A DNA stretch of 60,216 nucleotides, taken from positions 1 through 60,216 of the forward strand of contig JAEUUU010000071.1 of the NCBI GenBank assembly GCA_016787345.1, written 5' to 3'. A program made the translations under genes and the position numbers. The stretch's first letter is position 1, and each line of letters starts with the position of its first letter. This DNA is from Saprospiraceae bacterium. GTDB taxonomy: Bacteria > Bacteroidota > Bacteroidia > Chitinophagales > Saprospiraceae. The notes under the pieces were generated by a model. The model saw only the letters and a program-made list of their open reading frames with translations, had not been told where the DNA came from and made no database searches. Positions 1 through 60,216 of this stretch are shown one piece after another.

Positions 1-2181
1 GACGCCGACCAGATCGCCCAGCGGAGGAGCGGAGAACAAACAGGGTTGAAAACTGACGTCGTCGATGGCAATGGCCGGCAAAAACCAGCTAAAAAAAACA
101 CTGTTTATTTCCAGGGTGACACTGGTGTTCGGGCCACTGTACCAGGTCCCGCACAACTTCGTCCAGGTACAGGTCGGCGGATTGGCCAGATTTCCGCCAT
201 AGCTTCCGATGGATTTGCCGTTGGCCGTTACTTCGGCCAACACGAGCGAAGCGCTTTTCACCGGATTAACCCAGGCCGAAAAAACATAGTACGTATTGGG
301 CGCCACGGCGTAGGTGTTCGACCAGATCGGTAGAGTAGCCGTGCCCGTATTGGGCGTACCGTATGCGACCAGCATGTTGCCCGTACCCGAGGTATGATCG
401 GTACAAGGCTGGAACGTACTGTTGATCGTTTGCGGGTTGTTGCCCACCCAGTACTGTCCGGACAACAAGGGCGGATTGCCCGTATTCTGGGCATAAGCGC
501 TGCCGAAACCTCCGGCAGATGATAAGGCGGGATTGGTCACCAGATTGCCGGAAGGAGAGAATGGCGCAGGACAGGCACAGGGCGGCACTGGTATCCTGCA
601 AAAACTGAAATCCTGCACCAACTCGTCACCGCTTTGCAAATTGACCAGCTGCAGACCCAAAGCAGGCAGGGAAGGCAGCCAGCCGGGTTGCTGAACCGCC
701 CTTACATAATAATAGCCCGGCGGCAGGCAATAGGTACACTTGTATTTGCCCTGGCTGTCCGTAAATATTTCGGTCACAACATTGCCCAGGGTATCCAGCA
801 CCTGCACCGGCCAGTCGGCGAGCACGGGCTGATCGCCGTAGGGCATCGAGTCGCAGGCTTCGTAGAGCACCCCCGACAACCCGGCCAGCGGGTTCACGCA
901 ACGGCGAAAACTGATGTCGTCGATGGCAAAATCATTGCCCGAAGCCGTCGGGTTGAGGTCGTAAATGCTCAGCGTGATCGTATTGTAATTGCCCGCAAGA
1001 AAGGTTTCGCACCAGGGCTGCCAGTCGCAAGGGGTACCGGATGCGAAGATTCGACCTATTTCATATTGTACGTTCTGGCTGTTGACCAGCACGAACAACG
1101 ACAAATTGGCCGGCGAGGCGCCCGTCAGCGAGGCCACCCAGGCGTCAAAAATATAGGGTGTAAAAGGCGTCACGGTGATGGTCTGGCTCCACAAGGGCGT
1201 GCTTGGGTTGGGGCCGCCGTTCACGACCAGCATGTTACCGCCGCCCGTGTGGTCGGCGCAATTGGAAAAACCGCCGTTGATGGCAGGCGGGTTGCTGCCG
1301 ACCCAGTACTGTCCGGGCAGCAGGGGCGGGTTGCCGGTGTTCTGGGCGTAGCCGCTGCTGAATCCGCCGCTGCTGGAAAAATCGCCGTTTTGCACTAAGT
1401 TGACCACAGCGGGTTGTGTACCTGTCGGGCAGTTGCAAGGCGGTTCAATCGGCGGGCAATTGCCGAAATTAGCGACGCGTTGCTCCGAAATATCGAGTTC
1501 TACAAATACCTGGCCGTCGGCGGGCGCCTTGGGCGTCCAGCCGGGCTGGGCAATTTCACGGACCCAATAATACCCCTTCGGCAGATCGGAAAACCGGTAT
1601 TTCCCGGTGCTGTCGGTCGCGGTTTCGGCCACGAGGTTGTCGTCGAGATCGAACAACTGAAAAACCCAGCCACCGAGCGGCGTCTGGTTGGTAAAAGGCA
1701 AGGTGCTGCACTCTTTGTACTTCGTGCCGATGATACTGGCGTCGGAAGGATCCAGGGCGCCCACCACGTTGAACCAGCTCAAACAACTCGTACCGGGCGG
1801 GCAATTGTCAATGTACTGCGCCGTCAGTAGGGCGGAATCCGTTTCGGCAATACACACATCCACGGCATATCCGGGCCCTGTGGGCACCAGGCCGCTGTCG
1901 TGCGTCAGCAAGAGTTCGGTATCGCTTAGCGGCGTGGCCGTCCAGCCGCCGGAGGTATTTGCGGCCCAGCTGCCGAAATTGCCCGATGAGAGGTAGAGTA
2001 AAATATCGTTGAAGCAATCGGGCGCCTGGTTGTTGTAAAACACACGGTAGCAGGCAAAATCGGTAGGCTGGACATTGATGATCAGCGAACCGCAATCGCC
2101 CGACTGAGCGCTGCCGCGAACCGGCAGCAGTGCCATCAGCGAACAGGCAACGAGGATGAATTTGTTGCAAACCGTTTTCAT
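1..2181 (-). CDS. Secreted multidomain protein with SdrD B-like and repeated carbohydrate-binding-like modules (3' end outside window)
   Basis: The frame is open from an ATG at 2181 to the left edge (727 codons), with no stop inside the window. A signal peptide of about 26 residues (MKTVCNKF..., ending ..GSAQ) marks it as exported. A cysteine-bearing head (about residues 28-150) is followed by an SdrD B/prealbumin-like domain (about 165-240, ending in the typical TDSTGKYRFSDLPKGYYWV motif). Next comes a 160-residue module (about 260-420) ending in AIDDISF, a second SdrD B-like domain (425-530), and a second copy of the module (545-710) ending in AIDDVSF. The sequence PLGDLVGV at the edge begins a third SdrD B-like unit. 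The two long modules share QNTGNPPLL.GQYWVG and look like galactose-binding-type jelly rolls. By analogy with its neighbours it is probably a T9SS cargo, but the sorting domain would lie outside the window. Function is unknown; adhesion or polymer binding is an inference. Confidence 0.85.
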   Translation of the reverse strand, partial: MKTVCNKFILVACSLMALLPVRGSAQSGDCGSLIINVQPTDFACYRVFYNNQAPDCFNDILLYLSSGNFGSWAANTSGGWTATPLSDTELLLTHDSGLVPTGPGYAVDVCIAETDSALLTAQYIDNCPPGTSCLSWFNVVGALDPSDASIIGTKYKECSTLPFTNQTPLGGWVFQLFDLDDNLVAETATDSTGKYRFSDLPKGYYWVREIAQPGWTPKAPADGQVFVELDISEQRVANFGNCPPIEPPCNCPTGTQPAVVNLVQNGDFSSSGGFSSGYAQNTGNPPLLPGQYWVGSNPPAINGGFSNCADHTGGGNMLVVNGGPNPSTPLWSQTITVTPFTPYIFDAWVASLTGASPANLSLFVLVNSQNVQYEIGRIFASGTPCDWQPWCETFLAGNYNTITLSIYDLNPTASGNDFAIDDISFRRCVNPLAGLSGVLYEACDSMPYGDQPVLADWPVQVLDTLGNVVTEIFTDSQGKYKCTYCLPPGYYYVRAVQQPGWLPSLPALGLQLVNLQSGDELVQDFSFCRIPVPPCACPAPFSPSGNLVTNPALSSAGGFGSAYAQNTGNPPLLSGQYWVGNNPQTINSTFQPCTDHTSGTGNMLVAYGTPNTGTATLPIWSNTYAVAPNTYYVFSAWVNPVKSASLVLAEVTANGKSIGSYGGNLANPPTCTWTKLCGTWYSGPNTSVTLEINSVFFSWFLPAIAIDDVSFQPCLFSAPPLGDLVGV

Positions 2182-2407
2182 ACAACTGGTTTTATCATTA
2201 CGAAATATGGATGAATGCACTTTCCAAAAATTCACCCTTCCTGCGTACAGGGCCCGGTTTCATGATGTCTGGCAGGATCAGCCGGATATTTGGTCAATAC
2301 TCCATGACAAGCGGTATTTTCGGCGGAGGCTGTGAATGGGGTAACAAAGCCCGCCCAAAGGGGATCTTACGCTGAAAAATTGCGGCGACCCCTTGGCTTC
2401 AATCTGC

Positions 2408-2415
2408 TATTTTTG
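2408..2415 (+). promoter_or_regulatory. Putative Bacteroidota -7 element upstream of the LytTR regulator
   Basis: The motif TATTTTTG matches the Bacteroidota consensus TAnnTTTG exactly and lies 20 bases before the regulator ATG at 2436, giving a very short leader. No clear TTTG/TTG -33 partner sits at the usual distance, so this is tentative. The rest of the 254-base divergent gap (2182-2435) shows no gene or obvious RNA. Confidence 0.35.
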
Positions 2416-2435
2416 ACGCACAAAGCGACCATTGC

Positions 2436-3185
2436 ATGACTTCCACTTTGCGTGTTTTTATTGTTGACGACGAATTACACTGCCGTGCCCTGCTGCGCAA
2501 TTTATTACGCGACGTTTGTCCGGAAACCCAAATCGCCGGGGAGGCAGGCTCCATTACAGAGGCAGCGGAGGCCCTGCGGCACACCCGCCCGGATTTATTG
2601 TTACTCGACATCAGCTTGCCCGATGGTACGGGCTTCGACCTGCTCGACCGCTTTCCGCAACCCGATTTTCGCGTTATTTTTACTACTGCCCACGACGAAT
2701 TTGCCCTGAAAGCTTTTCGTTACAGCGCCGTTGATTATCTACTCAAACCCGTCGATCCCGATCAACTTGCCGAATCGGTACACAAAGCCGGGAGACAAAC
2801 GCCTGCCGCTTCCTGGCATCTGCAACTCGCGCAATTGAGGAATCAAAATGCCACGGGCAACTTCGACCGGATCGCCCTGAATACCGGCGACGGCTTGCTG
2901 TTCATCCAAACCTCCGACATCCTTTACCTCGAAGCCAATGGCAATTTCACCTACGCCTACCTTTCCGAAGGCGAGCGGCATCTGGTAAGTAACAATCTGA
3001 AAATGTTTGAGGAAATCCTGCCCGAACCGGGCTTTTTCCGGATACACCAGTCTTACCTGGTCAATACTCAACGGGTCAAAAAATTTTTAAAAGAAGACGG
3101 TGGCTACGTCATTATGCAGGACGGGGCCAAATTGCCCCTTGCACGGCGGAGAAAAGACGACTTTTTGCGCGGTCTGATGACTTGA
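2436..3185 (+). CDS. LytTR-family response regulator transcription factor
   Basis: This is a 249-residue two-component response regulator. The N-terminal REC domain (about 6-125) has the acidic pair D11/D12, the phospho-acceptor aspartate D58 in LLLLDISLPDGTGF, a conserved threonine in FTTAHDEFAL and the lysine in LLKPVDPDQL. The C-terminal LytTR DNA-binding domain (about 140-245) shows the characteristic DILYLEANGNFTYAYL and FFRIHQSYLVN segments. Such proteins bind direct repeats upstream of target genes after phosphorylation by a sensor kinase, often of the LytS/YehU type. No kinase gene is adjacent, so it is an orphan within this window. It diverges from the large secreted protein at 1-2181, which is a possible target, but nothing in the sequence proves that. 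Confidence 0.93.
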   Translation: MTSTLRVFIVDDELHCRALLRNLLRDVCPETQIAGEAGSITEAAEALRHTRPDLLLLDISLPDGTGFDLLDRFPQPDFRVIFTTAHDEFALKAFRYSAVDYLLKPVDPDQLAESVHKAGRQTPAASWHLQLAQLRNQNATGNFDRIALNTGDGLLFIQTSDILYLEANGNFTYAYLSEGERHLVSNNLKMFEEILPEPGFFRIHQSYLVNTQRVKKFLKEDGGYVIMQDGAKLPLARRRKDDFLRGLMT

Positions 3186-3310
3186 ATTTGCTTTATCTAC
3201 GCCTCATGACGCCTGGTTCTCAGCATGGAATATTGCATAAACTCTTACAAACCAATATAAACCTTATAAACCTCGCACTCAAAGCTTCCCGGCGAAAAGT
3301 GTATGATAAA

Positions 3311-3340
3311 AAGGGGCAAACTGCCATGCAGCCGCCCCTT
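3311..3340 (-). terminator. Rho-independent terminator for the etfB-etfA-DUF151 transcription unit
   Basis: Inverted arms AAGGGGC (3311-3317) and GCCCCTT (3334-3340) enclose a loop that itself contains CTGC/GCAG. Read on the minus strand, the stem runs into a T-rich tract (TTTTTATC), which fits termination downstream of the nuclease gene ending at 3367. It may also stop the convergent regulator transcript. Confidence 0.7.
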
Positions 3341-3366
3341 CAGGTTTTCTCTTAAATCAGTTTTGA

Positions 3367-3960
3367 TCAGGCCTCTCGCCTTTTTAGTTCATCCCGGATT
3401 TTGGCTGCCATCTCGTAGTCTTCCGATTCGAGTACCTCCTGCAATTTACGTTGCAGGATCTCTGCTGAAAGGGTTCCGAGGTTTTCGCTGCTCAAGCCGG
3501 CCGCGGTGACCTGTCCGGCTTCTCCGCCCTGAGCGATATCCTCGTCCTGGTCTTCGAGCACGACACCGGCTGCTTCCAGAATAAAATCATAGGTATAAAT
3601 CGGGCATTCAAAGCGCACCGCCATCGCAATGGCATCGCTGGTGCGGGAATCGATTTCGAATACTTCGCCGTTTTTGACGCATACCAGTCGGGCATAAAAA
3701 ATCCCGTCGAGCAGGTTGTTGATCACCACTTCGCGCAGTTGTACGTCGAAGGTATCGAGGGTATTTTTGAACAGATCGTGGGTCAGCGGGCGGTTGGGCA
3801 CCATGCGTTCCATTGCCACGGCAATGGCCTGCGCTTCAAAACTGCCGATCACAATCGGCAAACGGCGCTGGCCCCGGCGTTCTCCCAGCACGACTGCATA
3901 ATTGTGCGACTGGGTTACGCTGTGCGACAATGCCACTATGTCCAATTCAATACGTTTCAT
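3367..3960 (-). CDS. Bifunctional nuclease family protein (DUF151) with C-terminal UVR motif
   Basis: The 197-residue product starts at MKRIELDIVALS. An in-frame ATG 12 codons upstream exists, but the domain begins here. The DUF151 domain (about 1-135) has the family signatures VVLGE..G.R.LPIVIG..EAQAIA and ..EIDSRTSDAIAMAVR. A linker leads to a UVR-like helical hairpin at the C terminus (LQEVLESEDYEMAAKIRDEL). Family members have reported DNase/RNase activity in plants and bacteria; the UVR motif is a protein-protein contact module in UvrB/UvrC and Clp adaptors. The gene follows etfA with a 64-base gap, a neighbourhood common in Bacteroidota, and is probably cotranscribed with etfBA. Its cellular substrate is not established. 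Confidence 0.9.
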   Translation of the reverse strand: MKRIELDIVALSHSVTQSHNYAVVLGERRGQRRLPIVIGSFEAQAIAVAMERMVPNRPLTHDLFKNTLDTFDVQLREVVINNLLDGIFYARLVCVKNGEVFEIDSRTSDAIAMAVRFECPIYTYDFILEAAGVVLEDQDEDIAQGGEAGQVTAAGLSSENLGTLSAEILQRKLQEVLESEDYEMAAKIRDELKRREA

Positions 3961-4024
3961 GCCAAAATGCGTATGATTTGCCTTTTGAGGGCTCAAAAAT
4001 AAGGCTTTAAAGCGGTCTTTAGTA

Positions 4025-4987
4025 TCACTGCTGGGCTTTGAATTTCTTCACCGCCTCGGTCAGTTTGGGCACTACCTCAAAAAGATCGCCCACTACCCCG
4101 TAGTCGGCCGCCTTGAAAAACGGCGCTTCCGGGTCTTTATTAATCACCACGATCGTTTTGGAGTTGTTGACGCCGGCCAGGTGCTGAATGGCGCCGCTGA
4201 TACCGATGGCGATGTAAAGATTGGGGCGGATGGCGATACCGGTCTGGCCCACGTGCTCGTGGTGGGGCCGCCAATGGCTGTCGGCCACCGGGCGGGAACA
4301 AGCGGTCGTAGCGCCCAAAACCGAGGCCAGGTCCTCCACGATGCCCCAGTTGCCGGGTTCTTTCATGCCCCGACCGGCCGATACCACCACTTCCGCTTCG
4401 GGAAGGGGCACCGTGCCCTCCTGGGTTTTGACCTCTTTTACCTTGACGCGGGCTGCCGGCGGCGCAATGCTCAAAGCCTCTGCCGAAACAGGGTTGCCGG
4501 AGGCATCCGGACGCACGGCGTTGCCCATCAGGGAAACCACTTTGACCGCGCTGGTGATGTCGAATTCAGCAATTGCCTTGCCGGAAAAAACCGATTTTTT
4601 GACCCGCAAGGCGGCGCCACCGGCATTGGGCAGGGCATTGACGCCCGATACCAGGCCGGCATCGAGGCGCACGGCCAAGCGGCCGGCAATGGTCTTGCCC
4701 GTCGATGTATGGCTGAGGACGACCACGCTGGCGCCCAGTTGTTTGGCAGCTTCGGCGAGCACCTGGGCATACACCTGGCTGTCGATCTGATTCAACGCAT
4801 CGGCCGATACCTGCAACACCCGGGCAGCGCCGTAGCGGCCGAGTTCGCCGGCGTTTTGCGCCGCGCCAAGCACGATCGCGGCACAACTTGTACCCATCTG
4901 ATCGGCTAATTTTTTTCCAAAAGTCACCGCCTCGAAAGCGGCTTTTTTAAACTGACCACGCGGACTTTCCGCAAAAACCAAAACCAT
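4025..4987 (-). CDS. etfA: Electron transfer flavoprotein alpha subunit
   Basis: This 320-residue protein is the FAD-binding alpha subunit of electron transfer flavoprotein, which accepts electrons from acyl-CoA and other flavin dehydrogenases and passes them to the respiratory chain through ETF-quinone oxidoreductase. The N-terminal Rossmann-like domain begins MVLVFAESPRGQFKKAA. The C-terminal FAD domain shows the family motifs VVSAGRGMKEPGNW, ACSRPVADSHWRP, GQTGIAIRPNLYIAIGISGA and AVNNSKTIVVINKDPEAPFF-type residues (here GVNNSKT). Length matches the family. It lies downstream of etfB across a 132-base gap filled by a large inverted repeat. Confidence 0.97.
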   Translation of the reverse strand: MVLVFAESPRGQFKKAAFEAVTFGKKLADQMGTSCAAIVLGAAQNAGELGRYGAARVLQVSADALNQIDSQVYAQVLAEAAKQLGASVVVLSHTSTGKTIAGRLAVRLDAGLVSGVNALPNAGGAALRVKKSVFSGKAIAEFDITSAVKVVSLMGNAVRPDASGNPVSAEALSIAPPAARVKVKEVKTQEGTVPLPEAEVVVSAGRGMKEPGNWGIVEDLASVLGATTACSRPVADSHWRPHHEHVGQTGIAIRPNLYIAIGISGAIQHLAGVNNSKTIVVINKDPEAPFFKAADYGVVGDLFEVVPKLTEAVKKFKAQQ

Positions 4988-5014
4988 GATGAAAGGGTGG
5001 GTTGAAAATGGTTA

Positions 5015-5117
5015 GGGGTTGATGAGGGTGGATGAGGGCTGATGAGGTTTATAAAAAGGGTAGGCAATGCCCTCGATTTATAAACCTTATCAACCCTTAT
5101 CAACCCTCATCAACCCT
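5015..5117. repeat. Large imperfect palindrome built from 10-bp GTTGATGAGG-like tandem units
   Basis: The left arm (5015-5055) consists of three to four degenerate copies of GTTGATGAGG ending in TTTATAAA. The right arm (5077-5117) carries the complementary CCTCATCAAC units starting with TTTATAAA. The arms pair over about 40 bp with a few mismatches around a 21-base core that can itself form GGC/GCC. It fills the etfB-etfA gap and begins 3 bases after the etfB stop codon. It may act as an mRNA-stabilising or processing hairpin that sets the etfB:etfA ratio; that role is an inference. Confidence 0.85.
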
Positions 5118-5119
5118 GT

Positions 5120-5860
5120 TTAAATCACTTTTGCTTCTTCGTGCAGGAGTCGGACGAGTTCGTCCATTTGGTCGGGCTGCACCAGTTTGACGCCTGCTTT
5201 GGGCGGCGGGAGGGTAAACTGGGCGGCCACCACGTTTTCCTGATACGGTACGGCCGGCACAACTTTGAGCGGCTTGGTATTGGCAGCCATAATGCCGCGC
5301 ATGTTGGGGATGCGTTGTTCAGCCATGCCTTTGGCAGCGCTGAGGACAAAGGGGGTGTTGACTTCCAGCACTTCGATACCGCCTTCGATTTCGCGCTCGA
5401 GCGTGGCGAGATTGCCGTTCACATCGAGTTTGGAAGCATAGCTGACGTAGGGCAGATCGAGGTATTCGGCCGCCATAGCGCCAACTTCGGAGCCGTTGTA
5501 GTCGATGGTTTCCTTGCCGAAGAAGACGATGTCGAATTGCTCGTTGCGGGCGTATTCGGCGATCTGTTTGGCCACGAAACCGGCGCTTTTCGGGTCAGCG
5601 TCGATGCGGACCGCTTCGTCGGCGCCGATGGCCAGGGCCTTGCGGATGGTTTTGTCGTTGGCAGCCGGACCGACGTTGAGCACCACGACGGTGCCGCCGA
5701 GGGCTTCCTTGAGTTCGCAGGCCCGGACGAGCGCGTACCATTCGTCGTAGGGGTTCATGATAAATTGTACGCCGGCAGCGTTGAATTCCTTCCCGTCGGC
5801 CGAAAAGGAGATTTTAGCGGTGGTGTCCGGCGTTTGACTGATGCAAACAAGCAATTTCAT
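5120..5860 (-). CDS. etfB: Electron transfer flavoprotein beta subunit
   Basis: This 246-residue protein is the AMP-binding beta subunit that pairs with EtfA. It begins MKLLVCISQTPDT and shows the family features FIMNPYDEWYALVRACELKE, VVVLNVG, IRKALAIGADEAVRID and FFGKETIDYNGSEVGAMAAEYLDLP, which surrounds the nucleotide and the recognition-loop region. Length fits the family. It is the first gene of an etfB-etfA-DUF151 unit and is transcribed divergently from the TPR gene at 5990. Confidence 0.97.
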   Translation of the reverse strand: MKLLVCISQTPDTTAKISFSADGKEFNAAGVQFIMNPYDEWYALVRACELKEALGGTVVVLNVGPAANDKTIRKALAIGADEAVRIDADPKSAGFVAKQIAEYARNEQFDIVFFGKETIDYNGSEVGAMAAEYLDLPYVSYASKLDVNGNLATLEREIEGGIEVLEVNTPFVLSAAKGMAEQRIPNMRGIMAANTKPLKVVPAVPYQENVVAAQFTLPPPKAGVKLVQPDQMDELVRLLHEEAKVI

Positions 5861-5889
5861 GGTGGATAATGTGCTTAGTCGGTCAAATT

Positions 5890-5921
5890 ATTGATGGGCG
5901 AAAATTTGCCCGTTACCTTTG
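5890..5921 (+). promoter_or_regulatory. Putative Bacteroidota promoter for the TPR-DUF4292-EnvC-like operon
   Basis: TACCTTTG (5914-5921) fits the -7 consensus TAnnTTTG exactly, and ATTG (5890-5893) lies 20 bases upstream, close to the TTTG -33 element. This would give a leader of about 60 bases before the ATG at 5990. Confidence 0.45.
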
Positions 5922-5989
5922 GGGCGCGCAAAGGTACTATTCTGCGCGGAGCTCTAACAATTCGGCGCATTTTTCGTTTAAAAAAACAC

Positions 5990-6322
5990 ATGAGCAAACG
6001 ACTTCCCATCCTGTTGAACCTGCTGGAAGCCAATCCTTCCGACGCTTTCGCCTTGTTTGCCGCGGCAAAGGAATACGAGGGTATGAACGACGCCGGACAG
6101 GCCCTGCATTATTATGAAAAATTGCGGGCCACCGACCCCGCCTACGTCGGCCTTTATTACCACCTGGGCAAACTGTACGAACGGCTCAACAACCCCGACG
6201 GCGCCCTCGACGCCTATCGTCAGGGCTGCGCAGCAGCTCGTCAGGCAGGCGATCAGCACGCTTACAACGAACTGATGGGCGCCCGGCTCAACCTCGACCA
6301 CCCGCACGACGATGAAATTTAA
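5990..6322 (+). CDS. Small tetratricopeptide-repeat protein
   Basis: The 110-residue product begins MSKRLPILLNLLEANPSDAF. A longer frame starting at 5891 exists, but its extra residues are basic and unlike a TPR, and that start would fall inside the predicted promoter. Two TPR units are visible: about 15-48 (AFALFAAAKEYEGMNDAGQALHYY) and 49-82 (AYVGLYYHLGKLYERLNNPDGALDAY), plus a capping helix. It is probably a cytoplasmic scaffold. It overlaps the next gene by 11 bases and sits in the TPR-DUF4292-EnvC order commonly seen in Bacteroidota, which points to an accessory role in cell-envelope maintenance. Confidence 0.85.
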   Translation: MSKRLPILLNLLEANPSDAFALFAAAKEYEGMNDAGQALHYYEKLRATDPAYVGLYYHLGKLYERLNNPDGALDAYRQGCAAARQAGDQHAYNELMGARLNLDHPHDDEI

Positions 6323-7109
6323 CCCCCTGCACTACCCTGCCCTGCTGTTGCTTTGTCTGTTGCTTGGGTCGGCTGCCGACAACGGTTGCCGCCGTCACAG
6401 AAGCGACGACGTCAAACCCGCTACCGAGAACCGGCCGAGTGATTATCTGCTGGCGCAACTTCAAAAAAACACCCGTTCCGAGGTGCGCTACTTCTCCGCC
6501 CAGGCAAAAATTTTCGCCACGGGCGACGTCGATCCGATCAGCGCCAATGCAAATATCATCTGGATCAAAGACAGCGTTTTGTGGCTGAATGTCAGGAAGT
6601 TCGGTATCGAAGCCGTGCGGGCGCTGGTCACCCGCGACTCGGTATTCATCCTCGACCGCCTCAACGACACCTATACCGCCCAGGGCCTTGAAAGCCTGCA
6701 GCGCAACTACGGCCTGCCCGGCGGATTCGACCTGCTTGGCAACCTGCTCATGGGCTCGGCCTGGGTACCCGCCGACGCCGGTCAGTGGCAGTCGGGGCTC
6801 GACGACGGCCTGCACCGGCTCAGCGGAAGCAACAACCGTTTGACTGCCAATTATCACCTGGAAGAAAACGGCTGGCGGCTACGCCACGCGGCTTTTCTGG
6901 ACAAACGCGATGCCCGGGCATTAAGCCTTGATTTTGAACAATTTAAAAAACTGTCGGGCACACCCGCCGCTTTTCCGTATTTTCGCCGCATCGCGGCATA
7001 CAGCCCTGAAAGCGGTATGCTGCAACTTGAAATTGAACTCTCGGATGTCCAGATCAATGTTCCGAAACCTTTTCGATTCGAAATCCCTGCGCATTACCAG
7101 CGGTTGTAA
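6312..7109 (+). CDS. DUF4292 family envelope protein
   Basis: The 265-residue protein has a hydrophobic N-terminal export signal (LHYPALLLLCLLLGS) followed by a cysteine (NGC, about residue 27). The residues before that cysteine are a poor lipobox, so lipoprotein status is uncertain. The body resembles the DUF4292 family: a LolA/LolB-like beta-rich fold with ANIIWIKDSVLWLNVRKFGIEAVRALVTRDSVFILDRL near the N terminus and a C-terminal sheet ending FRFEIPAHYQRL. Its start overlaps the TPR gene, and its last 65 bases overlap the EnvC-like gene, implying translational coupling. The fold suggests a role in outer-membrane or lipoprotein handling, but the function is not established. Confidence 0.8.
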   Translation: MKFNPLHYPALLLLCLLLGSAADNGCRRHRSDDVKPATENRPSDYLLAQLQKNTRSEVRYFSAQAKIFATGDVDPISANANIIWIKDSVLWLNVRKFGIEAVRALVTRDSVFILDRLNDTYTAQGLESLQRNYGLPGGFDLLGNLLMGSAWVPADAGQWQSGLDDGLHRLSGSNNRLTANYHLEENGWRLRHAAFLDKRDARALSLDFEQFKKLSGTPAAFPYFRRIAAYSPESGMLQLEIELSDVQINVPKPFRFEIPAHYQRL

Positions 7110-8379
7110 AACCTTGCTGCTTTTGTTGGTTTTGCCCTTGCTTTTACCGCTGTCTGTCGGCGCGCAATCCAAAAAAGAATTGGAGGCCAAGCGCAAAAAA
7201 CTGATCAAAGACATCGAGGTAACGGGCAAATTGTTGCAAAAAACGACCAAAACCAAAGAAGCAACCTACGATCGCTTTGTCGCCCTCCAGAACCAGATCC
7301 AGTACCGCGAAAACCTGATCGCTACCCTCGACGAGGAAGCGCAGGAAGCCGAAGACGGTATCGCCCGCGCATCGGCGGTCATCAATTCGCTCACCCGCGA
7401 CGTGAATGCCATGCAGGACGAATACGGCCGGATGGTGCGAAACGCTTTCCGCCGCAAAATGCTGAGCAACCCGCTGCTCTTTATCCTCTCTGCCGACAAC
7501 CTCAACCAGGCTTTCCGCCGCTGGCTTTTCCTCCGAAAATACGACCGTATGCGCCGCGATCAGGCGCGCGCCATCGCGGCTACCCGCGACATGCTTTCCC
7601 GCAAAATGGCCGCCCTGGAAGATACCCGCCGGGAAAAAGAAGCCCTGCTGGCCTCCATGCAGGATCAAAAAAGCACCCTCGACAACGAACTGGTGCAAAA
7701 AGACAATCTGCTGAAAAACCTGGCCAAAGACGAAACCCGCCTGCGCTCCGACCTCGAAAAAAAGCAGGCGGCTCACGAGGCGCTCAACCGAATGATCGAA
7801 AACGTGATCCAGGAAGAAATACAGCGCAAAACCGCCGAAGCGCGCAAACCCGTCGCTACCCCACCCGCTACCAAACCTTCCACGCCCGCCAAATCTTCGG
7901 GCACGAATACCCCGACGCCAGCGGCCGAAACGCCACCTCCGCCAGCAGCAGGCGAAGACGAAGTTTCTGTCAATTTCCGCCGCAACTACGGCAAACTACC
8001 CTGGCCCGTCGAAAACGGCTTTATTGCCCGCGGCTACGGCCGGCAAAAACACCCCACGCTCAAAAACATCGAAATCACGAACAACGGCGTCGATATCCGC
8101 ACCGAAGAGGGCTCCTCCGTGCGCGCCGTTTTTGACGGAGAAGTCGCCGGCGTGCAATTTATCCCCGGTCACGACTACACGGTCATCCTCCAGCACGGCG
8201 ACTATTATACCGTGTACTCCAACCTGGCTGAAACTACCCTGACCAAAGGACAAAGCGTCAAAAGCCGCCAAAGTATCGGCAAAGTGAGTACCAACGCCAT
8301 CACAGGCGCCTCCGAACTGCACTTCGAATTGTGGTACCAGAAACAACGGCAGAACCCGGCGGGATGGATCAGGAAGTGA
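7045..8379 (+). CDS. EnvC-like coiled-coil protein with degenerate LytM (M23) domain
   Basis: The 444-residue product has a signal sequence (TLLLLLVLPLLLPLSVGAQS), a long coiled coil (about 35-260), a Pro/Thr/Ala-rich linker (about 265-310) and a C-terminal LytM/M23 domain (about 330-444). In the LytM domain the usual zinc-ligand histidine is replaced (NNGVDI instead of H.G.D) and the catalytic H of Y.HL is replaced (YSNL), while the last LHFEL histidine remains. This pattern matches EnvC-type proteins that activate amidases for septal peptidoglycan splitting rather than cutting it themselves. The start is either 7045 or 7057; both lie inside DUF4292, and a frame open further upstream is rejected because the signal sequence follows these codons. 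The stop overlaps the first unit of an 8-bp repeat array. Confidence 0.9.
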   Translation: MSRSMFRNLFDSKSLRITSGCKTLLLLLVLPLLLPLSVGAQSKKELEAKRKKLIKDIEVTGKLLQKTTKTKEATYDRFVALQNQIQYRENLIATLDEEAQEAEDGIARASAVINSLTRDVNAMQDEYGRMVRNAFRRKMLSNPLLFILSADNLNQAFRRWLFLRKYDRMRRDQARAIAATRDMLSRKMAALEDTRREKEALLASMQDQKSTLDNELVQKDNLLKNLAKDETRLRSDLEKKQAAHEALNRMIENVIQEEIQRKTAEARKPVATPPATKPSTPAKSSGTNTPTPAAETPPPPAAGEDEVSVNFRRNYGKLPWPVENGFIARGYGRQKHPTLKNIEITNNGVDIRTEEGSSVRAVFDGEVAGVQFIPGHDYTVILQHGDYYTVYSNLAETTLTKGQSVKSRQSIGKVSTNAITGASELHFELWYQKQRQNPAGWIRK

Positions 8380-8473
8380 TTGGGGGATTGGGGGATTGAA
8401 CGATTGGGGGATTGAACGATTGGGGGATTGGACGATTGGGGGATTGGACGATTGGGGGATTGGACGATTGGAG
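8378..8473 (+). repeat. Octamer tandem array (12 units of GATTGGGG/GATTGRAC)
   Basis: Exactly twelve consecutive 8-bp units of the form GATTGNNN are present, alternating GATTGGGG with GATTGAAC or GATTGGAC and ending GATTGGAG. The first unit overlaps the EnvC-like stop codon (TGATTGGGG). The G-rich strand is the coding strand of the upstream gene and contains runs of five Gs able to form a G-quadruplex. Related arrays occur at 10287-10374 and, inverted, at 10562-10636. Confidence 0.95.
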
Positions 8474-8496
8474 ACTGGACATTAAACCAACTGACT

Positions 8497-10308
8497 ATGA
8501 ATAAATTATCGTTATTGGCTTTTTGGGTCGCAAGCTGTTTGATTACCTGTACAGCCGTATTTTTTTATCCAAAATGGGAAAAAGAATACGATGAAGCAAT
8601 ATTAAGTTGGGACGTATCCGGCTACTACGCTTACCTGCCCGCCGCCTTCATCTATCGCGATCTGAAAGAGGCTGCATTTCTCGACCCTGTTATTCAACAA
8701 TACAAGCCTACCCCGGCGCGTATGCAGGGTTTTGAGCATCCATCGGGACATTTCGTGCTGAAATATTCGATGGGTCAGGCGCTGCAATACCTGCCCTGGT
8801 TTTTGTGCGCGCACGTGCTGGCCGAGCCTTTGGGTTATCCGGCCGACGGCTTTTCAAAACCATACCAATATGCGATCGGTTGGGGGAGTTTACTGGTGGC
8901 GATTATCGGGCTCTGGTTTGCCCGCCGCAACTTGCTGGAATACTTTTCCGACCGGGCAACTGCCATTGTATTGCTCTTACTCGTGGCGGGCACGAACTAC
9001 CTGAACTACACGGCTTTCGACGGAGCAATGACCCACAACTGGCTGTTCACAGCATACAGCTTGTTGATTTTCAGTACAATCAAATTTTACCGGCAACCGT
9101 CTGTGCGTTGGGCGGCCGCCATCGGCCTGCTTGTCGGGTGGATGACGCTGACCCGACCGACCGAGATAGTTTCTGTGCTCATACCCTTTTTCTGGGGAGT
9201 GGGCAACTGGCAGGCGCTGCGCGAACGTCTGCGCTTATTCAGCGTCAGTCGGGTCCAACTGGGTATCGCACTGCTTTGTGGTGGCGGTATGCTATTGCTC
9301 CAGATGGCCTACTGGAAATACGTCGCGGGCGAATGGATCGTATATAGCTATGAAGACCAGGGATTTAACTGGTTGCGCCCACATATCGTCAGCGTGCTGT
9401 TCAGTTATAAAGCCGGTTGGCTGACCTATTCGCCCATCCTGTTTTTGGCCCTCGCGGGTTTGTTTTTGTTAAAAAAACAACAGCCTTCGCTTTTTCCTCC
9501 AATCTTCTTTTTTTGCCTCTTATTTCTGTACATCACCTCGGCCTGGAACATCTGGTGGTATGGCGGCAGCTTGGGTATGCGTGCAATGGTACAAAGCTAC
9601 GCGGTATGGATATTCCCGCTTGCCGCATTTGTTAACTGGCTGATAATCAAGGGGGCGTGGGGCAAAATCACCCTGCTTTTCATCGCCATTCCGGCTTGCT
9701 GGATCAACTTGTGGTGGACCTATCAGGCGCACCGGCCACAGGGTCTTTTCGTCACGGAGCAAATGAACAAATCCCTGTACTGGCGGGGGCTTGATCCCCG
9801 GACTTCCGCACAGGACGTCAACCGCCTTTTGGATAATGCGGAGATCTATGACGGGAACAACCCCAAAAATCTCGAAACGCTGTTTCAAACAGGTTTTGAA
9901 AATGACACCGTCGCCGTTACCACGGAGCGGCCCATCAGCGGTCAGCGTTCCCTACGATTGAGCGGTGACATTCAATTTTCGCCGGAAATCAATCTGGAAC
10001 TCCCTTCTGAGTACCACACTTCCAAATACTGGCTGCGCACCACGGTGACATTCCGGGCAGAGCCCAAGGAATGGGAATGGTGGCTGATGACACAAATGAT
10101 CGTCCGTTTTTCGGCCGGTGGCGAAAAAGTAAAAGACAATATGCTTCGCCTCCAACGCTATGCCGACACCGGAATCACCAAAACGGTTTACCTCGACACA
10201 CAAATTCCCGATCGCTACTTCGATAAAGTAACCGTCTTTTTCTGGAACGGAGAAGGGCAAAAGGCCATCTGGCTGGATGATTTGACGATTGAACGATTGG
10301 GGGATTGA
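8497..10308 (+). CDS. Polytopic membrane protein, GT-C glycosyltransferase-like, with C-terminal soluble domain
   Basis: The ATG at 8497 starts a 603-residue protein; the longer frame from 8428 only adds residues translated from the repeat array. About ten transmembrane helices are visible between residues 5 and 405. The first extracytoplasmic loop contains an acidic, aromatic stretch (EYDEAILSWDVSGYYAYLP) in the place where GT-C enzymes carry their catalytic Asp/Glu. Residues 410-603 form a soluble beta-rich tail with GQRSLRLSG, as in carbohydrate-binding jelly rolls. A lipid-linked sugar transferase or polymer-modifying role is plausible but unproven. The last codons (IERLGD) and the stop are supplied by an 8-bp repeat array, so the native C terminus may have been altered. 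Confidence 0.7.
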   Translation: MNKLSLLAFWVASCLITCTAVFFYPKWEKEYDEAILSWDVSGYYAYLPAAFIYRDLKEAAFLDPVIQQYKPTPARMQGFEHPSGHFVLKYSMGQALQYLPWFLCAHVLAEPLGYPADGFSKPYQYAIGWGSLLVAIIGLWFARRNLLEYFSDRATAIVLLLLVAGTNYLNYTAFDGAMTHNWLFTAYSLLIFSTIKFYRQPSVRWAAAIGLLVGWMTLTRPTEIVSVLIPFFWGVGNWQALRERLRLFSVSRVQLGIALLCGGGMLLLQMAYWKYVAGEWIVYSYEDQGFNWLRPHIVSVLFSYKAGWLTYSPILFLALAGLFLLKKQQPSLFPPIFFFCLLFLYITSAWNIWWYGGSLGMRAMVQSYAVWIFPLAAFVNWLIIKGAWGKITLLFIAIPACWINLWWTYQAHRPQGLFVTEQMNKSLYWRGLDPRTSAQDVNRLLDNAEIYDGNNPKNLETLFQTGFENDTVAVTTERPISGQRSLRLSGDIQFSPEINLELPSEYHTSKYWLRTTVTFRAEPKEWEWWLMTQMIVRFSAGGEKVKDNMLRLQRYADTGITKTVYLDTQIPDRYFDKVTVFFWNGEGQKAIWLDDLTIERLGD

Positions 10309-10374
10309 ACGATTGGACGATTGGGGGATTGAACGATTGAACGATTGGGGGATTGAACGATTGAACGATTGGAA
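10287..10374 (+). repeat. Octamer tandem array overlapping the 3' end of the membrane-protein gene
   Basis: Eleven 8-bp units (GATTGAAC, GATTGGGG, GATTGGAC, last GATTGGAA) run without interruption. The stop codon of the gene at 8497 lies in the third unit (10306-10308). It is the same family as 8378-8473 and faces the inverted array at 10562-10636 across a 187-base AT-richer core (10375-10561), in which I see no gene. Confidence 0.95.
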
Positions 10375-10561
10375 GCACCCAGATTCAGGAGGCGTTTTTG
10401 ATTGATTTTCAATGTTTTGGTTTAATTCGGTTGGTTTGAAGTTGATATTGATATTATATTCATCAAATCACATCGGTTTCTTAGAGTTGACGTTTAATGT
10501 ATTGAATACTCATCCGCGAAAACTTGCTGCGGCGCTTCCCTCCAATGACGGGACTGGGGTC

Positions 10562-10636
10562 AACCAATCGTTCAATCCCTCAATCGTCCAATCGTTCAAT
10601 CGTCCAATCCCCCAATCGTCCAATCCCCCAATCCCC
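10562..10636 (-). repeat. Octamer tandem array abutting the stop codon of the M1 peptidase gene
   Basis: Nine units of NNNCAATC on the plus strand (GATTGNNN on the minus strand) end in a partial unit that directly joins the TAG stop at 10636-10638. In the sense of the M1 gene the array therefore begins immediately after the stop codon, as at the other two octamer arrays. It is inverted relative to 10287-10374, so the two convergent transcripts would carry repeats with the same G-rich sense. Confidence 0.95.
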
Positions 10637-12498
10637 TAGTCTTTTTTCTTTTCCCAAACGTTGTTTTCCGGATCGATATCTGCCATGCGGCGGCTGGGAT
10701 CGATCTCGACTTTGGCGATCTTTTTGGCGCGTTCCGGAATTTCAAACTCGTAGAATGGATCTACCCAGCGGTGATCGGGCAGGACGGTGCGTTTCATGTT
10801 GTTTTCGGCGGGTTTGGCGCCGCGCATACTTTCGAGTGGCGCGTAGAATAGTTCCTGATCGCCATCGGTGTAGGTCACTACGATATCGAGCGGCATGGCC
10901 ATATTGCCTTTGCGGCCGATGACGACACGGGTGGTTTTGCGGCCCTCAGCCTCGACCGTGTCGACCGAATAATCGATGGTATTGAGCGTGTTGACCCAGT
11001 CTTCCTTGTACCAGTCGAGTTCCAGCCCGCTTTGTTTTTCAAACACCCGGATACAGTCGTTGGCATTGGGGTGTTTGAACTTCCAGGTGTCGAAATAGCG
11101 CAACAGGCCGGCGTCGAAGGCGGGTTTGCCGATGATGTATTCGAGTTGGTGAAGGAATACAGCCCCTTTGACGTAGGCAGCCAGCGAGTAGGCATAGTTG
11201 GTCTGGAAATGGTCGGCATGCGTGGTGAGGGGCTCTTCCTTGCCACTGGTGGCCAGGGCGACGTAACCGGAATATGTGCCGGCAAACGGATTGTCTTCGG
11301 GTTGGCGTTTGCCCAGCAGACCTTTGCGGGCCAGTTCGTTTTCGACGATATTTTCGGCATAGGAAGTAAAGCCCTCGTCCATCCAGGCGTACAAACTTTC
11401 GTTGGTGCCCAGGATCATCTGGTACCAGGAGTGCAATTGTTCGTGCACCGATACGCCCACGAGGCTGTTGAGCGGACGGTTGCCGGTAATAAGGGTCGCA
11501 AGCGGGTATTCCATGCCGCCGTCGCCGCCCTGAATGAAGTAATATTCGTTGTAGGGGTATTTGCCGAAATGACGGTTCATGACGGTGCGCGCTTCGTCCA
11601 TGATGGCCGGCAGTTGCTCCCATTGCTGGTCGTAGCCTTTGCCTTTTTGCCACACGAAGTGCATGATGGTGCCGTCGGACGCCTTGATTTTGGTGTGGGT
11701 AAAATCGGGGTCGGCGGCCCAGGCGAAGTCGTGCACGTTGGGCGTTTTGAAGTGGTAAGTGAGTTTGTCGCCGGCAGGCGGGTTGACGGTTTGACCGGGC
11801 TCTTCGTAACCTTTGCCGACTTCCCGCGGGTTTTGCAGGTAGCCGCCAGCCGCGACGAGGTAGCTTTTATCAATGGTGATACGGACGTCGAAATCGCCCC
11901 AAACGCCATAAAACTCCCGGGCGATGTACGGATTGGCATGCCAGCCCTGATAATCGTATTCGCAGAGTTTGGGGTACCACTGGGTCATGGAATAGGCCAC
12001 GCCCTCGCGGCTGTCGCGGCCCGAGCGGCGGATCTGAATGGGCACCTGGGCGGTCCAGTTCATGCTCAGGACAGTTTTGCCACCTGGCGGAATGGGTTGC
12101 GCCAGGGTAACTTCGAGGATGGTTTCGTTGGTTTCGAATTTGGCGGGGCGGCCGTCCTGATTCAGGGAGGCCACTTTGATCCAGCCTTGTTCCTCTGGTT
12201 TGAGTTTCTGGATACGGGATGCGACGCGCGGGTCGGCGTCCTCCAGGCCACGGGAGCGCACGTCCATCATGCTGTTGGGCTGGAAGGCATTGAAATAAAG
12301 GTGGTAAAAAACCCGGTCGAGCGTGTCGGGACTGTTGTTCCAGTACGTCAGGGTTTGGGTACCGGTATATTGGTGTTTGGCGACGTCCATGTCGATCGCC
12401 ATGTCGTAATTGACACGTTGCTGCCAGCGGTCGGGCTGGGCTGTGAGCAGGTGCGTGAGCAGCAGGGCGGCTGCGAGCGAACAGAAATGTTTGTGCAT
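10636..12498 (-). CDS. Secreted M1-family (gluzincin) metallopeptidase
   Basis: The 620-residue protein starts at MHKHFCSLAAALLLTHLLTAQ, a clear signal peptide; the frame is open further upstream, but that region belongs to the opposite-strand membrane gene. It has the M1 hallmarks: the exopeptidase-type GGMEYP motif, the zinc site HEQLH at about residues 351-355, and the third ligand glutamate 18 residues later in WMDEGF, plus a downstream LAAYVKGAVFLHQLEYIIG segment. The N-terminal beta domain (about 25-230) contains YDMAIDMDVAKHQYTGTQTL. It probably trims peptides in the periplasm or outside the cell. No T9SS sorting domain is present; the C terminus is short and acidic/basic (ENNVWEKKKD). 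Confidence 0.93.
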   Translation of the reverse strand: MHKHFCSLAAALLLTHLLTAQPDRWQQRVNYDMAIDMDVAKHQYTGTQTLTYWNNSPDTLDRVFYHLYFNAFQPNSMMDVRSRGLEDADPRVASRIQKLKPEEQGWIKVASLNQDGRPAKFETNETILEVTLAQPIPPGGKTVLSMNWTAQVPIQIRRSGRDSREGVAYSMTQWYPKLCEYDYQGWHANPYIAREFYGVWGDFDVRITIDKSYLVAAGGYLQNPREVGKGYEEPGQTVNPPAGDKLTYHFKTPNVHDFAWAADPDFTHTKIKASDGTIMHFVWQKGKGYDQQWEQLPAIMDEARTVMNRHFGKYPYNEYYFIQGGDGGMEYPLATLITGNRPLNSLVGVSVHEQLHSWYQMILGTNESLYAWMDEGFTSYAENIVENELARKGLLGKRQPEDNPFAGTYSGYVALATSGKEEPLTTHADHFQTNYAYSLAAYVKGAVFLHQLEYIIGKPAFDAGLLRYFDTWKFKHPNANDCIRVFEKQSGLELDWYKEDWVNTLNTIDYSVDTVEAEGRKTTRVVIGRKGNMAMPLDIVVTYTDGDQELFYAPLESMRGAKPAENNMKRTVLPDHRWVDPFYEFEIPERAKKIAKVEIDPSRRMADIDPENNVWEKKKD

Positions 12499-12594
12499 AG
12501 TGTAAGCTTTGGATGATTTGCAGCAATGATACGGCAAAGCGACATCCGGGCTGCTTTTTTCAGAAAAACGATACACGGGGGCGAGTGATCGACC

Positions 12595-12602
12595 TATCTT
12601 TG
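12595..12602 (+). promoter_or_regulatory. Putative -7 element for the DUF6580 membrane gene
   Basis: TATCTTTG matches the Bacteroidota -7 consensus TAnnTTTG and lies 43 bases before the ATG at 12646, within the divergent gap with the M1 peptidase gene. No convincing -33 element is visible. Confidence 0.35.
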
Positions 12603-12645
12603 CCGCACGACCCGGCTTTGCCGGACAAAGATTTGTCCTAAGATT

Positions 12646-13200
12646 ATGAAATTTCGTCTTGCCCTCGCCCTGATTCTGTTGGCCGCACTGACCCGTCTCG
12701 GCCTCAACTTTTTGCCCGCTCCGCCGCATAATTTTTCGCCGATTGCAGCCATGGGCTTGTTTGGCGCCGCGGTTTTCAGCCGCCGCTGGCTGGCGCTGGC
12801 CCTGCCGTTTGCGGCCTTGTTTATCAGCGACCTGGTCATCAACAACGTGCTTTACAGCCAGTTTTACGAGGGTTTTGCCTGGTTTACGTCGGTCTGGATT
12901 TATGCTGCGTTTGCCGGTGTGATGACCATCGGTCGGCTGACGCTGCGCAACAACACCGCTCCCGAGCGGGTGATTGCGGCCAGTGTGGCAGGTTCGTTGC
13001 TGTTTTTCGCCGTGACCAATTTCAGCGTTTGGCTGGAATCGGGCATGTACCCCAAAACCGGCGCCGGGCTGGCAGCCTGTTTCACCGCGGGGCTTCCTTT
13101 TCTTCAAAATACCGTTTTAGGCGACCTGCTGTTCTCCGGCGCCTTGTTTGGCGCCTACGCGTGGTTGGGCAAGCAGGCCATGGCAAGCGAGCAAGCCTGA
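12646..13200 (+). CDS. DUF6580 family membrane protein (putative transport component)
   Basis: The 184-residue protein has about five hydrophobic helices and the motif PAPPHNFSPIAAMGLFGAAVF near the N terminus, characteristic of DUF6580 proteins. These resemble small substrate-capture (ECF S-type) membrane proteins. A helix pair around 50-75 contains SDLVINNVLYSQFYEGF, and the C-terminal helix ends GALFGAYAWLGKQA. The substrate cannot be read from the sequence. The thioesterase gene follows 27 bases later on the same strand, so the two may be cotranscribed. Confidence 0.75.
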   Translation: MKFRLALALILLAALTRLGLNFLPAPPHNFSPIAAMGLFGAAVFSRRWLALALPFAALFISDLVINNVLYSQFYEGFAWFTSVWIYAAFAGVMTIGRLTLRNNTAPERVIAASVAGSLLFFAVTNFSVWLESGMYPKTGAGLAACFTAGLPFLQNTVLGDLLFSGALFGAYAWLGKQAMASEQA

Positions 13201-13227
13201 TTTAATTTCACTGTGCAGATTTGATCA

Positions 13228-13773
13228 ATGGCTAAAACAGCAAACAGAAATCTTTCCCCCAAAAAGGTGGAGGAAAGCCGGACGGTCATGACCGAAATGA
13301 TCATGCCCAACGACACCAACCCCATGGGTAATCTGATGGGTGGTTACCTGATGCGTTGGATGGATATTGTCGCCGCAATATGCGCCGGTAAACATTGCGA
13401 AGCGCACGTGGTCACGGCAGCCGTCGACCATATTTCTTTCCAAAACCCGATCCTGCTGGGCGACGTGATTACCCTGGAAGCCAAGGCGACCCGGGCCTTC
13501 AATTCTTCCGTTGAAATTTACGTAGAGGTTTTTGCCAACGACATCAAAGGGCAAAACCCGCGCCGCTGCAACCACGCCTATTTTTCTTTTGTCGCCCTCG
13601 ACGACAAACGCAAAAACCCGATACCCGTGCCGCCGGTGTTGCCTTTGTCGAGTGAAGAACAAAACCTGTACGAATCCGCCGCCCGCCGACGCGAAATCCG
13701 CCTGGTGCTCGCCGGCCGCATCAAAGCCAAGGAAGCCACGGAAATCCGGAAGTTTTTCAACGATATGGACTGA
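13228..13773 (+). CDS. Hotdog-fold acyl-CoA thioesterase
   Basis: The 181-residue protein matches the YciA/BACH-type acyl-CoA thioesterases, which hydrolyse acyl-CoA to free acid and CoA. The hotdog core spans about 18-135 and shows the family motif NDTNPMGNLMGGYLMRWMD, holding the likely catalytic Asn and Asp, followed by VVTAAVDHISFQNPILLGDVI on the central helix and strand. The C-terminal 45 residues form a charged helical tail. It is cytoplasmic. It follows the DUF6580 gene closely and ends 7 bases before the convergent protease gene. Confidence 0.9.
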   Translation: MAKTANRNLSPKKVEESRTVMTEMIMPNDTNPMGNLMGGYLMRWMDIVAAICAGKHCEAHVVTAAVDHISFQNPILLGDVITLEAKATRAFNSSVEIYVEVFANDIKGQNPRRCNHAYFSFVALDDKRKNPIPVPPVLPLSSEEQNLYESAARRREIRLVLAGRIKAKEATEIRKFFNDMD

Positions 13774-13780
13774 GCCCTGC

Positions 13781-16477
13781 TTAGATTTTGATAATTTTTC
13801 CCTGATACCGCTTGTTGCAGGATTGGATACTGAACAAATAAACGCCCGGCAGCCAGTCGGCAGTCGAGATTTGTAAAGTATTGTCTGTCAAAGACTCCGC
13901 TCCCCGATACTGCCAATTGCCCTGCGCGCTCCACACTGCCCACTCGATGTTTTTACCGGGAAGATCCTCCATGGTGAGCCTGACTTGTTCGTTGGCCGGC
14001 TGAGGAAATACGCGGACAAGCGGCTGGCTGGACGAACTCGTGGTCTCAAGCCCTCCCGTGTTGAGTGTTACGCAATAATCTTTGACTTGCCCAAAAGGAA
14101 ACCATTCGCAGGCTTCGGGCGGGACGCCCTGCATTTCCTTGAATTTCAGCATAATGCGCAACCTTGTAGGACCGAATGCCCAAAAATCGGGCGTTTGCAA
14201 AAAACCGCTGTAAGCCACGTCGACGGCAAAACCGGGGTCGAATGCCAACTCGCCCCAATCGTCGAAATCACCGTCGGCATTGAAGTCGACAAAAATGCGC
14301 ATAAAGACCTTGGAGGCCGAACCAACATATCCGGGCCAGATGGTAACCGGTATTTGCGATGAGGGTAACAAAACCGGCAAATCGGATTGAATACCGGTAA
14401 AATCCTGGTAGCCGATAAACCCGCCCGAATTGTGCGACCAGGCGCCGATCTGAATGCCGGCAATCCATTCGGTATTGGCCGAAAGCCCCCCCGCAGTGCA
14501 GTACGAGGCGTCGGTGCAGGCGCCGCAGCCGGTTGTCGTGAAGAAATAGGTGGCGGAAAAAAGGGCGGTATCGGCGTTGCACAAGGTTTGCAAACGCATT
14601 TCGTAGGCAGTGCAGGGCAACAAACCCAGGCAACTTCCGCTCGTCGTATCAGACAGTGTAACCGAGGCCCAGGTATCGCTCCCTTGCGGTCGCCATTGCA
14701 GCATGTAACCGCTGGCAGCCGTGACGGGTGTCCAGTGAACCAACGTGTGGTAGGCGGTAATCGCGCTAAACCAAACTTGCGCGGGCGGCGTGCAGCAGCC
14801 ATCGGTTTGAAACAGCAAGGGAGCAGTCCAATCACTGCCGGTTCCATTGTCGCATGCGGATTGCAGGGCAAATTCATACGACTGACAAGGACTGAGTCCG
14901 GACAGTACAAAGGGAGCGCCGATGCCATCCAGTTCGTTCCACAAAGCCTGCCCCAGGGGGCGCCAGCGCAAAACGGCAGCAGTTGCATTGCCGGGCATTT
15001 GCCATTGTAAAACAGCCTGTTCGGTGGAAACCGGGTCGGCAAACAACGCAAAAGGCGCCGGGCAATCGCTGCAGGTTTGCGCCTCGTTGTCGAGCAACTG
15101 GAACAGATTGAGCCGTCCGTTGCTGACCGTGACGCCGGTAAGCGCTGCATTGGAGGTCGCATTTTCCAACAGCTTCATTTTTACTTCGAATGCTGCCGCG
15201 GCGGGGTTGGTTTTGGTCAATGCAATCAGTTCGGGGCAGTCGGATGAATACAGCAATCCGACGGCTCCGGTCACATGAGGCGCGGCAAAAGAAGTACCGC
15301 TAAAATAGGCGTAGTTGCTTCCGGAAGCAGTTGTGAAAACGCCGTCGCCATAGGCGCCCAAATCGACGTGCCCGACGCCCCATGCAGCGTTGGGCGCAAT
15401 TTGATCCGACTGGTTCAGGCTGGTTACCGCAACCAGATAATCGCTCGGGCAAGTGGTGGGCAAATCGCCCCATTGGTCGACGTCGATGGGCAAATTGGCA
15501 GTTGCAGCCACGGAGAGCACGCCCACCGATCCCAGCGTATCGAATGCCGCACACCACAGGGGCGAGTCATCAGGCTGGCCATAGTTAATGCCCCATGAAC
15601 AATTTACGGCTACGACAAAAGCGCCTTTCTGGCCATTGCTCAGGTTGTAAAGGCGGCGCGCCTGCCACACGTAATCGTAAGCGGAAAGGATGAACGATTC
15701 GAGTCCGCTACCGGCGACGCACATGATTTTGGTTTGCCAGTTGACCCCGCTGACCCCGATGCCGTTGTTGCCATTTGCGCCGATTATACCGCTTACGGGC
15801 GTACCGTGTGTAGTCAGCAGGCCCGAAATCTGGTCGTTCTGAGCATATACGTTCCAGCCGCGTCGGTCGTCGGCAAAGCCGTTCCCGTCGTTGTCGATCT
15901 GATCGCCGGGAATATCGGCCCAATTTACCCAAAGGTTGGAGGAAAGGTCGGGATGACCGGCATCGAATCCGCCGTCGATCACCGCCAGGACGATGGTATC
16001 ACCGGCGGCAGTCAACCCGCCCGTGCCAAGGTCCCAGGCTTCCGGCGCATCCAGATCGGCATTGGGAAGGCCGCCTCCTGCACCGGAATTGAGGTATTGC
16101 CATTGACTGCTGAACAGCGGGTCGTCGGGTATCGTCAACGAAGAGGACCTGATTTGCAGGATATGATCTGTTTGGGCGGCCAGTACTTCGGGCTGTTGGC
16201 GGTACCATTGCAGTGCAGCCAGAGTGGCGGTGGGCGTCGGTTCGCAGAAGACCAGCCAGACGTTCATCATCCGCGTCAGGCGCATGGGCGCCGGGAGGGA
16301 GTCGTATTTTTCAACAGTGGCGTATCGTTCGACCAGATGCTCCGGATGAATGGAATCGGGCAAACTGAGCAGCAAGCGCCCGGGCAAAAAATCGCTTTTA
16401 CCCTGCGCCGTTAGAGCCGATACAGCGATCAGTTGAAAAATGCAGGCTAAAAGCAGCGAAATACGGCCGTTATTCAT
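13781..16477 (-). CDS. Secreted subtilisin-like (S8) protease with Fn3, GEVED and T9SS type A sorting domains
   Basis: Starting at MNNGRISLLLACIFQ, the 898-residue protein carries a signal peptide and a propeptide-like region (about 25-115). The S8 domain has catalytic Asp in VLAVIDGGFD (about 167), His in THGTPVSG (about 222) and Ser in GTSFAAPHV (about 396). Two fibronectin III-like domains (about 470-560 and 561-650) each begin after a Cys-Pro motif. A GEVED domain (about 660-795) contains IGYQDFTG and FVDFNADGDFDDWGE. The C terminus (about 820-898) is a type A T9SS signal with RVFPQPANEQVRL and LPGVYLFSI. It is therefore expected to be secreted through T9SS and held at or released from the surface. 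A further upstream start at 16534 would place residues before the signal peptide and is unlikely. Substrates are unknown. Confidence 0.94.
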   Translation of the reverse strand: MNNGRISLLLACIFQLIAVSALTAQGKSDFLPGRLLLSLPDSIHPEHLVERYATVEKYDSLPAPMRLTRMMNVWLVFCEPTPTATLAALQWYRQQPEVLAAQTDHILQIRSSSLTIPDDPLFSSQWQYLNSGAGGGLPNADLDAPEAWDLGTGGLTAAGDTIVLAVIDGGFDAGHPDLSSNLWVNWADIPGDQIDNDGNGFADDRRGWNVYAQNDQISGLLTTHGTPVSGIIGANGNNGIGVSGVNWQTKIMCVAGSGLESFILSAYDYVWQARRLYNLSNGQKGAFVVAVNCSWGINYGQPDDSPLWCAAFDTLGSVGVLSVAATANLPIDVDQWGDLPTTCPSDYLVAVTSLNQSDQIAPNAAWGVGHVDLGAYGDGVFTTASGSNYAYFSGTSFAAPHVTGAVGLLYSSDCPELIALTKTNPAAAAFEVKMKLLENATSNAALTGVTVSNGRLNLFQLLDNEAQTCSDCPAPFALFADPVSTEQAVLQWQMPGNATAAVLRWRPLGQALWNELDGIGAPFVLSGLSPCQSYEFALQSACDNGTGSDWTAPLLFQTDGCCTPPAQVWFSAITAYHTLVHWTPVTAASGYMLQWRPQGSDTWASVTLSDTTSGSCLGLLPCTAYEMRLQTLCNADTALFSATYFFTTTGCGACTDASYCTAGGLSANTEWIAGIQIGAWSHNSGGFIGYQDFTGIQSDLPVLLPSSQIPVTIWPGYVGSASKVFMRIFVDFNADGDFDDWGELAFDPGFAVDVAYSGFLQTPDFWAFGPTRLRIMLKFKEMQGVPPEACEWFPFGQVKDYCVTLNTGGLETTSSSSQPLVRVFPQPANEQVRLTMEDLPGKNIEWAVWSAQGNWQYRGAESLTDNTLQISTADWLPGVYLFSIQSCNKRYQGKIIKI

Positions 16478-16710
16478 CTTCGGTTCACAATACAGGAGCA
16501 AAGTTAAGGGATGTAAACACCAAGGTGTCGCCAAGCGATTGTTGCGACATTTTTAGCAAATTGGGGAAAAAGTTGTTTTGCATGTCCTTACTTTACAGAG
16601 CGTAAAAATTTTGCCGCACACCAAATCATCTTTTGGAACAGGCCTTTACAATTACTTAACCCAAAACGGTCGGCAGAAAAAAAGCCCGTTCTGCCAAACA
16701 AAAAATTGCT

Positions 16711-19700
16711 ATGAGTAATCCTCTACACTTTTACTACCCCTCGTTTGTCCGTTTTTTTTGCCTGGCTTTGGGGTTCAGTTTGTTGACGACTGTTGCGACG
16801 CAGGCTCAAAACAACTGCGATTGCACCAATTGCCCGCAGTTTATGCCCGACGGCTTTACCGGCACCTTTACCATCAACGTTCAAAATGCCAGCAATCCCA
16901 CCCTTGGGCAAAACGGTCAGGGTGTTTGCGGCGTTGTGCTAAATTTTGACCACGAGTATCTGGGCGACTTGTCCATCACGCTGACCTCTCCTTCCGGCCA
17001 GACCGTTACACTTGTCGGACCGATTGGTTTTTTTGGCCCGACCGACGGTACCACCTGGAATGTAACATTTCTCCCTTGCGGCGACTCTCCCAACCCGGAC
17101 CCCGGTTTTACGGCAAACTGGAACAACAATCAGGCTTGGGGGCTTTTTGGCAATTATTCCGGATCATACTACCCCAACAATGGGTGCCTGGAAAACTTCA
17201 CGGGCCCTGTCAACGGCACCTGGTCGCTTACAGTTACCGATGGTCAGGCGGTTGACGTGGGTAACTTTTACGACTATGAAATCATCTTTTGCGACCCTTC
17301 CGGAATCGATTGTTTTTCATGTGCAGCCAATGCCGGCAATCTCCTGCAGCCCGACGTAATTGCATGCGAAGGTTCTAACAACCTCAACCTCGATCTGCCG
17401 CCCTCCTACCCCGCGGGTGTCGACCCGCCGCCGTCGCCCGAATATTCCTATACTTATGTGATAGCCGGAACCGGCGGTATTATTCAGGCTTACGAACCCG
17501 TGCCTGACCTGACCGCTTATCCGCCCGGCCAATACACCATTTGCGGCATGTCCTACTTAACTGCCCAGGAAGGAGACATTCCGACACCCAACGGTTCGCT
17601 TACCATCCAGCAATTGACCACGCAGCTCAACTCTTCCGCTCCCCCGTTTTGTGGAAAAATCACGACCAACTGCGTCAACGTGACCATTAATCCTGCCCCG
17701 CAAGACCTGGAAGAGTTCGTGGAAGTTTGCGCACCGCAGTGTTATGTTTTTTACAACCAAACTTATTGCCAATCAGGCACTTTTGTACGCAACCTGACTA
17801 CCCCGCAGGGGTGCCCCTACACGGCCACGCTTTATCTTACGGTATACCAACCCTCGTTTAAAACGGTCAACGAGTTTGTTTGTGAAGACGCCTGCTCCCA
17901 AACACCCGGCTTTTCCTACGCCTGCTCGCCTGGCACCTATCAGGAGGTATTTACCAATGCAGCAGGCTGCGACAGTACGGTGACGCTGAACCTGTCGAAC
18001 GTGTTCGTGCAAGCCCTCATCGCCCAGCCGGTTCCGACGGTCGGCTGTACCGGCAACGTAACCCTGTCCGGCTTCGGCTCCACCTCCGGCGCGGGCACCA
18101 CCTACCTTTGGACGGCCAGCAACGGCGGCAATATCGTAGGGCCTACAACCAACATCAACGCCAGCATCAATGCCCCCGGCGACTATCAGCTGCGGGTGTG
18201 TCGTACAACCGCCGGTATCACTTGCTGCGACTCGATCGAAGTCGGCGTACAGGGCAACCAGAATCCGCCCGCCACGCCCGGCGCCATTACCGGCAACAAT
18301 GCCGTGTGTTCCGGGCAGTCCTATACTTTCTCGGTAGCCGCGGTGGCCGGCGCCAGCAGTTATACCTGGACTGTTCCGGCAGGAGTGACCATCACGGCCG
18401 GGCAAAACACCAGCAGCATTACCGTGCAGTGGAACAGTACTTCCGGCGGTGACGTATGCGTCACAGCCACCAATGCCTGCGGCACCAGCCAGCCCAGTTG
18501 CCTGACTGTCAGCGCTTCACAAATCCCGGTGGCCACTACCCCGCAAGGCAACACCACCGTTTGCGGTAACGCAACCCAGAATTATTCCATTCCGGCCATT
18601 GCCAATGCTACTACCTACAACTGGACGGTTACCGCACCGGCTGTAATCAGCAGTGGGCAGGGCACCAACCAGATCACGGTCAACTGGAACGGCGCGCCGG
18701 CTTCCAGTACGGTTTGTGTCAGTGCCGGCAACAATTGTGGCAACAGCGCGCCTGTTTGTCTGCCGGTTACCGTCGGCTCAACACCAGCCAGTCCGACCGT
18801 CAGCGGCAGCAATTCCGCCTGTGCAGGCGGCGTGGCTACTTATACGGTTGCCAATGTGCCGGGCGCAACTTCGTACAACTGGACAGTTACCAATGGTACG
18901 ATCACCAGCGGGCAGGGAACAAGCAGTATCCAGGTTAGTTGGAACGTCAATGCCGCTTCCGGCACCGTGTGCGCCAATGCCTCCAACGCATGCGGCGCCA
19001 GCACCGACAATTGTTTTAACCTCACTTTGAGCCCGGCGCCGGCGCAACCGGACATTACCGGCGACGCCACGCTCTGTGCCGGCTCCTCTGGCGATTATAC
19101 GATTGCACCCGTTGGCGGCGCTACCGGTTACGTCTGGACGGTACCCGCTGGAGCAAGTATCAGCAGCGGCCAGAATACAACAGCCATCAGCGTTGCCTGG
19201 CCTAACGGAAATCCCGGCGGCAACGTCTGCGTCTCGGCGGCAGGCGGTTGCGGTACTGGTCCGCAAGACTGCTTCCCGGTTGTGATCGACGTAGTGCCGG
19301 TTGCCAATGCCGGGCCCGATGCCGCGATTTGCGGTACGCAGATTAGCCTGACTGCAGTACCCAGTGTTGCGGGCAGTAACGGCCAGTGGGTGCTGGCTTC
19401 GGGGCCAGGAACCGCCACTTTCGACAACGCCAGCCAGCCTGCTACCAACGTAACGGTAAGCCAAATCGGGCTCTACATTTTCCAATGGACAGAAACCAAT
19501 GTCATTTGTGTGGATCAGGATTCGGTAAGCATTAATTTTAATGCCGCTCCTGCAGCCGGTTTGATCACGCACGACTGCGACAATACCAACCAGAACTTCA
19601 CGGTTTCCTTCCCGGTTTCCGGCGGCGCAGCCCCCTATACGATTCCGGGCGGAACGATCAGCGGCGGTATTTTTACTTCCGATCTGATTCCCAACAGCCA

Positions 19701-22700
19701 AACCTATTCTTTCCTGATTACCGATGCCAACGGCTGCGTATCCGCGGCAATCAGCGGCGCATACAATTGTAACTGCGCGACCAATGCCGGGGCCATGGAT
19801 CTGACAACGATCGACGTTTGCGAAGATCAAAATGCGACCGCCACACCTGTTTCCAACCCTCAATTCGACGGAAACGACATCGGGGCTTATGTATTACACA
19901 CCAACAGCGGACCTTCGCTCGGCGTCATTATTGCCCAAAACGCCACTGGTGTCTTTGGCTTCCAGGCCGGCATGAATTACGGCCAAACATACTACATCTC
20001 CCATATCGCTGGCAACAACCTCGGCGGTTCGCCCGATCCGACCGACCCTTGTTTCTCCATTGCCCAAGGCCAGCCGGTGATCTTCCATCAAAATCCGGTC
20101 GCACTGGCCGGAGCGGATGTCGATACCTGTTCGCTGGAACTGGTCCTGGCGGCCAATAGCGGCATTGGTACCGGCGTCTGGAGCGTTGTCAGCGCACCGC
20201 CGGGTGGCAACATTACATTGACCAATGCAGGTAGCCCAGGCAGCACCGCCGCTGCCGATCTGGCCGGAACCTACACGTTAGCCTGGACGCTCGACAATGC
20301 CGGCTGTACCGCCTCCGATCAGGTCAATTTACTTTTACAACCCAACAATGCCGGTCAAATGGCATCCCAAACGCTCAGCGCTTGCGAAGGGGCTACAATT
20401 TCGGCCCAATACCTCGGCGGACAGGCATACGGCGCGGGCGACACCAGCGCATTTATTCTCCACACCGGCAACGGAACCACGCTGGGAACCGTACTGGATC
20501 AAAACCATACCGGTATCTTCGGTTTTGTCAACGGCATGACGTACGGACAGACGTACTACGTTTCACACGTCGTCGGTCTCAATTCGAACGGATTACCCGA
20601 CCTGAGCGATCCCTGTCTTGCCGTTTCTCCGGGTCAACCCGTAGTGTTCAACCTCAATCCGATTCCCAATGCCGGCCCGGATGACGACAACTGCGGCAAT
20701 ACCCTGACGCTCAACGCCAGCAACGCGCTTCCGGGCACCTGGAGCATAGTAAGTACTCCGGCAGGCGGCAATTTGACTTTTAATGATGCGCAGGATCCTG
20801 CGACAAGCGTGAATGCAAGTGAGTTTGGCCAATATACTCTGCAATGGTCTGCTACCCAAAACGGCTGTCCCGGCTCCGACCTGGTCACGATCTCCTTTTT
20901 CGAAACGCCGGGCCTTGCCGATTTGACCCGTGATTGCGACAACGCCAATGAAAATTATACCGTTACGCTGACATTAAGCGGCGGTACGCAACCTTATGCC
21001 GTAAATGGAAATCCGGTAACCGGAAACACCTTTACCTCCCCTGCATTTGCCAACAACCAAAGCTACAACTTCGTGGTAACGGATGCCAACGGTTGCATCA
21101 TGCCCGACATAAACGGCTCGTTCAGTTGCGATTGCGCAACAAGTGCCGGCACTATGAACCTGCAAACACTGCAAGCTTGCGAAGACGGGACCGTAAGCGC
21201 CCAGGCCAACGCCGATGCCAGCCTCGATGGCAACGACGTGCTTGCCTTCGTACTTCATACCGGTTCGGGGCCCGCCCTTGGCACTATCCTGGCCAGCAAT
21301 ACAACAGGAGAATTCGGCTTTTTGCCGGGCATGAGTTATGGGACGGAATATTATATCTCCCGAGTGGCAGGCACCGCTCTTGCCGGTGTGCCAGACCCCT
21401 CGGATCCCTGCTTTTCCGTTGCGCCCGGCCAACCGGTGATCTTCCTGCAAAACCCGATACCTAATGCGGGAGTGGATAATGCTGTTTGCGCTCAAATGAT
21501 CAACCTGCAAGCCGTGAATAATAATTTTTCCGGTTTGTGGACGCAGGTGTCAGGCCCCGGCACTGCTACGTTCAGCAGCGCCAGCCAAGCCGGAAGCGGC
21601 GTCACGGTCAGCGCACCTGGCTTGTACACATTCCGTTGGACGGAAACCAACAGCATTTGTTCAGGTTCGGACGTGGTTGAAATCACATTTAACGACCTGC
21701 CGGTTGTTGGTGTTATCGACGAGAATTGCAACGGGACGAACACCGCGTACACAATTGTATTTACAGTTACCGGCGGCAGCCCGGCTTATACGCTGAACGG
21801 AGTGGGCGGTTCGTTCTCCGGTTCGGTATTTACTTCACAGCCCTTGCCGAACGGCGCTCCGTACACGTTCACCGTAACGGATCAAAACGGTTGCACCTCT
21901 CTGCAGGTTTCCGACGCGCACAACTGTGATTGCGCAACCGATGCCGGTACCATGCAACTTGCGCCCCTGGCATTCTGCGCCGATCAGCCGGCGGTAGCAA
22001 GCTGGAACAACGACGCCCAGACAGATGCCGATGACCTGGTGCGATTTATTCTGCACGACCAGCCCGACAACAGCCTGGGGACCGTATTCGCCACCAGTTC
22101 GCAGCCCTCTTTCAACTTCCAGGCAGGATTACAGTTCGGCGTCACTTATTACATCTCCGCCATCGCGGGCAGCACCATGATCGGTGGAAACATCAACCTG
22201 AACGATCCCTGTCTGTCGATCGCCTTTGGCACGCCGGTTCAATGGAAGCCTATACCGACTGCCACTTTATCGGGCGATGCCACCATTTGCGCCGGCAGCA
22301 GCACCAACCTGACGTTCAGCGGTACCGGACAATTCCCGCTTACGCTGACCTACTCTGATAGCCAGAGCGGCCAGAACAGCATTACACTCAACAATTCGCA
22401 GCCGTTTGTCCTCCCGGTTCAGCCCACCGCCAGCACTACCTACACGCTTGTGTCGGTAAGCGACGGCACACAGCCAACCTGCGCCGCTACCCTCAATATT
22501 CCGGTACAGGTTATTGTAAATCAGCCGATTGAAGCAGGAAGCGCTGCATCGCCGTTTGAAATTTGCGCCGGACAAAGCAATATCGTTCAACTCGCCAGCC
22601 TGTTGGTTGGCGCCGACCCGGGCGGCTCATGGACCGAAACCTCGGCGATACCCTCTCAAGGGGGAAGTTTTAATGCTGTATCCGGAGCATTCCAGACGCA

Positions 22701-23817
22701 AAACCAGGCGCCCGGCACGTATTCGTTCCGCTACCTGATCGACGCGCCCGCGCCCTGCGCCGACGATGAAACAATCGTCAGCGTGATTATTCACCCCCAG
22801 ACGATTGCCGATGCGGGCCCCGACATTACTCTGGATTGTATTGAAACCTCGACGGTTCTGGGCGGCCCTGCCACCAGCACCGGTTCGGGAGTGAACTACC
22901 TCTGGCAACTGAACGGTACTACGGTAGGAAACGCCACTGGGCCGAATCTGTCGGTGGAAGCCGGCGGCAATTACACCCTCGTCGTCAACAACAGCGCGGG
23001 TTGTTCGGACACCGACAATGTCGTTGTCGTAGTTGATAATGAGGCGCCGCAGGCCGGTCTGATTACAGTAAAAGACGTGCGTTGCTTTGGCGAAACAAAC
23101 GGAGCGATTCTGATCGACTCGGTTGCAGGCGGGCAGCCGCCGGTATTGTTCTCGTTGAACAACAGTCCATTTACCGCCAACAATCTTTTTGCCGGATTGC
23201 CGGAAGGCGGGTACGTTGTCACGCTGCAAGGCGCCAACGGTTGCAGTTGGACGAGCGATTCACTTTTTATCGAAGAACCACCGCTGCTGGAAGCGTTGTT
23301 GGGTAATGATATTCGGGCCAAACTGGGCGACTCTGTGTTCCTCGAACTGACTACACTACCCATAAATACCCCATTGAGCGACATCGTTTGGAGTCCTCTG
23401 CTCGATTCCGCGCACGCGGGTACCAATGAGCAACGCTTCTTTCCGCTGCGCTCGTGGCAAATCAGCGTTATGGTCACAGATTCAAATGGTTGTACCGCCA
23501 CCGATCGCATCAACGTGCTGCTCGACAAACGCCGGAATGTATTTATTCCAAATATTCTTGCACCTGCCAGCAGCGAAAACGGCTTTATCACGATCTATGG
23601 GGGGCAAGATGTCGTGGAGATCGAGTCTTTCAGAATCTTCGACCGTTGGGGAGAAGCCATTTTTGAAGCCTACGATTTCCAGCCTGAAGAAGTGGAGTGG
23701 GCAGGCAAACAACGCGGCGAAGAAGTTTTGCCCGGAGTTTATGTCTACTACGCCGTCATCCGGTTTATCGATGGAGAATCAGAAGTGTTCACCGGGGACA
23801 TCACTGTATATCGCTGA
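16711..23817 (+). CDS. Giant T9SS-exported surface protein 1 (P-domain, PKD-like repeats, SprB repeat, CHU_C anchor)
   Basis: This 2368-residue protein begins with a signal peptide (about 1-32). Residues 40-205 form a proprotein-convertase P-domain, with SITLTSPSGQTVTLVGP and NGTWSLTVTDGQAVDVGNF. Cysteine-rich modules with the pattern GCDSTVTL follow (about 320-430). Four PKD-like repeats (about 518-860) each show VPGATSYNWTV and CV.A.NACG. Residues 860-1850 alternate a VANAGPD.AICG...QW Ig-like unit with a repeated module marked by DCDN....YTV, CDCAT.AGTM, VLHT and YGQTYYIS. One SprB repeat (about 2116-2190, VRCFGETNGAILIDSV) precedes the CHU_C domain (about 2275-2368, FRIFDRWGEAIFE, PGVYVYYAVI). 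The architecture is that of SprB-type adhesins used for gliding or attachment. The ligand is unknown. Confidence 0.93.
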   Translation: MSNPLHFYYPSFVRFFCLALGFSLLTTVATQAQNNCDCTNCPQFMPDGFTGTFTINVQNASNPTLGQNGQGVCGVVLNFDHEYLGDLSITLTSPSGQTVTLVGPIGFFGPTDGTTWNVTFLPCGDSPNPDPGFTANWNNNQAWGLFGNYSGSYYPNNGCLENFTGPVNGTWSLTVTDGQAVDVGNFYDYEIIFCDPSGIDCFSCAANAGNLLQPDVIACEGSNNLNLDLPPSYPAGVDPPPSPEYSYTYVIAGTGGIIQAYEPVPDLTAYPPGQYTICGMSYLTAQEGDIPTPNGSLTIQQLTTQLNSSAPPFCGKITTNCVNVTINPAPQDLEEFVEVCAPQCYVFYNQTYCQSGTFVRNLTTPQGCPYTATLYLTVYQPSFKTVNEFVCEDACSQTPGFSYACSPGTYQEVFTNAAGCDSTVTLNLSNVFVQALIAQPVPTVGCTGNVTLSGFGSTSGAGTTYLWTASNGGNIVGPTTNINASINAPGDYQLRVCRTTAGITCCDSIEVGVQGNQNPPATPGAITGNNAVCSGQSYTFSVAAVAGASSYTWTVPAGVTITAGQNTSSITVQWNSTSGGDVCVTATNACGTSQPSCLTVSASQIPVATTPQGNTTVCGNATQNYSIPAIANATTYNWTVTAPAVISSGQGTNQITVNWNGAPASSTVCVSAGNNCGNSAPVCLPVTVGSTPASPTVSGSNSACAGGVATYTVANVPGATSYNWTVTNGTITSGQGTSSIQVSWNVNAASGTVCANASNACGASTDNCFNLTLSPAPAQPDITGDATLCAGSSGDYTIAPVGGATGYVWTVPAGASISSGQNTTAISVAWPNGNPGGNVCVSAAGGCGTGPQDCFPVVIDVVPVANAGPDAAICGTQISLTAVPSVAGSNGQWVLASGPGTATFDNASQPATNVTVSQIGLYIFQWTETNVICVDQDSVSINFNAAPAAGLITHDCDNTNQNFTVSFPVSGGAAPYTIPGGTISGGIFTSDLIPNSQTYSFLITDANGCVSAAISGAYNCNCATNAGAMDLTTIDVCEDQNATATPVSNPQFDGNDIGAYVLHTNSGPSLGVIIAQNATGVFGFQAGMNYGQTYYISHIAGNNLGGSPDPTDPCFSIAQGQPVIFHQNPVALAGADVDTCSLELVLAANSGIGTGVWSVVSAPPGGNITLTNAGSPGSTAAADLAGTYTLAWTLDNAGCTASDQVNLLLQPNNAGQMASQTLSACEGATISAQYLGGQAYGAGDTSAFILHTGNGTTLGTVLDQNHTGIFGFVNGMTYGQTYYVSHVVGLNSNGLPDLSDPCLAVSPGQPVVFNLNPIPNAGPDDDNCGNTLTLNASNALPGTWSIVSTPAGGNLTFNDAQDPATSVNASEFGQYTLQWSATQNGCPGSDLVTISFFETPGLADLTRDCDNANENYTVTLTLSGGTQPYAVNGNPVTGNTFTSPAFANNQSYNFVVTDANGCIMPDINGSFSCDCATSAGTMNLQTLQACEDGTVSAQANADASLDGNDVLAFVLHTGSGPALGTILASNTTGEFGFLPGMSYGTEYYISRVAGTALAGVPDPSDPCFSVAPGQPVIFLQNPIPNAGVDNAVCAQMINLQAVNNNFSGLWTQVSGPGTATFSSASQAGSGVTVSAPGLYTFRWTETNSICSGSDVVEITFNDLPVVGVIDENCNGTNTAYTIVFTVTGGSPAYTLNGVGGSFSGSVFTSQPLPNGAPYTFTVTDQNGCTSLQVSDAHNCDCATDAGTMQLAPLAFCADQPAVASWNNDAQTDADDLVRFILHDQPDNSLGTVFATSSQPSFNFQAGLQFGVTYYISAIAGSTMIGGNINLNDPCLSIAFGTPVQWKPIPTATLSGDATICAGSSTNLTFSGTGQFPLTLTYSDSQSGQNSITLNNSQPFVLPVQPTASTTYTLVSVSDGTQPTCAATLNIPVQVIVNQPIEAGSAASPFEICAGQSNIVQLASLLVGADPGGSWTETSAIPSQGGSFNAVSGAFQTQNQAPGTYSFRYLIDAPAPCADDETIVSVIIHPQTIADAGPDITLDCIETSTVLGGPATSTGSGVNYLWQLNGTTVGNATGPNLSVEAGGNYTLVVNNSAGCSDTDNVVVVVDNEAPQAGLITVKDVRCFGETNGAILIDSVAGGQPPVLFSLNNSPFTANNLFAGLPEGGYVVTLQGANGCSWTSDSLFIEEPPLLEALLGNDIRAKLGDSVFLELTTLPINTPLSDIVWSPLLDSAHAGTNEQRFFPLRSWQISVMVTDSNGCTATDRINVLLDKRRNVFIPNILAPASSENGFITIYGGQDVVEIESFRIFDRWGEAIFEAYDFQPEEVEWAGKQRGEEVLPGVYVYYAVIRFIDGESEVFTGDITVYR

Positions 23818-23901
23818 TTTTGAACAACTTATTATAAATTCAAAAACAGACTTATAATCACCCAGACATTAGAATATTGTAAGATATTTTAATAATCCAA
23901 T

Positions 23902-24001
23902 GGAGCCAGGTCGTTAAAATGGCGGCGCGAAAGAATTTCAAAATAAAATTCTTCCTTCTTTTGCACCGGCTTGGAGGTGGAAAACTCCGCGACCTGACTC
24001 C
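23902..24001. other. Nested inverted repeats in the gap between giant genes 1 and 2
   Basis: Outer arms GGAGCCAGGTCG (23902-23913) and CGACCTGACTCC (23990-24001) pair with one mismatch. Inside them AAGAATTT (23931-23938) and AAATTCTT (23946-23953) form a second perfect stem with a 7-base loop. The 323-base gap (23818-24140) contains no credible gene. The structure may terminate or stabilise the upstream mRNA, but it lacks a classic GC stem plus T tract. Confidence 0.5.
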
Positions 24002-24140
24002 AAACACGCCTTTTCCCTAGACATATCTTTCCTGTCCCGAATCAATTTAGTATTTAATCCTACCCGACATCCGCCCTGGTCGAACAGCTTGTGCGCGGTC
24101 GTCGGCACTCAGCTATTTTTGATTACTTAAACTACAATTC

Positions 24141-27100
24141 ATGGTGAAAAGACTACTTCTTGTTTCCATGTTACTGGCCCAGGCAGGCTTGTTGCTGGCA
24201 CAATTACCCGACCCTTGCCCCTCCAACAACACTCCGCCCGCCGACAACTGTATTGATGCGTGCATTTATTGTAACTTCAACGGCATTTCCAGTTCTACGA
24301 CTGGCTATACCGGCGCTTTTGTCCCCGGTTTTTGCGGCACCATCGAAAACGAGCAATGGCTCGGTTTTATCGCAGGTGCGGGTTCAGCTACTTTTACGGC
24401 TACTCCGACCAACTGTCAAAACGGCGACGGTGTGCAAATTGCCCTTTTTGACGCCTGCGATTCGGATCCGATCGAATGTAACGGCGGCACGAACGGCGGC
24501 GGGAGCAACCCGGTTTCCATTTTCGCCAACCTCAACATAGGTTCCAACTACTTTTTGTTGATCGACGGGTACGCCGGCGACCAATGCAGTTTTACCATCA
24601 CGGTAGATCCGCCGGAAGCAGTATCGGCTCCGCCCGTGGGGCCGGTAAGCCCTTTGCAGGGACCTTTGCAGGTGTGCCCGGGCGCCACCGTAACCTTTTC
24701 CGTGCCTGAAGTATCGGGCGCGGGGGGGTATAACTGGACAGGCCCGAACGGTACACTGATCAACGGCCAGCCTGTTCCGGAAACCGTCACCGCGGTAGAC
24801 GGCGGCAACTCCGTACAGGTGACGTTCGGTGCGAACGGCGGCCAAATCTGCGTTCAGGCGGTCAACTCCTGTTTTAATGGCGCTACCGTATGCCGCAACG
24901 TTACCGTAGCACCGATTCCCCCCACACAACTCCCCCCGGTTGTTGTGTGTAATGAAGACCTCCCCTACGAGCTTCCCTGGGGCACCCAGGTGACCAGTTC
25001 GGGTAATTACCAGAATTTGTACGAGTCCTATCAGGGTTGCGACAGCCTTGTACGGATCAACGTCACCGTTAAACCGCCGATTATCAAAAACCTTCCGCCC
25101 ATGGTGGTATGCGCAGGCGAATGCGTCAACATTTGCAGCGAACAATACTGCGACGGCGGCAACTATACGCATATCTGCGATTCATATCAGGGGTGCGACA
25201 GTGTAGTATTATTCACGGTCACGGTACTTGATCCCGTTGCCGAAATTCTGGCTAATGGTTCGATCACTTGTTCAACCCCCTCTCTTTTGCTTAATTCGGC
25301 GCCTTCGCAACCCGGAACGACAAAAATCTGGAAAATAATGCCCTCCGGAATTGTCGTCGGAACCGGCAATACGCTCTCCGTCGGACAAGCAGGCACCTAT
25401 GTGCTGGTTGCCAGCATGTCGCAAGGCGGCGTTCAATGTGTCAAATCAGATACCATCGTCATCGATGCCAATAATACCCCCCCTACGCTTACCGTAAACG
25501 GGGGCGTGATCGGCTGCGGCGCCTCAACAACTACGCTTACGGCAAACACAAATGCCGGCAGCCCGACCTTCATGTGGAGCAATATGGCCAATACGCCGAG
25601 TATTACGGTTGGGACGCCAGGGCCGTACAGCGTCACCGTGACCAATACCTCCAATGGATGTACTGCCGTAGCCAACACCAACGTAACAGGCAATACCACA
25701 CCGCCTACCGCGAGCGCTTCCGGCGGCACGCTTACCTGCGCGACAACGAGTTTGCCGCTAAACGTTACGACCAATGCGACAAGCGCCTTGTACAGTTGGT
25801 CGGGACCGAATAGTTTCAGCTCTAACATAGCCAATCCTTCGGTCAACACCGCCGGGACTTACACCGTGACGGTGACAAATCAGAGCAACAACTGCACGTC
25901 GACGGCATCGGCAGTCGTCAATCTTAACAATACTGTTCCCGGGGCAAATGCAATCGGCGGCACCATCGGGTGCAATAACCCGGTTGTTACGCTGAATGGC
26001 AGTTCGCCTACGTCTAACTCCAATTTTAGCTGGACCGGCCCCAACAGTTTCACCTCGTCTATTGCCAACCCAACCACCAGCAATGCCGGTACTTACACAC
26101 TCACTGTGCAAGGCCCCAACGGCTGTACTTCCACGGCAACCACGATCGTCGATGGCGACGTGATTCCGCCTAATGCAGTGGCAAGTGTGAATGATATACT
26201 GACCTGTAATGTCACCTCGGTACCGCTCAGCGGTTCTTCATCGACACCGGGTGTAACCTATTCCTGGTCGGGCCCCAATAGTTTCAGTTCGAACCAACAG
26301 AATCCTTCCGTTGGCGCAGTTGGTAACTATGTGCTGACGGTTACCGGTACCAATGCCTGTACTTCGACCAGTACGGCCGTCGTAAACGGCGATTTTGCAG
26401 CGCCCAACGCCTCTGCAACGGGTGGCGTAATTACTTGTTTATCAACATCTACTACGATTTCCGGCAACTCCACAACCCCTGGCGCCACCTACGATTGGTC
26501 GGGGCCGGGCAACTTTATGTCGAATGCTCAAAACCCGACGGTTAACAACGTCGGCACCTATACCTTGACCGTTATCGGGACAAATGGCTGCACCTCGACT
26601 GCAACAGCCGACGTCAGTCCGGATGCCAACGTACCCAATGCCACGGCCGATGGGGGCACACTGAATTGTGTCGTCAATTCCGTAACCTTGAATGGCAATT
26701 CGACAACGCCCGGTACAAGCCTGAGCTGGACCGGACCCAACAGCTTTACGTCGACTTTGCCCAACCCGACGGTCGCCGATCCGGGTATTTACACCCTCAC
26801 AGTATTGAACCCCAATAATGGCTGTACCGCACAGGCTACCGCCAATGTAGACCTGGACGACCTGCCGCCCGGCGCGACTGCAACCGGCGGTACGGTCACT
26901 TGCGCTACACCTTCCATTGCACTCGCCGGCGCCAGTTCGGGCGCCACTCCGACGTGGAACTGGGCGGGGCCCAACAGTTTCAGTTCCAACCTGCAGAATC
27001 CGCCTGTGACCGATGCTGGTAATTACCAACTGACGGTGACCGGGGCCAACGGCTGTACGTCGACTGCTACCGCGACGGTTATTGCCGATCAAACGGCGCC

Positions 27101-30100
27101 TCAGGCAACGGCCACAGTCGATGACGTACTCACGTGCTCGATTACCACTACACTGGTCAATGCAAGTGCCACCAGCGTTTCACAGCCGGTCTCCTTCGCA
27201 TGGAGCACAGGGGCTCAAACCCCCTCGACGGTAATCGGAACACCCGGCGCTTATGATGTAACGGCCACCTCGGCCAACGGTTGCACCAACGTTGCGACAG
27301 TAACCGTTCAACAAGATATTGCCGCTCCTGATGCTACCGCGACGGGTAACACGATTGATTGCAACAACCCGCAAGTCCCCATTCAGGGCAACTCCGCAAC
27401 AGCGGGCGTCAACTATGCATGGACGGGACCGAACAACTTCAATTCTCCATTGCAAAATCCGGATGTCCTCGACGATGGCACATACACGCTGACTGTAACC
27501 GGCCCAAACGGTTGTACGTCGACGGCTACTGCTATTGTTGCACTGGATACCGAATTACCGGTGGTAAATGCCCTTGTTGGCGCGGTACTGACCTGTGCGA
27601 CGCCTTCCGTCCCGATCGATGCAACAGTGACCAACGGCACTTCTTCGATCCAAACGCTGAGCTGGACCGGCCCTAACAGTTTCTCCGATAGTCAGGAAGA
27701 CATTTCAATTACCGAACCGGGCGATTATACCCTCACCGCTGTTTCTCAAAACGGATGTTCCGCCACCATTACAGTAAATGCCACGCAGGATATCGCTACC
27801 CCGGTAGCGGCGGCTTTGGGTGGAGAACTGACCTGCGCGACGACCAGTATTGCCCTCGACGGTAGTTCGACCACTTTGGGCGTGAGCTACAATTGGGATG
27901 GCCCCAACGGTTTTGTCTCCAATCTCGAAGATCCGACGATCGATCTGGATGGACTATATTTCCTGACGGTAACAGGCCCCAACGGTTGTATTTCAACTGC
28001 ATCCGCCACGGTTACTTCCAATACAACGCCACCCGGCGCCACTGCTGATGCAACCAACAATCTCGATTGCGACGACCTGAACAGTTCATTACAAGGTACC
28101 ACTACTGTATCCAATGCCCTGTTCGCCTGGACCGGCCCCAATGGATTCACATCCGATCAGCCCAACGTTAGTATTTCCGAGCCGGGCGTCTACGATCTGC
28201 TCGTAACCGGTCCGAACGGCTGTACTTCTACCGACAACGTGACGGTAACCCAGGACATTAACCCTCCCGGTGCTACGGCTTTGGGCGGCACGATCGACTG
28301 TTTCTCCGGAGAAGCGACGCTGCAGGGTAATTCACCAGCCCTGGGCGTGAGCTGGCTCTGGAATGGCCCCAACGGCCTGGTGCTGGCAGAGCAAAACCCG
28401 CAAGTCAGTACACCCGGTCAATACTTCCTGACGGTCACCGGCGCCAATGCCTGCACCTCCACGGCTACCGCCACGATCAACCAAAACACCGACGCACCGG
28501 TTGTCGATCTTACGGGAGGAGGCACTTTGACCTGCGCTCAAACCAGCCTGACACTCAACGGCAATATTCAAACTGCCGGCGCCACCGGTTTGTGGAGCGG
28601 ACCCAACGGGTTTACTTCCGATCAAAGCAGTGTGACGGTCAGTGTACCCGGTGAATATACTTTCACCGTGACGGCACTCAATGGCTGCAAATCGGCGCCT
28701 ATTATCAACGTATTTGAAGATGTCGCCGCACCGGAAGAAGTACTTGCGACGGGTGGCCTGCTGAATTGTACGTTTACCAATGTCACCTTGAATTCTTCCT
28801 CCATTACACCTAATGTGACGTACAGCTGGACGGGTCCGGGAGGTTTTGTCTCCAACGACCAGAACCCTGCTGTAACAAACCCCGGCACTTATGTAGTTAC
28901 CGCCACCAATCCGGTAAACGGCTGTACGAGCTTTGCATCGGCCGTCGTAACACAGGACCCGACAGTACCCGATATTTCCGTCACGACCGAAACGATCGAC
29001 TGCCTTACGCCCTCGGTCGTACTGGATGCGGTCACCACAACACCCAACGTCGACTTTGTCTGGACGGGCCCCAACGGCTTCACATCAACGGTGCAAAGTC
29101 CGACGGTAAGCGTATCGGGTAATTACTCGGTGGTAGCCACTGCTCAAAGCGGTTGCACCTCCACATTCGATATCGAAGTGCCGGAAAATACAAATGCTCC
29201 CGGCGTAACTGCACAAGGGGTTATTCTGACCTGTACGGAACCGACCAACACGATCACGTCCAGTTCGCCCACTTCGGGTGTGACGTATTCCTGGACGGGC
29301 CCCGGCGGATTCGTTTCCAGTCAGCAGAATCCATCCGTCAATCAAGTGGGTACCTACACAATTGTCACAACTAACCCGATCAACGGCTGTACATCCTCCG
29401 CCACAGTCGAGGTAGAGCCCGACGCCAGCATCCCGCAGGTAAGCGCTACCGGAGCAACAATTACCTGCGCGATTACCAGCGTTCAGATACAGGCCAGTTC
29501 CAACAACCCGGACGTGACCTACACCTGGTCGGGTCCCGGCAACTTCTCGTCCAACGTACCCAACCCGACGGTTACCATTCCCGGTAACTACACGATAGTT
29601 GTACAAGCGCCCAATGGTTGCACCAGCACAACCGGTACGACGGTAATTGGTGACACCAACCCGCCCGTGCTTTCGTTGGGCAACCCGGGCGAACTGGATT
29701 GCAATACCTCGGAAGTCAGTGTCAACGTCAGCGTACAGGCCCCGGGCAATTATCAGTATGCCTGGTCGACCCAAACAGGGAATATCATCAGCGGCGTCAA
29801 TCAGCCGGTGGCCCTGGTGAGTGCGGCTGCTTTGTACGACGTGGTCGTTACCAATCTGCAAAACGGATGCACAGCAACCGACAATGTACAGGTGCTTACC
29901 GACCCCTCGACACCATCCGGAGCCGCCATTCAGGAACTTGGTATTCGTTGCTTTGGCGAAACCAACGGTTCTTTCTCGATCGATTCCATTCAGGGCGGAA
30001 CGCCGCCGTTTATGTACTCTTTTGACGGCGGGCCCTTCGTTTCCACGGCTGCTTACGGCGGTCTGCCGCCTGGTAATTATCCGCTTGTTGTTCAGGATGC

Positions 30101-30695
30101 AAATGGTTGTGAATTCACCACGACAGTCAGCATCGCCGACGCAGAGCAGTTGATCGTCAATCTTGGCCCAGACACGACCATACACCTCGGCCAACCGCTG
30201 ACAATTACGGTGGATGAATCGGTTGTCAATCAAACCGTTGATACCCTCGTCGTCAATCCGGCAGAAGTGCTGACGCTGTACTGCGACACTTGCAGCAATC
30301 CGTACCCGACCTATACTTTCCGTTACCGGGTACAAGCGGAAACAGCGCGCGGATGCCGCGCTTCGGACGAAAGGGTAATCATCGTCAACAAGGAACGTTA
30401 CGTGTACATTCCGACGGCTTTCGACCCGGACAGCGGCAACGACAACGACGTATTCACCGTATTTGGCGGTGAGGATGTTGTAAAAATCAAGTCGTTCCAG
30501 GTATTCGATCGTTGGGGAGCGCTCGTGCACGAATACTTCGACTTTACGCCCGACCAATCGAGGGTAGCCGGCTGGAACGGCACGGTAAGAGGAGAAAAAG
30601 CCACCCCTGCTGTTTTTGTTTATTACGCGGAGGTAGAATTCAAAGACGGTGAAACAGTGTTGTACAAAGGAGACGTGACCTTAATACGCAAGTAA
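24141..30695 (+). CDS. Giant T9SS-exported surface protein 2 (19 cysteine-paired Ig-like repeats, SprB repeat, CHU_C anchor)
   Basis: The 2184-residue product has a 21-residue signal peptide ending LLLAQ. A cysteine-rich head (about 25-156) contains CIYCNF, NEQWLGF, TNCQNGDGVQ and a YFLLIDGYAGDQC strand like pre-peptidase C-terminal domains. A PKD-like domain (about 170-258) and two YQGCDS modules (about 262-375) follow. Nineteen consecutive Ig-like repeats of about 77 residues (about 444-1921) then share the pattern D..P.A.A.GG.LTC...Y.W.GPN.F.S..QNP.V...G.YTLTVTG.NGCTSTA, with one Cys near each end. A SprB repeat (about 1925-2003) and a CHU_C domain (about 2086-2184) end the protein. It is paralogous to the gene at 30961 and probably forms a long, disulfide-stiffened surface fibre used in adhesion; that role is an inference. 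Confidence 0.93.
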   Translation: MVKRLLLVSMLLAQAGLLLAQLPDPCPSNNTPPADNCIDACIYCNFNGISSSTTGYTGAFVPGFCGTIENEQWLGFIAGAGSATFTATPTNCQNGDGVQIALFDACDSDPIECNGGTNGGGSNPVSIFANLNIGSNYFLLIDGYAGDQCSFTITVDPPEAVSAPPVGPVSPLQGPLQVCPGATVTFSVPEVSGAGGYNWTGPNGTLINGQPVPETVTAVDGGNSVQVTFGANGGQICVQAVNSCFNGATVCRNVTVAPIPPTQLPPVVVCNEDLPYELPWGTQVTSSGNYQNLYESYQGCDSLVRINVTVKPPIIKNLPPMVVCAGECVNICSEQYCDGGNYTHICDSYQGCDSVVLFTVTVLDPVAEILANGSITCSTPSLLLNSAPSQPGTTKIWKIMPSGIVVGTGNTLSVGQAGTYVLVASMSQGGVQCVKSDTIVIDANNTPPTLTVNGGVIGCGASTTTLTANTNAGSPTFMWSNMANTPSITVGTPGPYSVTVTNTSNGCTAVANTNVTGNTTPPTASASGGTLTCATTSLPLNVTTNATSALYSWSGPNSFSSNIANPSVNTAGTYTVTVTNQSNNCTSTASAVVNLNNTVPGANAIGGTIGCNNPVVTLNGSSPTSNSNFSWTGPNSFTSSIANPTTSNAGTYTLTVQGPNGCTSTATTIVDGDVIPPNAVASVNDILTCNVTSVPLSGSSSTPGVTYSWSGPNSFSSNQQNPSVGAVGNYVLTVTGTNACTSTSTAVVNGDFAAPNASATGGVITCLSTSTTISGNSTTPGATYDWSGPGNFMSNAQNPTVNNVGTYTLTVIGTNGCTSTATADVSPDANVPNATADGGTLNCVVNSVTLNGNSTTPGTSLSWTGPNSFTSTLPNPTVADPGIYTLTVLNPNNGCTAQATANVDLDDLPPGATATGGTVTCATPSIALAGASSGATPTWNWAGPNSFSSNLQNPPVTDAGNYQLTVTGANGCTSTATATVIADQTAPQATATVDDVLTCSITTTLVNASATSVSQPVSFAWSTGAQTPSTVIGTPGAYDVTATSANGCTNVATVTVQQDIAAPDATATGNTIDCNNPQVPIQGNSATAGVNYAWTGPNNFNSPLQNPDVLDDGTYTLTVTGPNGCTSTATAIVALDTELPVVNALVGAVLTCATPSVPIDATVTNGTSSIQTLSWTGPNSFSDSQEDISITEPGDYTLTAVSQNGCSATITVNATQDIATPVAAALGGELTCATTSIALDGSSTTLGVSYNWDGPNGFVSNLEDPTIDLDGLYFLTVTGPNGCISTASATVTSNTTPPGATADATNNLDCDDLNSSLQGTTTVSNALFAWTGPNGFTSDQPNVSISEPGVYDLLVTGPNGCTSTDNVTVTQDINPPGATALGGTIDCFSGEATLQGNSPALGVSWLWNGPNGLVLAEQNPQVSTPGQYFLTVTGANACTSTATATINQNTDAPVVDLTGGGTLTCAQTSLTLNGNIQTAGATGLWSGPNGFTSDQSSVTVSVPGEYTFTVTALNGCKSAPIINVFEDVAAPEEVLATGGLLNCTFTNVTLNSSSITPNVTYSWTGPGGFVSNDQNPAVTNPGTYVVTATNPVNGCTSFASAVVTQDPTVPDISVTTETIDCLTPSVVLDAVTTTPNVDFVWTGPNGFTSTVQSPTVSVSGNYSVVATAQSGCTSTFDIEVPENTNAPGVTAQGVILTCTEPTNTITSSSPTSGVTYSWTGPGGFVSSQQNPSVNQVGTYTIVTTNPINGCTSSATVEVEPDASIPQVSATGATITCAITSVQIQASSNNPDVTYTWSGPGNFSSNVPNPTVTIPGNYTIVVQAPNGCTSTTGTTVIGDTNPPVLSLGNPGELDCNTSEVSVNVSVQAPGNYQYAWSTQTGNIISGVNQPVALVSAAALYDVVVTNLQNGCTATDNVQVLTDPSTPSGAAIQELGIRCFGETNGSFSIDSIQGGTPPFMYSFDGGPFVSTAAYGGLPPGNYPLVVQDANGCEFTTTVSIADAEQLIVNLGPDTTIHLGQPLTITVDESVVNQTVDTLVVNPAEVLTLYCDTCSNPYPTYTFRYRVQAETARGCRASDERVIIVNKERYVYIPTAFDPDSGNDNDVFTVFGGEDVVKIKSFQVFDRWGALVHEYFDFTPDQSRVAGWNGTVRGEKATPAVFVYYAEVEFKDGETVLYKGDVTLIRK

Positions 30696-30719
30696 ATTTG
30701 ACCTACCGAATATTCCGGC

Positions 30720-30751
30720 AAAGCCCGCAGCGAACGATCGTTGCGGGCTTT
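30720..30751 (+). terminator. Rho-independent terminator after giant gene 2
   Basis: Perfect 10-bp arms AAAGCCCGCA (30720-30729) and TGCGGGCTTT (30742-30751) continue inward through a G-U pair and three more pairs, closing on a 4-base loop. The stem is followed by TTGCC, so the T tract is short but the stem is strong. Confidence 0.8.
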
Positions 30752-30777
30752 TGCCTGAATAGGCAAAGTGTAACGTC

Positions 30778-30806
30778 TTGAAAATTCGGCAAGCTTGCTA
30801 TCTTCG
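30778..30806 (+). promoter_or_regulatory. Putative promoter for giant gene 3
   Basis: TTG (30778-30780), an 18-base spacer and TATCTTCG (30799-30806) resemble the Bacteroidota TTG/TAnnTTTG promoter with one mismatch in the -7 element. It lies just after the terminator of giant gene 2 and predicts a leader of about 150 bases, so the third giant gene would be independently transcribed. Confidence 0.4.
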
Positions 30807-30960
30807 CCCGCATCAATGGCTTTGTCCATTTTTTTTCTTTTGCCTATTCGCTTCTGTTCAAAATTTTCATCTCCCTCCGGGAAGCGTTTTACCTGCCTTG
30901 CGAATCTATTCCCCTATCGTTAGTCCATTCATCATTCCGAACTTATACACATTAACTTTC

Positions 30961-33900
30961 ATGAAGAGAAAACTACTCCTGCCTCTCGCCTTGATTGTTT
31001 GCGGATGGTTTGCCGCAAAAGCCCAGGTCACGCCAGCGTGCCCAACACCGCCGCCGCCGGGTGCAGAAAGCTGTCAACAAACTTGCGTTTACTGCGATTT
31101 TGACGGCTACATGGGTATCAACAACGGCACGCCATCTGGCGGCAACACCGTGTGCGGCTCTATCGCCCTTCACAACGACCAGTGGTTTGGATTCGTTGCC
31201 GGCACCGAATCCATTTCTATCGAAATTCTCACCAGCAACTGCCAAAACGGCGACGGCCTTCAGGCCGCGTTTTTTGAAGCTTGCGGTGAAGATGCCATCG
31301 TTTGCAACCCTGGCTCGGGCGGCGGCGGCGGTATTCCCCTGCCCCTTACATACTCGAACTTTGTTCCCGGACAGACCTACTATCTCATGATCGATGGCTG
31401 GACGGGAGATGTTTGCAACTACGAGATCAATGTCACCGACGGTTCGGTAACCCCTCCGCCGCCCGGCCCGGCCAACGCCCCCCAGGGACCAACCGTGGTT
31501 TGCCCCGGTGCAACGGTTACTTTCACCGTACCGGAAACCGTAAACGCCGGTTTTTATAACTGGTCGGCGCCCGCCGGCTCGCTCATCAACGGCAACCCTA
31601 CCCCTGAAAACTTTGAAGCCCCCAATGGCCTCAGCGTAGATATCACCTTCGGCAACGTGGGCGGCCAGGTATGCGTTCAAGTGGGCAACGCCTGTTTCCC
31701 GGCAACCCAGCAATGCATTACCGTGGTTAACCAACCCATCCCAGCCACGATCAAGCCCGATATAATTGTTTGTTACGAAGAGCTCCCCTTCGAATGGGAA
31801 GAAGAGCCCAACACAACCATCAACAACCCCGGCACGTTCAACCTGACTTCCAGCCCCTATGATTCCTATCTGGGCTGTGACAGTACCGTGAAGCAAAAAA
31901 TCATCGTCAAAAACCAGATTAAAACCAACCTTGGTTTTAAATACCTCTGCGACGACCAGTGCCTTACCGTAGGCCTGAATTCATTTTGTGATCCGGGTCA
32001 ATACACCGAGACCCTTGAATCGTTCCAGGGCTGCGACAGTTTGGTAGAATTTACGATTATCAAACTTCCTGCAGCGGCCAATATTCAGGCGCCGACACCG
32101 ATCAACTGCACCAATCCCGTTCTTACACTCAATAGTGCGGGCTCTTCACCCTCACCCGGAGGCAGCACCATTTACACCTGGTACAACACCAACTGGCTCC
32201 CGATCGGTAACCAAACAACGCAAAACGTCAGTACTTCCGGTACTTATTCACTGGTTGTCAGCACCAACGGCGGCGGCAATTCCTGTAAGGATACCGCCAC
32301 CGTCGTCGTGACCGCCAACACCGCCCCCCCTGGCGTAACGGCTACCGGCGGTACAATCGGCTGCCAAAGCAACAATCAAAACATTACACTCCAGGCAACA
32401 TCCGGCACCTCGGGTGTGACTTACCAATGGAGCGGCCCGGGCATTTCGCCGGCCAACCAGTTCTTGCAGAATCCGACGGTCACTACACCGGGAACTTACA
32501 CCGTTACGGTCACCAACCCGGTCAACAACTGTACGTCCATTGCAACCGCTTCTGTTTTCGCCGACAATACGCCGCCGAATGCTTCGGCTACGGCCCCAAC
32601 CATTACCTGCGGTTCGCCAACCATCGCCATCAACGGCGTGACCAACGTGCCCAGCGCCAGTTTCCTCTGGAGTGGCCCCGGTATCAATGCCGGCAATCAG
32701 AATATGGAAGACCCGACGGTAAGTGTGCCCGGTACCTACAACGTCACCGTGACCAATACGGTAAACAGCTGTACCAACACGGCCACCGTAACGGTTAATC
32801 AGGACATCGCTGCGCCGACCGCCTCGGCAGGCGCCGACCCGACCATCACCTGTTCCCAGACCAGCGTGTTGTTGAACGGCAGCGGAACTCCCGCCAACGT
32901 CAGCTTCCTCTGGGCGGGCCCGGGCATTACACCGGCCAATGAAACCTTGCCCAATCCTTCCGTTTCACAAGCAGGTAATTATATCCTGACGGTAACGAAC
33001 CCGACCAACGGCTGTATCAAAAAGGATACCGTTGCTGTATTGGCCAATATCGCTCCGCCTGTCGCAGATGCCGGCGCCAACACGACGCTCACTTGTGCCA
33101 TCACTTCGGTTATCATCGGAGGAAACTCCAGCCAGGGCGCCAACTTCCAGGCCACCTGGTCCGGACCGGGAATCAATGGCGGCAATGCCAACCAGTATAC
33201 GCCCACGGTCTCCATTTCCGGCAACTACCAAATCACGGTGCTCAATACCCAAAACGGCTGTACCTCCACCGATAACGTAACGGTGGCTATCAATACAACC
33301 GCTCCTACAGCCAATGCAGGCGCAGATGAAACATTGACCTGCACGACCACCAACGGCGTAACGCTCAGCGGCAGCGGCTCTCCTGCCAATGTCAGTTACC
33401 TCTGGAGCGGCCCCGGTATCGGCGCCAACAATGAAACCCAGCAAAACCCGACCGTGACCGTAGCCGGCAATTACATATTGCAGGTTACCGACCCTGTCAA
33501 CGGCTGTACCGCTACCGACCAGGCAACCGTCGATCAGGACGCCAACGTGCCGGTCGCCAACGCGGGCGCCGACCTGATCCTGAATTGTTCTGTCAACTCC
33601 GTAGATATCGATGCCTCGGCATCGTCCTCAGGCGCCAGCTTTACCTACCAATGGCTGGGGCCGGGTATCAATGCGGGCAACAACTCGCTTCAAAACCCGA
33701 CCGGCATCAACTTGCCGGGAACCTATACCCTGACGGTTACGAACACTGCCAACAACTGCTTCAACACGGACGTCCTGATCGTTGAAATCGACACCATCCA
33801 TCCTGCCGCTTCGGCAGGCACTTCCCTGATCCTCAATTGCTACAACAACGGTAGCGATACACTCGATGCATCTGCTTCGGACCTTGGCAGCGGATTTACC

Positions 33901-36900
33901 TTGTTGTGGAGCGGCCCGGGTATCTCGGCTGCAAACGAGACGCTTGTTAACCCGGTGGTTTCGGCGCCCGGAACCTACAACGTATTGATTACCAATACGA
34001 CCAATACCTGCGCCAGTACCGCCTCTACTACTGTTGTCAGCGATCTTTTGCCGCCAACTGCCGACGCCGGTACGGATGAAATAATCGATTGCGTAACCAC
34101 TTCCACGGTCATCGGCGGCAACTCTTCCTCCGGGGCCAATTTCACCTACTTGTGGACGGGCCCTGCCATCAACGCAGGCAACCAAACCCAGGCTTCGCCT
34201 ACGGTCAACATTGAAGGTACCTACAGTATTGTTGTGACGAACACCACCAACGGCTGTACGTCGAGCGATGATATGGCAGTTACCCTGAACGCCGCCTATC
34301 CGACCGCCGATGCCGGAGTCGACCAATTGCTGACCTGCGCCCAAACGGCTGTAACGCTCGATGGCAGCGCTTCTTCCAATGGCGCCAATTTCCAGACGCT
34401 CTGGACCGGTCCTGGCATCAATGGCGGTAACTCGGGCCAACTGTCGCCTTCCGTGACGCTGCCCGGCACCTATATCGTTTCGATCACCAATACCGGCAAC
34501 AGCTGTGTTACGACGGATACCGTGGTCGTTGATCAGGATATTGCTCAGCCGGCCGCTTCCGCAGGCCTCGATCTGCACCTGGATTGCCAAACCACAACAG
34601 TTACGTTGGACGGAGCCCAATCGGCAAACGGATCGAATATTACTTATCTCTGGACCGGCGCGGGTATCACCCCAGCCACAGAAGGAACACAAAGCCCGGC
34701 CGTCACACAACCCGGTTCGTACAACCTGCTGGTTACCAATACGGATAATGGTTGCAATGCAAGCGATCAGGTTACCGTTACCCAGGATATCGTCGCCCCG
34801 GTCGCAAGTGCGGGCGCAACGTTTACCCTTACCTGTGCCCAAAACACGCAGGCTATCGACGGTTCCGGCTCCAGCACAGGCCCGAATTTCACCTACGTTT
34901 GGCAAGGCAACGGCATCAACGGCAGCAACTTCAATCAACAAAGCCCGATTGTTGCCGATTCCGGCCTGTATGTCGTAACCGTAACGAATACGACCAACTT
35001 CTGTACCGCTACCGATCAGGTCTATGTAGCGCTCGACGGTGATTTCCCGACAACCGAGGCTGGCCCGAATCAATTGCTGACCTGTGCCGTCGTCACCGTA
35101 CAACTTGATGGTTCTCAATCGCTTGGCGGACCGGGCATTACCTATTCCTGGAATGGCCCAGGTGTGTTGCCCGGACAAGAAACCAATCAGAATCCGACGG
35201 TCAATGCCCCTGGTTTGTACACCCTGACGGTCAGCAACAATAACAACGGTTGCAGTAAAACGGACGTCGTTACGGTAGATCAGAATCTTATCCCGCCCAC
35301 AGCAGATGCAGGCGTCGACCAGATTTTAACCTGCGCCAGCACCAACGGCGTTACCATTTCGGCGGCAGGTTCGAGTACAGGACCGGGCTTCTCTTTGGTT
35401 TGGAGCGGACCAGGTATCGATATGACCAATGAGAATCAGGTGAGTCCGCAAATAACAGTGCCTGGCACTTATACGGTAGTTATTACAGATAATGCAAACG
35501 GCTGTACCAATGAAGATCAGGTTGTGGTGAGCCAGGATCAAAACCTGCCGACTGCCAATGCCGGCGCCGATCAGATCATTACCTGCAATAATCCGCAGGC
35601 CATTCTCGACGGGACGAACTCTACCACTGGCGGCACCATCCAGTTCCTCTGGTCGGGCCCGGGTATCAACGCCAATAACCAGGGCCTAATCAGCCCGAAT
35701 GTCAGCGTTGGCGGTACGTATACTTTGTTGGTTACCAATACACAAACCAATTGCCAGGCCAGCGACAACGTGGTCGTCACACTCGACAACCAGCCGCCGA
35801 CCGTTACCTTGACCACCGATACAATCACCTGTGCCGAGCCGCAAGGCACGCTTACGGTAACCAGCTCGGCTGCCGGCTCCACTTTCCTGTGGCAAGGCGT
35901 CGACATCAACTTCGGCAATCAGGACGACCCGGTCGTCAACGTCGATCAGGCTGGTCTTTACACCATCACCGTCACTCCCCCCAACGGTTGCACGGTTGTA
36001 CAGTCTATCGAAATGTTTGTGGATGAGAACTTCCCGCAAGGAACGGCCGAAGGAACAGTACTCAATTGTGCCAACGACGGAACTTCCACCATTGGCGGTG
36101 TTGTAACGACGCCCAACGCAACGTTCATCTGGTCGGGTCCTGGCAATTTTAGTTCTACTGATCCGCAACCGACGGTAACCCAAGCGGGCAACTACACCTT
36201 CACCATTATGTCGTCCAACGGCTGTGAAGTCGACCTGAATGTCGTGGTAACCGCGGATTTCACAGCGCCATTGGCCAATGCGGTTACGCCCGAGTTTCTG
36301 GATTGCAACACACCGGAAATCAACATTTTCGGCACCGGCACGTCAGTTGGCCCCGAATTCACTTATCAATGGACGACAACCGGTGGCAATATCCTGAACG
36401 GCGCCAACACACTCCAACTGCTGGTTGACGCCCCCGGCCAATACACGCTGCTTGTTACAGACCTCGACAACGGCTGTACCAGCACGACAACGGTATTGGT
36501 AGAAAACGACCCGGAAGTACCCACAGGATTCGACCTCGCCATCAAGGATATCCGCTGCTTTGGCGAAACCTCCGGTATCATTGAAGTCAACAGTGTGATT
36601 GGTGGTACGCCACCCTACGAATTCACCCTGACCGACGCCAATGGCGAACCCGTACAGGGCTTTAACAGCCTGGCTGCCGGCGACTATACCGTGTCGCTGC
36701 TCGACGCCAACGGTTGCGAAATCGATACAACGGTATCGATCAGCTCGCCCGACCAGTTGCTCGTGAGCCTTGGCGACGACATTACCATCCAACTGGGTGA
36801 AGAAGTGACTGTAGCTGCCGAAATCGTCAACGACGACAACGTGCCGGTTGAATCCTGGTCCTGGAACCCGCTGGCACACTGCGATACCACCTGCCTCGAC

Positions 36901-37320
36901 TACACCTGGATGCCCACGGCGACTTACCGGCAGCGCATCACGGTGATCGACGAAAACGGTTGCGAAGCATCCGATGAAGTACTCGTGATCGTACGCAAAG
37001 ACCGCCTGGTTTACGTACCCACGATCTTCGACCCGGAAAGTAACGACCCGGCCAACTCTCTGCTGTCGATCTATACCGGCACCGGCGTTACAAAAGTGCG
37101 CAAATGGCTGATTTTCGACCGCTGGGGCGATGCCGTCTTCCAGGTCGACGACTATCTTGCAGTACCCAGCAACGTGCCCGATCCTGCATTTGCCTGGGAC
37201 GGCAAAGTACGCGGCGAAAAAGTCACGCCGGGCGTTTATGTCTGGTATGCCGAAATTGAATTTGCCGACGGCGTCGTCGAAATATTCAAAGGCGACGTCA
37301 CTTTGGTCCGCAACCAATAA
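30961..37320 (+). CDS. Giant T9SS-exported surface protein 3 (17 cysteine-paired Ig-like repeats, SprB repeat, CHU_C anchor)
   Basis: The ATG at 30961 gives a 22-residue signal peptide (MKRKLLLPLALIVCGWFAA..) and a 2119-residue protein. A longer frame from a TTG at 30778 is rejected because it covers the promoter and places 61 residues before the signal. The head (about 24-160) matches that of protein 2 (CVYCDF, NDQWFGF, SNCQNGDGLQ, YYLMIDGWTGDVC). A PKD-like domain and two GCDS modules follow. Seventeen repeats of about 80 residues (about 453-1853) have the pattern D...P.A.AGAD..LTC...Y.WSGPGI...N..NPTV..PGTYTLTVTNT.NGCTATD. One SprB repeat (about 1857-1930, IRCFGETSGIIEV) and a CHU_C domain (about 2016-2119, FDRWGDAVFQ, PGVYVWYAEIEF, KGDVTLVRNQ) complete it. 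Like its neighbours it is a probable filamentous adhesin. Confidence 0.93.
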   Translation: MKRKLLLPLALIVCGWFAAKAQVTPACPTPPPPGAESCQQTCVYCDFDGYMGINNGTPSGGNTVCGSIALHNDQWFGFVAGTESISIEILTSNCQNGDGLQAAFFEACGEDAIVCNPGSGGGGGIPLPLTYSNFVPGQTYYLMIDGWTGDVCNYEINVTDGSVTPPPPGPANAPQGPTVVCPGATVTFTVPETVNAGFYNWSAPAGSLINGNPTPENFEAPNGLSVDITFGNVGGQVCVQVGNACFPATQQCITVVNQPIPATIKPDIIVCYEELPFEWEEEPNTTINNPGTFNLTSSPYDSYLGCDSTVKQKIIVKNQIKTNLGFKYLCDDQCLTVGLNSFCDPGQYTETLESFQGCDSLVEFTIIKLPAAANIQAPTPINCTNPVLTLNSAGSSPSPGGSTIYTWYNTNWLPIGNQTTQNVSTSGTYSLVVSTNGGGNSCKDTATVVVTANTAPPGVTATGGTIGCQSNNQNITLQATSGTSGVTYQWSGPGISPANQFLQNPTVTTPGTYTVTVTNPVNNCTSIATASVFADNTPPNASATAPTITCGSPTIAINGVTNVPSASFLWSGPGINAGNQNMEDPTVSVPGTYNVTVTNTVNSCTNTATVTVNQDIAAPTASAGADPTITCSQTSVLLNGSGTPANVSFLWAGPGITPANETLPNPSVSQAGNYILTVTNPTNGCIKKDTVAVLANIAPPVADAGANTTLTCAITSVIIGGNSSQGANFQATWSGPGINGGNANQYTPTVSISGNYQITVLNTQNGCTSTDNVTVAINTTAPTANAGADETLTCTTTNGVTLSGSGSPANVSYLWSGPGIGANNETQQNPTVTVAGNYILQVTDPVNGCTATDQATVDQDANVPVANAGADLILNCSVNSVDIDASASSSGASFTYQWLGPGINAGNNSLQNPTGINLPGTYTLTVTNTANNCFNTDVLIVEIDTIHPAASAGTSLILNCYNNGSDTLDASASDLGSGFTLLWSGPGISAANETLVNPVVSAPGTYNVLITNTTNTCASTASTTVVSDLLPPTADAGTDEIIDCVTTSTVIGGNSSSGANFTYLWTGPAINAGNQTQASPTVNIEGTYSIVVTNTTNGCTSSDDMAVTLNAAYPTADAGVDQLLTCAQTAVTLDGSASSNGANFQTLWTGPGINGGNSGQLSPSVTLPGTYIVSITNTGNSCVTTDTVVVDQDIAQPAASAGLDLHLDCQTTTVTLDGAQSANGSNITYLWTGAGITPATEGTQSPAVTQPGSYNLLVTNTDNGCNASDQVTVTQDIVAPVASAGATFTLTCAQNTQAIDGSGSSTGPNFTYVWQGNGINGSNFNQQSPIVADSGLYVVTVTNTTNFCTATDQVYVALDGDFPTTEAGPNQLLTCAVVTVQLDGSQSLGGPGITYSWNGPGVLPGQETNQNPTVNAPGLYTLTVSNNNNGCSKTDVVTVDQNLIPPTADAGVDQILTCASTNGVTISAAGSSTGPGFSLVWSGPGIDMTNENQVSPQITVPGTYTVVITDNANGCTNEDQVVVSQDQNLPTANAGADQIITCNNPQAILDGTNSTTGGTIQFLWSGPGINANNQGLISPNVSVGGTYTLLVTNTQTNCQASDNVVVTLDNQPPTVTLTTDTITCAEPQGTLTVTSSAAGSTFLWQGVDINFGNQDDPVVNVDQAGLYTITVTPPNGCTVVQSIEMFVDENFPQGTAEGTVLNCANDGTSTIGGVVTTPNATFIWSGPGNFSSTDPQPTVTQAGNYTFTIMSSNGCEVDLNVVVTADFTAPLANAVTPEFLDCNTPEINIFGTGTSVGPEFTYQWTTTGGNILNGANTLQLLVDAPGQYTLLVTDLDNGCTSTTTVLVENDPEVPTGFDLAIKDIRCFGETSGIIEVNSVIGGTPPYEFTLTDANGEPVQGFNSLAAGDYTVSLLDANGCEIDTTVSISSPDQLLVSLGDDITIQLGEEVTVAAEIVNDDNVPVESWSWNPLAHCDTTCLDYTWMPTATYRQRITVIDENGCEASDEVLVIVRKDRLVYVPTIFDPESNDPANSLLSIYTGTGVTKVRKWLIFDRWGDAVFQVDDYLAVPSNVPDPAFAWDGKVRGEKVTPGVYVWYAEIEFADGVVEIFKGDVTLVRNQ

Positions 37321-37335
37321 TGTCGGTACAGTTTA

Positions 37336-37375
37336 AAAAAATAAAGGGGCAACAACCGTTGCCCCTTTATTTTTT
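37336..37375. terminator. Bidirectional rho-independent terminator
   Basis: A perfect 18-bp stem (37336-37353 with 37358-37375) closes on the 4-base loop AACC. Its AT outer part supplies T tracts on both strands around the GGGGCAAC/GTTGCCCC core. It lies between the convergent giant gene 3 and the gene at 37408-38220 and should end both transcripts. Confidence 0.92.
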
Positions 37376-37407
37376 ATGCTCATAGTGTTGCATCATTCTT
37401 GTTATTC

Positions 37408-38220
37408 CTAAAAATCAGGCACCAGCAACCAAAAGTTGTTGGAATATCGACACTCCTGAACAGCCTGAAAAGGATTGATTTCCAACATCAGATTGGGCGC
37501 AAAAGCCGTGCGGTCGAGCAAACTGATCTCAATCTCCCCGCTGATCGCATCGCCGGGCTGTAACAGACTGTTATCCCGGTTTTTAGCCGGCTCCAAAATA
37601 TCGCCGCCCGCAAGTAAAGCGCCCCGTGTCAGTTTGCTTTCCCGGATAAAGTAGACGTTCAATACGATCCGTTCAGAAGGCCGTCTGGGCTTTCCGGACA
37701 AAGAAAGCGCCCGTGCACCCGCATTTCGCAGGGTATAATTTATCGTCGCAAATTTGTCGTCACGAGCGCCGATATAAACCGTGTCGAACACCAGATCGCC
37801 GCAACCCGCCGGTTCGGAATGCAATGAGGTAGCAGCCGAAGGAGCGGTGGACGACGGTGCGGGCGACAACTTGATTTTCAATACCAACCCGGTCCGAATT
37901 TCACCAGGCAGCAGTTTAATCCTTTGACGAGAAATCGCCGCCACAAGGTTCGCTTCGCGCCCCAGAAGCACATCAGGCATCCGTGCGGTATCCATTTCCA
38001 CCAACAATGCGGCTGGTGGAGGGTTGTTTTTATCCATCTGCAAAGCATAACGGCCTGTGTTGGCCATGTCGCAACGCAACAACATCAAATGCTCGGACGC
38101 TTTGATGACTTCAAAATTAAATACAGCGATCCGCAAGCCCTTGTACGGGCGGGACTCCTGTGCCGATAGCGAATAAGCGCACCCGGCAACCAGCAAAACC
38201 GATAAAAAAGAGCGAATCAA
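37408..38220 (-). CDS. Secreted protein of unknown function (CARDB-like halves)
   Basis: The 270-residue product begins at a TTG codon (MIRSFLSVLLVAGCAYSLSAQ), giving a good signal peptide; no ATG is available between the preceding stop and this point. Its start overlaps the stop of the Lrp-type regulator gene as TTGA, implying translational coupling. The body appears to contain two related beta-sandwich halves: about 28-115, with LRIAVFNFEVIKASEHLMLLRCDMANTGRYAL, and about 140-265, with FATINYTLRNAGARAL ending CRYSNNFWLLVPDF. The Asn-Thr/Ala-Gly turn and the ..YSNN end recall CARDB adhesion-type domains. No catalytic motif is recognisable. It is most likely periplasmic or surface-exposed, and its coupling to a regulator is unusual. 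Confidence 0.75.
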   Translation of the reverse strand: MIRSFLSVLLVAGCAYSLSAQESRPYKGLRIAVFNFEVIKASEHLMLLRCDMANTGRYALQMDKNNPPPAALLVEMDTARMPDVLLGREANLVAAISRQRIKLLPGEIRTGLVLKIKLSPAPSSTAPSAATSLHSEPAGCGDLVFDTVYIGARDDKFATINYTLRNAGARALSLSGKPRRPSERIVLNVYFIRESKLTRGALLAGGDILEPAKNRDNSLLQPGDAISGEIEISLLDRTAFAPNLMLEINPFQAVQECRYSNNFWLLVPDF

Positions 38221-38717
38221 TCCGAATCGAGGAAGTTTACGGGACGATTGATACTTTGTTCCAGCGAAATAAATGTCTCTGTCCGCTGTATCCCTGCAAT
38301 CTTCTGGATCTTATCGTGCAAAACGAGGCGCAGGTGGTTCGTATCTTTGCACACGATCTTGACAAAAACACTGTACAAACCGGTGGTGTAATTGGCCTCC
38401 ACAATCTCCGGAATCTGCTTCAATTGCTCGGACACCTCGTCGTACAGCGAACTTTTATCGAGATAAATACCCAAAAAAGCCGTGATATCGTACCCCAGTT
38501 TGTGGTAATCCAATCGCAAACTGGAACCGGTGACAACACCGGCCTGCTCCAGCTTTTTCATCCGGACGTGGATGGTACCGCTGGAAACGAACAGTTCTTT
38601 GGCTATTTCCGTGTAGGGCAATTTGCCGTCTTCCACGAGTTTGGCTAAAATCTTTTTGTCGAGCTCATCCAGCTCTGGCTGCTCCGAGGCAGGGGGACTT
38701 TGGTTGGACATTGTCAT
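38217..38717 (-). CDS. Lrp/AsnC family transcriptional regulator
   Basis: The 166-residue protein carries an N-terminal winged helix-turn-helix (about 16-65; LDELDKKILAKLVEDGKLPYTEIAKELFVSSGTIHVRMKKLE with the recognition helix near SSGTIHVR) and a C-terminal RAM ligand-binding/oligomerisation domain (about 75-155). Lrp/AsnC proteins form octamers and respond to amino acids, controlling metabolism genes or their own operon. It is transcribed away from the S41 protease gene, with a 135-base divergent gap, and its stop overlaps the TTG start of the next gene. The effector cannot be inferred. Confidence 0.94.
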   Translation of the reverse strand: MTMSNQSPPASEQPELDELDKKILAKLVEDGKLPYTEIAKELFVSSGTIHVRMKKLEQAGVVTGSSLRLDYHKLGYDITAFLGIYLDKSSLYDEVSEQLKQIPEIVEANYTTGLYSVFVKIVCKDTNHLRLVLHDKIQKIAGIQRTETFISLEQSINRPVNFLDSD

Positions 38718-38852
38718 AAGATTACTGTTTTCATTTGCAGGTGGTAAAACGGCGCAATGATTGATAAATTTTAAACGAAACGCAAAATTTGTTTCGGAGT
38801 TTTAAATAATTCAACAAGATAAACCTCCTCCCTTCTGTTTTGTTCCTGACGC

Positions 38853-40487
38853 ATGAACGATCCTTCTCCTTCCAAATTTCAAATTCGTCTTCCGTTGCTG
38901 TTGGCCCTGGTTTTGACCGCGGGTATGTTTATCGGTCAGCAACTTCCGCATTTCGACAGCCATATCCGGCTCTTGTCCGGGAGAAGCCAGGCAGGCCCCA
39001 TCGCAGGCACACTGGATGAAATACTTCGTTATATCGAGGCCCGCTACGTCGATTCCGTCAATGTCGCCGACCTCAAAAACGGCGCGATCGAACACCTGCT
39101 CGAACAACTCGACCCGCACTCCGTTTACATCACCCCCGAAGAACTGGCGGCCGTCGAAGAAGACATGAGCGGCAACTTCGAGGGTATCGGCATCGAGTTT
39201 TTGATTGTCGATGATACCCTTCAAGTGGTTACACCGCTGACCGGTGGGCCTTCCGAAACAGCCGGCGTGCTGGCTGGCGATAAAATCGTGTCTATCGACG
39301 ATACGCTCATAGCGGGCGTCAAAATCGACAACGGCCGGATCTACAATCTGCTGCGTGGTGAAAAAGGCTCCACGGTGCGGCTTGGTATTCGACGCGGTTA
39401 CGAACCGAACCTGCGCTATTTCAACATCATCCGCGACGTCATCCCGATGAAAAGCGTGGAAGTGGCCTACATGCTCGACGCCCAGACCGGCTACGTCAAA
39501 GTCAACCGTTTCAGCGCCCGTACTTACCAGGAATTCATGGAGGCTGTACGGCCCATGTACGAAGAACAGGGGATGAAAAACCTCGTGCTCGACCTGCGCG
39601 GCAATCCGGGCGGTTATCTCAATGAAGCCAGCGACTTGTTGAGCCAGTTTTTCCCAGCCGACAAATTGCTCGTCTACACCGAAGGCCGCGTGGAAGGCCG
39701 CAGGGAGTATAAAAGCAGTGGGCGCGCCCGTTTCAACATCCAAAATATCGCTGTGCTGATCGACGAAGGCTCCGCCTCGGCCAGCGAGATCGTGGCCGGC
39801 GCCCTGCAAGACCACGACCGCGCCTGGATCATCGGCAGGCGCTCCTTTGGCAAAGGTCTCGTACAGGAACAATACCCGCTCGGCGACGGCGGGGCGCTAC
39901 GCCTGACCGTAGCCCGCTATTTTACACCTAGTGGACGCTGCATTCAACGGGAATACAACAATGGCGAAGACTACGACGCTGAAAACGAACGCCGGCTGGC
40001 CAACGGCGAGCTCTCCGATGCACATAAAATAGCCATCAAAGACACCACGAAATACTACACCGGCCTCGGCCGCATCGTATACGGCGGCGGCGGTGTGAGC
40101 CCCGACGTATTTATTCCGCTCGACACCAGTTTTGCCAACGACTACTACTTCAACGTCAGACAACAAATACCGCAATTCACCGCCCGCTGGATGGAAACGG
40201 CCGATCGGAGCACGCTGCCGGGCGATTTACCGACCTTTTTGAATTCCTACAGCATTTCCGATGCCCAGATCGATCAGTTGGTCGTCTATGCAGAAAGTCA
40301 CGGCACCCCGCGCGACGAGCGGCAACTCAGCGCCTGTCGCAACGAATTGAAACTGCAACTGAAAGCCCGGCTGGGCAAAACCCTGTTTCAGGACAAAGGA
40401 ATGTTTAGCGTACTGAACGACGATGACCCGGCTGTGGAAAAAGCCCTGCAACTGATGCGCAGCGGCCAGCCTGTCGCCGGTCAGTAA
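38853..40487 (+). CDS. C-terminal processing protease, S41 family
   Basis: The 544-residue protein has an N-terminal signal anchor (about 10-30), a CTP N-terminal region containing LLEQLDPHSVYITPEEL, a PDZ domain (about 95-185; FEGIGIEF...DTLQVVTPLTGGPSETAGVLAGDKIVSID) and an S41 catalytic domain. The nucleophile serine lies in GSASASEIVAG (about 307) and the catalytic lysine in RRSFGKGLVQE (about 333), followed by TVARYFTPSGRCIQ. Such tail-specific proteases act in the periplasm on misfolded or regulatory envelope proteins. The C-terminal 150 residues form a helical extension common in Bacteroidota members. It converges on the DUF4230 gene with only 3 bases between stops. Confidence 0.95.
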   Translation: MNDPSPSKFQIRLPLLLALVLTAGMFIGQQLPHFDSHIRLLSGRSQAGPIAGTLDEILRYIEARYVDSVNVADLKNGAIEHLLEQLDPHSVYITPEELAAVEEDMSGNFEGIGIEFLIVDDTLQVVTPLTGGPSETAGVLAGDKIVSIDDTLIAGVKIDNGRIYNLLRGEKGSTVRLGIRRGYEPNLRYFNIIRDVIPMKSVEVAYMLDAQTGYVKVNRFSARTYQEFMEAVRPMYEEQGMKNLVLDLRGNPGGYLNEASDLLSQFFPADKLLVYTEGRVEGRREYKSSGRARFNIQNIAVLIDEGSASASEIVAGALQDHDRAWIIGRRSFGKGLVQEQYPLGDGGALRLTVARYFTPSGRCIQREYNNGEDYDAENERRLANGELSDAHKIAIKDTTKYYTGLGRIVYGGGGVSPDVFIPLDTSFANDYYFNVRQQIPQFTARWMETADRSTLPGDLPTFLNSYSISDAQIDQLVVYAESHGTPRDERQLSACRNELKLQLKARLGKTLFQDKGMFSVLNDDDPAVEKALQLMRSGQPVAGQ

Positions 40488-40490
40488 CGC

Positions 40491-41777
40491 TCACTGCGGC
40501 AAACGGCGTTGCCCGTTGGTATTGGCAGGCTGACGACTGATCTGTCCGGGCTGATTGGCTGGCGCCGTACCCTGCCGTTGGGCTTCCATGACGTCGGGCG
40601 AAGGCGTGCCCTCAAACCGCACTTCCAGTTTGTAGTTGCGGCCCATCGACTTCACTACGGGGCCCATCATCAACTGCATGACCGTGTCGGCACGGGCCTT
40701 GGCGTGTTCCAGTACATGCTCGTTGTTGATGGCATCATCGCGAAACTGACGCCGCAAGGCATTGAAATTCTCGTTCATTTCCTGCCCGCTGATACCCGCC
40801 AACAGCCCGACGTCGAGCTTGTCGACGCGCGGATAAACTTCGTGCGAAAGGATGGTCGGCTGCGGTAATTTGACGTAGACAATGCCCTTGCTCGGGCTGA
40901 ACGTTACGTCAAAAAACTGGTCGAGTTTGAAGCCGGCCTTAATCACGCTGATTGCTTCGATTTGGATATCCGTCTCAGAAATAGAAAACCCGAACACCTT
41001 GTATTGCAGCGTTTTATCCATTGCCAGGCGACTGCGCAATTCGTAGGTACCCAGTTCGGCAATACCCACCCTGACCTTCTCTTTCAGCAGCCCACGCGAG
41101 GCGGAAAAATCATAAATCGCGGCTTTTTTCTGCAAGCGGTCGACCATAGGCCGCAAAGCCTCGTTGATGGCCAGGTCGCAGGGCGTCCCTACGTCTTTTC
41201 CCTTTCCGACAAAACGGCCGTTGCTGACTTTCAACAAGGTGGCCATGATTTGCGTGACGAAAAAACAGGTGTATTTGCCCGCTACTTCATTAAAAATCTG
41301 GACTGCCTGATTGGCATTGTCGTTGTAAAACGTTTCGTATAAACTCGCCGTAGTATCCTTCAAGGCCACGAAATCGTTGAAATACATGGTTTTCAGATAA
41401 TCGTGATGCTGCTGATACATCGGTTCGAGCCGCCGTTTGAGGCTATCGGGCAGATTCATCCGGTTGGCGACGTGGTACAGCAACGACAGGTTGAAATTGT
41501 ACACCAACGCATCGAATTCCTTGCGGTTTTTGGTCGGATCGGCGAGTATGCGCAGGGTGGATTCTTCATCGAGATTGGGCTGAAAATCCGAGGGTACGTA
41601 GGTCAACTGCACGTCTTTGGGTTTGTCGCCAAACAAACCCGACAGCCCGCCGTCGGCCAGAAAGGTTTTGTAAATCACGATGCCGGCAATAATCACCAAA
41701 GCCAGCAAAAGAATCTGTTTGCCAAACATTGCGCCGCCGGTTTCGTCGGAGGGCGCGTCGGGTTGATGTGTTGCCAT
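40491..41777 (-). CDS. DUF4230 family membrane-anchored protein
   Basis: The ATG at 41777 (MATHQPDAPSDE) gives 428 residues. The frame is open upstream only because the heptamer array has no stops, and those residues (TPNAQ/TPNTQ repeats) are not real protein. One transmembrane helix (about 18-40, GKQILLLALVIIAGIVIY) leads into an extracytoplasmic domain. The central part resembles DUF4230 proteins, with VRVGIAELGTYELRSRLAMDKTLQYKVFGFSISE followed by IKAGFKLDQFFDVTFSP and IVYVKLPQPTILSHEV. The C-terminal tail is Gln/Pro-rich. The function is unknown. The gene begins 4 bases from a repeat array, so its upstream region has probably been remodelled. Confidence 0.8.
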   Translation of the reverse strand: MATHQPDAPSDETGGAMFGKQILLLALVIIAGIVIYKTFLADGGLSGLFGDKPKDVQLTYVPSDFQPNLDEESTLRILADPTKNRKEFDALVYNFNLSLLYHVANRMNLPDSLKRRLEPMYQQHHDYLKTMYFNDFVALKDTTASLYETFYNDNANQAVQIFNEVAGKYTCFFVTQIMATLLKVSNGRFVGKGKDVGTPCDLAINEALRPMVDRLQKKAAIYDFSASRGLLKEKVRVGIAELGTYELRSRLAMDKTLQYKVFGFSISETDIQIEAISVIKAGFKLDQFFDVTFSPSKGIVYVKLPQPTILSHEVYPRVDKLDVGLLAGISGQEMNENFNALRRQFRDDAINNEHVLEHAKARADTVMQLMMGPVVKSMGRNYKLEVRFEGTPSPDVMEAQRQGTAPANQPGQISRQPANTNGQRRLPQ

Positions 41778-41781
41778 AGTC

Positions 41782-41861
41782 GGGTGTTGGGTGTTGGGTG
41801 TTAGGCGTTGGGCGTTGGGCGTTGGGCGTTGGGTAAAAGGTGTATTACTGCTCTCGATATG
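41782..41861 (+). repeat. Heptamer array C: (GGGTGTT/GGGCGTT)n followed by the 22-bp tail motif
   Basis: About seven units of GGGTGTT changing to GGGCGTT (41782-41833) are followed by AAAAGGTGTATTACTGCTC and TCGATATG (41835-41861). The same tail occurs at 42115-42146 and, inverted, at 42226-42257. The G-rich strand is the plus strand. The array starts 4 bases from the DUF4230 start codon. Confidence 0.9.
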
Positions 41862-41935
41862 CCTGGCGTTGGGCGGTTTATTTCCGCTCATGCGTGGGGG
41901 TAAAAACAAGCGTCTACCGAATTATTACAAAAATG

Positions 41936-41956
41936 CAGGATTTCTCCGAAATCCTG
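41936..41956. other. Short perfect hairpin
   Basis: CAGGATTTC and GAAATCCTG form a perfect 9-bp stem around the loop TCC. It lies in the roughly 180-base stretch between heptamer arrays C and A, where there is no credible gene. It has no T tract and could be a REP-like element or an RNA structure. Confidence 0.5.
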
Positions 41957-42042
41957 ATCTGAACGACGCCTTTGTATGATTTCTTTTCAAGTAGGTATGA
42001 AATTCTCCCCCGTCGAATTATACCGATACGCGCCACAATTTC

Positions 42043-42146
42043 CGAGCGCAGAAATACACCTGTTGGTTTTTTGGGTTTTGGGTTTTGGGTTTTGGGGGTT
42101 GGGTTTTGGGTTTTGGCAAAAAGGTGTATTCCTGCTCTCGAAATTC
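42043..42146 (+). repeat. Heptamer array A: telomere-like (GGGTTTT)n bracketed by inverted 19-bp motifs
   Basis: CGAGCGCAGAAATACACCT (42043-42061) stands before, and AGGTGTATTCCTGCTCTCG (42122-42140) after, a G-rich array of GGGTTTT/GGGGGTT units (about 42066-42116). The two flanks are inverted copies of each other with two mismatches, so the unit looks like a miniature element of about 98 bp with terminal inverted repeats. The array contains at least six runs of three or more Gs with loops of 2 to 4 bases, an ideal G-quadruplex sequence. Confidence 0.88.
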
Positions 42147-42225
42147 ATAGCGCATAGCCGTGTACGTATGGTTTTACAGCGGCAGGCTTTGCCACTATAA
42201 GCAGTAATAAAACGAATTAGGCCGG

Positions 42226-42290
42226 GAATTTCGAGAGCAGGAATACACCTTTTTGCCAAAACCCAACCCCCAAAACCCAACCCCCAACCC
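42226..42290 (-). repeat. Heptamer array B: inverted partner of array A, abutting the dienelactone hydrolase stop codon
   Basis: On the minus strand this reads, from the TAG stop at 42291-42293, GGGGTTGGGGGTTGGGTTTT and further units, then GGCAAAAAGGTGTATTCC and the rest of the same tail motif. It is the inverted partner of array A with about 65-bp arms and a 79-base core (42147-42225). The array begins directly after the stop codon. Confidence 0.9.
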
Positions 42291-43139
42291 CTATTTCCCT
42301 TGTAAATAAGCCCTCACCACCGCCCGTGAAGCCTTGGCCTCCGCGTCGTTGTAGCGAGGGCTGCTGGGGTTGGCAAACGCGTGGTTGGCGTCGTAGCGGT
42401 GAACGGTGAGCGTTTTGCCCGCCGTTTTCATATTGGCTTCGAACTCGCCAACGACGGCGTCGGTAATCCATTGGTCCTGTTTGGCGTGGATGAACAGCAC
42501 GTCGGAGGAAAGGCTGCGCAGTTTGTCCAGGTCTTTCTCCGGCATTCCGTAGTACATCACGCAGCCCTTGGCGCGGTCGCCCAGGGCCAGCGCGGCTTGC
42601 AAGGACCAGCCGCCGCCGAAGCACCATCCGAGGGTGCGAAAATCGGCGGCATCGCCGGCGTATTTGGCGGCGCCTTTGATGAGTGCAATGGAGCGGGTCG
42701 GGTCGTTGGCCTGCATGAGCATGCCGGCGCTGTCGGGCGAGGCGGTTACCTTGCCGTCGTACAGATCGATCGCCATGACGTTGATCCCCAATTGATGGCA
42801 CCACATGGCCGTTTCGTTTTTGACGTAGTCGTTGAGCCCCCACCATTCATGAAAAATGAGCAGGTACTTGTTGGTTTGGGCATGGCTTTTCATCAAAAAA
42901 GCCCGGCCATTGGGTCCGCCTTCTACCGGAAATTCTACCATAACACCCGCGTGAACACCCTCAACCGGGGCCGGAGCAGGGTGTGCATTGCGGAATTGGG
43001 CATCACTGGCAAAAGAAGCGAATTGCGCAACGGCCATGTTCGGGTCGTGGCACATAGGAATAGCGTTCCGGGTAGTTTGTCGGCAGGCAGCCAGCACGAG
43101 AACGAAGCAAAGCAGGGAAAAAAGTCGCATAACGATCAA
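42291..43139 (-). CDS. Dienelactone hydrolase-family lipoprotein
   Basis: The 282-residue protein starts with a lipoprotein signal (FVLVLAAC, acylated Cys at about 19). Its alpha/beta-hydrolase domain matches dienelactone hydrolase: nucleophile Cys in GWCFGGG (about 173), Asp in HAKQDQWI (about 220) and His in DANHAFANPSSPRYN (about 253). The strand-helix FHEWWGLNDYVKNETAMW contains the family's oxyanion/binding Glu-Trp motif. Such enzymes hydrolyse dienelactones or other esters; an envelope-bound member may act on exogenous esters. M4 (MRLFSL) is an equally possible start. Its 3' end joins heptamer array B, and it follows the RlmI gene by 24 bases on the same strand, so cotranscription is likely. 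Confidence 0.93.
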   Translation of the reverse strand: MIVMRLFSLLCFVLVLAACRQTTRNAIPMCHDPNMAVAQFASFASDAQFRNAHPAPAPVEGVHAGVMVEFPVEGGPNGRAFLMKSHAQTNKYLLIFHEWWGLNDYVKNETAMWCHQLGINVMAIDLYDGKVTASPDSAGMLMQANDPTRSIALIKGAAKYAGDAADFRTLGWCFGGGWSLQAALALGDRAKGCVMYYGMPEKDLDKLRSLSSDVLFIHAKQDQWITDAVVGEFEANMKTAGKTLTVHRYDANHAFANPSSPRYNDAEAKASRAVVRAYLQGK

Positions 43140-43163
43140 CAGAGTAGTTTGAGTAAAAATATG

Positions 43164-44351
43164 TTATTCAAGATGAACCACCAGCCCTTTCAGGTAAGCG
43201 CCTTCCGGGTGAAACAGGCTGACCGGGTGGTCGGCGCCCTGCGTCAGGTGGTGTAATACCCGTGCGGGACGCCCTACTTCCAGGGCCGCGGCCACCACGG
43301 TGTGGTAGAACAATTCGCGATCAACTACCTGGGAGCAGGAGAACGTAAACAGCACGCCACCCGGCGCCACCCGGCGCATAGCGGCCTCATTCAGCCGTTT
43401 GTAACCCTGCACGGCGTTGTGGCGTTTTTCGAGGCTTTTGGCAAATGCAGGCGGATCGATCACGACCACTTCGTAACTTCGTTCTTCATTTTTTAAAAAA
43501 CGCAAAACGTCTTCCGTAAAACCTTCGTGCTGGCCCGCAAACGGAGCGTTCAACGCCACGTTTTCGGCCGTCAGATCCATCGCTTTGGCCGAAATATCGA
43601 CCGAATGAACCAGCCGGGCGCCTGCTCGCAAAGCATACACTGAAAAACCACCTGTGTAACAAAAGGCGTTGAGCAAGGTTTTTCCCGGAGCAAACTGCGC
43701 CAGCAACTGCCGGTTGTCGCGCTGATCGAGGAAAAAACCGGTCTTTTGACCAAGTGCCCAATCGACCCGAAACAACGCGTCGTTCTCCCGAACGAGCGCC
43801 GAAGACCCCGCTTCTCCTGCCAGCCAGCCGTTTTGCATGCCCTGGGCGTATTTGGGCGGCAGCGACTCACTGCTTTTATCGTACACAGAAAGGGTACGGT
43901 CGCCAAAAATCTCTTTTAAAGCGTTGGCAATCAAATCCTTTTGCCGGTGCATACCTATGCTGTGGCATTGCACGACCGCCGTGTCGCCATATACATCTAC
44001 GACCAGACCTGGCAAGCCGTCGCCCTCGCCATGTACCAACCGGAAGCAATCGGTGTGCGGTACGCCGACCAGTCCCACCGCCCGGCGAACCGACAAGGCC
44101 GTGGCCAGTTTATCCACCCAAAAAGCAGGAGCATTTATATCAGCAGCGCCAAAACTGAGTAAACGGACGGCGATACTGCCGTGGTGAAAATGTCCCAGCC
44201 CGAGCAATTCTCCGCCCCGGTCGTATACTTCGGCTATGTCGCCGTCGGCCGGTTTTCCTTCCAGGCGGCCAATAGCCCCGGAAAATACCCAGGGGTGAAA
44301 ACGACGGACCGGCACTTCCTTGCCGGGTTTGAGAAAGACTTTGACAGCCAT
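43164..44351 (-). CDS. rlmI: 23S rRNA (cytosine) methyltransferase RlmI-like
   Basis: The 395-residue protein has an N-terminal PUA-like RNA-binding domain (about 1-75; FLKPGKEVPVRRFHPWVFSGAI), a central EEHEE-type domain and a C-terminal Rossmann methyltransferase domain (about 200-395). SAM-binding features include LLNAFCYTGGFSVYALRAGA and VHSVDIS. The catalytic motifs are VVIDPPAFAKS and FTFSCSQVVD. RlmI methylates C1962 of 23S rRNA in E. coli; the C-terminal sequence GADHPVSLFHPEGAYLKGLV is typical. It acts in the cytoplasm during ribosome assembly. Confidence 0.93.
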   Translation of the reverse strand: MAVKVFLKPGKEVPVRRFHPWVFSGAIGRLEGKPADGDIAEVYDRGGELLGLGHFHHGSIAVRLLSFGAADINAPAFWVDKLATALSVRRAVGLVGVPHTDCFRLVHGEGDGLPGLVVDVYGDTAVVQCHSIGMHRQKDLIANALKEIFGDRTLSVYDKSSESLPPKYAQGMQNGWLAGEAGSSALVRENDALFRVDWALGQKTGFFLDQRDNRQLLAQFAPGKTLLNAFCYTGGFSVYALRAGARLVHSVDISAKAMDLTAENVALNAPFAGQHEGFTEDVLRFLKNEERSYEVVVIDPPAFAKSLEKRHNAVQGYKRLNEAAMRRVAPGGVLFTFSCSQVVDRELFYHTVVAAALEVGRPARVLHHLTQGADHPVSLFHPEGAYLKGLVVHLE

Positions 44352-44487
44352 CAGCGCACTAAACGGTGTTTATTTGAAAATTTTATCGAAAAATCTGGCA
44401 CAAAATCGGGCTTTCAGGGAATTTTAGGGCGCACTGCCCGACTTTTCGCGGGCGATTCTCTTTTTCACCACCTTTATTCCAACTTTC

Positions 44488-45831
44488 ATGAAGTCTGTAC
44501 GTGCCTGCGCCATTCCCTTGCTCCTCATTGCATTTTGTGCCCCGGTCTTGCTTTTTGCCCAAAAAAACAAATCGGCCAAACCCCAAACCTTCACCAATGT
44601 ACTCATCGCCAAAGGTGAAAAAAACAGCTCCTACGGCCCCTGCGAGCCCACCATTTGTATCAACCCGACCAATATCGACAATGTCGCCGCTGGGGCTATC
44701 CTCGACCGTTACTACTGGTCCGACGACGGCGGCCGTACCTGGCAAAGCGGCAAACTCGCTTCCAGCCATGGCGTGTTCGGCGACCCGGTGCTGGTGGCCG
44801 ACAACACCGGCAATTTTTATTACGCGCACCTCAGCGACCCGGAAGGCAAACAATGGGCCGGTGAAAAACTGCTCGACCGTATCGTGATTCAAAAAAGCAC
44901 CGACGGCGGCAAAACCTACTCCGATGGCTCCTACTGCGGCAATCGCCACCCCAAAGACCAGGACAAACACTGGCTGGCCACCGACCCGAAAACCCATGCC
45001 GTGTACTGCACCTGGACGGAATTCGACGTGTACGGCAGCCACGATCTGGAAAACGACCACAGCCGCATCCTGTTTTCAAAAAGCACCGACGGCGGAATCA
45101 GCTGGTCGGACCCGCTGAAAATCAATGAATTCGAAGGCGACTGCGAAGACGACGACAATACCACCGAAGGCGCTGTACCCGCGGTGGGCCCCAACGGCGA
45201 AGTCTATGTGGCCTGGGCCTGGAACAACCGCATCTGGTTCGACAAATCGCTCGACGGCGGCAAAACCTGGATGGATAAAGACGTCGTCGTCGCCGATCAA
45301 CCCGGCGGCTGGACCTTCGACATACCCGGCATCACCCGCTGCAACGGTATGCCCGTGCTGGTCTGCGACCTCTCCGACGGCCCCAACCGCGGCACCCTTT
45401 ACGTCAACTGGGCCGACCAGCGCCGTGGCGAAAACGACACCGACATCTGGCTGTCGAAAAGTACCGACGGCGGCAAAACCTGGAGCAAACCCAAACGCGT
45501 CAACAACGACGGTAAAGGCAAGCAGCAATTTCTGAGCTGGCTGGCCGTCGACCAAACCACCGGCCACTTGTACGTCGTCTTCTACGATCGCCGCGCCTAC
45601 GCCGACGAACAAACCGACGTGTACCTCGCCGTGAGCCGCAACGGCGGCAAATCGTTCGAAAACATCCAAATCAGCGAATCTCCTTTCGACCCCACCAAAT
45701 TTGTGTTTTTCGGCGACTACAACCACATCTCCGCGCATGAAGGCCGGGTGCGCCCAATCTGGACGCGACTGGAAAAAGGCGTTTTGTCGGTGTGGACGGC
45801 TCTGATCGATTTTGAAGAAGGAAAGAAATAA
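44488..45831 (+). CDS. Secreted BNR-repeat (sialidase-fold) protein
   Basis: The 447-residue protein has a signal peptide (about 1-25, ending LLFAQ) and a beta-propeller with at least six Asp-box/BNR motifs (SDDGGRTW, STDGGKTY, STDGGISW, SLDGGKTW, STDGGKTW and SRNGGKSF), placed roughly every 50-70 residues. This is the sialidase/exo-alpha-sialidase superfamily fold, but the arginine triad of true sialidases is not evident, so it may be another glycoside hydrolase or a binding protein. CEPTICINPTN near the start and VFFGDYNHISAHEGRVRPIWTR near the end are recognisable in Bacteroidota homologues of this type. No T9SS sorting domain follows. Confidence 0.85.
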   Translation: MKSVRACAIPLLLIAFCAPVLLFAQKNKSAKPQTFTNVLIAKGEKNSSYGPCEPTICINPTNIDNVAAGAILDRYYWSDDGGRTWQSGKLASSHGVFGDPVLVADNTGNFYYAHLSDPEGKQWAGEKLLDRIVIQKSTDGGKTYSDGSYCGNRHPKDQDKHWLATDPKTHAVYCTWTEFDVYGSHDLENDHSRILFSKSTDGGISWSDPLKINEFEGDCEDDDNTTEGAVPAVGPNGEVYVAWAWNNRIWFDKSLDGGKTWMDKDVVVADQPGGWTFDIPGITRCNGMPVLVCDLSDGPNRGTLYVNWADQRRGENDTDIWLSKSTDGGKTWSKPKRVNNDGKGKQQFLSWLAVDQTTGHLYVVFYDRRAYADEQTDVYLAVSRNGGKSFENIQISESPFDPTKFVFFGDYNHISAHEGRVRPIWTRLEKGVLSVWTALIDFEEGKK

Positions 45832-45861
45832 GCGCCCGTTTAAAACAAAACGTCTATTTTT

Positions 45862-45890
45862 AGGCCCAACTAAAACAATCCGTTGGGCTT
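45862..45890 (+). promoter_or_regulatory. Hairpin directly abutting the rmuC start codon
   Basis: GCCCAAC (45864-45870) and GTTGGGC (45882-45888) form a perfect 7-bp stem, extended by a G-U and an A-U pair, whose right arm ends at the base before the ATG at 45891. It would cover the ribosome-binding region and so may modulate translation, or it may serve as a terminator for the BNR gene without a T tract. A -7-like TATTTTTA overlaps its left edge. Confidence 0.5.
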
Positions 45891-47252
45891 ATGGACACCG
45901 AATTGTACCTGCTGATCGGGGGAATCGCCCTGCTGCTTTTTATCCTGCTACTGCGCCGCCAGCACTCCCCTGCCCTGTCCAAGCATCCGGACGGTATGGT
46001 TTCTGCCGACCTTCACCAGGCCGTCAAGACCCAGGTGGAGCAATTGAAGGCAGAATTGACGCAAAAAGAACAAGAACTACGCACGGCACATGCCCAGATC
46101 GCTGCCCGCGACCAGGCGGTATTACACCTGGAAAATACGCTTCGGGAACAAAAAGCGGAAGTAGAAACCCTGCAACAACGCTTTCGCACCGAATTTGAAA
46201 ATGTCGCCAACCGCCTGCTCGATGAAAAAAGCAGGCGGTTTTCGGAGCAAAATTCGGCCCAGTTACACACCGTGCTGAATCCGCTGCGCGAAAAAATCCG
46301 CGAGTTTGAAGCCAATATCGACCGCAAGTTTTTGGAAGAAACCCGTGAAAAATCGGGCCTGAAACGCGAAATCGAACAACTGCGCGAACTCAACCAGCAA
46401 CTCAGCCGCGACGCCCACAACCTGGCCTCGGCGCTCAAAGGCCAAAGCAAGGTACAGGGCGACTGGGGCGAGTTCCAACTGGAAATCCTGCTCGAAAAAG
46501 CCGGCTTGGTCAAAGGCGTGCATTACCTCACCCAGAATACCTATCGCGACGACGAGGGCGCTGCCAAACGCCCCGATTTTATCGTTCAACTGCCCGAGAA
46601 CCGCCAGTTGATCATCGATGCCAAAGTTTCTCTTACGGCATTCGAACGTTTTCACAATGAAAACGACCCCGCCCAGCGCGAACAGCACCTGCGCGCGCAT
46701 GTGCAAAGCCTGCGCAGCCACGTCGACAACCTCAGCCGCAAAAATTACCAGCAATTGTACCAGGTCAATACGCCCGACTACCTGCTGCTCTTCATCCCCC
46801 TGGAAAGCGCGCTGAGCACCGCCGCGCAAGCCGATCCGAAACTGTTTACCGATGCGCTGGAACGCAACATCGTGCTGGTGACCACCAGCAGTCTGCTGGC
46901 CACCATGCGCACGGTATCGCATTTGTGGAAACAGGAAAAACAAACCCGCTCGGTGCTCGAAATCGCCCGCCAAAGCGGCTTGCTATACGATCGTTTTGTC
47001 GCTTTTGTCGAAGACCTGCGCGCCATTGGCAGCCGTCTCACCGCCGCGCAATCGGCCTACGACGACGCCATGCACAAACTGGTCAACGCCAGTCGCCACG
47101 GCGATACCCTGATAGGGCGGGCGGAAAAAATCCGCGACCTCGGGGCCAAGGCCAGCAAATCGCTGCCGACCGATTTGGTGGAACTGGCGGCAGAAACGGT
47201 GGAGCCGGAAGAGATGCCTGACCGACTGGAAGAGAAAACCCGGGTTGACTGA
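45891..47252 (+). CDS. rmuC: DNA recombination protein RmuC
   Basis: The 453-residue protein has an N-terminal membrane anchor (about 5-22, LLIGGIALLLFILLL), a long coiled coil (about 40-185) and the RmuC nuclease-like domain (about 190-400). Family motifs include LKGQSKVQGDWGEFQLEILLEKAGL, RPDFIVQLPENRQLIIDAKVSLTAFERF (with the D and D.K pattern of PD-(D/E)XK nucleases) and LLFIPLESALSTAAQADP. RmuC limits inversions at short inverted repeats in E. coli, which is notable in a genome segment so rich in inverted repeats. It probably shares no operon with the convergent gene downstream. Confidence 0.95.
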   Translation: MDTELYLLIGGIALLLFILLLRRQHSPALSKHPDGMVSADLHQAVKTQVEQLKAELTQKEQELRTAHAQIAARDQAVLHLENTLREQKAEVETLQQRFRTEFENVANRLLDEKSRRFSEQNSAQLHTVLNPLREKIREFEANIDRKFLEETREKSGLKREIEQLRELNQQLSRDAHNLASALKGQSKVQGDWGEFQLEILLEKAGLVKGVHYLTQNTYRDDEGAAKRPDFIVQLPENRQLIIDAKVSLTAFERFHNENDPAQREQHLRAHVQSLRSHVDNLSRKNYQQLYQVNTPDYLLLFIPLESALSTAAQADPKLFTDALERNIVLVTTSSLLATMRTVSHLWKQEKQTRSVLEIARQSGLLYDRFVAFVEDLRAIGSRLTAAQSAYDDAMHKLVNASRHGDTLIGRAEKIRDLGAKASKSLPTDLVELAAETVEPEEMPDRLEEKTRVD

Positions 47253-47277
47253 ATGAGTTTACCAGGCTAATAAACAA

Positions 47278-47305
47278 GGGGCATTCCTGACAGCAGGAAC
47301 GCCCC
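47278..47305. terminator. Terminator hairpin between convergent rmuC and the composite esterase gene
   Basis: GGGGCATTCCTG (47278-47289) pairs with CAGGAACGCCCC (47294-47305) with one mismatch around a 4-base loop. On the plus strand it is followed by TCGAAATTTTT, so it probably ends the rmuC transcript and may also serve the opposite gene. Confidence 0.75.
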
Positions 47306-47329
47306 TCGAAATTTTTCATGATCAATAAA

Positions 47330-50300
47330 TTACTGAACAATCACGCGATAACTGACTGTTTGGCCGTCGCTGTTGAGTTGTACGAAATACAAGCCTTTGG
47401 GCATTGATCCGAGATCAATCGCGGTTTGAAGCGTTGTCAATTGAGTCTGCGTATAAACGATCTGACCCACTGCATTCAAAATACGCAGATGAACGTACTG
47501 AGCCGGTAATTCGCTCAGTTCAACAGTGAACATCCCGTTGTTGGGATTCGGATAGATACGCGCCGTATTGATGGCTGCAACCTCTTCCGTACCAATACAA
47601 ACCTGAACGTTGACGGCAACATCGCCCTCGGCCGAACAGCCGAACGAGTTGGTCACCGTCACGACGTACAAATCGGTAGTGCCTACTTCCAGCGTCTGGG
47701 TTGTAGCACCATTGTTCCAGCTGTACGCAGCGCCGGCATTTCCGGCATCCAGCAGCAGGGTATCGCCTTCGCAAATGGTCGTATCAGCCAACAGTTCCAC
47801 CACCGGCAAGGGGTTGAACGTGATTTGAATCGAATCCACGTCCGAGCAGCCGGTCAACAAGGTGACCTGAACGCTGTAAACGCCGCTTTCCGTCACGGTG
47901 ATCGACGGCGTCGTAGCGCCGGTATTCCAAAGCGTCGCAGCGCCCGGGTAATCGTTGTTCAATACGACCGACTGGCCGGCGCAGCGCTGCACGTCGGAAC
48001 CAAGGTCGACGTTGGGTGTAACCAGGTTGCTGACGACGATGGCGTCGTTGGCAGTGCAACCGAATTCGTTGGTCACGACGACGGAATAGGTGCCTGCTGC
48101 ATTGATCACCACAGCCTGACTGGTTTCACCCGACGACCACAGAAACTCAGCACCTGCATTGCCGGCATCCAGCGTGACCACTGCGCCCGTGCAAAGTCCC
48201 TGATTGGGGCCAAGATTGACCACTGGCAAGGCATTGAACACAACGTTTATGGTATCGGATGCGCTGCAGCCCTGCGCATTGGTCACCACCACGGCGTAGT
48301 CGGCTGTTTGGCTCACCAAAACCATTTGTGTGCTTGCGCCCGTGCTCCAGGTGTAAGCAGCGCCCGGATTTTGAGCATCCAACTGGAATGTTTCACCCAC
48401 GCAAGCGCTGCCATCGGGGCCGAGATCAACTTCGGGCAGTGCATTGAACGTTACGGCCAGCGTATCGCGCAAACGGCAGCCTACTGCATTTTCAGCCACA
48501 AGGCTGTAATCACCGGATTCGGTTACGGCCAGGGTAGCCGTAGTGGAACCGTCATTCCATGTAAACTGAGCAAAATCGCCCTGAGGTGTCAAGGTTACGG
48601 TTTCTCCTTCGCAGGCTTCGAGGTCGTTGCCCAGCGCGACAGTGCAATAGGGGCTAACGTAGTCGAGTTGTTTGTCGTTGGGCAGGCCATACACGTACAA
48701 GCGGGTGGTTTTACCTGTCAACACGATGTTGCCGTCAGCATTGGGCGAAGCGATGCCGAAATCATTGTCGTTGATGACCGCGATAGTTTGCTCGTCGACG
48801 ATGGTCAGCCCTTCGGGTTTGTCGTGTTGCAGTTCCCAGCCCAGTTCGAGCAGGTCGGCAAAAAATTCTTTTTGAACCGGCACGATTGCGTTGGCAGCCA
48901 GTCCGGCCGGATCGATCAATTGTTCGAGGGTTTTTCCGCCGAAATCATTGCCGGTAACCGGTGTAGCGCCGTTGATGTTGAATTTATAGATATTCTTGGC
49001 ATTCCAGCCGTTGCGTTCGGCGTGTTCGAGCACCAGAAATTCTTCATTGTTGACGGCCGTCAAGTCACCGATTTTCCAGTCGCGGCTCCGGATATCGCCC
49101 AAAGCCGGGTCATGGACATACACGAAAGTGCGCATGGCGCCGGTGGCGGGATCGAGTTCGAGCAGTCGATGAATGCGGGAATTGTTGCCCGTGGTTGCAT
49201 CCGGGTTGTTGGCCGGGCTCTGCAAAATGGCGAATACCTTGCCGTTCGGGGTATAGGCAATGCCTTCCAGACCGCGGTTGGCGCGGCGTTTGCCCAACAG
49301 GCTGTCGAGGGGCATATCTTCCGCCTCGACCGGGAAGGGCGTAAAGCGTTGGATCACTCGGAATTGCGCGTCCAGTTTCCAAATGCTGGTTCCGTACTCG
49401 TCGCATACCCAGAAATTCCCTTCATTGTCCTGCGTCAAACCCTCGGAGTCGATACCCCAGGCGTCGTTGGGCAGCACCGTGGCATTGGTATCCGACCAGG
49501 CGACTTCACCCGTATTGCCCTGACCGATCGGCAATGGCAATCCGCTGGCGCCGCTACCGTCGGGGCGTTTGATGAAATCGAAGTCTTCGACAACCAGTTC
49601 GCCATTTTCAGGACGAACTTGCCAGACCTTGGGGGCATAATCGGGGAAGGGAAACACCAAGGCGGTAGCGCCCATGGCTTGCGGATCGTTCAAGGCATCG
49701 GCATTCGGGCCGCGATCACCGACGAAGCGGTAGCTGCCGTCGCGATACATCAGGCCGGAAATCCCGCCTTCCTTGATCGTATCGCCGTAAAAGCCGATAG
49801 CAGGCGTATCGTCAAATGCATATTTGGTAAGGTCGTATTCTCCGTTTTTGGTGCGGTCGATCTGGATTTCAAAAACGGACAATGTGCCGCTTATTTCATT
49901 GGATACGACGATCAGGTTGCGCTTGTTCGGACTTTGATCTTTGGGCACAAATAAAATGCCTTCCGGACCAAGATCGCCGCCGGCGGCTGTACCGGTGGCG
50001 CGGGTATTGATCCATTGAATAAACTCCGGGGCTTGCGGGTCGGTAACGTCGTACACCATCACACCGCCGATGCGTTCGAGTGCGGTAAAGGCATAGTTGC
50101 GTCCGTCGATGGTGCCCAACGCAACGCCTTCGGGTTCGGGGCCTTTGTCGTCGGAGCGGTTTTTGCGCGTATTATTAGAGTTGCTGGCGTTGAACATACC
50201 GCCATACACCGGATCGGCGGCAGTGATGCGTTCAAAATCGTCGCCACTATCCCATACGAGGGCGCCTGTTGAGGCATTCCAAATGGAAACCGAACGACCG

Positions 50301-53077
50301 CCAAAAGTGTAAATTTCGTCGTAGTCGCCGTCGCCGTCCGTATCGCCGTTGGCTGTTGTGACGTTCAGGCGGCCCAGCAGTTCAGAACGTTTGAGGTAAG
50401 CCGCATCCGGGAAAGCAACCGGATCGAGTACGTAGGAGGATGCGCCGAGGCGAACGATTTCTTCGTATGCATCCCATTCCCGCACGTCGCCCTCGTTGGC
50501 CGTCATCAGATAGCCAACCCCGGCTTGTTCCCAGTAGGCAATTGCGTCGGGCTGATAAATACCGTTGACATTCCAGCTGTTGAAGAAAATACCCGGCGCC
50601 TGATCGGAGGCGTCGAGCGCAACGTTTTGCGCAGCGTAGTTTTTAGCGCCGAGCGGCAAAATTTGCGTGATGAGTTTGTTTTGAATATCCACCACGGCAA
50701 GTGCGTTGTTTTCCTGAAGGGTCACCCATGCCGTCAGTCCGTCAGTGCTCACAGTGATGTATTCCGGTTCAAAATCCTGGGCAACCGTGGCATTCGGGCC
50801 AAAAATCCGCACACCGGAAGCGGCCAAAGCGGCTGAATCGGCATTGAATTGCACAAAATCCAGGTTGGTTACTTCTGCCTGCGTCAGCGCGGCGGCGCCG
50901 GCTGTGAGATCGATGATACTGATTGAGCCGTTGGGATCGACTGAATAGTCGTCGGCGGGTTCGCCTTCATTGGCTACCAGAAGGGTCCTTCCATCAGACG
51001 TAAAGTTGACGTGATCGGGCAGAGAACCAACTGTTACGGCATTAATGTAGTTGCCATCTACGTCAAAAAACACCACCTGACCCGGATCGGTCGTCGGCGT
51101 GGCATCGATGGCGACGGCCACCGTACCATTGGCATAGGCCACGGAATTGATACCACCGCCATAAGGCGTCAGGTCGATCGAAGCAAATTTGCTCAGGGCA
51201 TAAGGATTCTTGAAATCGATGATCTCCAGTCTGTTCTGTGCGATATTCGTCGTAAAAAGCCGTTTGCTGACCGGATCGAAAGCCGTGATTTCGGCAGTGG
51301 CATCGGTCGTCGGGTCCACATCGAAACTCGTCAAATGACGCATGGAAACCGTGGCGTTGGCCGGCGTTTTGGGCACTTCGGTATCGTCGTCATTGATGAG
51401 TACGACAAATTCGGTATTGGCGCCGGCACTTGCAGCGGTAAAATCGCTCAGTTGCAGGATCAGGTAACGGCTGTCGCGCGGGGTGTTATCGTCGACAATC
51501 TGGACCTTCACATCGAAGGGCGTCGTGGCGCCGGCCGGGAAAGCGACGAATGTGTCGAGCAATACATAATCTTCGCCGGCTACCGCGGTGGAATACTGTA
51601 CGGCGCGGATTTTGGCTTCGGCAAGCGGTACGTTCAGGTTGTCCACTTTGACCGGAATGGTTACTGTCCCCCCGTTTTCCTCCACACGGCTGCGCGTAGT
51701 AACAAAAGAAATGGTCGGCAGCGCGGCAACATTAACCACACCGGGGCTGGCAAACACCGCGGCGTTCGAGGTAGGCGTTGTGCTGGCCAGCCAGTTGGCG
51801 CCGTCGTTGTTATCGAGGTTGGGCGACAGGAGTTCGAGCGAAGGGCCGTTGCCGTCGGGTTCGAGCGGCCAGGGGAAGGCATCGTCATACACCACCAGAT
51901 CGATTTGGGAGCCCGTACTGTTGCTGAGCAAAATGGTATTGCCGCCATTGGTCAAAACGCCGGAAGCCCATTGATAAAAAGTCAGACCCGGGAAAAAGGT
52001 TTCACATGCGGCTTTATTGGCAGCAACCAAAAAAACCTCGCCGGGTGCAAGCGTCAGCCCGGCCGGGAAAGTCATTTGTACCACCCCGCTCAATTGCAAG
52101 CCGCCGAGGATAGCGGTTGTGGAACCGGCGTTGTAAAATTCGATAAATTCAAGCGTATCCGGGTCGCTGCTCGGCGGGTTGTAATTGATCTCCGTGATGA
52201 CCAGCGCGGGCGTCGTGCTGTTGTAGATAAAAGAATAAACAAAAGGCGAAGCCAGGGCATTGCCAGCCAGGTCACTTACGCCGCTGGCAGTCAGTGTATT
52301 GGCTTCACCCTGGGCAAATGGCGTGTTGAACGTCAGGGTCACCGTATCCCCGCCGGCATTGCGCACGGCATTGGCCAGGTCGGCGATACCGGTGTAATTC
52401 GCCACGTTTTCGGCCGATGCGCCGAGCGCTTCGTTGAAATACAACTGCAAAGTGTTGGCGCCCGTGACGCTGGCGCCCAAAGCTACCGGCGGGATGACGT
52501 CGCCGTTGGAAGAAAACAATTGAACGTCGTCCCAGCCTGCATAATCGGAGCCGCCGTTTTGTTTGGCCATGAGACGCAAACGCACAAACTGGGTATTGGC
52601 CGGCGCATTGATGGTCACCGTCGTCCATGCCAGCGTATTGCGGTTCAGATCAACGTAGGAAGCCGGATTCCAGGTCGTTCCATTGTCGAATGCGACGATG
52701 TAGCCCAGTGAATCGGCGGCTTCGTAGCCCTCGGTATAGTATTTGAACGTCAGGGTGTTATCGGAAAAAGCCGAAACATCGACCGGGCCGAAATCGAGCG
52801 TATGGAAAAAAGCGCCGCCACCGCCGGTATTTTCCAGGTCGCGCATGTACCAGAAGCGGTCACCGCTCGCCGGGGCGATAGCCGGCACCACGGTCGTGTC
52901 GACCCACTGATCTTCATTCGGCACGTCGTTGTAGGGAAGCGGCGTGGCGACAAAACTGAAGTTGTCGGCCGCCGTCCTTTCAAAACCCTGCGTCAGTGTT
53001 TGTTGTGCCGAGGATGAGCCGTACAAGGCCCCCCAGATCAGACATAAAAGGAAAAACTTGTAAATCGATTGTTTCAT
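47330..53077 (-). CDS. Composite T9SS-exported protein: lamin-tail, Calx-beta, choice-of-anchor I, phytase-like esterase, five Ig-like repeats
   Basis: The ATG at 53077 (MKQSIYKFFLLCLIWG) gives a signal peptide and 1915 residues; an earlier TTG adds only eight residues. An N-terminal jelly-roll-like region (about 25-190) is followed by a Big-like domain and a lamin-tail domain (about 292-450, VITEINYNPPSSDPDTLEFIE). A Calx-beta domain (about 454-570) comes next, then a choice-of-anchor I beta-propeller (about 579-1022, LLVANEGEPADDYSVDPNGS and TANEGDVREWDAYEE). An esterase-like/phytase domain (about 1089-1469, GISGLMYRDGSYRFVGDRGPNADA, DSEGLTQ, NRGLEGIAYTPNGK) follows. Five Ig-like repeats with paired cysteines (about 1473-1830) and a type A T9SS signal (about 1838-1915, RIYPNPNNGMFTVEL, MPKGLYFVQL) complete it. 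It may recover phosphate from organic phosphates at the surface; activity is inferred. Confidence 0.92.
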   Translation of the reverse strand: MKQSIYKFFLLCLIWGALYGSSSAQQTLTQGFERTAADNFSFVATPLPYNDVPNEDQWVDTTVVPAIAPASGDRFWYMRDLENTGGGGAFFHTLDFGPVDVSAFSDNTLTFKYYTEGYEAADSLGYIVAFDNGTTWNPASYVDLNRNTLAWTTVTINAPANTQFVRLRLMAKQNGGSDYAGWDDVQLFSSNGDVIPPVALGASVTGANTLQLYFNEALGASAENVANYTGIADLANAVRNAGGDTVTLTFNTPFAQGEANTLTASGVSDLAGNALASPFVYSFIYNSTTPALVITEINYNPPSSDPDTLEFIEFYNAGSTTAILGGLQLSGVVQMTFPAGLTLAPGEVFLVAANKAACETFFPGLTFYQWASGVLTNGGNTILLSNSTGSQIDLVVYDDAFPWPLEPDGNGPSLELLSPNLDNNDGANWLASTTPTSNAAVFASPGVVNVAALPTISFVTTRSRVEENGGTVTIPVKVDNLNVPLAEAKIRAVQYSTAVAGEDYVLLDTFVAFPAGATTPFDVKVQIVDDNTPRDSRYLILQLSDFTAASAGANTEFVVLINDDDTEVPKTPANATVSMRHLTSFDVDPTTDATAEITAFDPVSKRLFTTNIAQNRLEIIDFKNPYALSKFASIDLTPYGGGINSVAYANGTVAVAIDATPTTDPGQVVFFDVDGNYINAVTVGSLPDHVNFTSDGRTLLVANEGEPADDYSVDPNGSISIIDLTAGAAALTQAEVTNLDFVQFNADSAALAASGVRIFGPNATVAQDFEPEYITVSTDGLTAWVTLQENNALAVVDIQNKLITQILPLGAKNYAAQNVALDASDQAPGIFFNSWNVNGIYQPDAIAYWEQAGVGYLMTANEGDVREWDAYEEIVRLGASSYVLDPVAFPDAAYLKRSELLGRLNVTTANGDTDGDGDYDEIYTFGGRSVSIWNASTGALVWDSGDDFERITAADPVYGGMFNASNSNNTRKNRSDDKGPEPEGVALGTIDGRNYAFTALERIGGVMVYDVTDPQAPEFIQWINTRATGTAAGGDLGPEGILFVPKDQSPNKRNLIVVSNEISGTLSVFEIQIDRTKNGEYDLTKYAFDDTPAIGFYGDTIKEGGISGLMYRDGSYRFVGDRGPNADALNDPQAMGATALVFPFPDYAPKVWQVRPENGELVVEDFDFIKRPDGSGASGLPLPIGQGNTGEVAWSDTNATVLPNDAWGIDSEGLTQDNEGNFWVCDEYGTSIWKLDAQFRVIQRFTPFPVEAEDMPLDSLLGKRRANRGLEGIAYTPNGKVFAILQSPANNPDATTGNNSRIHRLLELDPATGAMRTFVYVHDPALGDIRSRDWKIGDLTAVNNEEFLVLEHAERNGWNAKNIYKFNINGATPVTGNDFGGKTLEQLIDPAGLAANAIVPVQKEFFADLLELGWELQHDKPEGLTIVDEQTIAVINDNDFGIASPNADGNIVLTGKTTRLYVYGLPNDKQLDYVSPYCTVALGNDLEACEGETVTLTPQGDFAQFTWNDGSTTATLAVTESGDYSLVAENAVGCRLRDTLAVTFNALPEVDLGPDGSACVGETFQLDAQNPGAAYTWSTGASTQMVLVSQTADYAVVVTNAQGCSASDTINVVFNALPVVNLGPNQGLCTGAVVTLDAGNAGAEFLWSSGETSQAVVINAAGTYSVVVTNEFGCTANDAIVVSNLVTPNVDLGSDVQRCAGQSVVLNNDYPGAATLWNTGATTPSITVTESGVYSVQVTLLTGCSDVDSIQITFNPLPVVELLADTTICEGDTLLLDAGNAGAAYSWNNGATTQTLEVGTTDLYVVTVTNSFGCSAEGDVAVNVQVCIGTEEVAAINTARIYPNPNNGMFTVELSELPAQYVHLRILNAVGQIVYTQTQLTTLQTAIDLGSMPKGLYFVQLNSDGQTVSYRVIVQ

Positions 53078-53181
53078 GCCTTTTTGAAAATTTTGGTTCA
53101 AAAAGGCGAAAGTATCGGCACAGGAACCCGGCGAATGGAAAGCCTGATTTAAGGAATCATGAAATAAAGGTTAACCCCGCA

Positions 53182-53946
53182 TCAATCCAGATCAATCCGA
53201 TACCCCGCATAAACCATCCACACCATCGGCATATTCCTTGTGTCGCCCAGTTTGCTCAGATCGGTTAAGGTCTGTTGCATTGAAAGGCCTAAAATGTAAT
53301 TGTCGAAAAATCGCTTTTCCAACCCGAACCGCAGGGCTGGCTGAAAACGCTGAATCCAGTCAGGCGCTTCCACGTAGTCGTAATCCCACCCGCTTTGCCT
53401 CGAATAATCCAGCGAAACTGCCGATTCCGCCGAACGCCCGTATTCGAGCATGGCCAACGGATAGTAGCCCATCTGGACACCGGTGTGCAACGAAAAACCC
53501 GCCGGCAGGCGCCGCGCACCGCTCAACGAAAACACCGCGCCGCGCAAACGCATCAAAGAAGTGGTATCTCTCAGCGTGATCCGATCGCCCTCACGGTCAA
53601 GATGCTGAATATCAATTACTTCAATGCGCGGCGTGGCATAAGAATTCGACCACAGCTCGGCACTGAGTTGCCAATCGGGCCCCAGGTTCATACGATAGCC
53701 CATGGCAATATTGACAATATTCAAAAACGGAATGAAATTGATGCGCTCTCGCTGCGTAGGTTCCGGATCAATGCCGGCGAAAGCATAAAATGCCATGGGA
53801 AAACGCGGTGTGTTTTCTTCACCGGGGCGTTTCAGTACAAAAGTGGGCGCCAGCGAATCGACCGGCTGGCTCGCCGGAGAAAATTCAGGCGTGGCAGCTA
53901 CCGACAGGAAAGGAGAAAAAAGAGCGATGAACAGGAGATTTTTCAT
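53182..53946 (-). CDS. Outer-membrane-type protein of unknown function
   Basis: The 254-residue protein has a signal peptide (about 1-18, MKNLLFIALFSPFLSVAA). Its body consists of alternating amphipathic strands such as LNIVNIAMGYRMNLGPDWQLSAELWS, MRLRGAVFSLSGARRLPAGFSLHTGVQMGYYP and FGLEKRFFDNYILGLSM, ending VYAGYRIDL with a hydrophobic/aromatic last strand. This pattern suggests a small outer-membrane beta-barrel. No family is recognised with confidence. It lies 20 bases downstream of a lipoprotein gene on the same strand, so the two probably work together. Confidence 0.7.
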   Translation of the reverse strand: MKNLLFIALFSPFLSVAATPEFSPASQPVDSLAPTFVLKRPGEENTPRFPMAFYAFAGIDPEPTQRERINFIPFLNIVNIAMGYRMNLGPDWQLSAELWSNSYATPRIEVIDIQHLDREGDRITLRDTTSLMRLRGAVFSLSGARRLPAGFSLHTGVQMGYYPLAMLEYGRSAESAVSLDYSRQSGWDYDYVEAPDWIQRFQPALRFGLEKRFFDNYILGLSMQQTLTDLSKLGDTRNMPMVWMVYAGYRIDLD

Positions 53947-53966
53947 GATTGCAGAGGGGATTTTTG

Positions 53967-54806
53967 TTAACCTTGGACAACGATGGAATTGCAGTCAAAT
54001 GAATCGGTTCGCTCGTAACCGGTCGAGTTTTTGAAATGATAAAACAAGAGACGCAAGGCCAGCGGATGCGCCCCGCACACGTCTTTTTCCTCCGGCAACA
54101 ACTCCATGCCCACTCCCGTAAAGTAGCGATTCGCAGCATTAAACGGACGCTCGACCGACCAGTCGGCCACATACTCCGTCAGTCCGTTTTGGGCAAAAAT
54201 TTGGCCGGACAAGCGGATTTTTCCGTCTTTCGATTCCAGCATAAATACTGCCGATCCAAAATCGTTGATCACGCCGGGGTAGATAAAGTCCTGGCCTTCG
54301 ACTGTTGCTCCCAACTCATACTGCCCGTTGGCAGCGCGCCGAATCCAGATCTGGAAAGCTTGACCGGAAGCCTCGGCCGAGGCGGGCGCTTCCCAACACT
54401 CCGCATCAATATCCAGACATTCGCCGAGAAACAAACCCACCCGCGCCCCGGTATCCATTTCAATTTTGTCGAACCTGAAAACGACCTGTGATGCCGTGTC
54501 AAAAACATTGAAAGCCACGTATCGATCCATGCTGTCGATCCAGGAAAAATAGGGCGTATTTTCCTCGTACAGCGCCTGAAGCACCACCACGCCCTTGTCG
54601 TCGGAGCTGATTTGTGGCAAATGACTCTGGTAAGGCCACGACGGACAATCGCCGGTGTAAACGTCTTCATCGTTGTATCGAAAATTCACCGGGCAAAATT
54701 CAAGTCCGTCGTCGATTACAATCGTTTCATTTTTTTCGCAGGAAAATGGGAACAACAGGATGGTTCCCCCAAAAAGGAGCATGAATTTAGTACTGAATAG
54801 TTTCAT
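53967..54806 (-). CDS. Lipoprotein of unknown function
   Basis: The 279-residue product has an N-terminal signal with lipobox LFPFSC (Cys at about residue 23), then a polar, beta-rich domain. The segment FCPVNFRYNDEDVYTGDCPSWPYQS contains two further cysteines, and another pair occurs in LGECLDIDAECW, hinting at disulfides. The C-terminal third (EEKDVCGAHPLALRLLFYHF) is less polar. No motif points to catalysis. It is cotranscribed with the barrel-like protein at 53182-53946 and preceded by a perfect palindrome at 54827-54840. Confidence 0.72.
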   Translation of the reverse strand: MKLFSTKFMLLFGGTILLFPFSCEKNETIVIDDGLEFCPVNFRYNDEDVYTGDCPSWPYQSHLPQISSDDKGVVVLQALYEENTPYFSWIDSMDRYVAFNVFDTASQVVFRFDKIEMDTGARVGLFLGECLDIDAECWEAPASAEASGQAFQIWIRRAANGQYELGATVEGQDFIYPGVINDFGSAVFMLESKDGKIRLSGQIFAQNGLTEYVADWSVERPFNAANRYFTGVGMELLPEEKDVCGAHPLALRLLFYHFKNSTGYERTDSFDCNSIVVQG

Positions 54807-54826
54807 AAAACTGCCTTACTTTGAAT

Positions 54827-54840
54827 AGATTAGGTAATCT
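54827..54840. promoter_or_regulatory. Perfect 14-bp palindrome upstream of the lipoprotein gene (candidate operator)
   Basis: AGATTAGGTAATCT consists of AGATTA and its complement TAATCT around two bases. It lies 20-34 bases upstream of the lipoprotein ATG at 54806, where a repressor could act. No bound regulator can be named. Confidence 0.45.
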
Positions 54841-54894
54841 GTTTTATTGGAAATTGGTTTGCAAACAGTCGAAATTGCAAATGGTTGGCAAGAC

Positions 54895-56040
54895 TCAATC
54901 AGTCAACAAACCATCCGCCACTTTCTCTATCTCGTAGATGGAATTGATTTTCCCCGCAAATAAGCAATAGAACTTCGGCCGATCATTCAACTGCGAGATC
55001 TCCGTCGGGCGTCCGTCGTCGATGTAATTGGCCTGCAACTTCGATTTGATCGTGAAATAGGAAAATAGGTACTCAAATTCTACCTGATCGGAAAAATATT
55101 GCCGCATCTGGGACAGCATCTTGTACGCGTTGCTGACGGGCCGTCGGAGACATTCCGTACAAATGCCGGGCGCCTCGGGTCGGCAGGCCGGGTCGGTTTC
55201 GGGCGACTGGCAATCGAAACGCGGCAGGCGATCGTAGGATATTTTATGGTGGGTGTAAGCCACGGAAGAAAGCGACAACAATCCGCTCAAACCGTAGGGC
55301 ATGATAGATCCGAACGCACCGTCCATCACCGTCAGACCGCGCTCGCCAAACTGCCGCGAGGTAATAAAAGCGATCTCCGAAATCTCGTGGGTGAGATCAA
55401 GTTCCCTGACCGCAAAAAGCCGGTTGATGGCGTTGGTGGCGGCATAAGTGGCATTGATGGCGACAGGGGTCGTTATTTCATGTGCGCCCTCTCCTGCCTG
55501 AAACCGGATGGCCCATTTGTCCGAATGGGCGTGCACAGCCTCCAGCCGCACATTTTTGAACACCTGAATATTGGGCGAATGCTCAACTTTTTGCTGGTAG
55601 TGGCTTCGCAGCAATACCGGGTCGAATGAGTATTCTTCCGTTCGGTACAATGCTTCGAGGCGATGAAAATTGAACAACGGGTGTTCACTGATCCGTTCGC
55701 ATCGAATGTTCAGCCGTTCGCAAAAGCGCTCGAACTGACGGGCATCCGTAAAGGACCCGAACTGTTCGATGGCATAGTATTTTTCAAAGGAGAAATTGAT
55801 AAAATCGCGGTGCTCGGCCGTAAAACGCTCTTTGTGCTCATCGCTCATCGCCGCCGTGGCCAAACTGCGCGGATAGTGGTAGCCGCTGTGCAGCCTTGCC
55901 TGATTGACCAGCGACGCTTTCTGAAACAAACGCGCTTCTTTTTCAAGCAAAGCCACCCGTGCGCCCCGCCCCGCCAGCCAGAGCGCCGCATAACAACCAA
56001 ATATACCTCCGCCGATGACAACAGTATCGAACTTCATCAT
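54895..56040 (-). CDS. FAD-dependent oxidoreductase (DAO family)
   Basis: The 381-residue protein starts at MMKFDTVVIGGGIFGCYAAL; an upstream ATG at 56085 adds 15 residues without a known role. The Rossmann motif GGGIFGCYAALWLAGRGARVALLEKE binds FAD, and the HSGYHYPRS segment is typical of D-amino-acid/glycine-oxidase-like enzymes that oxidise substrate C-N or C-O bonds. CQSPETDPACRPEAPGIC and CTEC contain clustered cysteines of unknown role, possibly a metal or disulfide site. The substrate cannot be determined. It is the only soluble cytoplasmic gene in this block of surface genes and has no evident operon partner. Confidence 0.85.
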   Translation of the reverse strand: MMKFDTVVIGGGIFGCYAALWLAGRGARVALLEKEARLFQKASLVNQARLHSGYHYPRSLATAAMSDEHKERFTAEHRDFINFSFEKYYAIEQFGSFTDARQFERFCERLNIRCERISEHPLFNFHRLEALYRTEEYSFDPVLLRSHYQQKVEHSPNIQVFKNVRLEAVHAHSDKWAIRFQAGEGAHEITTPVAINATYAATNAINRLFAVRELDLTHEISEIAFITSRQFGERGLTVMDGAFGSIMPYGLSGLLSLSSVAYTHHKISYDRLPRFDCQSPETDPACRPEAPGICTECLRRPVSNAYKMLSQMRQYFSDQVEFEYLFSYFTIKSKLQANYIDDGRPTEISQLNDRPKFYCLFAGKINSIYEIEKVADGLLTD

Positions 56041-56090
56041 ACGCGGCAAAAGTAGGCGAGGTTTTGTGTATGCAACGGCAATCATAAAAA

Positions 56091-56152
56091 CTTTGCGCCC
56101 TTTGCGGCCTGGCGTGACCTTTTTTTCACGCGAAGGCGCAAAGAGCGCAAAG
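56091..56152. repeat. Inverted repeat of CTTTGCGC-type units
   Basis: A 27-base left arm (56091-56117; CTTTGCGCC, CTTTGCGGC, then CTGGCGTGA) pairs with the right arm (56126-56152) at 23 of 27 positions around an 8-base loop CCTTTTTT. Each arm contains two tandem copies of a unit of about 9 bp. It occupies the 192-base gap between the FAD oxidoreductase start and the end of the next gene; a further CCGCGGC/GCCGCGG stem lies at about 56170-56210. Confidence 0.85.
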
Positions 56153-56232
56153 AAGGGATACCGGGTTGTTGCCGCGGCTTTGCGTGTTTTTTATTTCACA
56201 CAGCGCCGCGGATGGGATTGATGTGCTCTCCC

Positions 56233-59200
56233 CTATTCCACGACGAGTTTTGCTGTCAATTGTTCAGCACCCAGTCGGGCTTCAAACCAATACAAGCCAG
56301 CAGGCAAGCGCTGTTGAAGGCCGACGGGCGTTTGTTCGCCTGCCACCCGTTCCTGATCCAGCACCAGACGGCCCTGGGCGTCGTACAACCGGATTTGCAC
56401 CCTTTGCCCGGCCCAGTCGCTCAGGTCGGCAAACAACTCGCCATCGCCCAGCGGATTTGGGTACAAGCGCAGCGACGAAGTTTGTCCGGCTTGTTGGCCC
56501 CGGTCGTCTGCCGGGCGGTTGTTGTTGGGCTGGGTAGTGATCGGGCAACTGAACGTATTCAGGTGCGCTTCATAAAACACCTGCGATTCGAGGCGGCTGG
56601 CAACCAGAATGAACGTCGGGTTGGACTGTGCCGGCAAGGTATATTCGAAGATGTCGGATGCCCCGCCGGAGATGCCCGGATCGACCGTTTTGTAGCGAAT
56701 GGAATAGAACGGGACGTAATTCGGGTTGCGCACCACGTAATCGCGTCCGGCCGGAGAAGTGTAGGTCGCAGCATTGGCTGGAGCCAGGGCTGTGACGCTC
56801 AGCGGCACTTCAATTGCCGTGTACACCAGTTTGCTGCTGCAATTGTTGGTCACACGGATGCGGTAACTCAGGTTTTGCTCCGCATCCTTGCTGATGCCCA
56901 GCAATTCGTAGGTCATGCAGCCGATCGTTTTGGTATCGCAGGGTTCTTCATCCGCTTCGACACTGACGGTAAAACAGCAACTTGCCGTATTGCCGCAGGA
57001 GTCGGCAGCCGAATAACATACCTGCGTTGCCCCCAGCGGGAAAGCGCTGCCGCCCGGCAGGCCGCTGGTTTGCGTCAGGGCAATACCCGGGCAGGGACAA
57101 TCGCCGCTGGCATCGGCCGGATCAAAGTTGACAACTGCCGTGCTGGCGCCGGAGACCACCTGAACGACGATGTCGGCAGGACAGGTCAAGGTCAGACCGG
57201 TCGGATTGTCGGGGATCAAAAATTGCAACTGATAGATCATAATCGTGTCGCAGCCGGCGCCTGAAGCAGGTAAAGTATCCGTTACCACCGTCGGTTGCGT
57301 ATATACCTGGCCATTCAGCAGCACTTCATCGCCGTTGCAAAACTCGATGATTTCCGTACGGATCGGCAAAGGCAGCACCGTCACCACAAACGTATCCTGG
57401 AAAGTGCAGCCAAGATCGGACAACGCCGAAACGGTGTAACTCGTAGTGACATCGGGTTGGATGAGCACCGTTTCACAGTCCGTACAGCTGAGGCCGGCAG
57501 CAGGCGCCCATTCGTAGCTGTCGTAACCGACGAGTGAAATCGTGGTCGACTGGCCCGCGCACAATTGCTGGTCGGGAAACTTGATATCGGGCAGCAAACT
57601 GAACGTCAGAAAGACCGAATCGCGCTGCTTGCGGCCGCATTCATCCGTAACTTCGACCCAATAAACCCCAATATCCTCTGCCGCAAATGTGGCCGCGGAG
57701 GAGCCGTCCTGCCAAACATAAGAGATATAACCGGGGCCGGCATCGAAGACAACCGTACTGTCTTTACACAAGATCACATCGGGACCGAGATCAAGCGTCG
57801 GCGAGGTAATTGACGGGACGACTATGCTGTCGAGGTTGTTGGCATAGTTGCACTCGGTCAGGCCGCCAAGCGGGAAATTCGCAGGCGTGTACGGCCCCGG
57901 ATAGAAACGACCATCATCGTTGACAATCGCATACACAACCGGCGCATTCAGGAAAGCCTGCGGCAATGCCGGCGTAGCAAGATGGACCACACAAGAGTCT
58001 GAGGGGGCTGTCATAGCAAGGAATACCGGTGTGGCGCCTCCGTTTGTTTCAAAGGGATTTTGGGTATAAAAACCGACCCACACCTGGGGCACATCAGTTC
58101 CGCCGAGGTTACACAGATCGAAATGAAAGACCGGGCCGCCGTTTGTACAGCTGACTTCGGTCAGGGTCAGGGCAAGGTCGAGCGATTCTGCAATCAGCGT
58201 CAGTTCCACCAGCGTATCACAGGCGCCCGCAACACCCGGAATGGTGTCGAAAACAATATCCGATTCGGTAAATACCTGTCCGTTGATCAGGACCGAATCG
58301 CCGGCACAGAAAGTGATCGTGTCTTTCAACATGATTTGCGGGAGAACCGCAACCGTAAAAGTGTCGAACAACACACAACCCAGGTTGGAGAAAGCCGCTA
58401 CGGTATACGTCGTTGTGACGTCGGGCTGAATGTTCACATTGGCGCAGTCGGTACAACTGAGTCCCGTCGATGGCGCCCATTCGTAGGTGTCGAAACCCGG
58501 AAGGTTGAGATCGAGCGACCCGTTCGGGCAAACAGCCTGATCGGGAATTTTGGTGTCGGGCAAGAGGCTAAAACTCAAAAGCACAGAATCCCGTTGAACA
58601 AAGCCGCAATTATCCGTCACTTCTACCCAATAAATACCGGCCACCGAAGCGGCAAAAGTTGAGGCATTGGAACCGTCTTGCCACAGATAACTGCCGTAAC
58701 CCGGTCCGGCATCAAACACCACGGTGCTGTCGGCGCACAGAATAACGTCCGGACCCAGGTCGAGCGGCACAAACGGCGCGGGTTCGATGAGAATACTATC
58801 GAGGTTGTTGGCATACGAACATTCATTGATAATCGTCAGCGGAAAATCGTCCAGACTATACGGCGTGGCCGTCAGGCCATTGTCGTTCACCACGGCATAA
58901 ATAGTTCCTCCGGAAGCGATGGAATAAGGCAAAGCGCTGGTACTCAGCGAAACACACTCGCCCGACGCTGGATTGGCCAAATAAACGCCCAATGGTGTGG
59001 CGTTTGTATCAAAAGGATTGGCATCGTAAAACGCGACAAAAAGATTATTCGGCTGAATCACACTGACACCGCCGTTGCATACCTGGTAATAAATAACCGG
59101 ATTGCCATTGACACAGACAAAGCTGTCGATCGATACGAAAAAGTCCTTGGTATCCGAGAGGATAAACAATTCAACCAGGGTATCACATTGGCCATTAATG

Positions 59201-60216
59201 CCCGGAATAGTATCGAACACCAGCCCTTCATCCGGCCAGGCGAAAGTAAGGCCGTGGTAGTAAATCGTATCGCCAATGCAATAAGAGAGGGTATCGGTGA
59301 GCGTTACCCGCGGCAGTTCTACGATGGTATAAATACCGATGGTATCGCAGAACTGGCCGTTGTGGTTGGTCAGCGTATCCATGATCGTGCCGGGCTGATC
59401 GTACACGACCCCATTAATCGTAACAAAGCCGCCCGGGCAAAAGAGCTGCACGCCAAAGTCGCTGACCACGTATTGCCGCGGTACAAAATGAGTAATGAGC
59501 ACGGTATCGCAGCCCGGACCGGGCAACAGGGTCGTCACCTCGTCGGGCGCATAAAAGATCGTGCCCTCGAAATCGTAGGGCTCGCCGGGACAAAGCGCGA
59601 TGGTATCGTGCAAAACGGGCTGTGCGGCGCCGCAGAAATCGGCCGACAGCGGGAAGAAACTTACGATTTCAGTGAAATTATCGATCGGAGGAAAAAAGAA
59701 CGATGTTTCAAAAGTCACATCCCCGGTCGTCGGCAAATATTCGGATACGGCGACCGCCAGTTCGCTTTTGCAGCATCCGTCGACGAGCCCGTCGGCATTG
59801 GTTTTCACCAGTAAAACATCGGCGTCGCCATTATCTGCGTTTCTCGTCACACCTACGCCAAGATAGCCGCCGTCGTCGGTCGCCAGGGCCTTGGCAAACC
59901 TGTCGAGGTCGGTACCGCCAAACCGGTACGCCCATTGCACGTTGCCCGTTTCATTCATTTTTATCATACAGGCATCACTCGCCGATGTGGGAGTAAAATC
60001 GTAGGGAGTGGACAAAAAGCCTCCGTCGGGCGTTGGAAGGGCGACACCGCGCCAACTGACGTTGCCAGGCTGGTTGTACACCTTCGACCATTGGATGGCA
60101 CCATCGGGGGTCGACTTCATCAGCCAATGGCTCATGAACGCATGGGCACTGGGCGACCAGGTCGCATCGGACAGCGCCAGATTGCCGTCCTGTAACCGGA
60201 AGACGTTGTAGAGCGA
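56233..60216 (-). CDS. Large T9SS-exported repeat protein with CARDB-like, Ig-like and HYR domains (5' end outside window)
   Basis: The frame is open without interruption from the right edge to the stop at 56233, so the N terminus is missing; 1327 residues are visible. The N-terminal part (visible residues about 1-150) resembles a propeller of comparisons such as GTDLDRFAKALATDDGGYLGVG. Two tandem copies of a 325-residue block follow (about 300-620 and 621-945). Each has a cysteine-bearing PKD-like start, a CARDB-like domain ending SYANNLDSI or NYANNLDSI, a DLGPDVILC.DSTVVFDAGPGY Ig-like unit and a GLSCTDC unit. A HYR-like domain (about 1010-1095, CPADIVVQVVSG) and a final domain lead to a type A T9SS signal (about 1250-1327, RLYPNPLGDG, LPAGLYWFEA). 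It is expected at the cell surface; the ligand is unknown. Confidence 0.9.
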   Translation of the reverse strand, partial: SLYNVFRLQDGNLALSDATWSPSAHAFMSHWLMKSTPDGAIQWSKVYNQPGNVSWRGVALPTPDGGFLSTPYDFTPTSASDACMIKMNETGNVQWAYRFGGTDLDRFAKALATDDGGYLGVGVTRNADNGDADVLLVKTNADGLVDGCCKSELAVAVSEYLPTTGDVTFETSFFFPPIDNFTEIVSFFPLSADFCGAAQPVLHDTIALCPGEPYDFEGTIFYAPDEVTTLLPGPGCDTVLITHFVPRQYVVSDFGVQLFCPGGFVTINGVVYDQPGTIMDTLTNHNGQFCDTIGIYTIVELPRVTLTDTLSYCIGDTIYYHGLTFAWPDEGLVFDTIPGINGQCDTLVELFILSDTKDFFVSIDSFVCVNGNPVIYYQVCNGGVSVIQPNNLFVAFYDANPFDTNATPLGVYLANPASGECVSLSTSALPYSIASGGTIYAVVNDNGLTATPYSLDDFPLTIINECSYANNLDSILIEPAPFVPLDLGPDVILCADSTVVFDAGPGYGSYLWQDGSNASTFAASVAGIYWVEVTDNCGFVQRDSVLLSFSLLPDTKIPDQAVCPNGSLDLNLPGFDTYEWAPSTGLSCTDCANVNIQPDVTTTYTVAAFSNLGCVLFDTFTVAVLPQIMLKDTITFCAGDSVLINGQVFTESDIVFDTIPGVAGACDTLVELTLIAESLDLALTLTEVSCTNGGPVFHFDLCNLGGTDVPQVWVGFYTQNPFETNGGATPVFLAMTAPSDSCVVHLATPALPQAFLNAPVVYAIVNDDGRFYPGPYTPANFPLGGLTECNYANNLDSIVVPSITSPTLDLGPDVILCKDSTVVFDAGPGYISYVWQDGSSAATFAAEDIGVYWVEVTDECGRKQRDSVFLTFSLLPDIKFPDQQLCAGQSTTISLVGYDSYEWAPAAGLSCTDCETVLIQPDVTTSYTVSALSDLGCTFQDTFVVTVLPLPIRTEIIEFCNGDEVLLNGQVYTQPTVVTDTLPASGAGCDTIMIYQLQFLIPDNPTGLTLTCPADIVVQVVSGASTAVVNFDPADASGDCPCPGIALTQTSGLPGGSAFPLGATQVCYSAADSCGNTASCCFTVSVEADEEPCDTKTIGCMTYELLGISKDAEQNLSYRIRVTNNCSSKLVYTAIEVPLSVTALAPANAATYTSPAGRDYVVRNPNYVPFYSIRYKTVDPGISGGASDIFEYTLPAQSNPTFILVASRLESQVFYEAHLNTFSCPITTQPNNNRPADDRGQQAGQTSSLRLYPNPLGDGELFADLSDWAGQRVQIRLYDAQGRLVLDQERVAGEQTPVGLQQRLPAGLYWFEARLGAEQLTAKLVVE

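Follow-up and report, generated by a model that had tools for sequence, protein, structure and literature searches.

Dispersed array-armed hairpin elements near gene 3′ ends in a Saprospiraceae genome

Positions 41782–42291 of the window, the 60,216-nt stretch of DNA analysed here (contig C36 of a 5.28 Mb Saprospiraceae draft genome in 191 contigs), hold, side by side, two copies of a non-coding, dispersed hairpin element, element 1 (41782–42063) and element 2 (42069–42291). Inverted copies of a conserved motif, M (AAAGGnnnnTTnCTGCTCTC), form the core of the element, and tandem arrays of short units extend its arms. Copies are dispersed across the genome and lie mostly nearest to gene 3′ ends, their paired arms can form hairpins and covary, and their sites have changed relative to a sister genome that also carries M, the MAG Saprospiraceae SJ871. 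On balance, we favour the reading that these are foldback- or REPIN-like hairpins at gene 3′ ends that would act as bidirectional terminators and whose arms would be kept alike by template switching.

Results

Two elements with one layout

Element 1 begins with a left array of GGGTGTT/GGGCGTT units on the plus strand (41782–41833; GGGCGTT in the TRF output) that ends at the start of a DUF4230 gene at 41777, followed by its left arm, an M copy with 0 mismatches (41836–41855, plus strand). Its right arm is an inverted copy, M′, with 2 mismatches (42044–42063, minus strand), whose own array is missing. Element 2 carries a left array of GGGTTTT units (42069–42116, plus strand; TTTTGGG by TRF), an M copy with 0 mismatches (42120–42139, plus strand), a spacer of 93 nt (42140–42232, delimited by the M and M′ coordinates and the fold), an M′ copy with 0 mismatches (42233–42252, minus strand) and a right array (42256–42291, minus strand; two overlapping TRF rows of CCCAACC type) that reaches the stop codon of a dienelactone hydrolase gene ending at 42291 and leaves the coding strand G-rich. 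Both flanking genes, assigned by Pfam, lie on the minus strand. At ≤3 mismatches M occurs at these four window sites, with 0.00 expected from 100 dinucleotide shuffles. The left array of element 1 is shorter in SJ871, where the GGGCGTT units are absent, and the SJ871 contigs end around the site corresponding to element 2. A palindrome scan also found a REP-like palindrome, CAGGATTTCGGAGAAATCCTG, in the element 1 spacer (41936–41956), a further dispersed repeat with the same or a near sequence at loci L028, L141 and L146 and in many places of SJ871.

A first-pass annotation had described three heptamer arrays sharing one motif within ~510 bp, which TRF and the motif scan both recover, and had interpreted a 98-bp motif–array–motif unit as a miniature element with terminal inverted repeats. 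An inverted-repeat structure resembling a miniature element is indeed present, but the 98-bp unit is the junction between two elements (42044–42139 by the 20-bp pattern): among 103 neighbouring motif pairs in clusters of the focal genome, 54 face each other, 47 point in the same direction and only 2 point outward, one of which is this unit. Across loci a single grammar holds, gene / array> M> spacer <M′ <array′ / gene, a long hairpin in which the array lies 5′ of AAAGG and CTGCTCTC faces the spacer and the inverted partner. The 66 clusters of the focal genome (≤4 mismatches) comprise 32 plain facing pairs, 11 singletons and, for the rest, multiples such as >>><. Gaps within facing pairs (54 in the focal genome, 40 in the sister) cluster near 36 and 69 nt, and 16 focal spacers of 33–38 nt are mostly dissimilar in sequence (3 of 120 comparisons above 0.8; mean 0.45 versus 0.38 after shuffling).

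Distribution of M

The local form of M has 177 copies in the focal genome at ≤3 mismatches (reversed control 0), and the consensus AAAGGGTTATTNCTGCTCTC has 190 copies there at ≤2 mismatches (control 1) and 194 in SJ871 at ≤3 (control 2); both assemblies are drafts broken at repeats, so each count is a minimum, and clusters of several copies may appear merged. The earlier suggestion of a conserved, dispersed motif tied to arrays is thereby borne out, with copies beside arrays throughout the genome, and uniqueness to this locus, which the annotation itself had named as the outcome that would count against it, does not hold in either genome. Whether the motif always borders arrays has a divided answer: a crude word count puts array-type sequence next to 156 of 161 focal copies, but a 17-bp part of the motif recurs as the core of an array-free repeat (below).

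Beyond these two genomes M is rare. Five of 99 other family genomes have one 2-mismatch match each, isolated and never adjoining an array, and in the same-genus genome G040 a single match appears when 3 mismatches are allowed, with none at 2. Exact matching against the GTDB r220 species genomes, from which the focal genome may be absent, returned 12 stretches, of which 11 belong to SJ871 and one, lacking an array, to Brenneria. Exact consensus matches in IMG/VR numbered 0, and carriage by phage was rejected on that count.

Elements lie between genes, mostly at 3′ ends

Location was assessed in 1.49 Mb of the focal genome, sampled as stretches of which 0.40 Mb had been fetched around motif hits, with genes called by a simple codon-usage caller written for this analysis. 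None of the 109 M copies in this sequence lies in a gene, counting at least one copy (L122) that is a core of the REP type described below. The nearest gene end is a 3′ end for 79 copies (median distance to the stop codon 45 nt) and a 5′ end for 30, mostly farther away. Among intergenic regions of ≥40 nt, M was present in 0 of 182 divergent, 23 of 99 convergent and 23 of 422 tandem regions (Fisher 8e-7, hit-centred stretches included). The other 1.09 Mb, in which consecutive contigs C1–C27 were sampled minus seven contigs with known hits, gave 0/128, 7/63 and 9/298, respectively (p = 0.009); this set still contained the window and L269, both chosen on hits, and a recount excluding both gave 0/119, 6/57 and 7/282 (0/119 versus 13/339, p = 0.025).

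Short arrays of any kind followed the same order in that recounted set (divergent 9/119, convergent 14/57, tandem 57/282; p = 0.0007), and since these counts exceed the M-bearing ones, arrays are commoner than M. Where an array lay nearest a 3′ end, the G-rich strand was the coding strand in 66 cases and the template in 31 (stretches not centred on hits). In single stretches from 20 other family genomes, the intergenic 7–9-mer arrays are built of different units and show no clear 3′-end preference (convergent 2/25, tandem 20/122, divergent 4/35), and G040 has almost no arrays (2/86); the 3′-end pattern is therefore shown for the focal genome only.

Two other roles were considered for the locus. 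A promoter was rejected, as positions 41700–42400 contain no sigma-70-like site and none of the 182 divergent regions contains M; a known RNA family was rejected as well, all 4 Rfam matches falling below the gathering score.

Covarying arms and a terminator-like layout

The two arms of an element resemble each other more than chance partners do. In the 54 focal facing pairs, arm mismatches average 1.89 compared with 3.35 for shuffled partners (minimum of 2000 shuffles 2.93), and in the 40 sister pairs 2.02 compared with 3.15 (minimum 2.73). Positions 6–10 and 12 of M are variable and often changed on both arms, and A1, G4 and T11 are invariant in 108 of 108 focal arms, with C13 and C18 conserved in 107. 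This covariation may stem from selection for base pairing or from one arm being copied from the other.

The predicted fold of element 2, on the strand entered from the dienelactone hydrolase gene, has an energy of −134.9 kcal/mol (z −15.7), with 0 of 200 shuffles as low. A run of ≥4 A precedes the GG of M at 155 of 161 focal copies, so that the layout of an intrinsic terminator, a stem leading directly into a T-run downstream of genes, is found at these copies. Given GG/CC closing the M/M′ stem and an A/T run of ≥4 next to it on both strands, the structure could act as an intrinsic terminator in either direction, and on this layout the element probably ends transcription at gene ends. A simple terminator scan called 3 sites (1.6 in shuffles) and did not pick the M hairpin because it limits loops to 3–8 nt and the M loop is long. 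Several observations temper the terminator reading. Absence from divergent regions, a weaker signal once hit-selected stretches are excluded, would also be expected from harm to promoters, and the invariance of T11, C13 and C18, like the recurrence of the same core in a repeat lacking a T-run, is not explained by a bare terminator. Recognition of M by a protein or RNA, as proposed in the first-pass annotation, is possible.

REP-type repeats and RAYT genes

The same features could belong to a selfish REPIN- or MITE-type element moved by a RAYT (Y1 HUH) transposase of its own genome, surviving at 3′ ends through purging from genes and promoters and resembling a terminator incidentally. Inverted doublets, preferred spacer lengths and covarying arms are all reported for REPINs (PMC3116915). 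Furthermore, the focal genome has four Y1_Tnp genes, and one of them, a RAYT on contig C151, adjoins repeats of a type that lacks arrays and the A/T run and has the 17-bp core of M, GGnnnnTTnCTGCTCTC, beside a GTAG-type REP palindrome. This core has 96 matches in the focal genome, 57 in SJ871 and none across 149 other genomes of the family. By eye, however, the GTAG palindrome occurs only in the REP-type repeat with the 17-bp core and in none of the array-type M copies inspected. At 5 mismatches no M was found in the loci of three of the Y1_Tnp genes, and the C151 locus has the REP-type core in place of array-type M, which led us to reject the presence of a RAYT gene beside array-type M. No relative of the C151 RAYT was detected at E 0.001 in the sister, a fragmented assembly in which M copies are nonetheless as many; 8 of 11 other family genomes searched have one. 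An A/T run at 155 of 161 copies would also be unexpected of a mere passenger. We regard movement by a resident RAYT as possible but doubtful. Two of the Y1_Tnp genes (L176 on C137 and L177 on C72) have palindromic repeats of their own, of GCCGCGATGCGGC and GCCCAGGGCTGAAGCCCTGGGC types, which by eye are further REP families.

Several array families on one core, and several cores with arrays

One M is bordered by at least four array families of 7–10-mers. Word counts, which misassigned two pairs, place 7-mers (GGGTTTT/GGGTGTT) beside 95 of 161 focal copies (≤3 mismatches), GAGGATTT/GAGGATGC 8-mers beside 36, GGTGAATT/GGTTATT 8-mers beside 18 and GGTTGATGAG-type 10-mers beside 7, with none of the four beside 5. 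On the motif strand the arrays contain 0–7% C. The likeness to telomeres and quadruplexes that had been taken as the essence of the locus does not extend to the family: the same M borders GAGGATTT, GGTGAATT and GGTTGATGAG arrays, and a quadruplex pattern adjoins only 31 of the 161 copies, and none of the 54 whose arrays belong to the two 8-mer families, so we rejected it as a common property.

The arrays might alternatively be free microsatellites expanding at gene ends, with M an unrelated terminator alongside by chance, and most array-bearing regions do lack M: in stretches not centred on hits, arrays occur in 79 of 361 convergent or tandem regions and arrays together with M in 15. This is unlikely on several grounds. 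Of 94 facing pairs, 79 have arrays of one family on both arms, the other 15 comprising 11 with one arm unclassified, 2 misassigned and 2 true mixtures; within a family, the two arrays at one locus resemble each other more than arrays from separate loci do (6 of 6 tests, p ≤ 0.034); array families change on both arms together between the two genomes (below); and an unrelated core is likewise double-sided.

This second core, N (GGCCTCCCCCAnCCCCTCC...), is bordered by GATTG-type 8- and 9-mer arrays. It matches 25 times in the focal genome and 24 times in SJ871. Of six other family genomes, five have no match, and the sixth, in which the control also matches, has a single one at 3 mismatches. Eleven N loci were examined, of which 10 are complete pairs (7 focal, 3 sister), nine of 215–220 bp and one of 337 bp, and by eye all 10 have arrays on both sides. 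The window holds a decayed N element between convergent genes (10285–10636, no strand assigned), with a GATTGG-type array, a degenerate N core and an inverted array recognised from TRF and alignment; its best alignment scores to the 10 N elements are 30–53, against shuffled maxima of 21–24. At 10285–10308 the array overlaps the end of a coding frame, the last residues of the protein (..LTIERLGD) being read from array units.

A genome from a different genus, G061, has 8 GGTTTGGAAGnGCTAGCCCTTTTCA-like words (control 0), with array units on at least one side in the 7 loci inspected. One stretch of G061 (L174) contains long intergenic arrays at 15605–16045 and 18572–19013 (GTTGAATT, GGGAGTA, ~26 units) as inverted arms around short cores such as TGGCCTTCGGCC. 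Two further array loci lie in the window. An GATTGGGG/GATTGGAC 8-mer array runs from a stop codon between same-strand genes (8378–8471), with neither M nor a complete N core, and GGTTGATGAG-type 10-mer arrays form inverted arms around AAAAAGGGTAGGCAATGCCCTCG (5016–5117), perhaps a decayed or different core.

Changes between two close genomes

Orthologous-site flanks in the focal genome and SJ871 are 87–100% identical, mostly 93–98%. Of 54 sister clusters, 22 could be paired with focal sequence on both flanks and 12 on one side, leaving 20 unpaired; sister clusters were fetched because M was present, which makes absences in the sister invisible to this comparison. Spacer orientation is the same in 9 of the 22 pairs and inverted in 5 (pairs 1, 4, 8, 18 and 20, above the shuffled 95% level), with pair 14 also inverted by eye. 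Three pairs (13, 15 and 17) carry another array family on both arms, as does the first of two elements in pair 8. Pair 11 has swapped arm variants around an uninverted spacer, and three pairs (5, 10 and 12) are rearranged and not comparable; pair 10, an empty site by length, was rejected as such because an M′ copy is retained in the focal DNA. In pair 19 the element is absent from the focal genome, and its junction fits an insertion with at most a 2–4 nt T duplication and a deletion between short T repeats equally. Sites that differ between close relatives, for which the first-pass annotation had proposed looking, thus exist, one without an element and others with inversions and changes of array family. 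A DDE-transposase MITE would have a fixed terminal inverted repeat and a target-site duplication; the termini here are variable arrays, and the short T duplication allowed at pair 19 may equally be the trace of a deletion.

Inverted spacers, seen in 5 of 14 score-orientable pairs and a sixth by eye, could point to an invertible element, its spacer turned around by a site-specific recombinase that works on M and M′. We consider this very improbable. At a 3′-end position a flip would switch nothing obvious, and in pairs 1, 4 and 18 the motif variants travel together with the spacer, which therefore puts the point of exchange within the arrays or at the outer border of M. Switching of template between inverted repeats is described as homogenising arms and inverting spacers (PMC8604942). 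It offers one account of both the flips and the similarity of the arms, and much of the change between the two genomes would then require no special recombinase. Replacement of the array family on both arms takes more than template switching. Nested mixtures at L113:11180–11433 and L099:15361–15667 look like intermediates in which one element sits inside another.

Discussion

The observations can be assembled into a mechanism for the favoured reading, a foldback- or REPIN-like terminator hairpin. An array with almost no C would find a good pairing partner only in the opposite arm, thereby lengthening the stem set by M and M′. Polymerase switching template between the arms would keep them alike and flip spacers, and slippage would change the number of units. 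Spread to new gene ends may occur through a transposase acting in trans, the likeliest route. The swapped arms and uninverted spacer of pair 11 and the 30 of 109 copies nearest 5′ ends count against this reading.

Parts of the arrangement have counterparts elsewhere. G-rich heptamer arrays, stop-proximal in both cases, are reported as GGGAATC in Xanthomonas, where they are also found at convergent pairs, and as GGGGA(C/T)T in Nostoc (PMC4692102); TAACTGA heptamers are reported from genomes including some Bacteroidetes (PMC4679880). As here, GGGAATC-type arrays are stop-proximal with a G-rich coding strand, and their functional role was still to be elucidated according to the authors of that study (PMC4692102). 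They differ in having a quadruplex-capable unit, a pattern confined here to the minority of copies given above. In the portions of these reports on which we draw, no conserved core between arrays is described and each genome has one unit family, compared with at least four on one core here (PMC4692102, PMC4679880).

REPINs and GTAG REP dimers share with the present element the inverted doublets of a conserved word, a variable spacer of constrained length, compensatory changes and tandem clusters (PMC3116915, PMC3733652); the array type described here differs in lacking the GTAG palindrome, in having array arms outside the conserved word and in its A/T run. Hairpin-loop inversion and template switching are reported with the same homogenised arms and inverted spacers (PMC8604942, PMC8794818; chloroplast, PMC2903610), mostly at single loci, whereas here a dispersed family is involved. 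Paired uptake words of Neisseria and Pasteurellaceae also form terminator stems from inverted copies of one conserved word (PMC1852404), but that M is such a DNA uptake word is highly improbable given ~190 copies compared with generally 1,000 or more (PMC1852404), the lack of any of the 109 sampled copies in genes, where uptake words are common (PMC2346458), and its array arms.

Eukaryotic foldback transposons (FB, Galileo, Tetris), in the accounts we draw on, likewise have long inverted arms with internal tandem repeats and show structural turnover, and the present element has the foldback layout of inverted, tandemly repeated arms around a variable middle. Those transposons are eukaryotic, with known transposases in some, whereas the element here is non-coding and ~0.2 kb. 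They are also far larger.

Arrays alone are therefore a known kind of repeat and the inverted doublet is REPIN-like; we did not find the combination with array arms described, and among the literature matches listed there is no description of motif M or of array-armed hairpins in Saprospiraceae. More tentatively, we hypothesize that, at least in Saprospiraceae, intergenic 7–10-mer arrays may be the growing arms of a bacterial class of foldback elements rather than free microsatellites. At the hairpin base the polymerase would slip and switch template, units would multiply outward on both arms, and unrelated cores (M, N and GGTTTGGAAGnGCTAGCCCTTTTCA in G061), armed alike, would settle after stop codons and act as terminators.

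A poorly explained kind of bacterial repeat is here tied to fast-rearranging hairpin elements: at gene 3′ ends the arrays come joined to a conserved hairpin core, and two close genomes differ by swaps, inversions and presence or absence. With several array families found on one core, and several cores sharing the array layout, the roles of core and array can be tested separately. If the favoured reading is right, the family would show how gene-end hairpins spread and are rebuilt across a bacterial genome.
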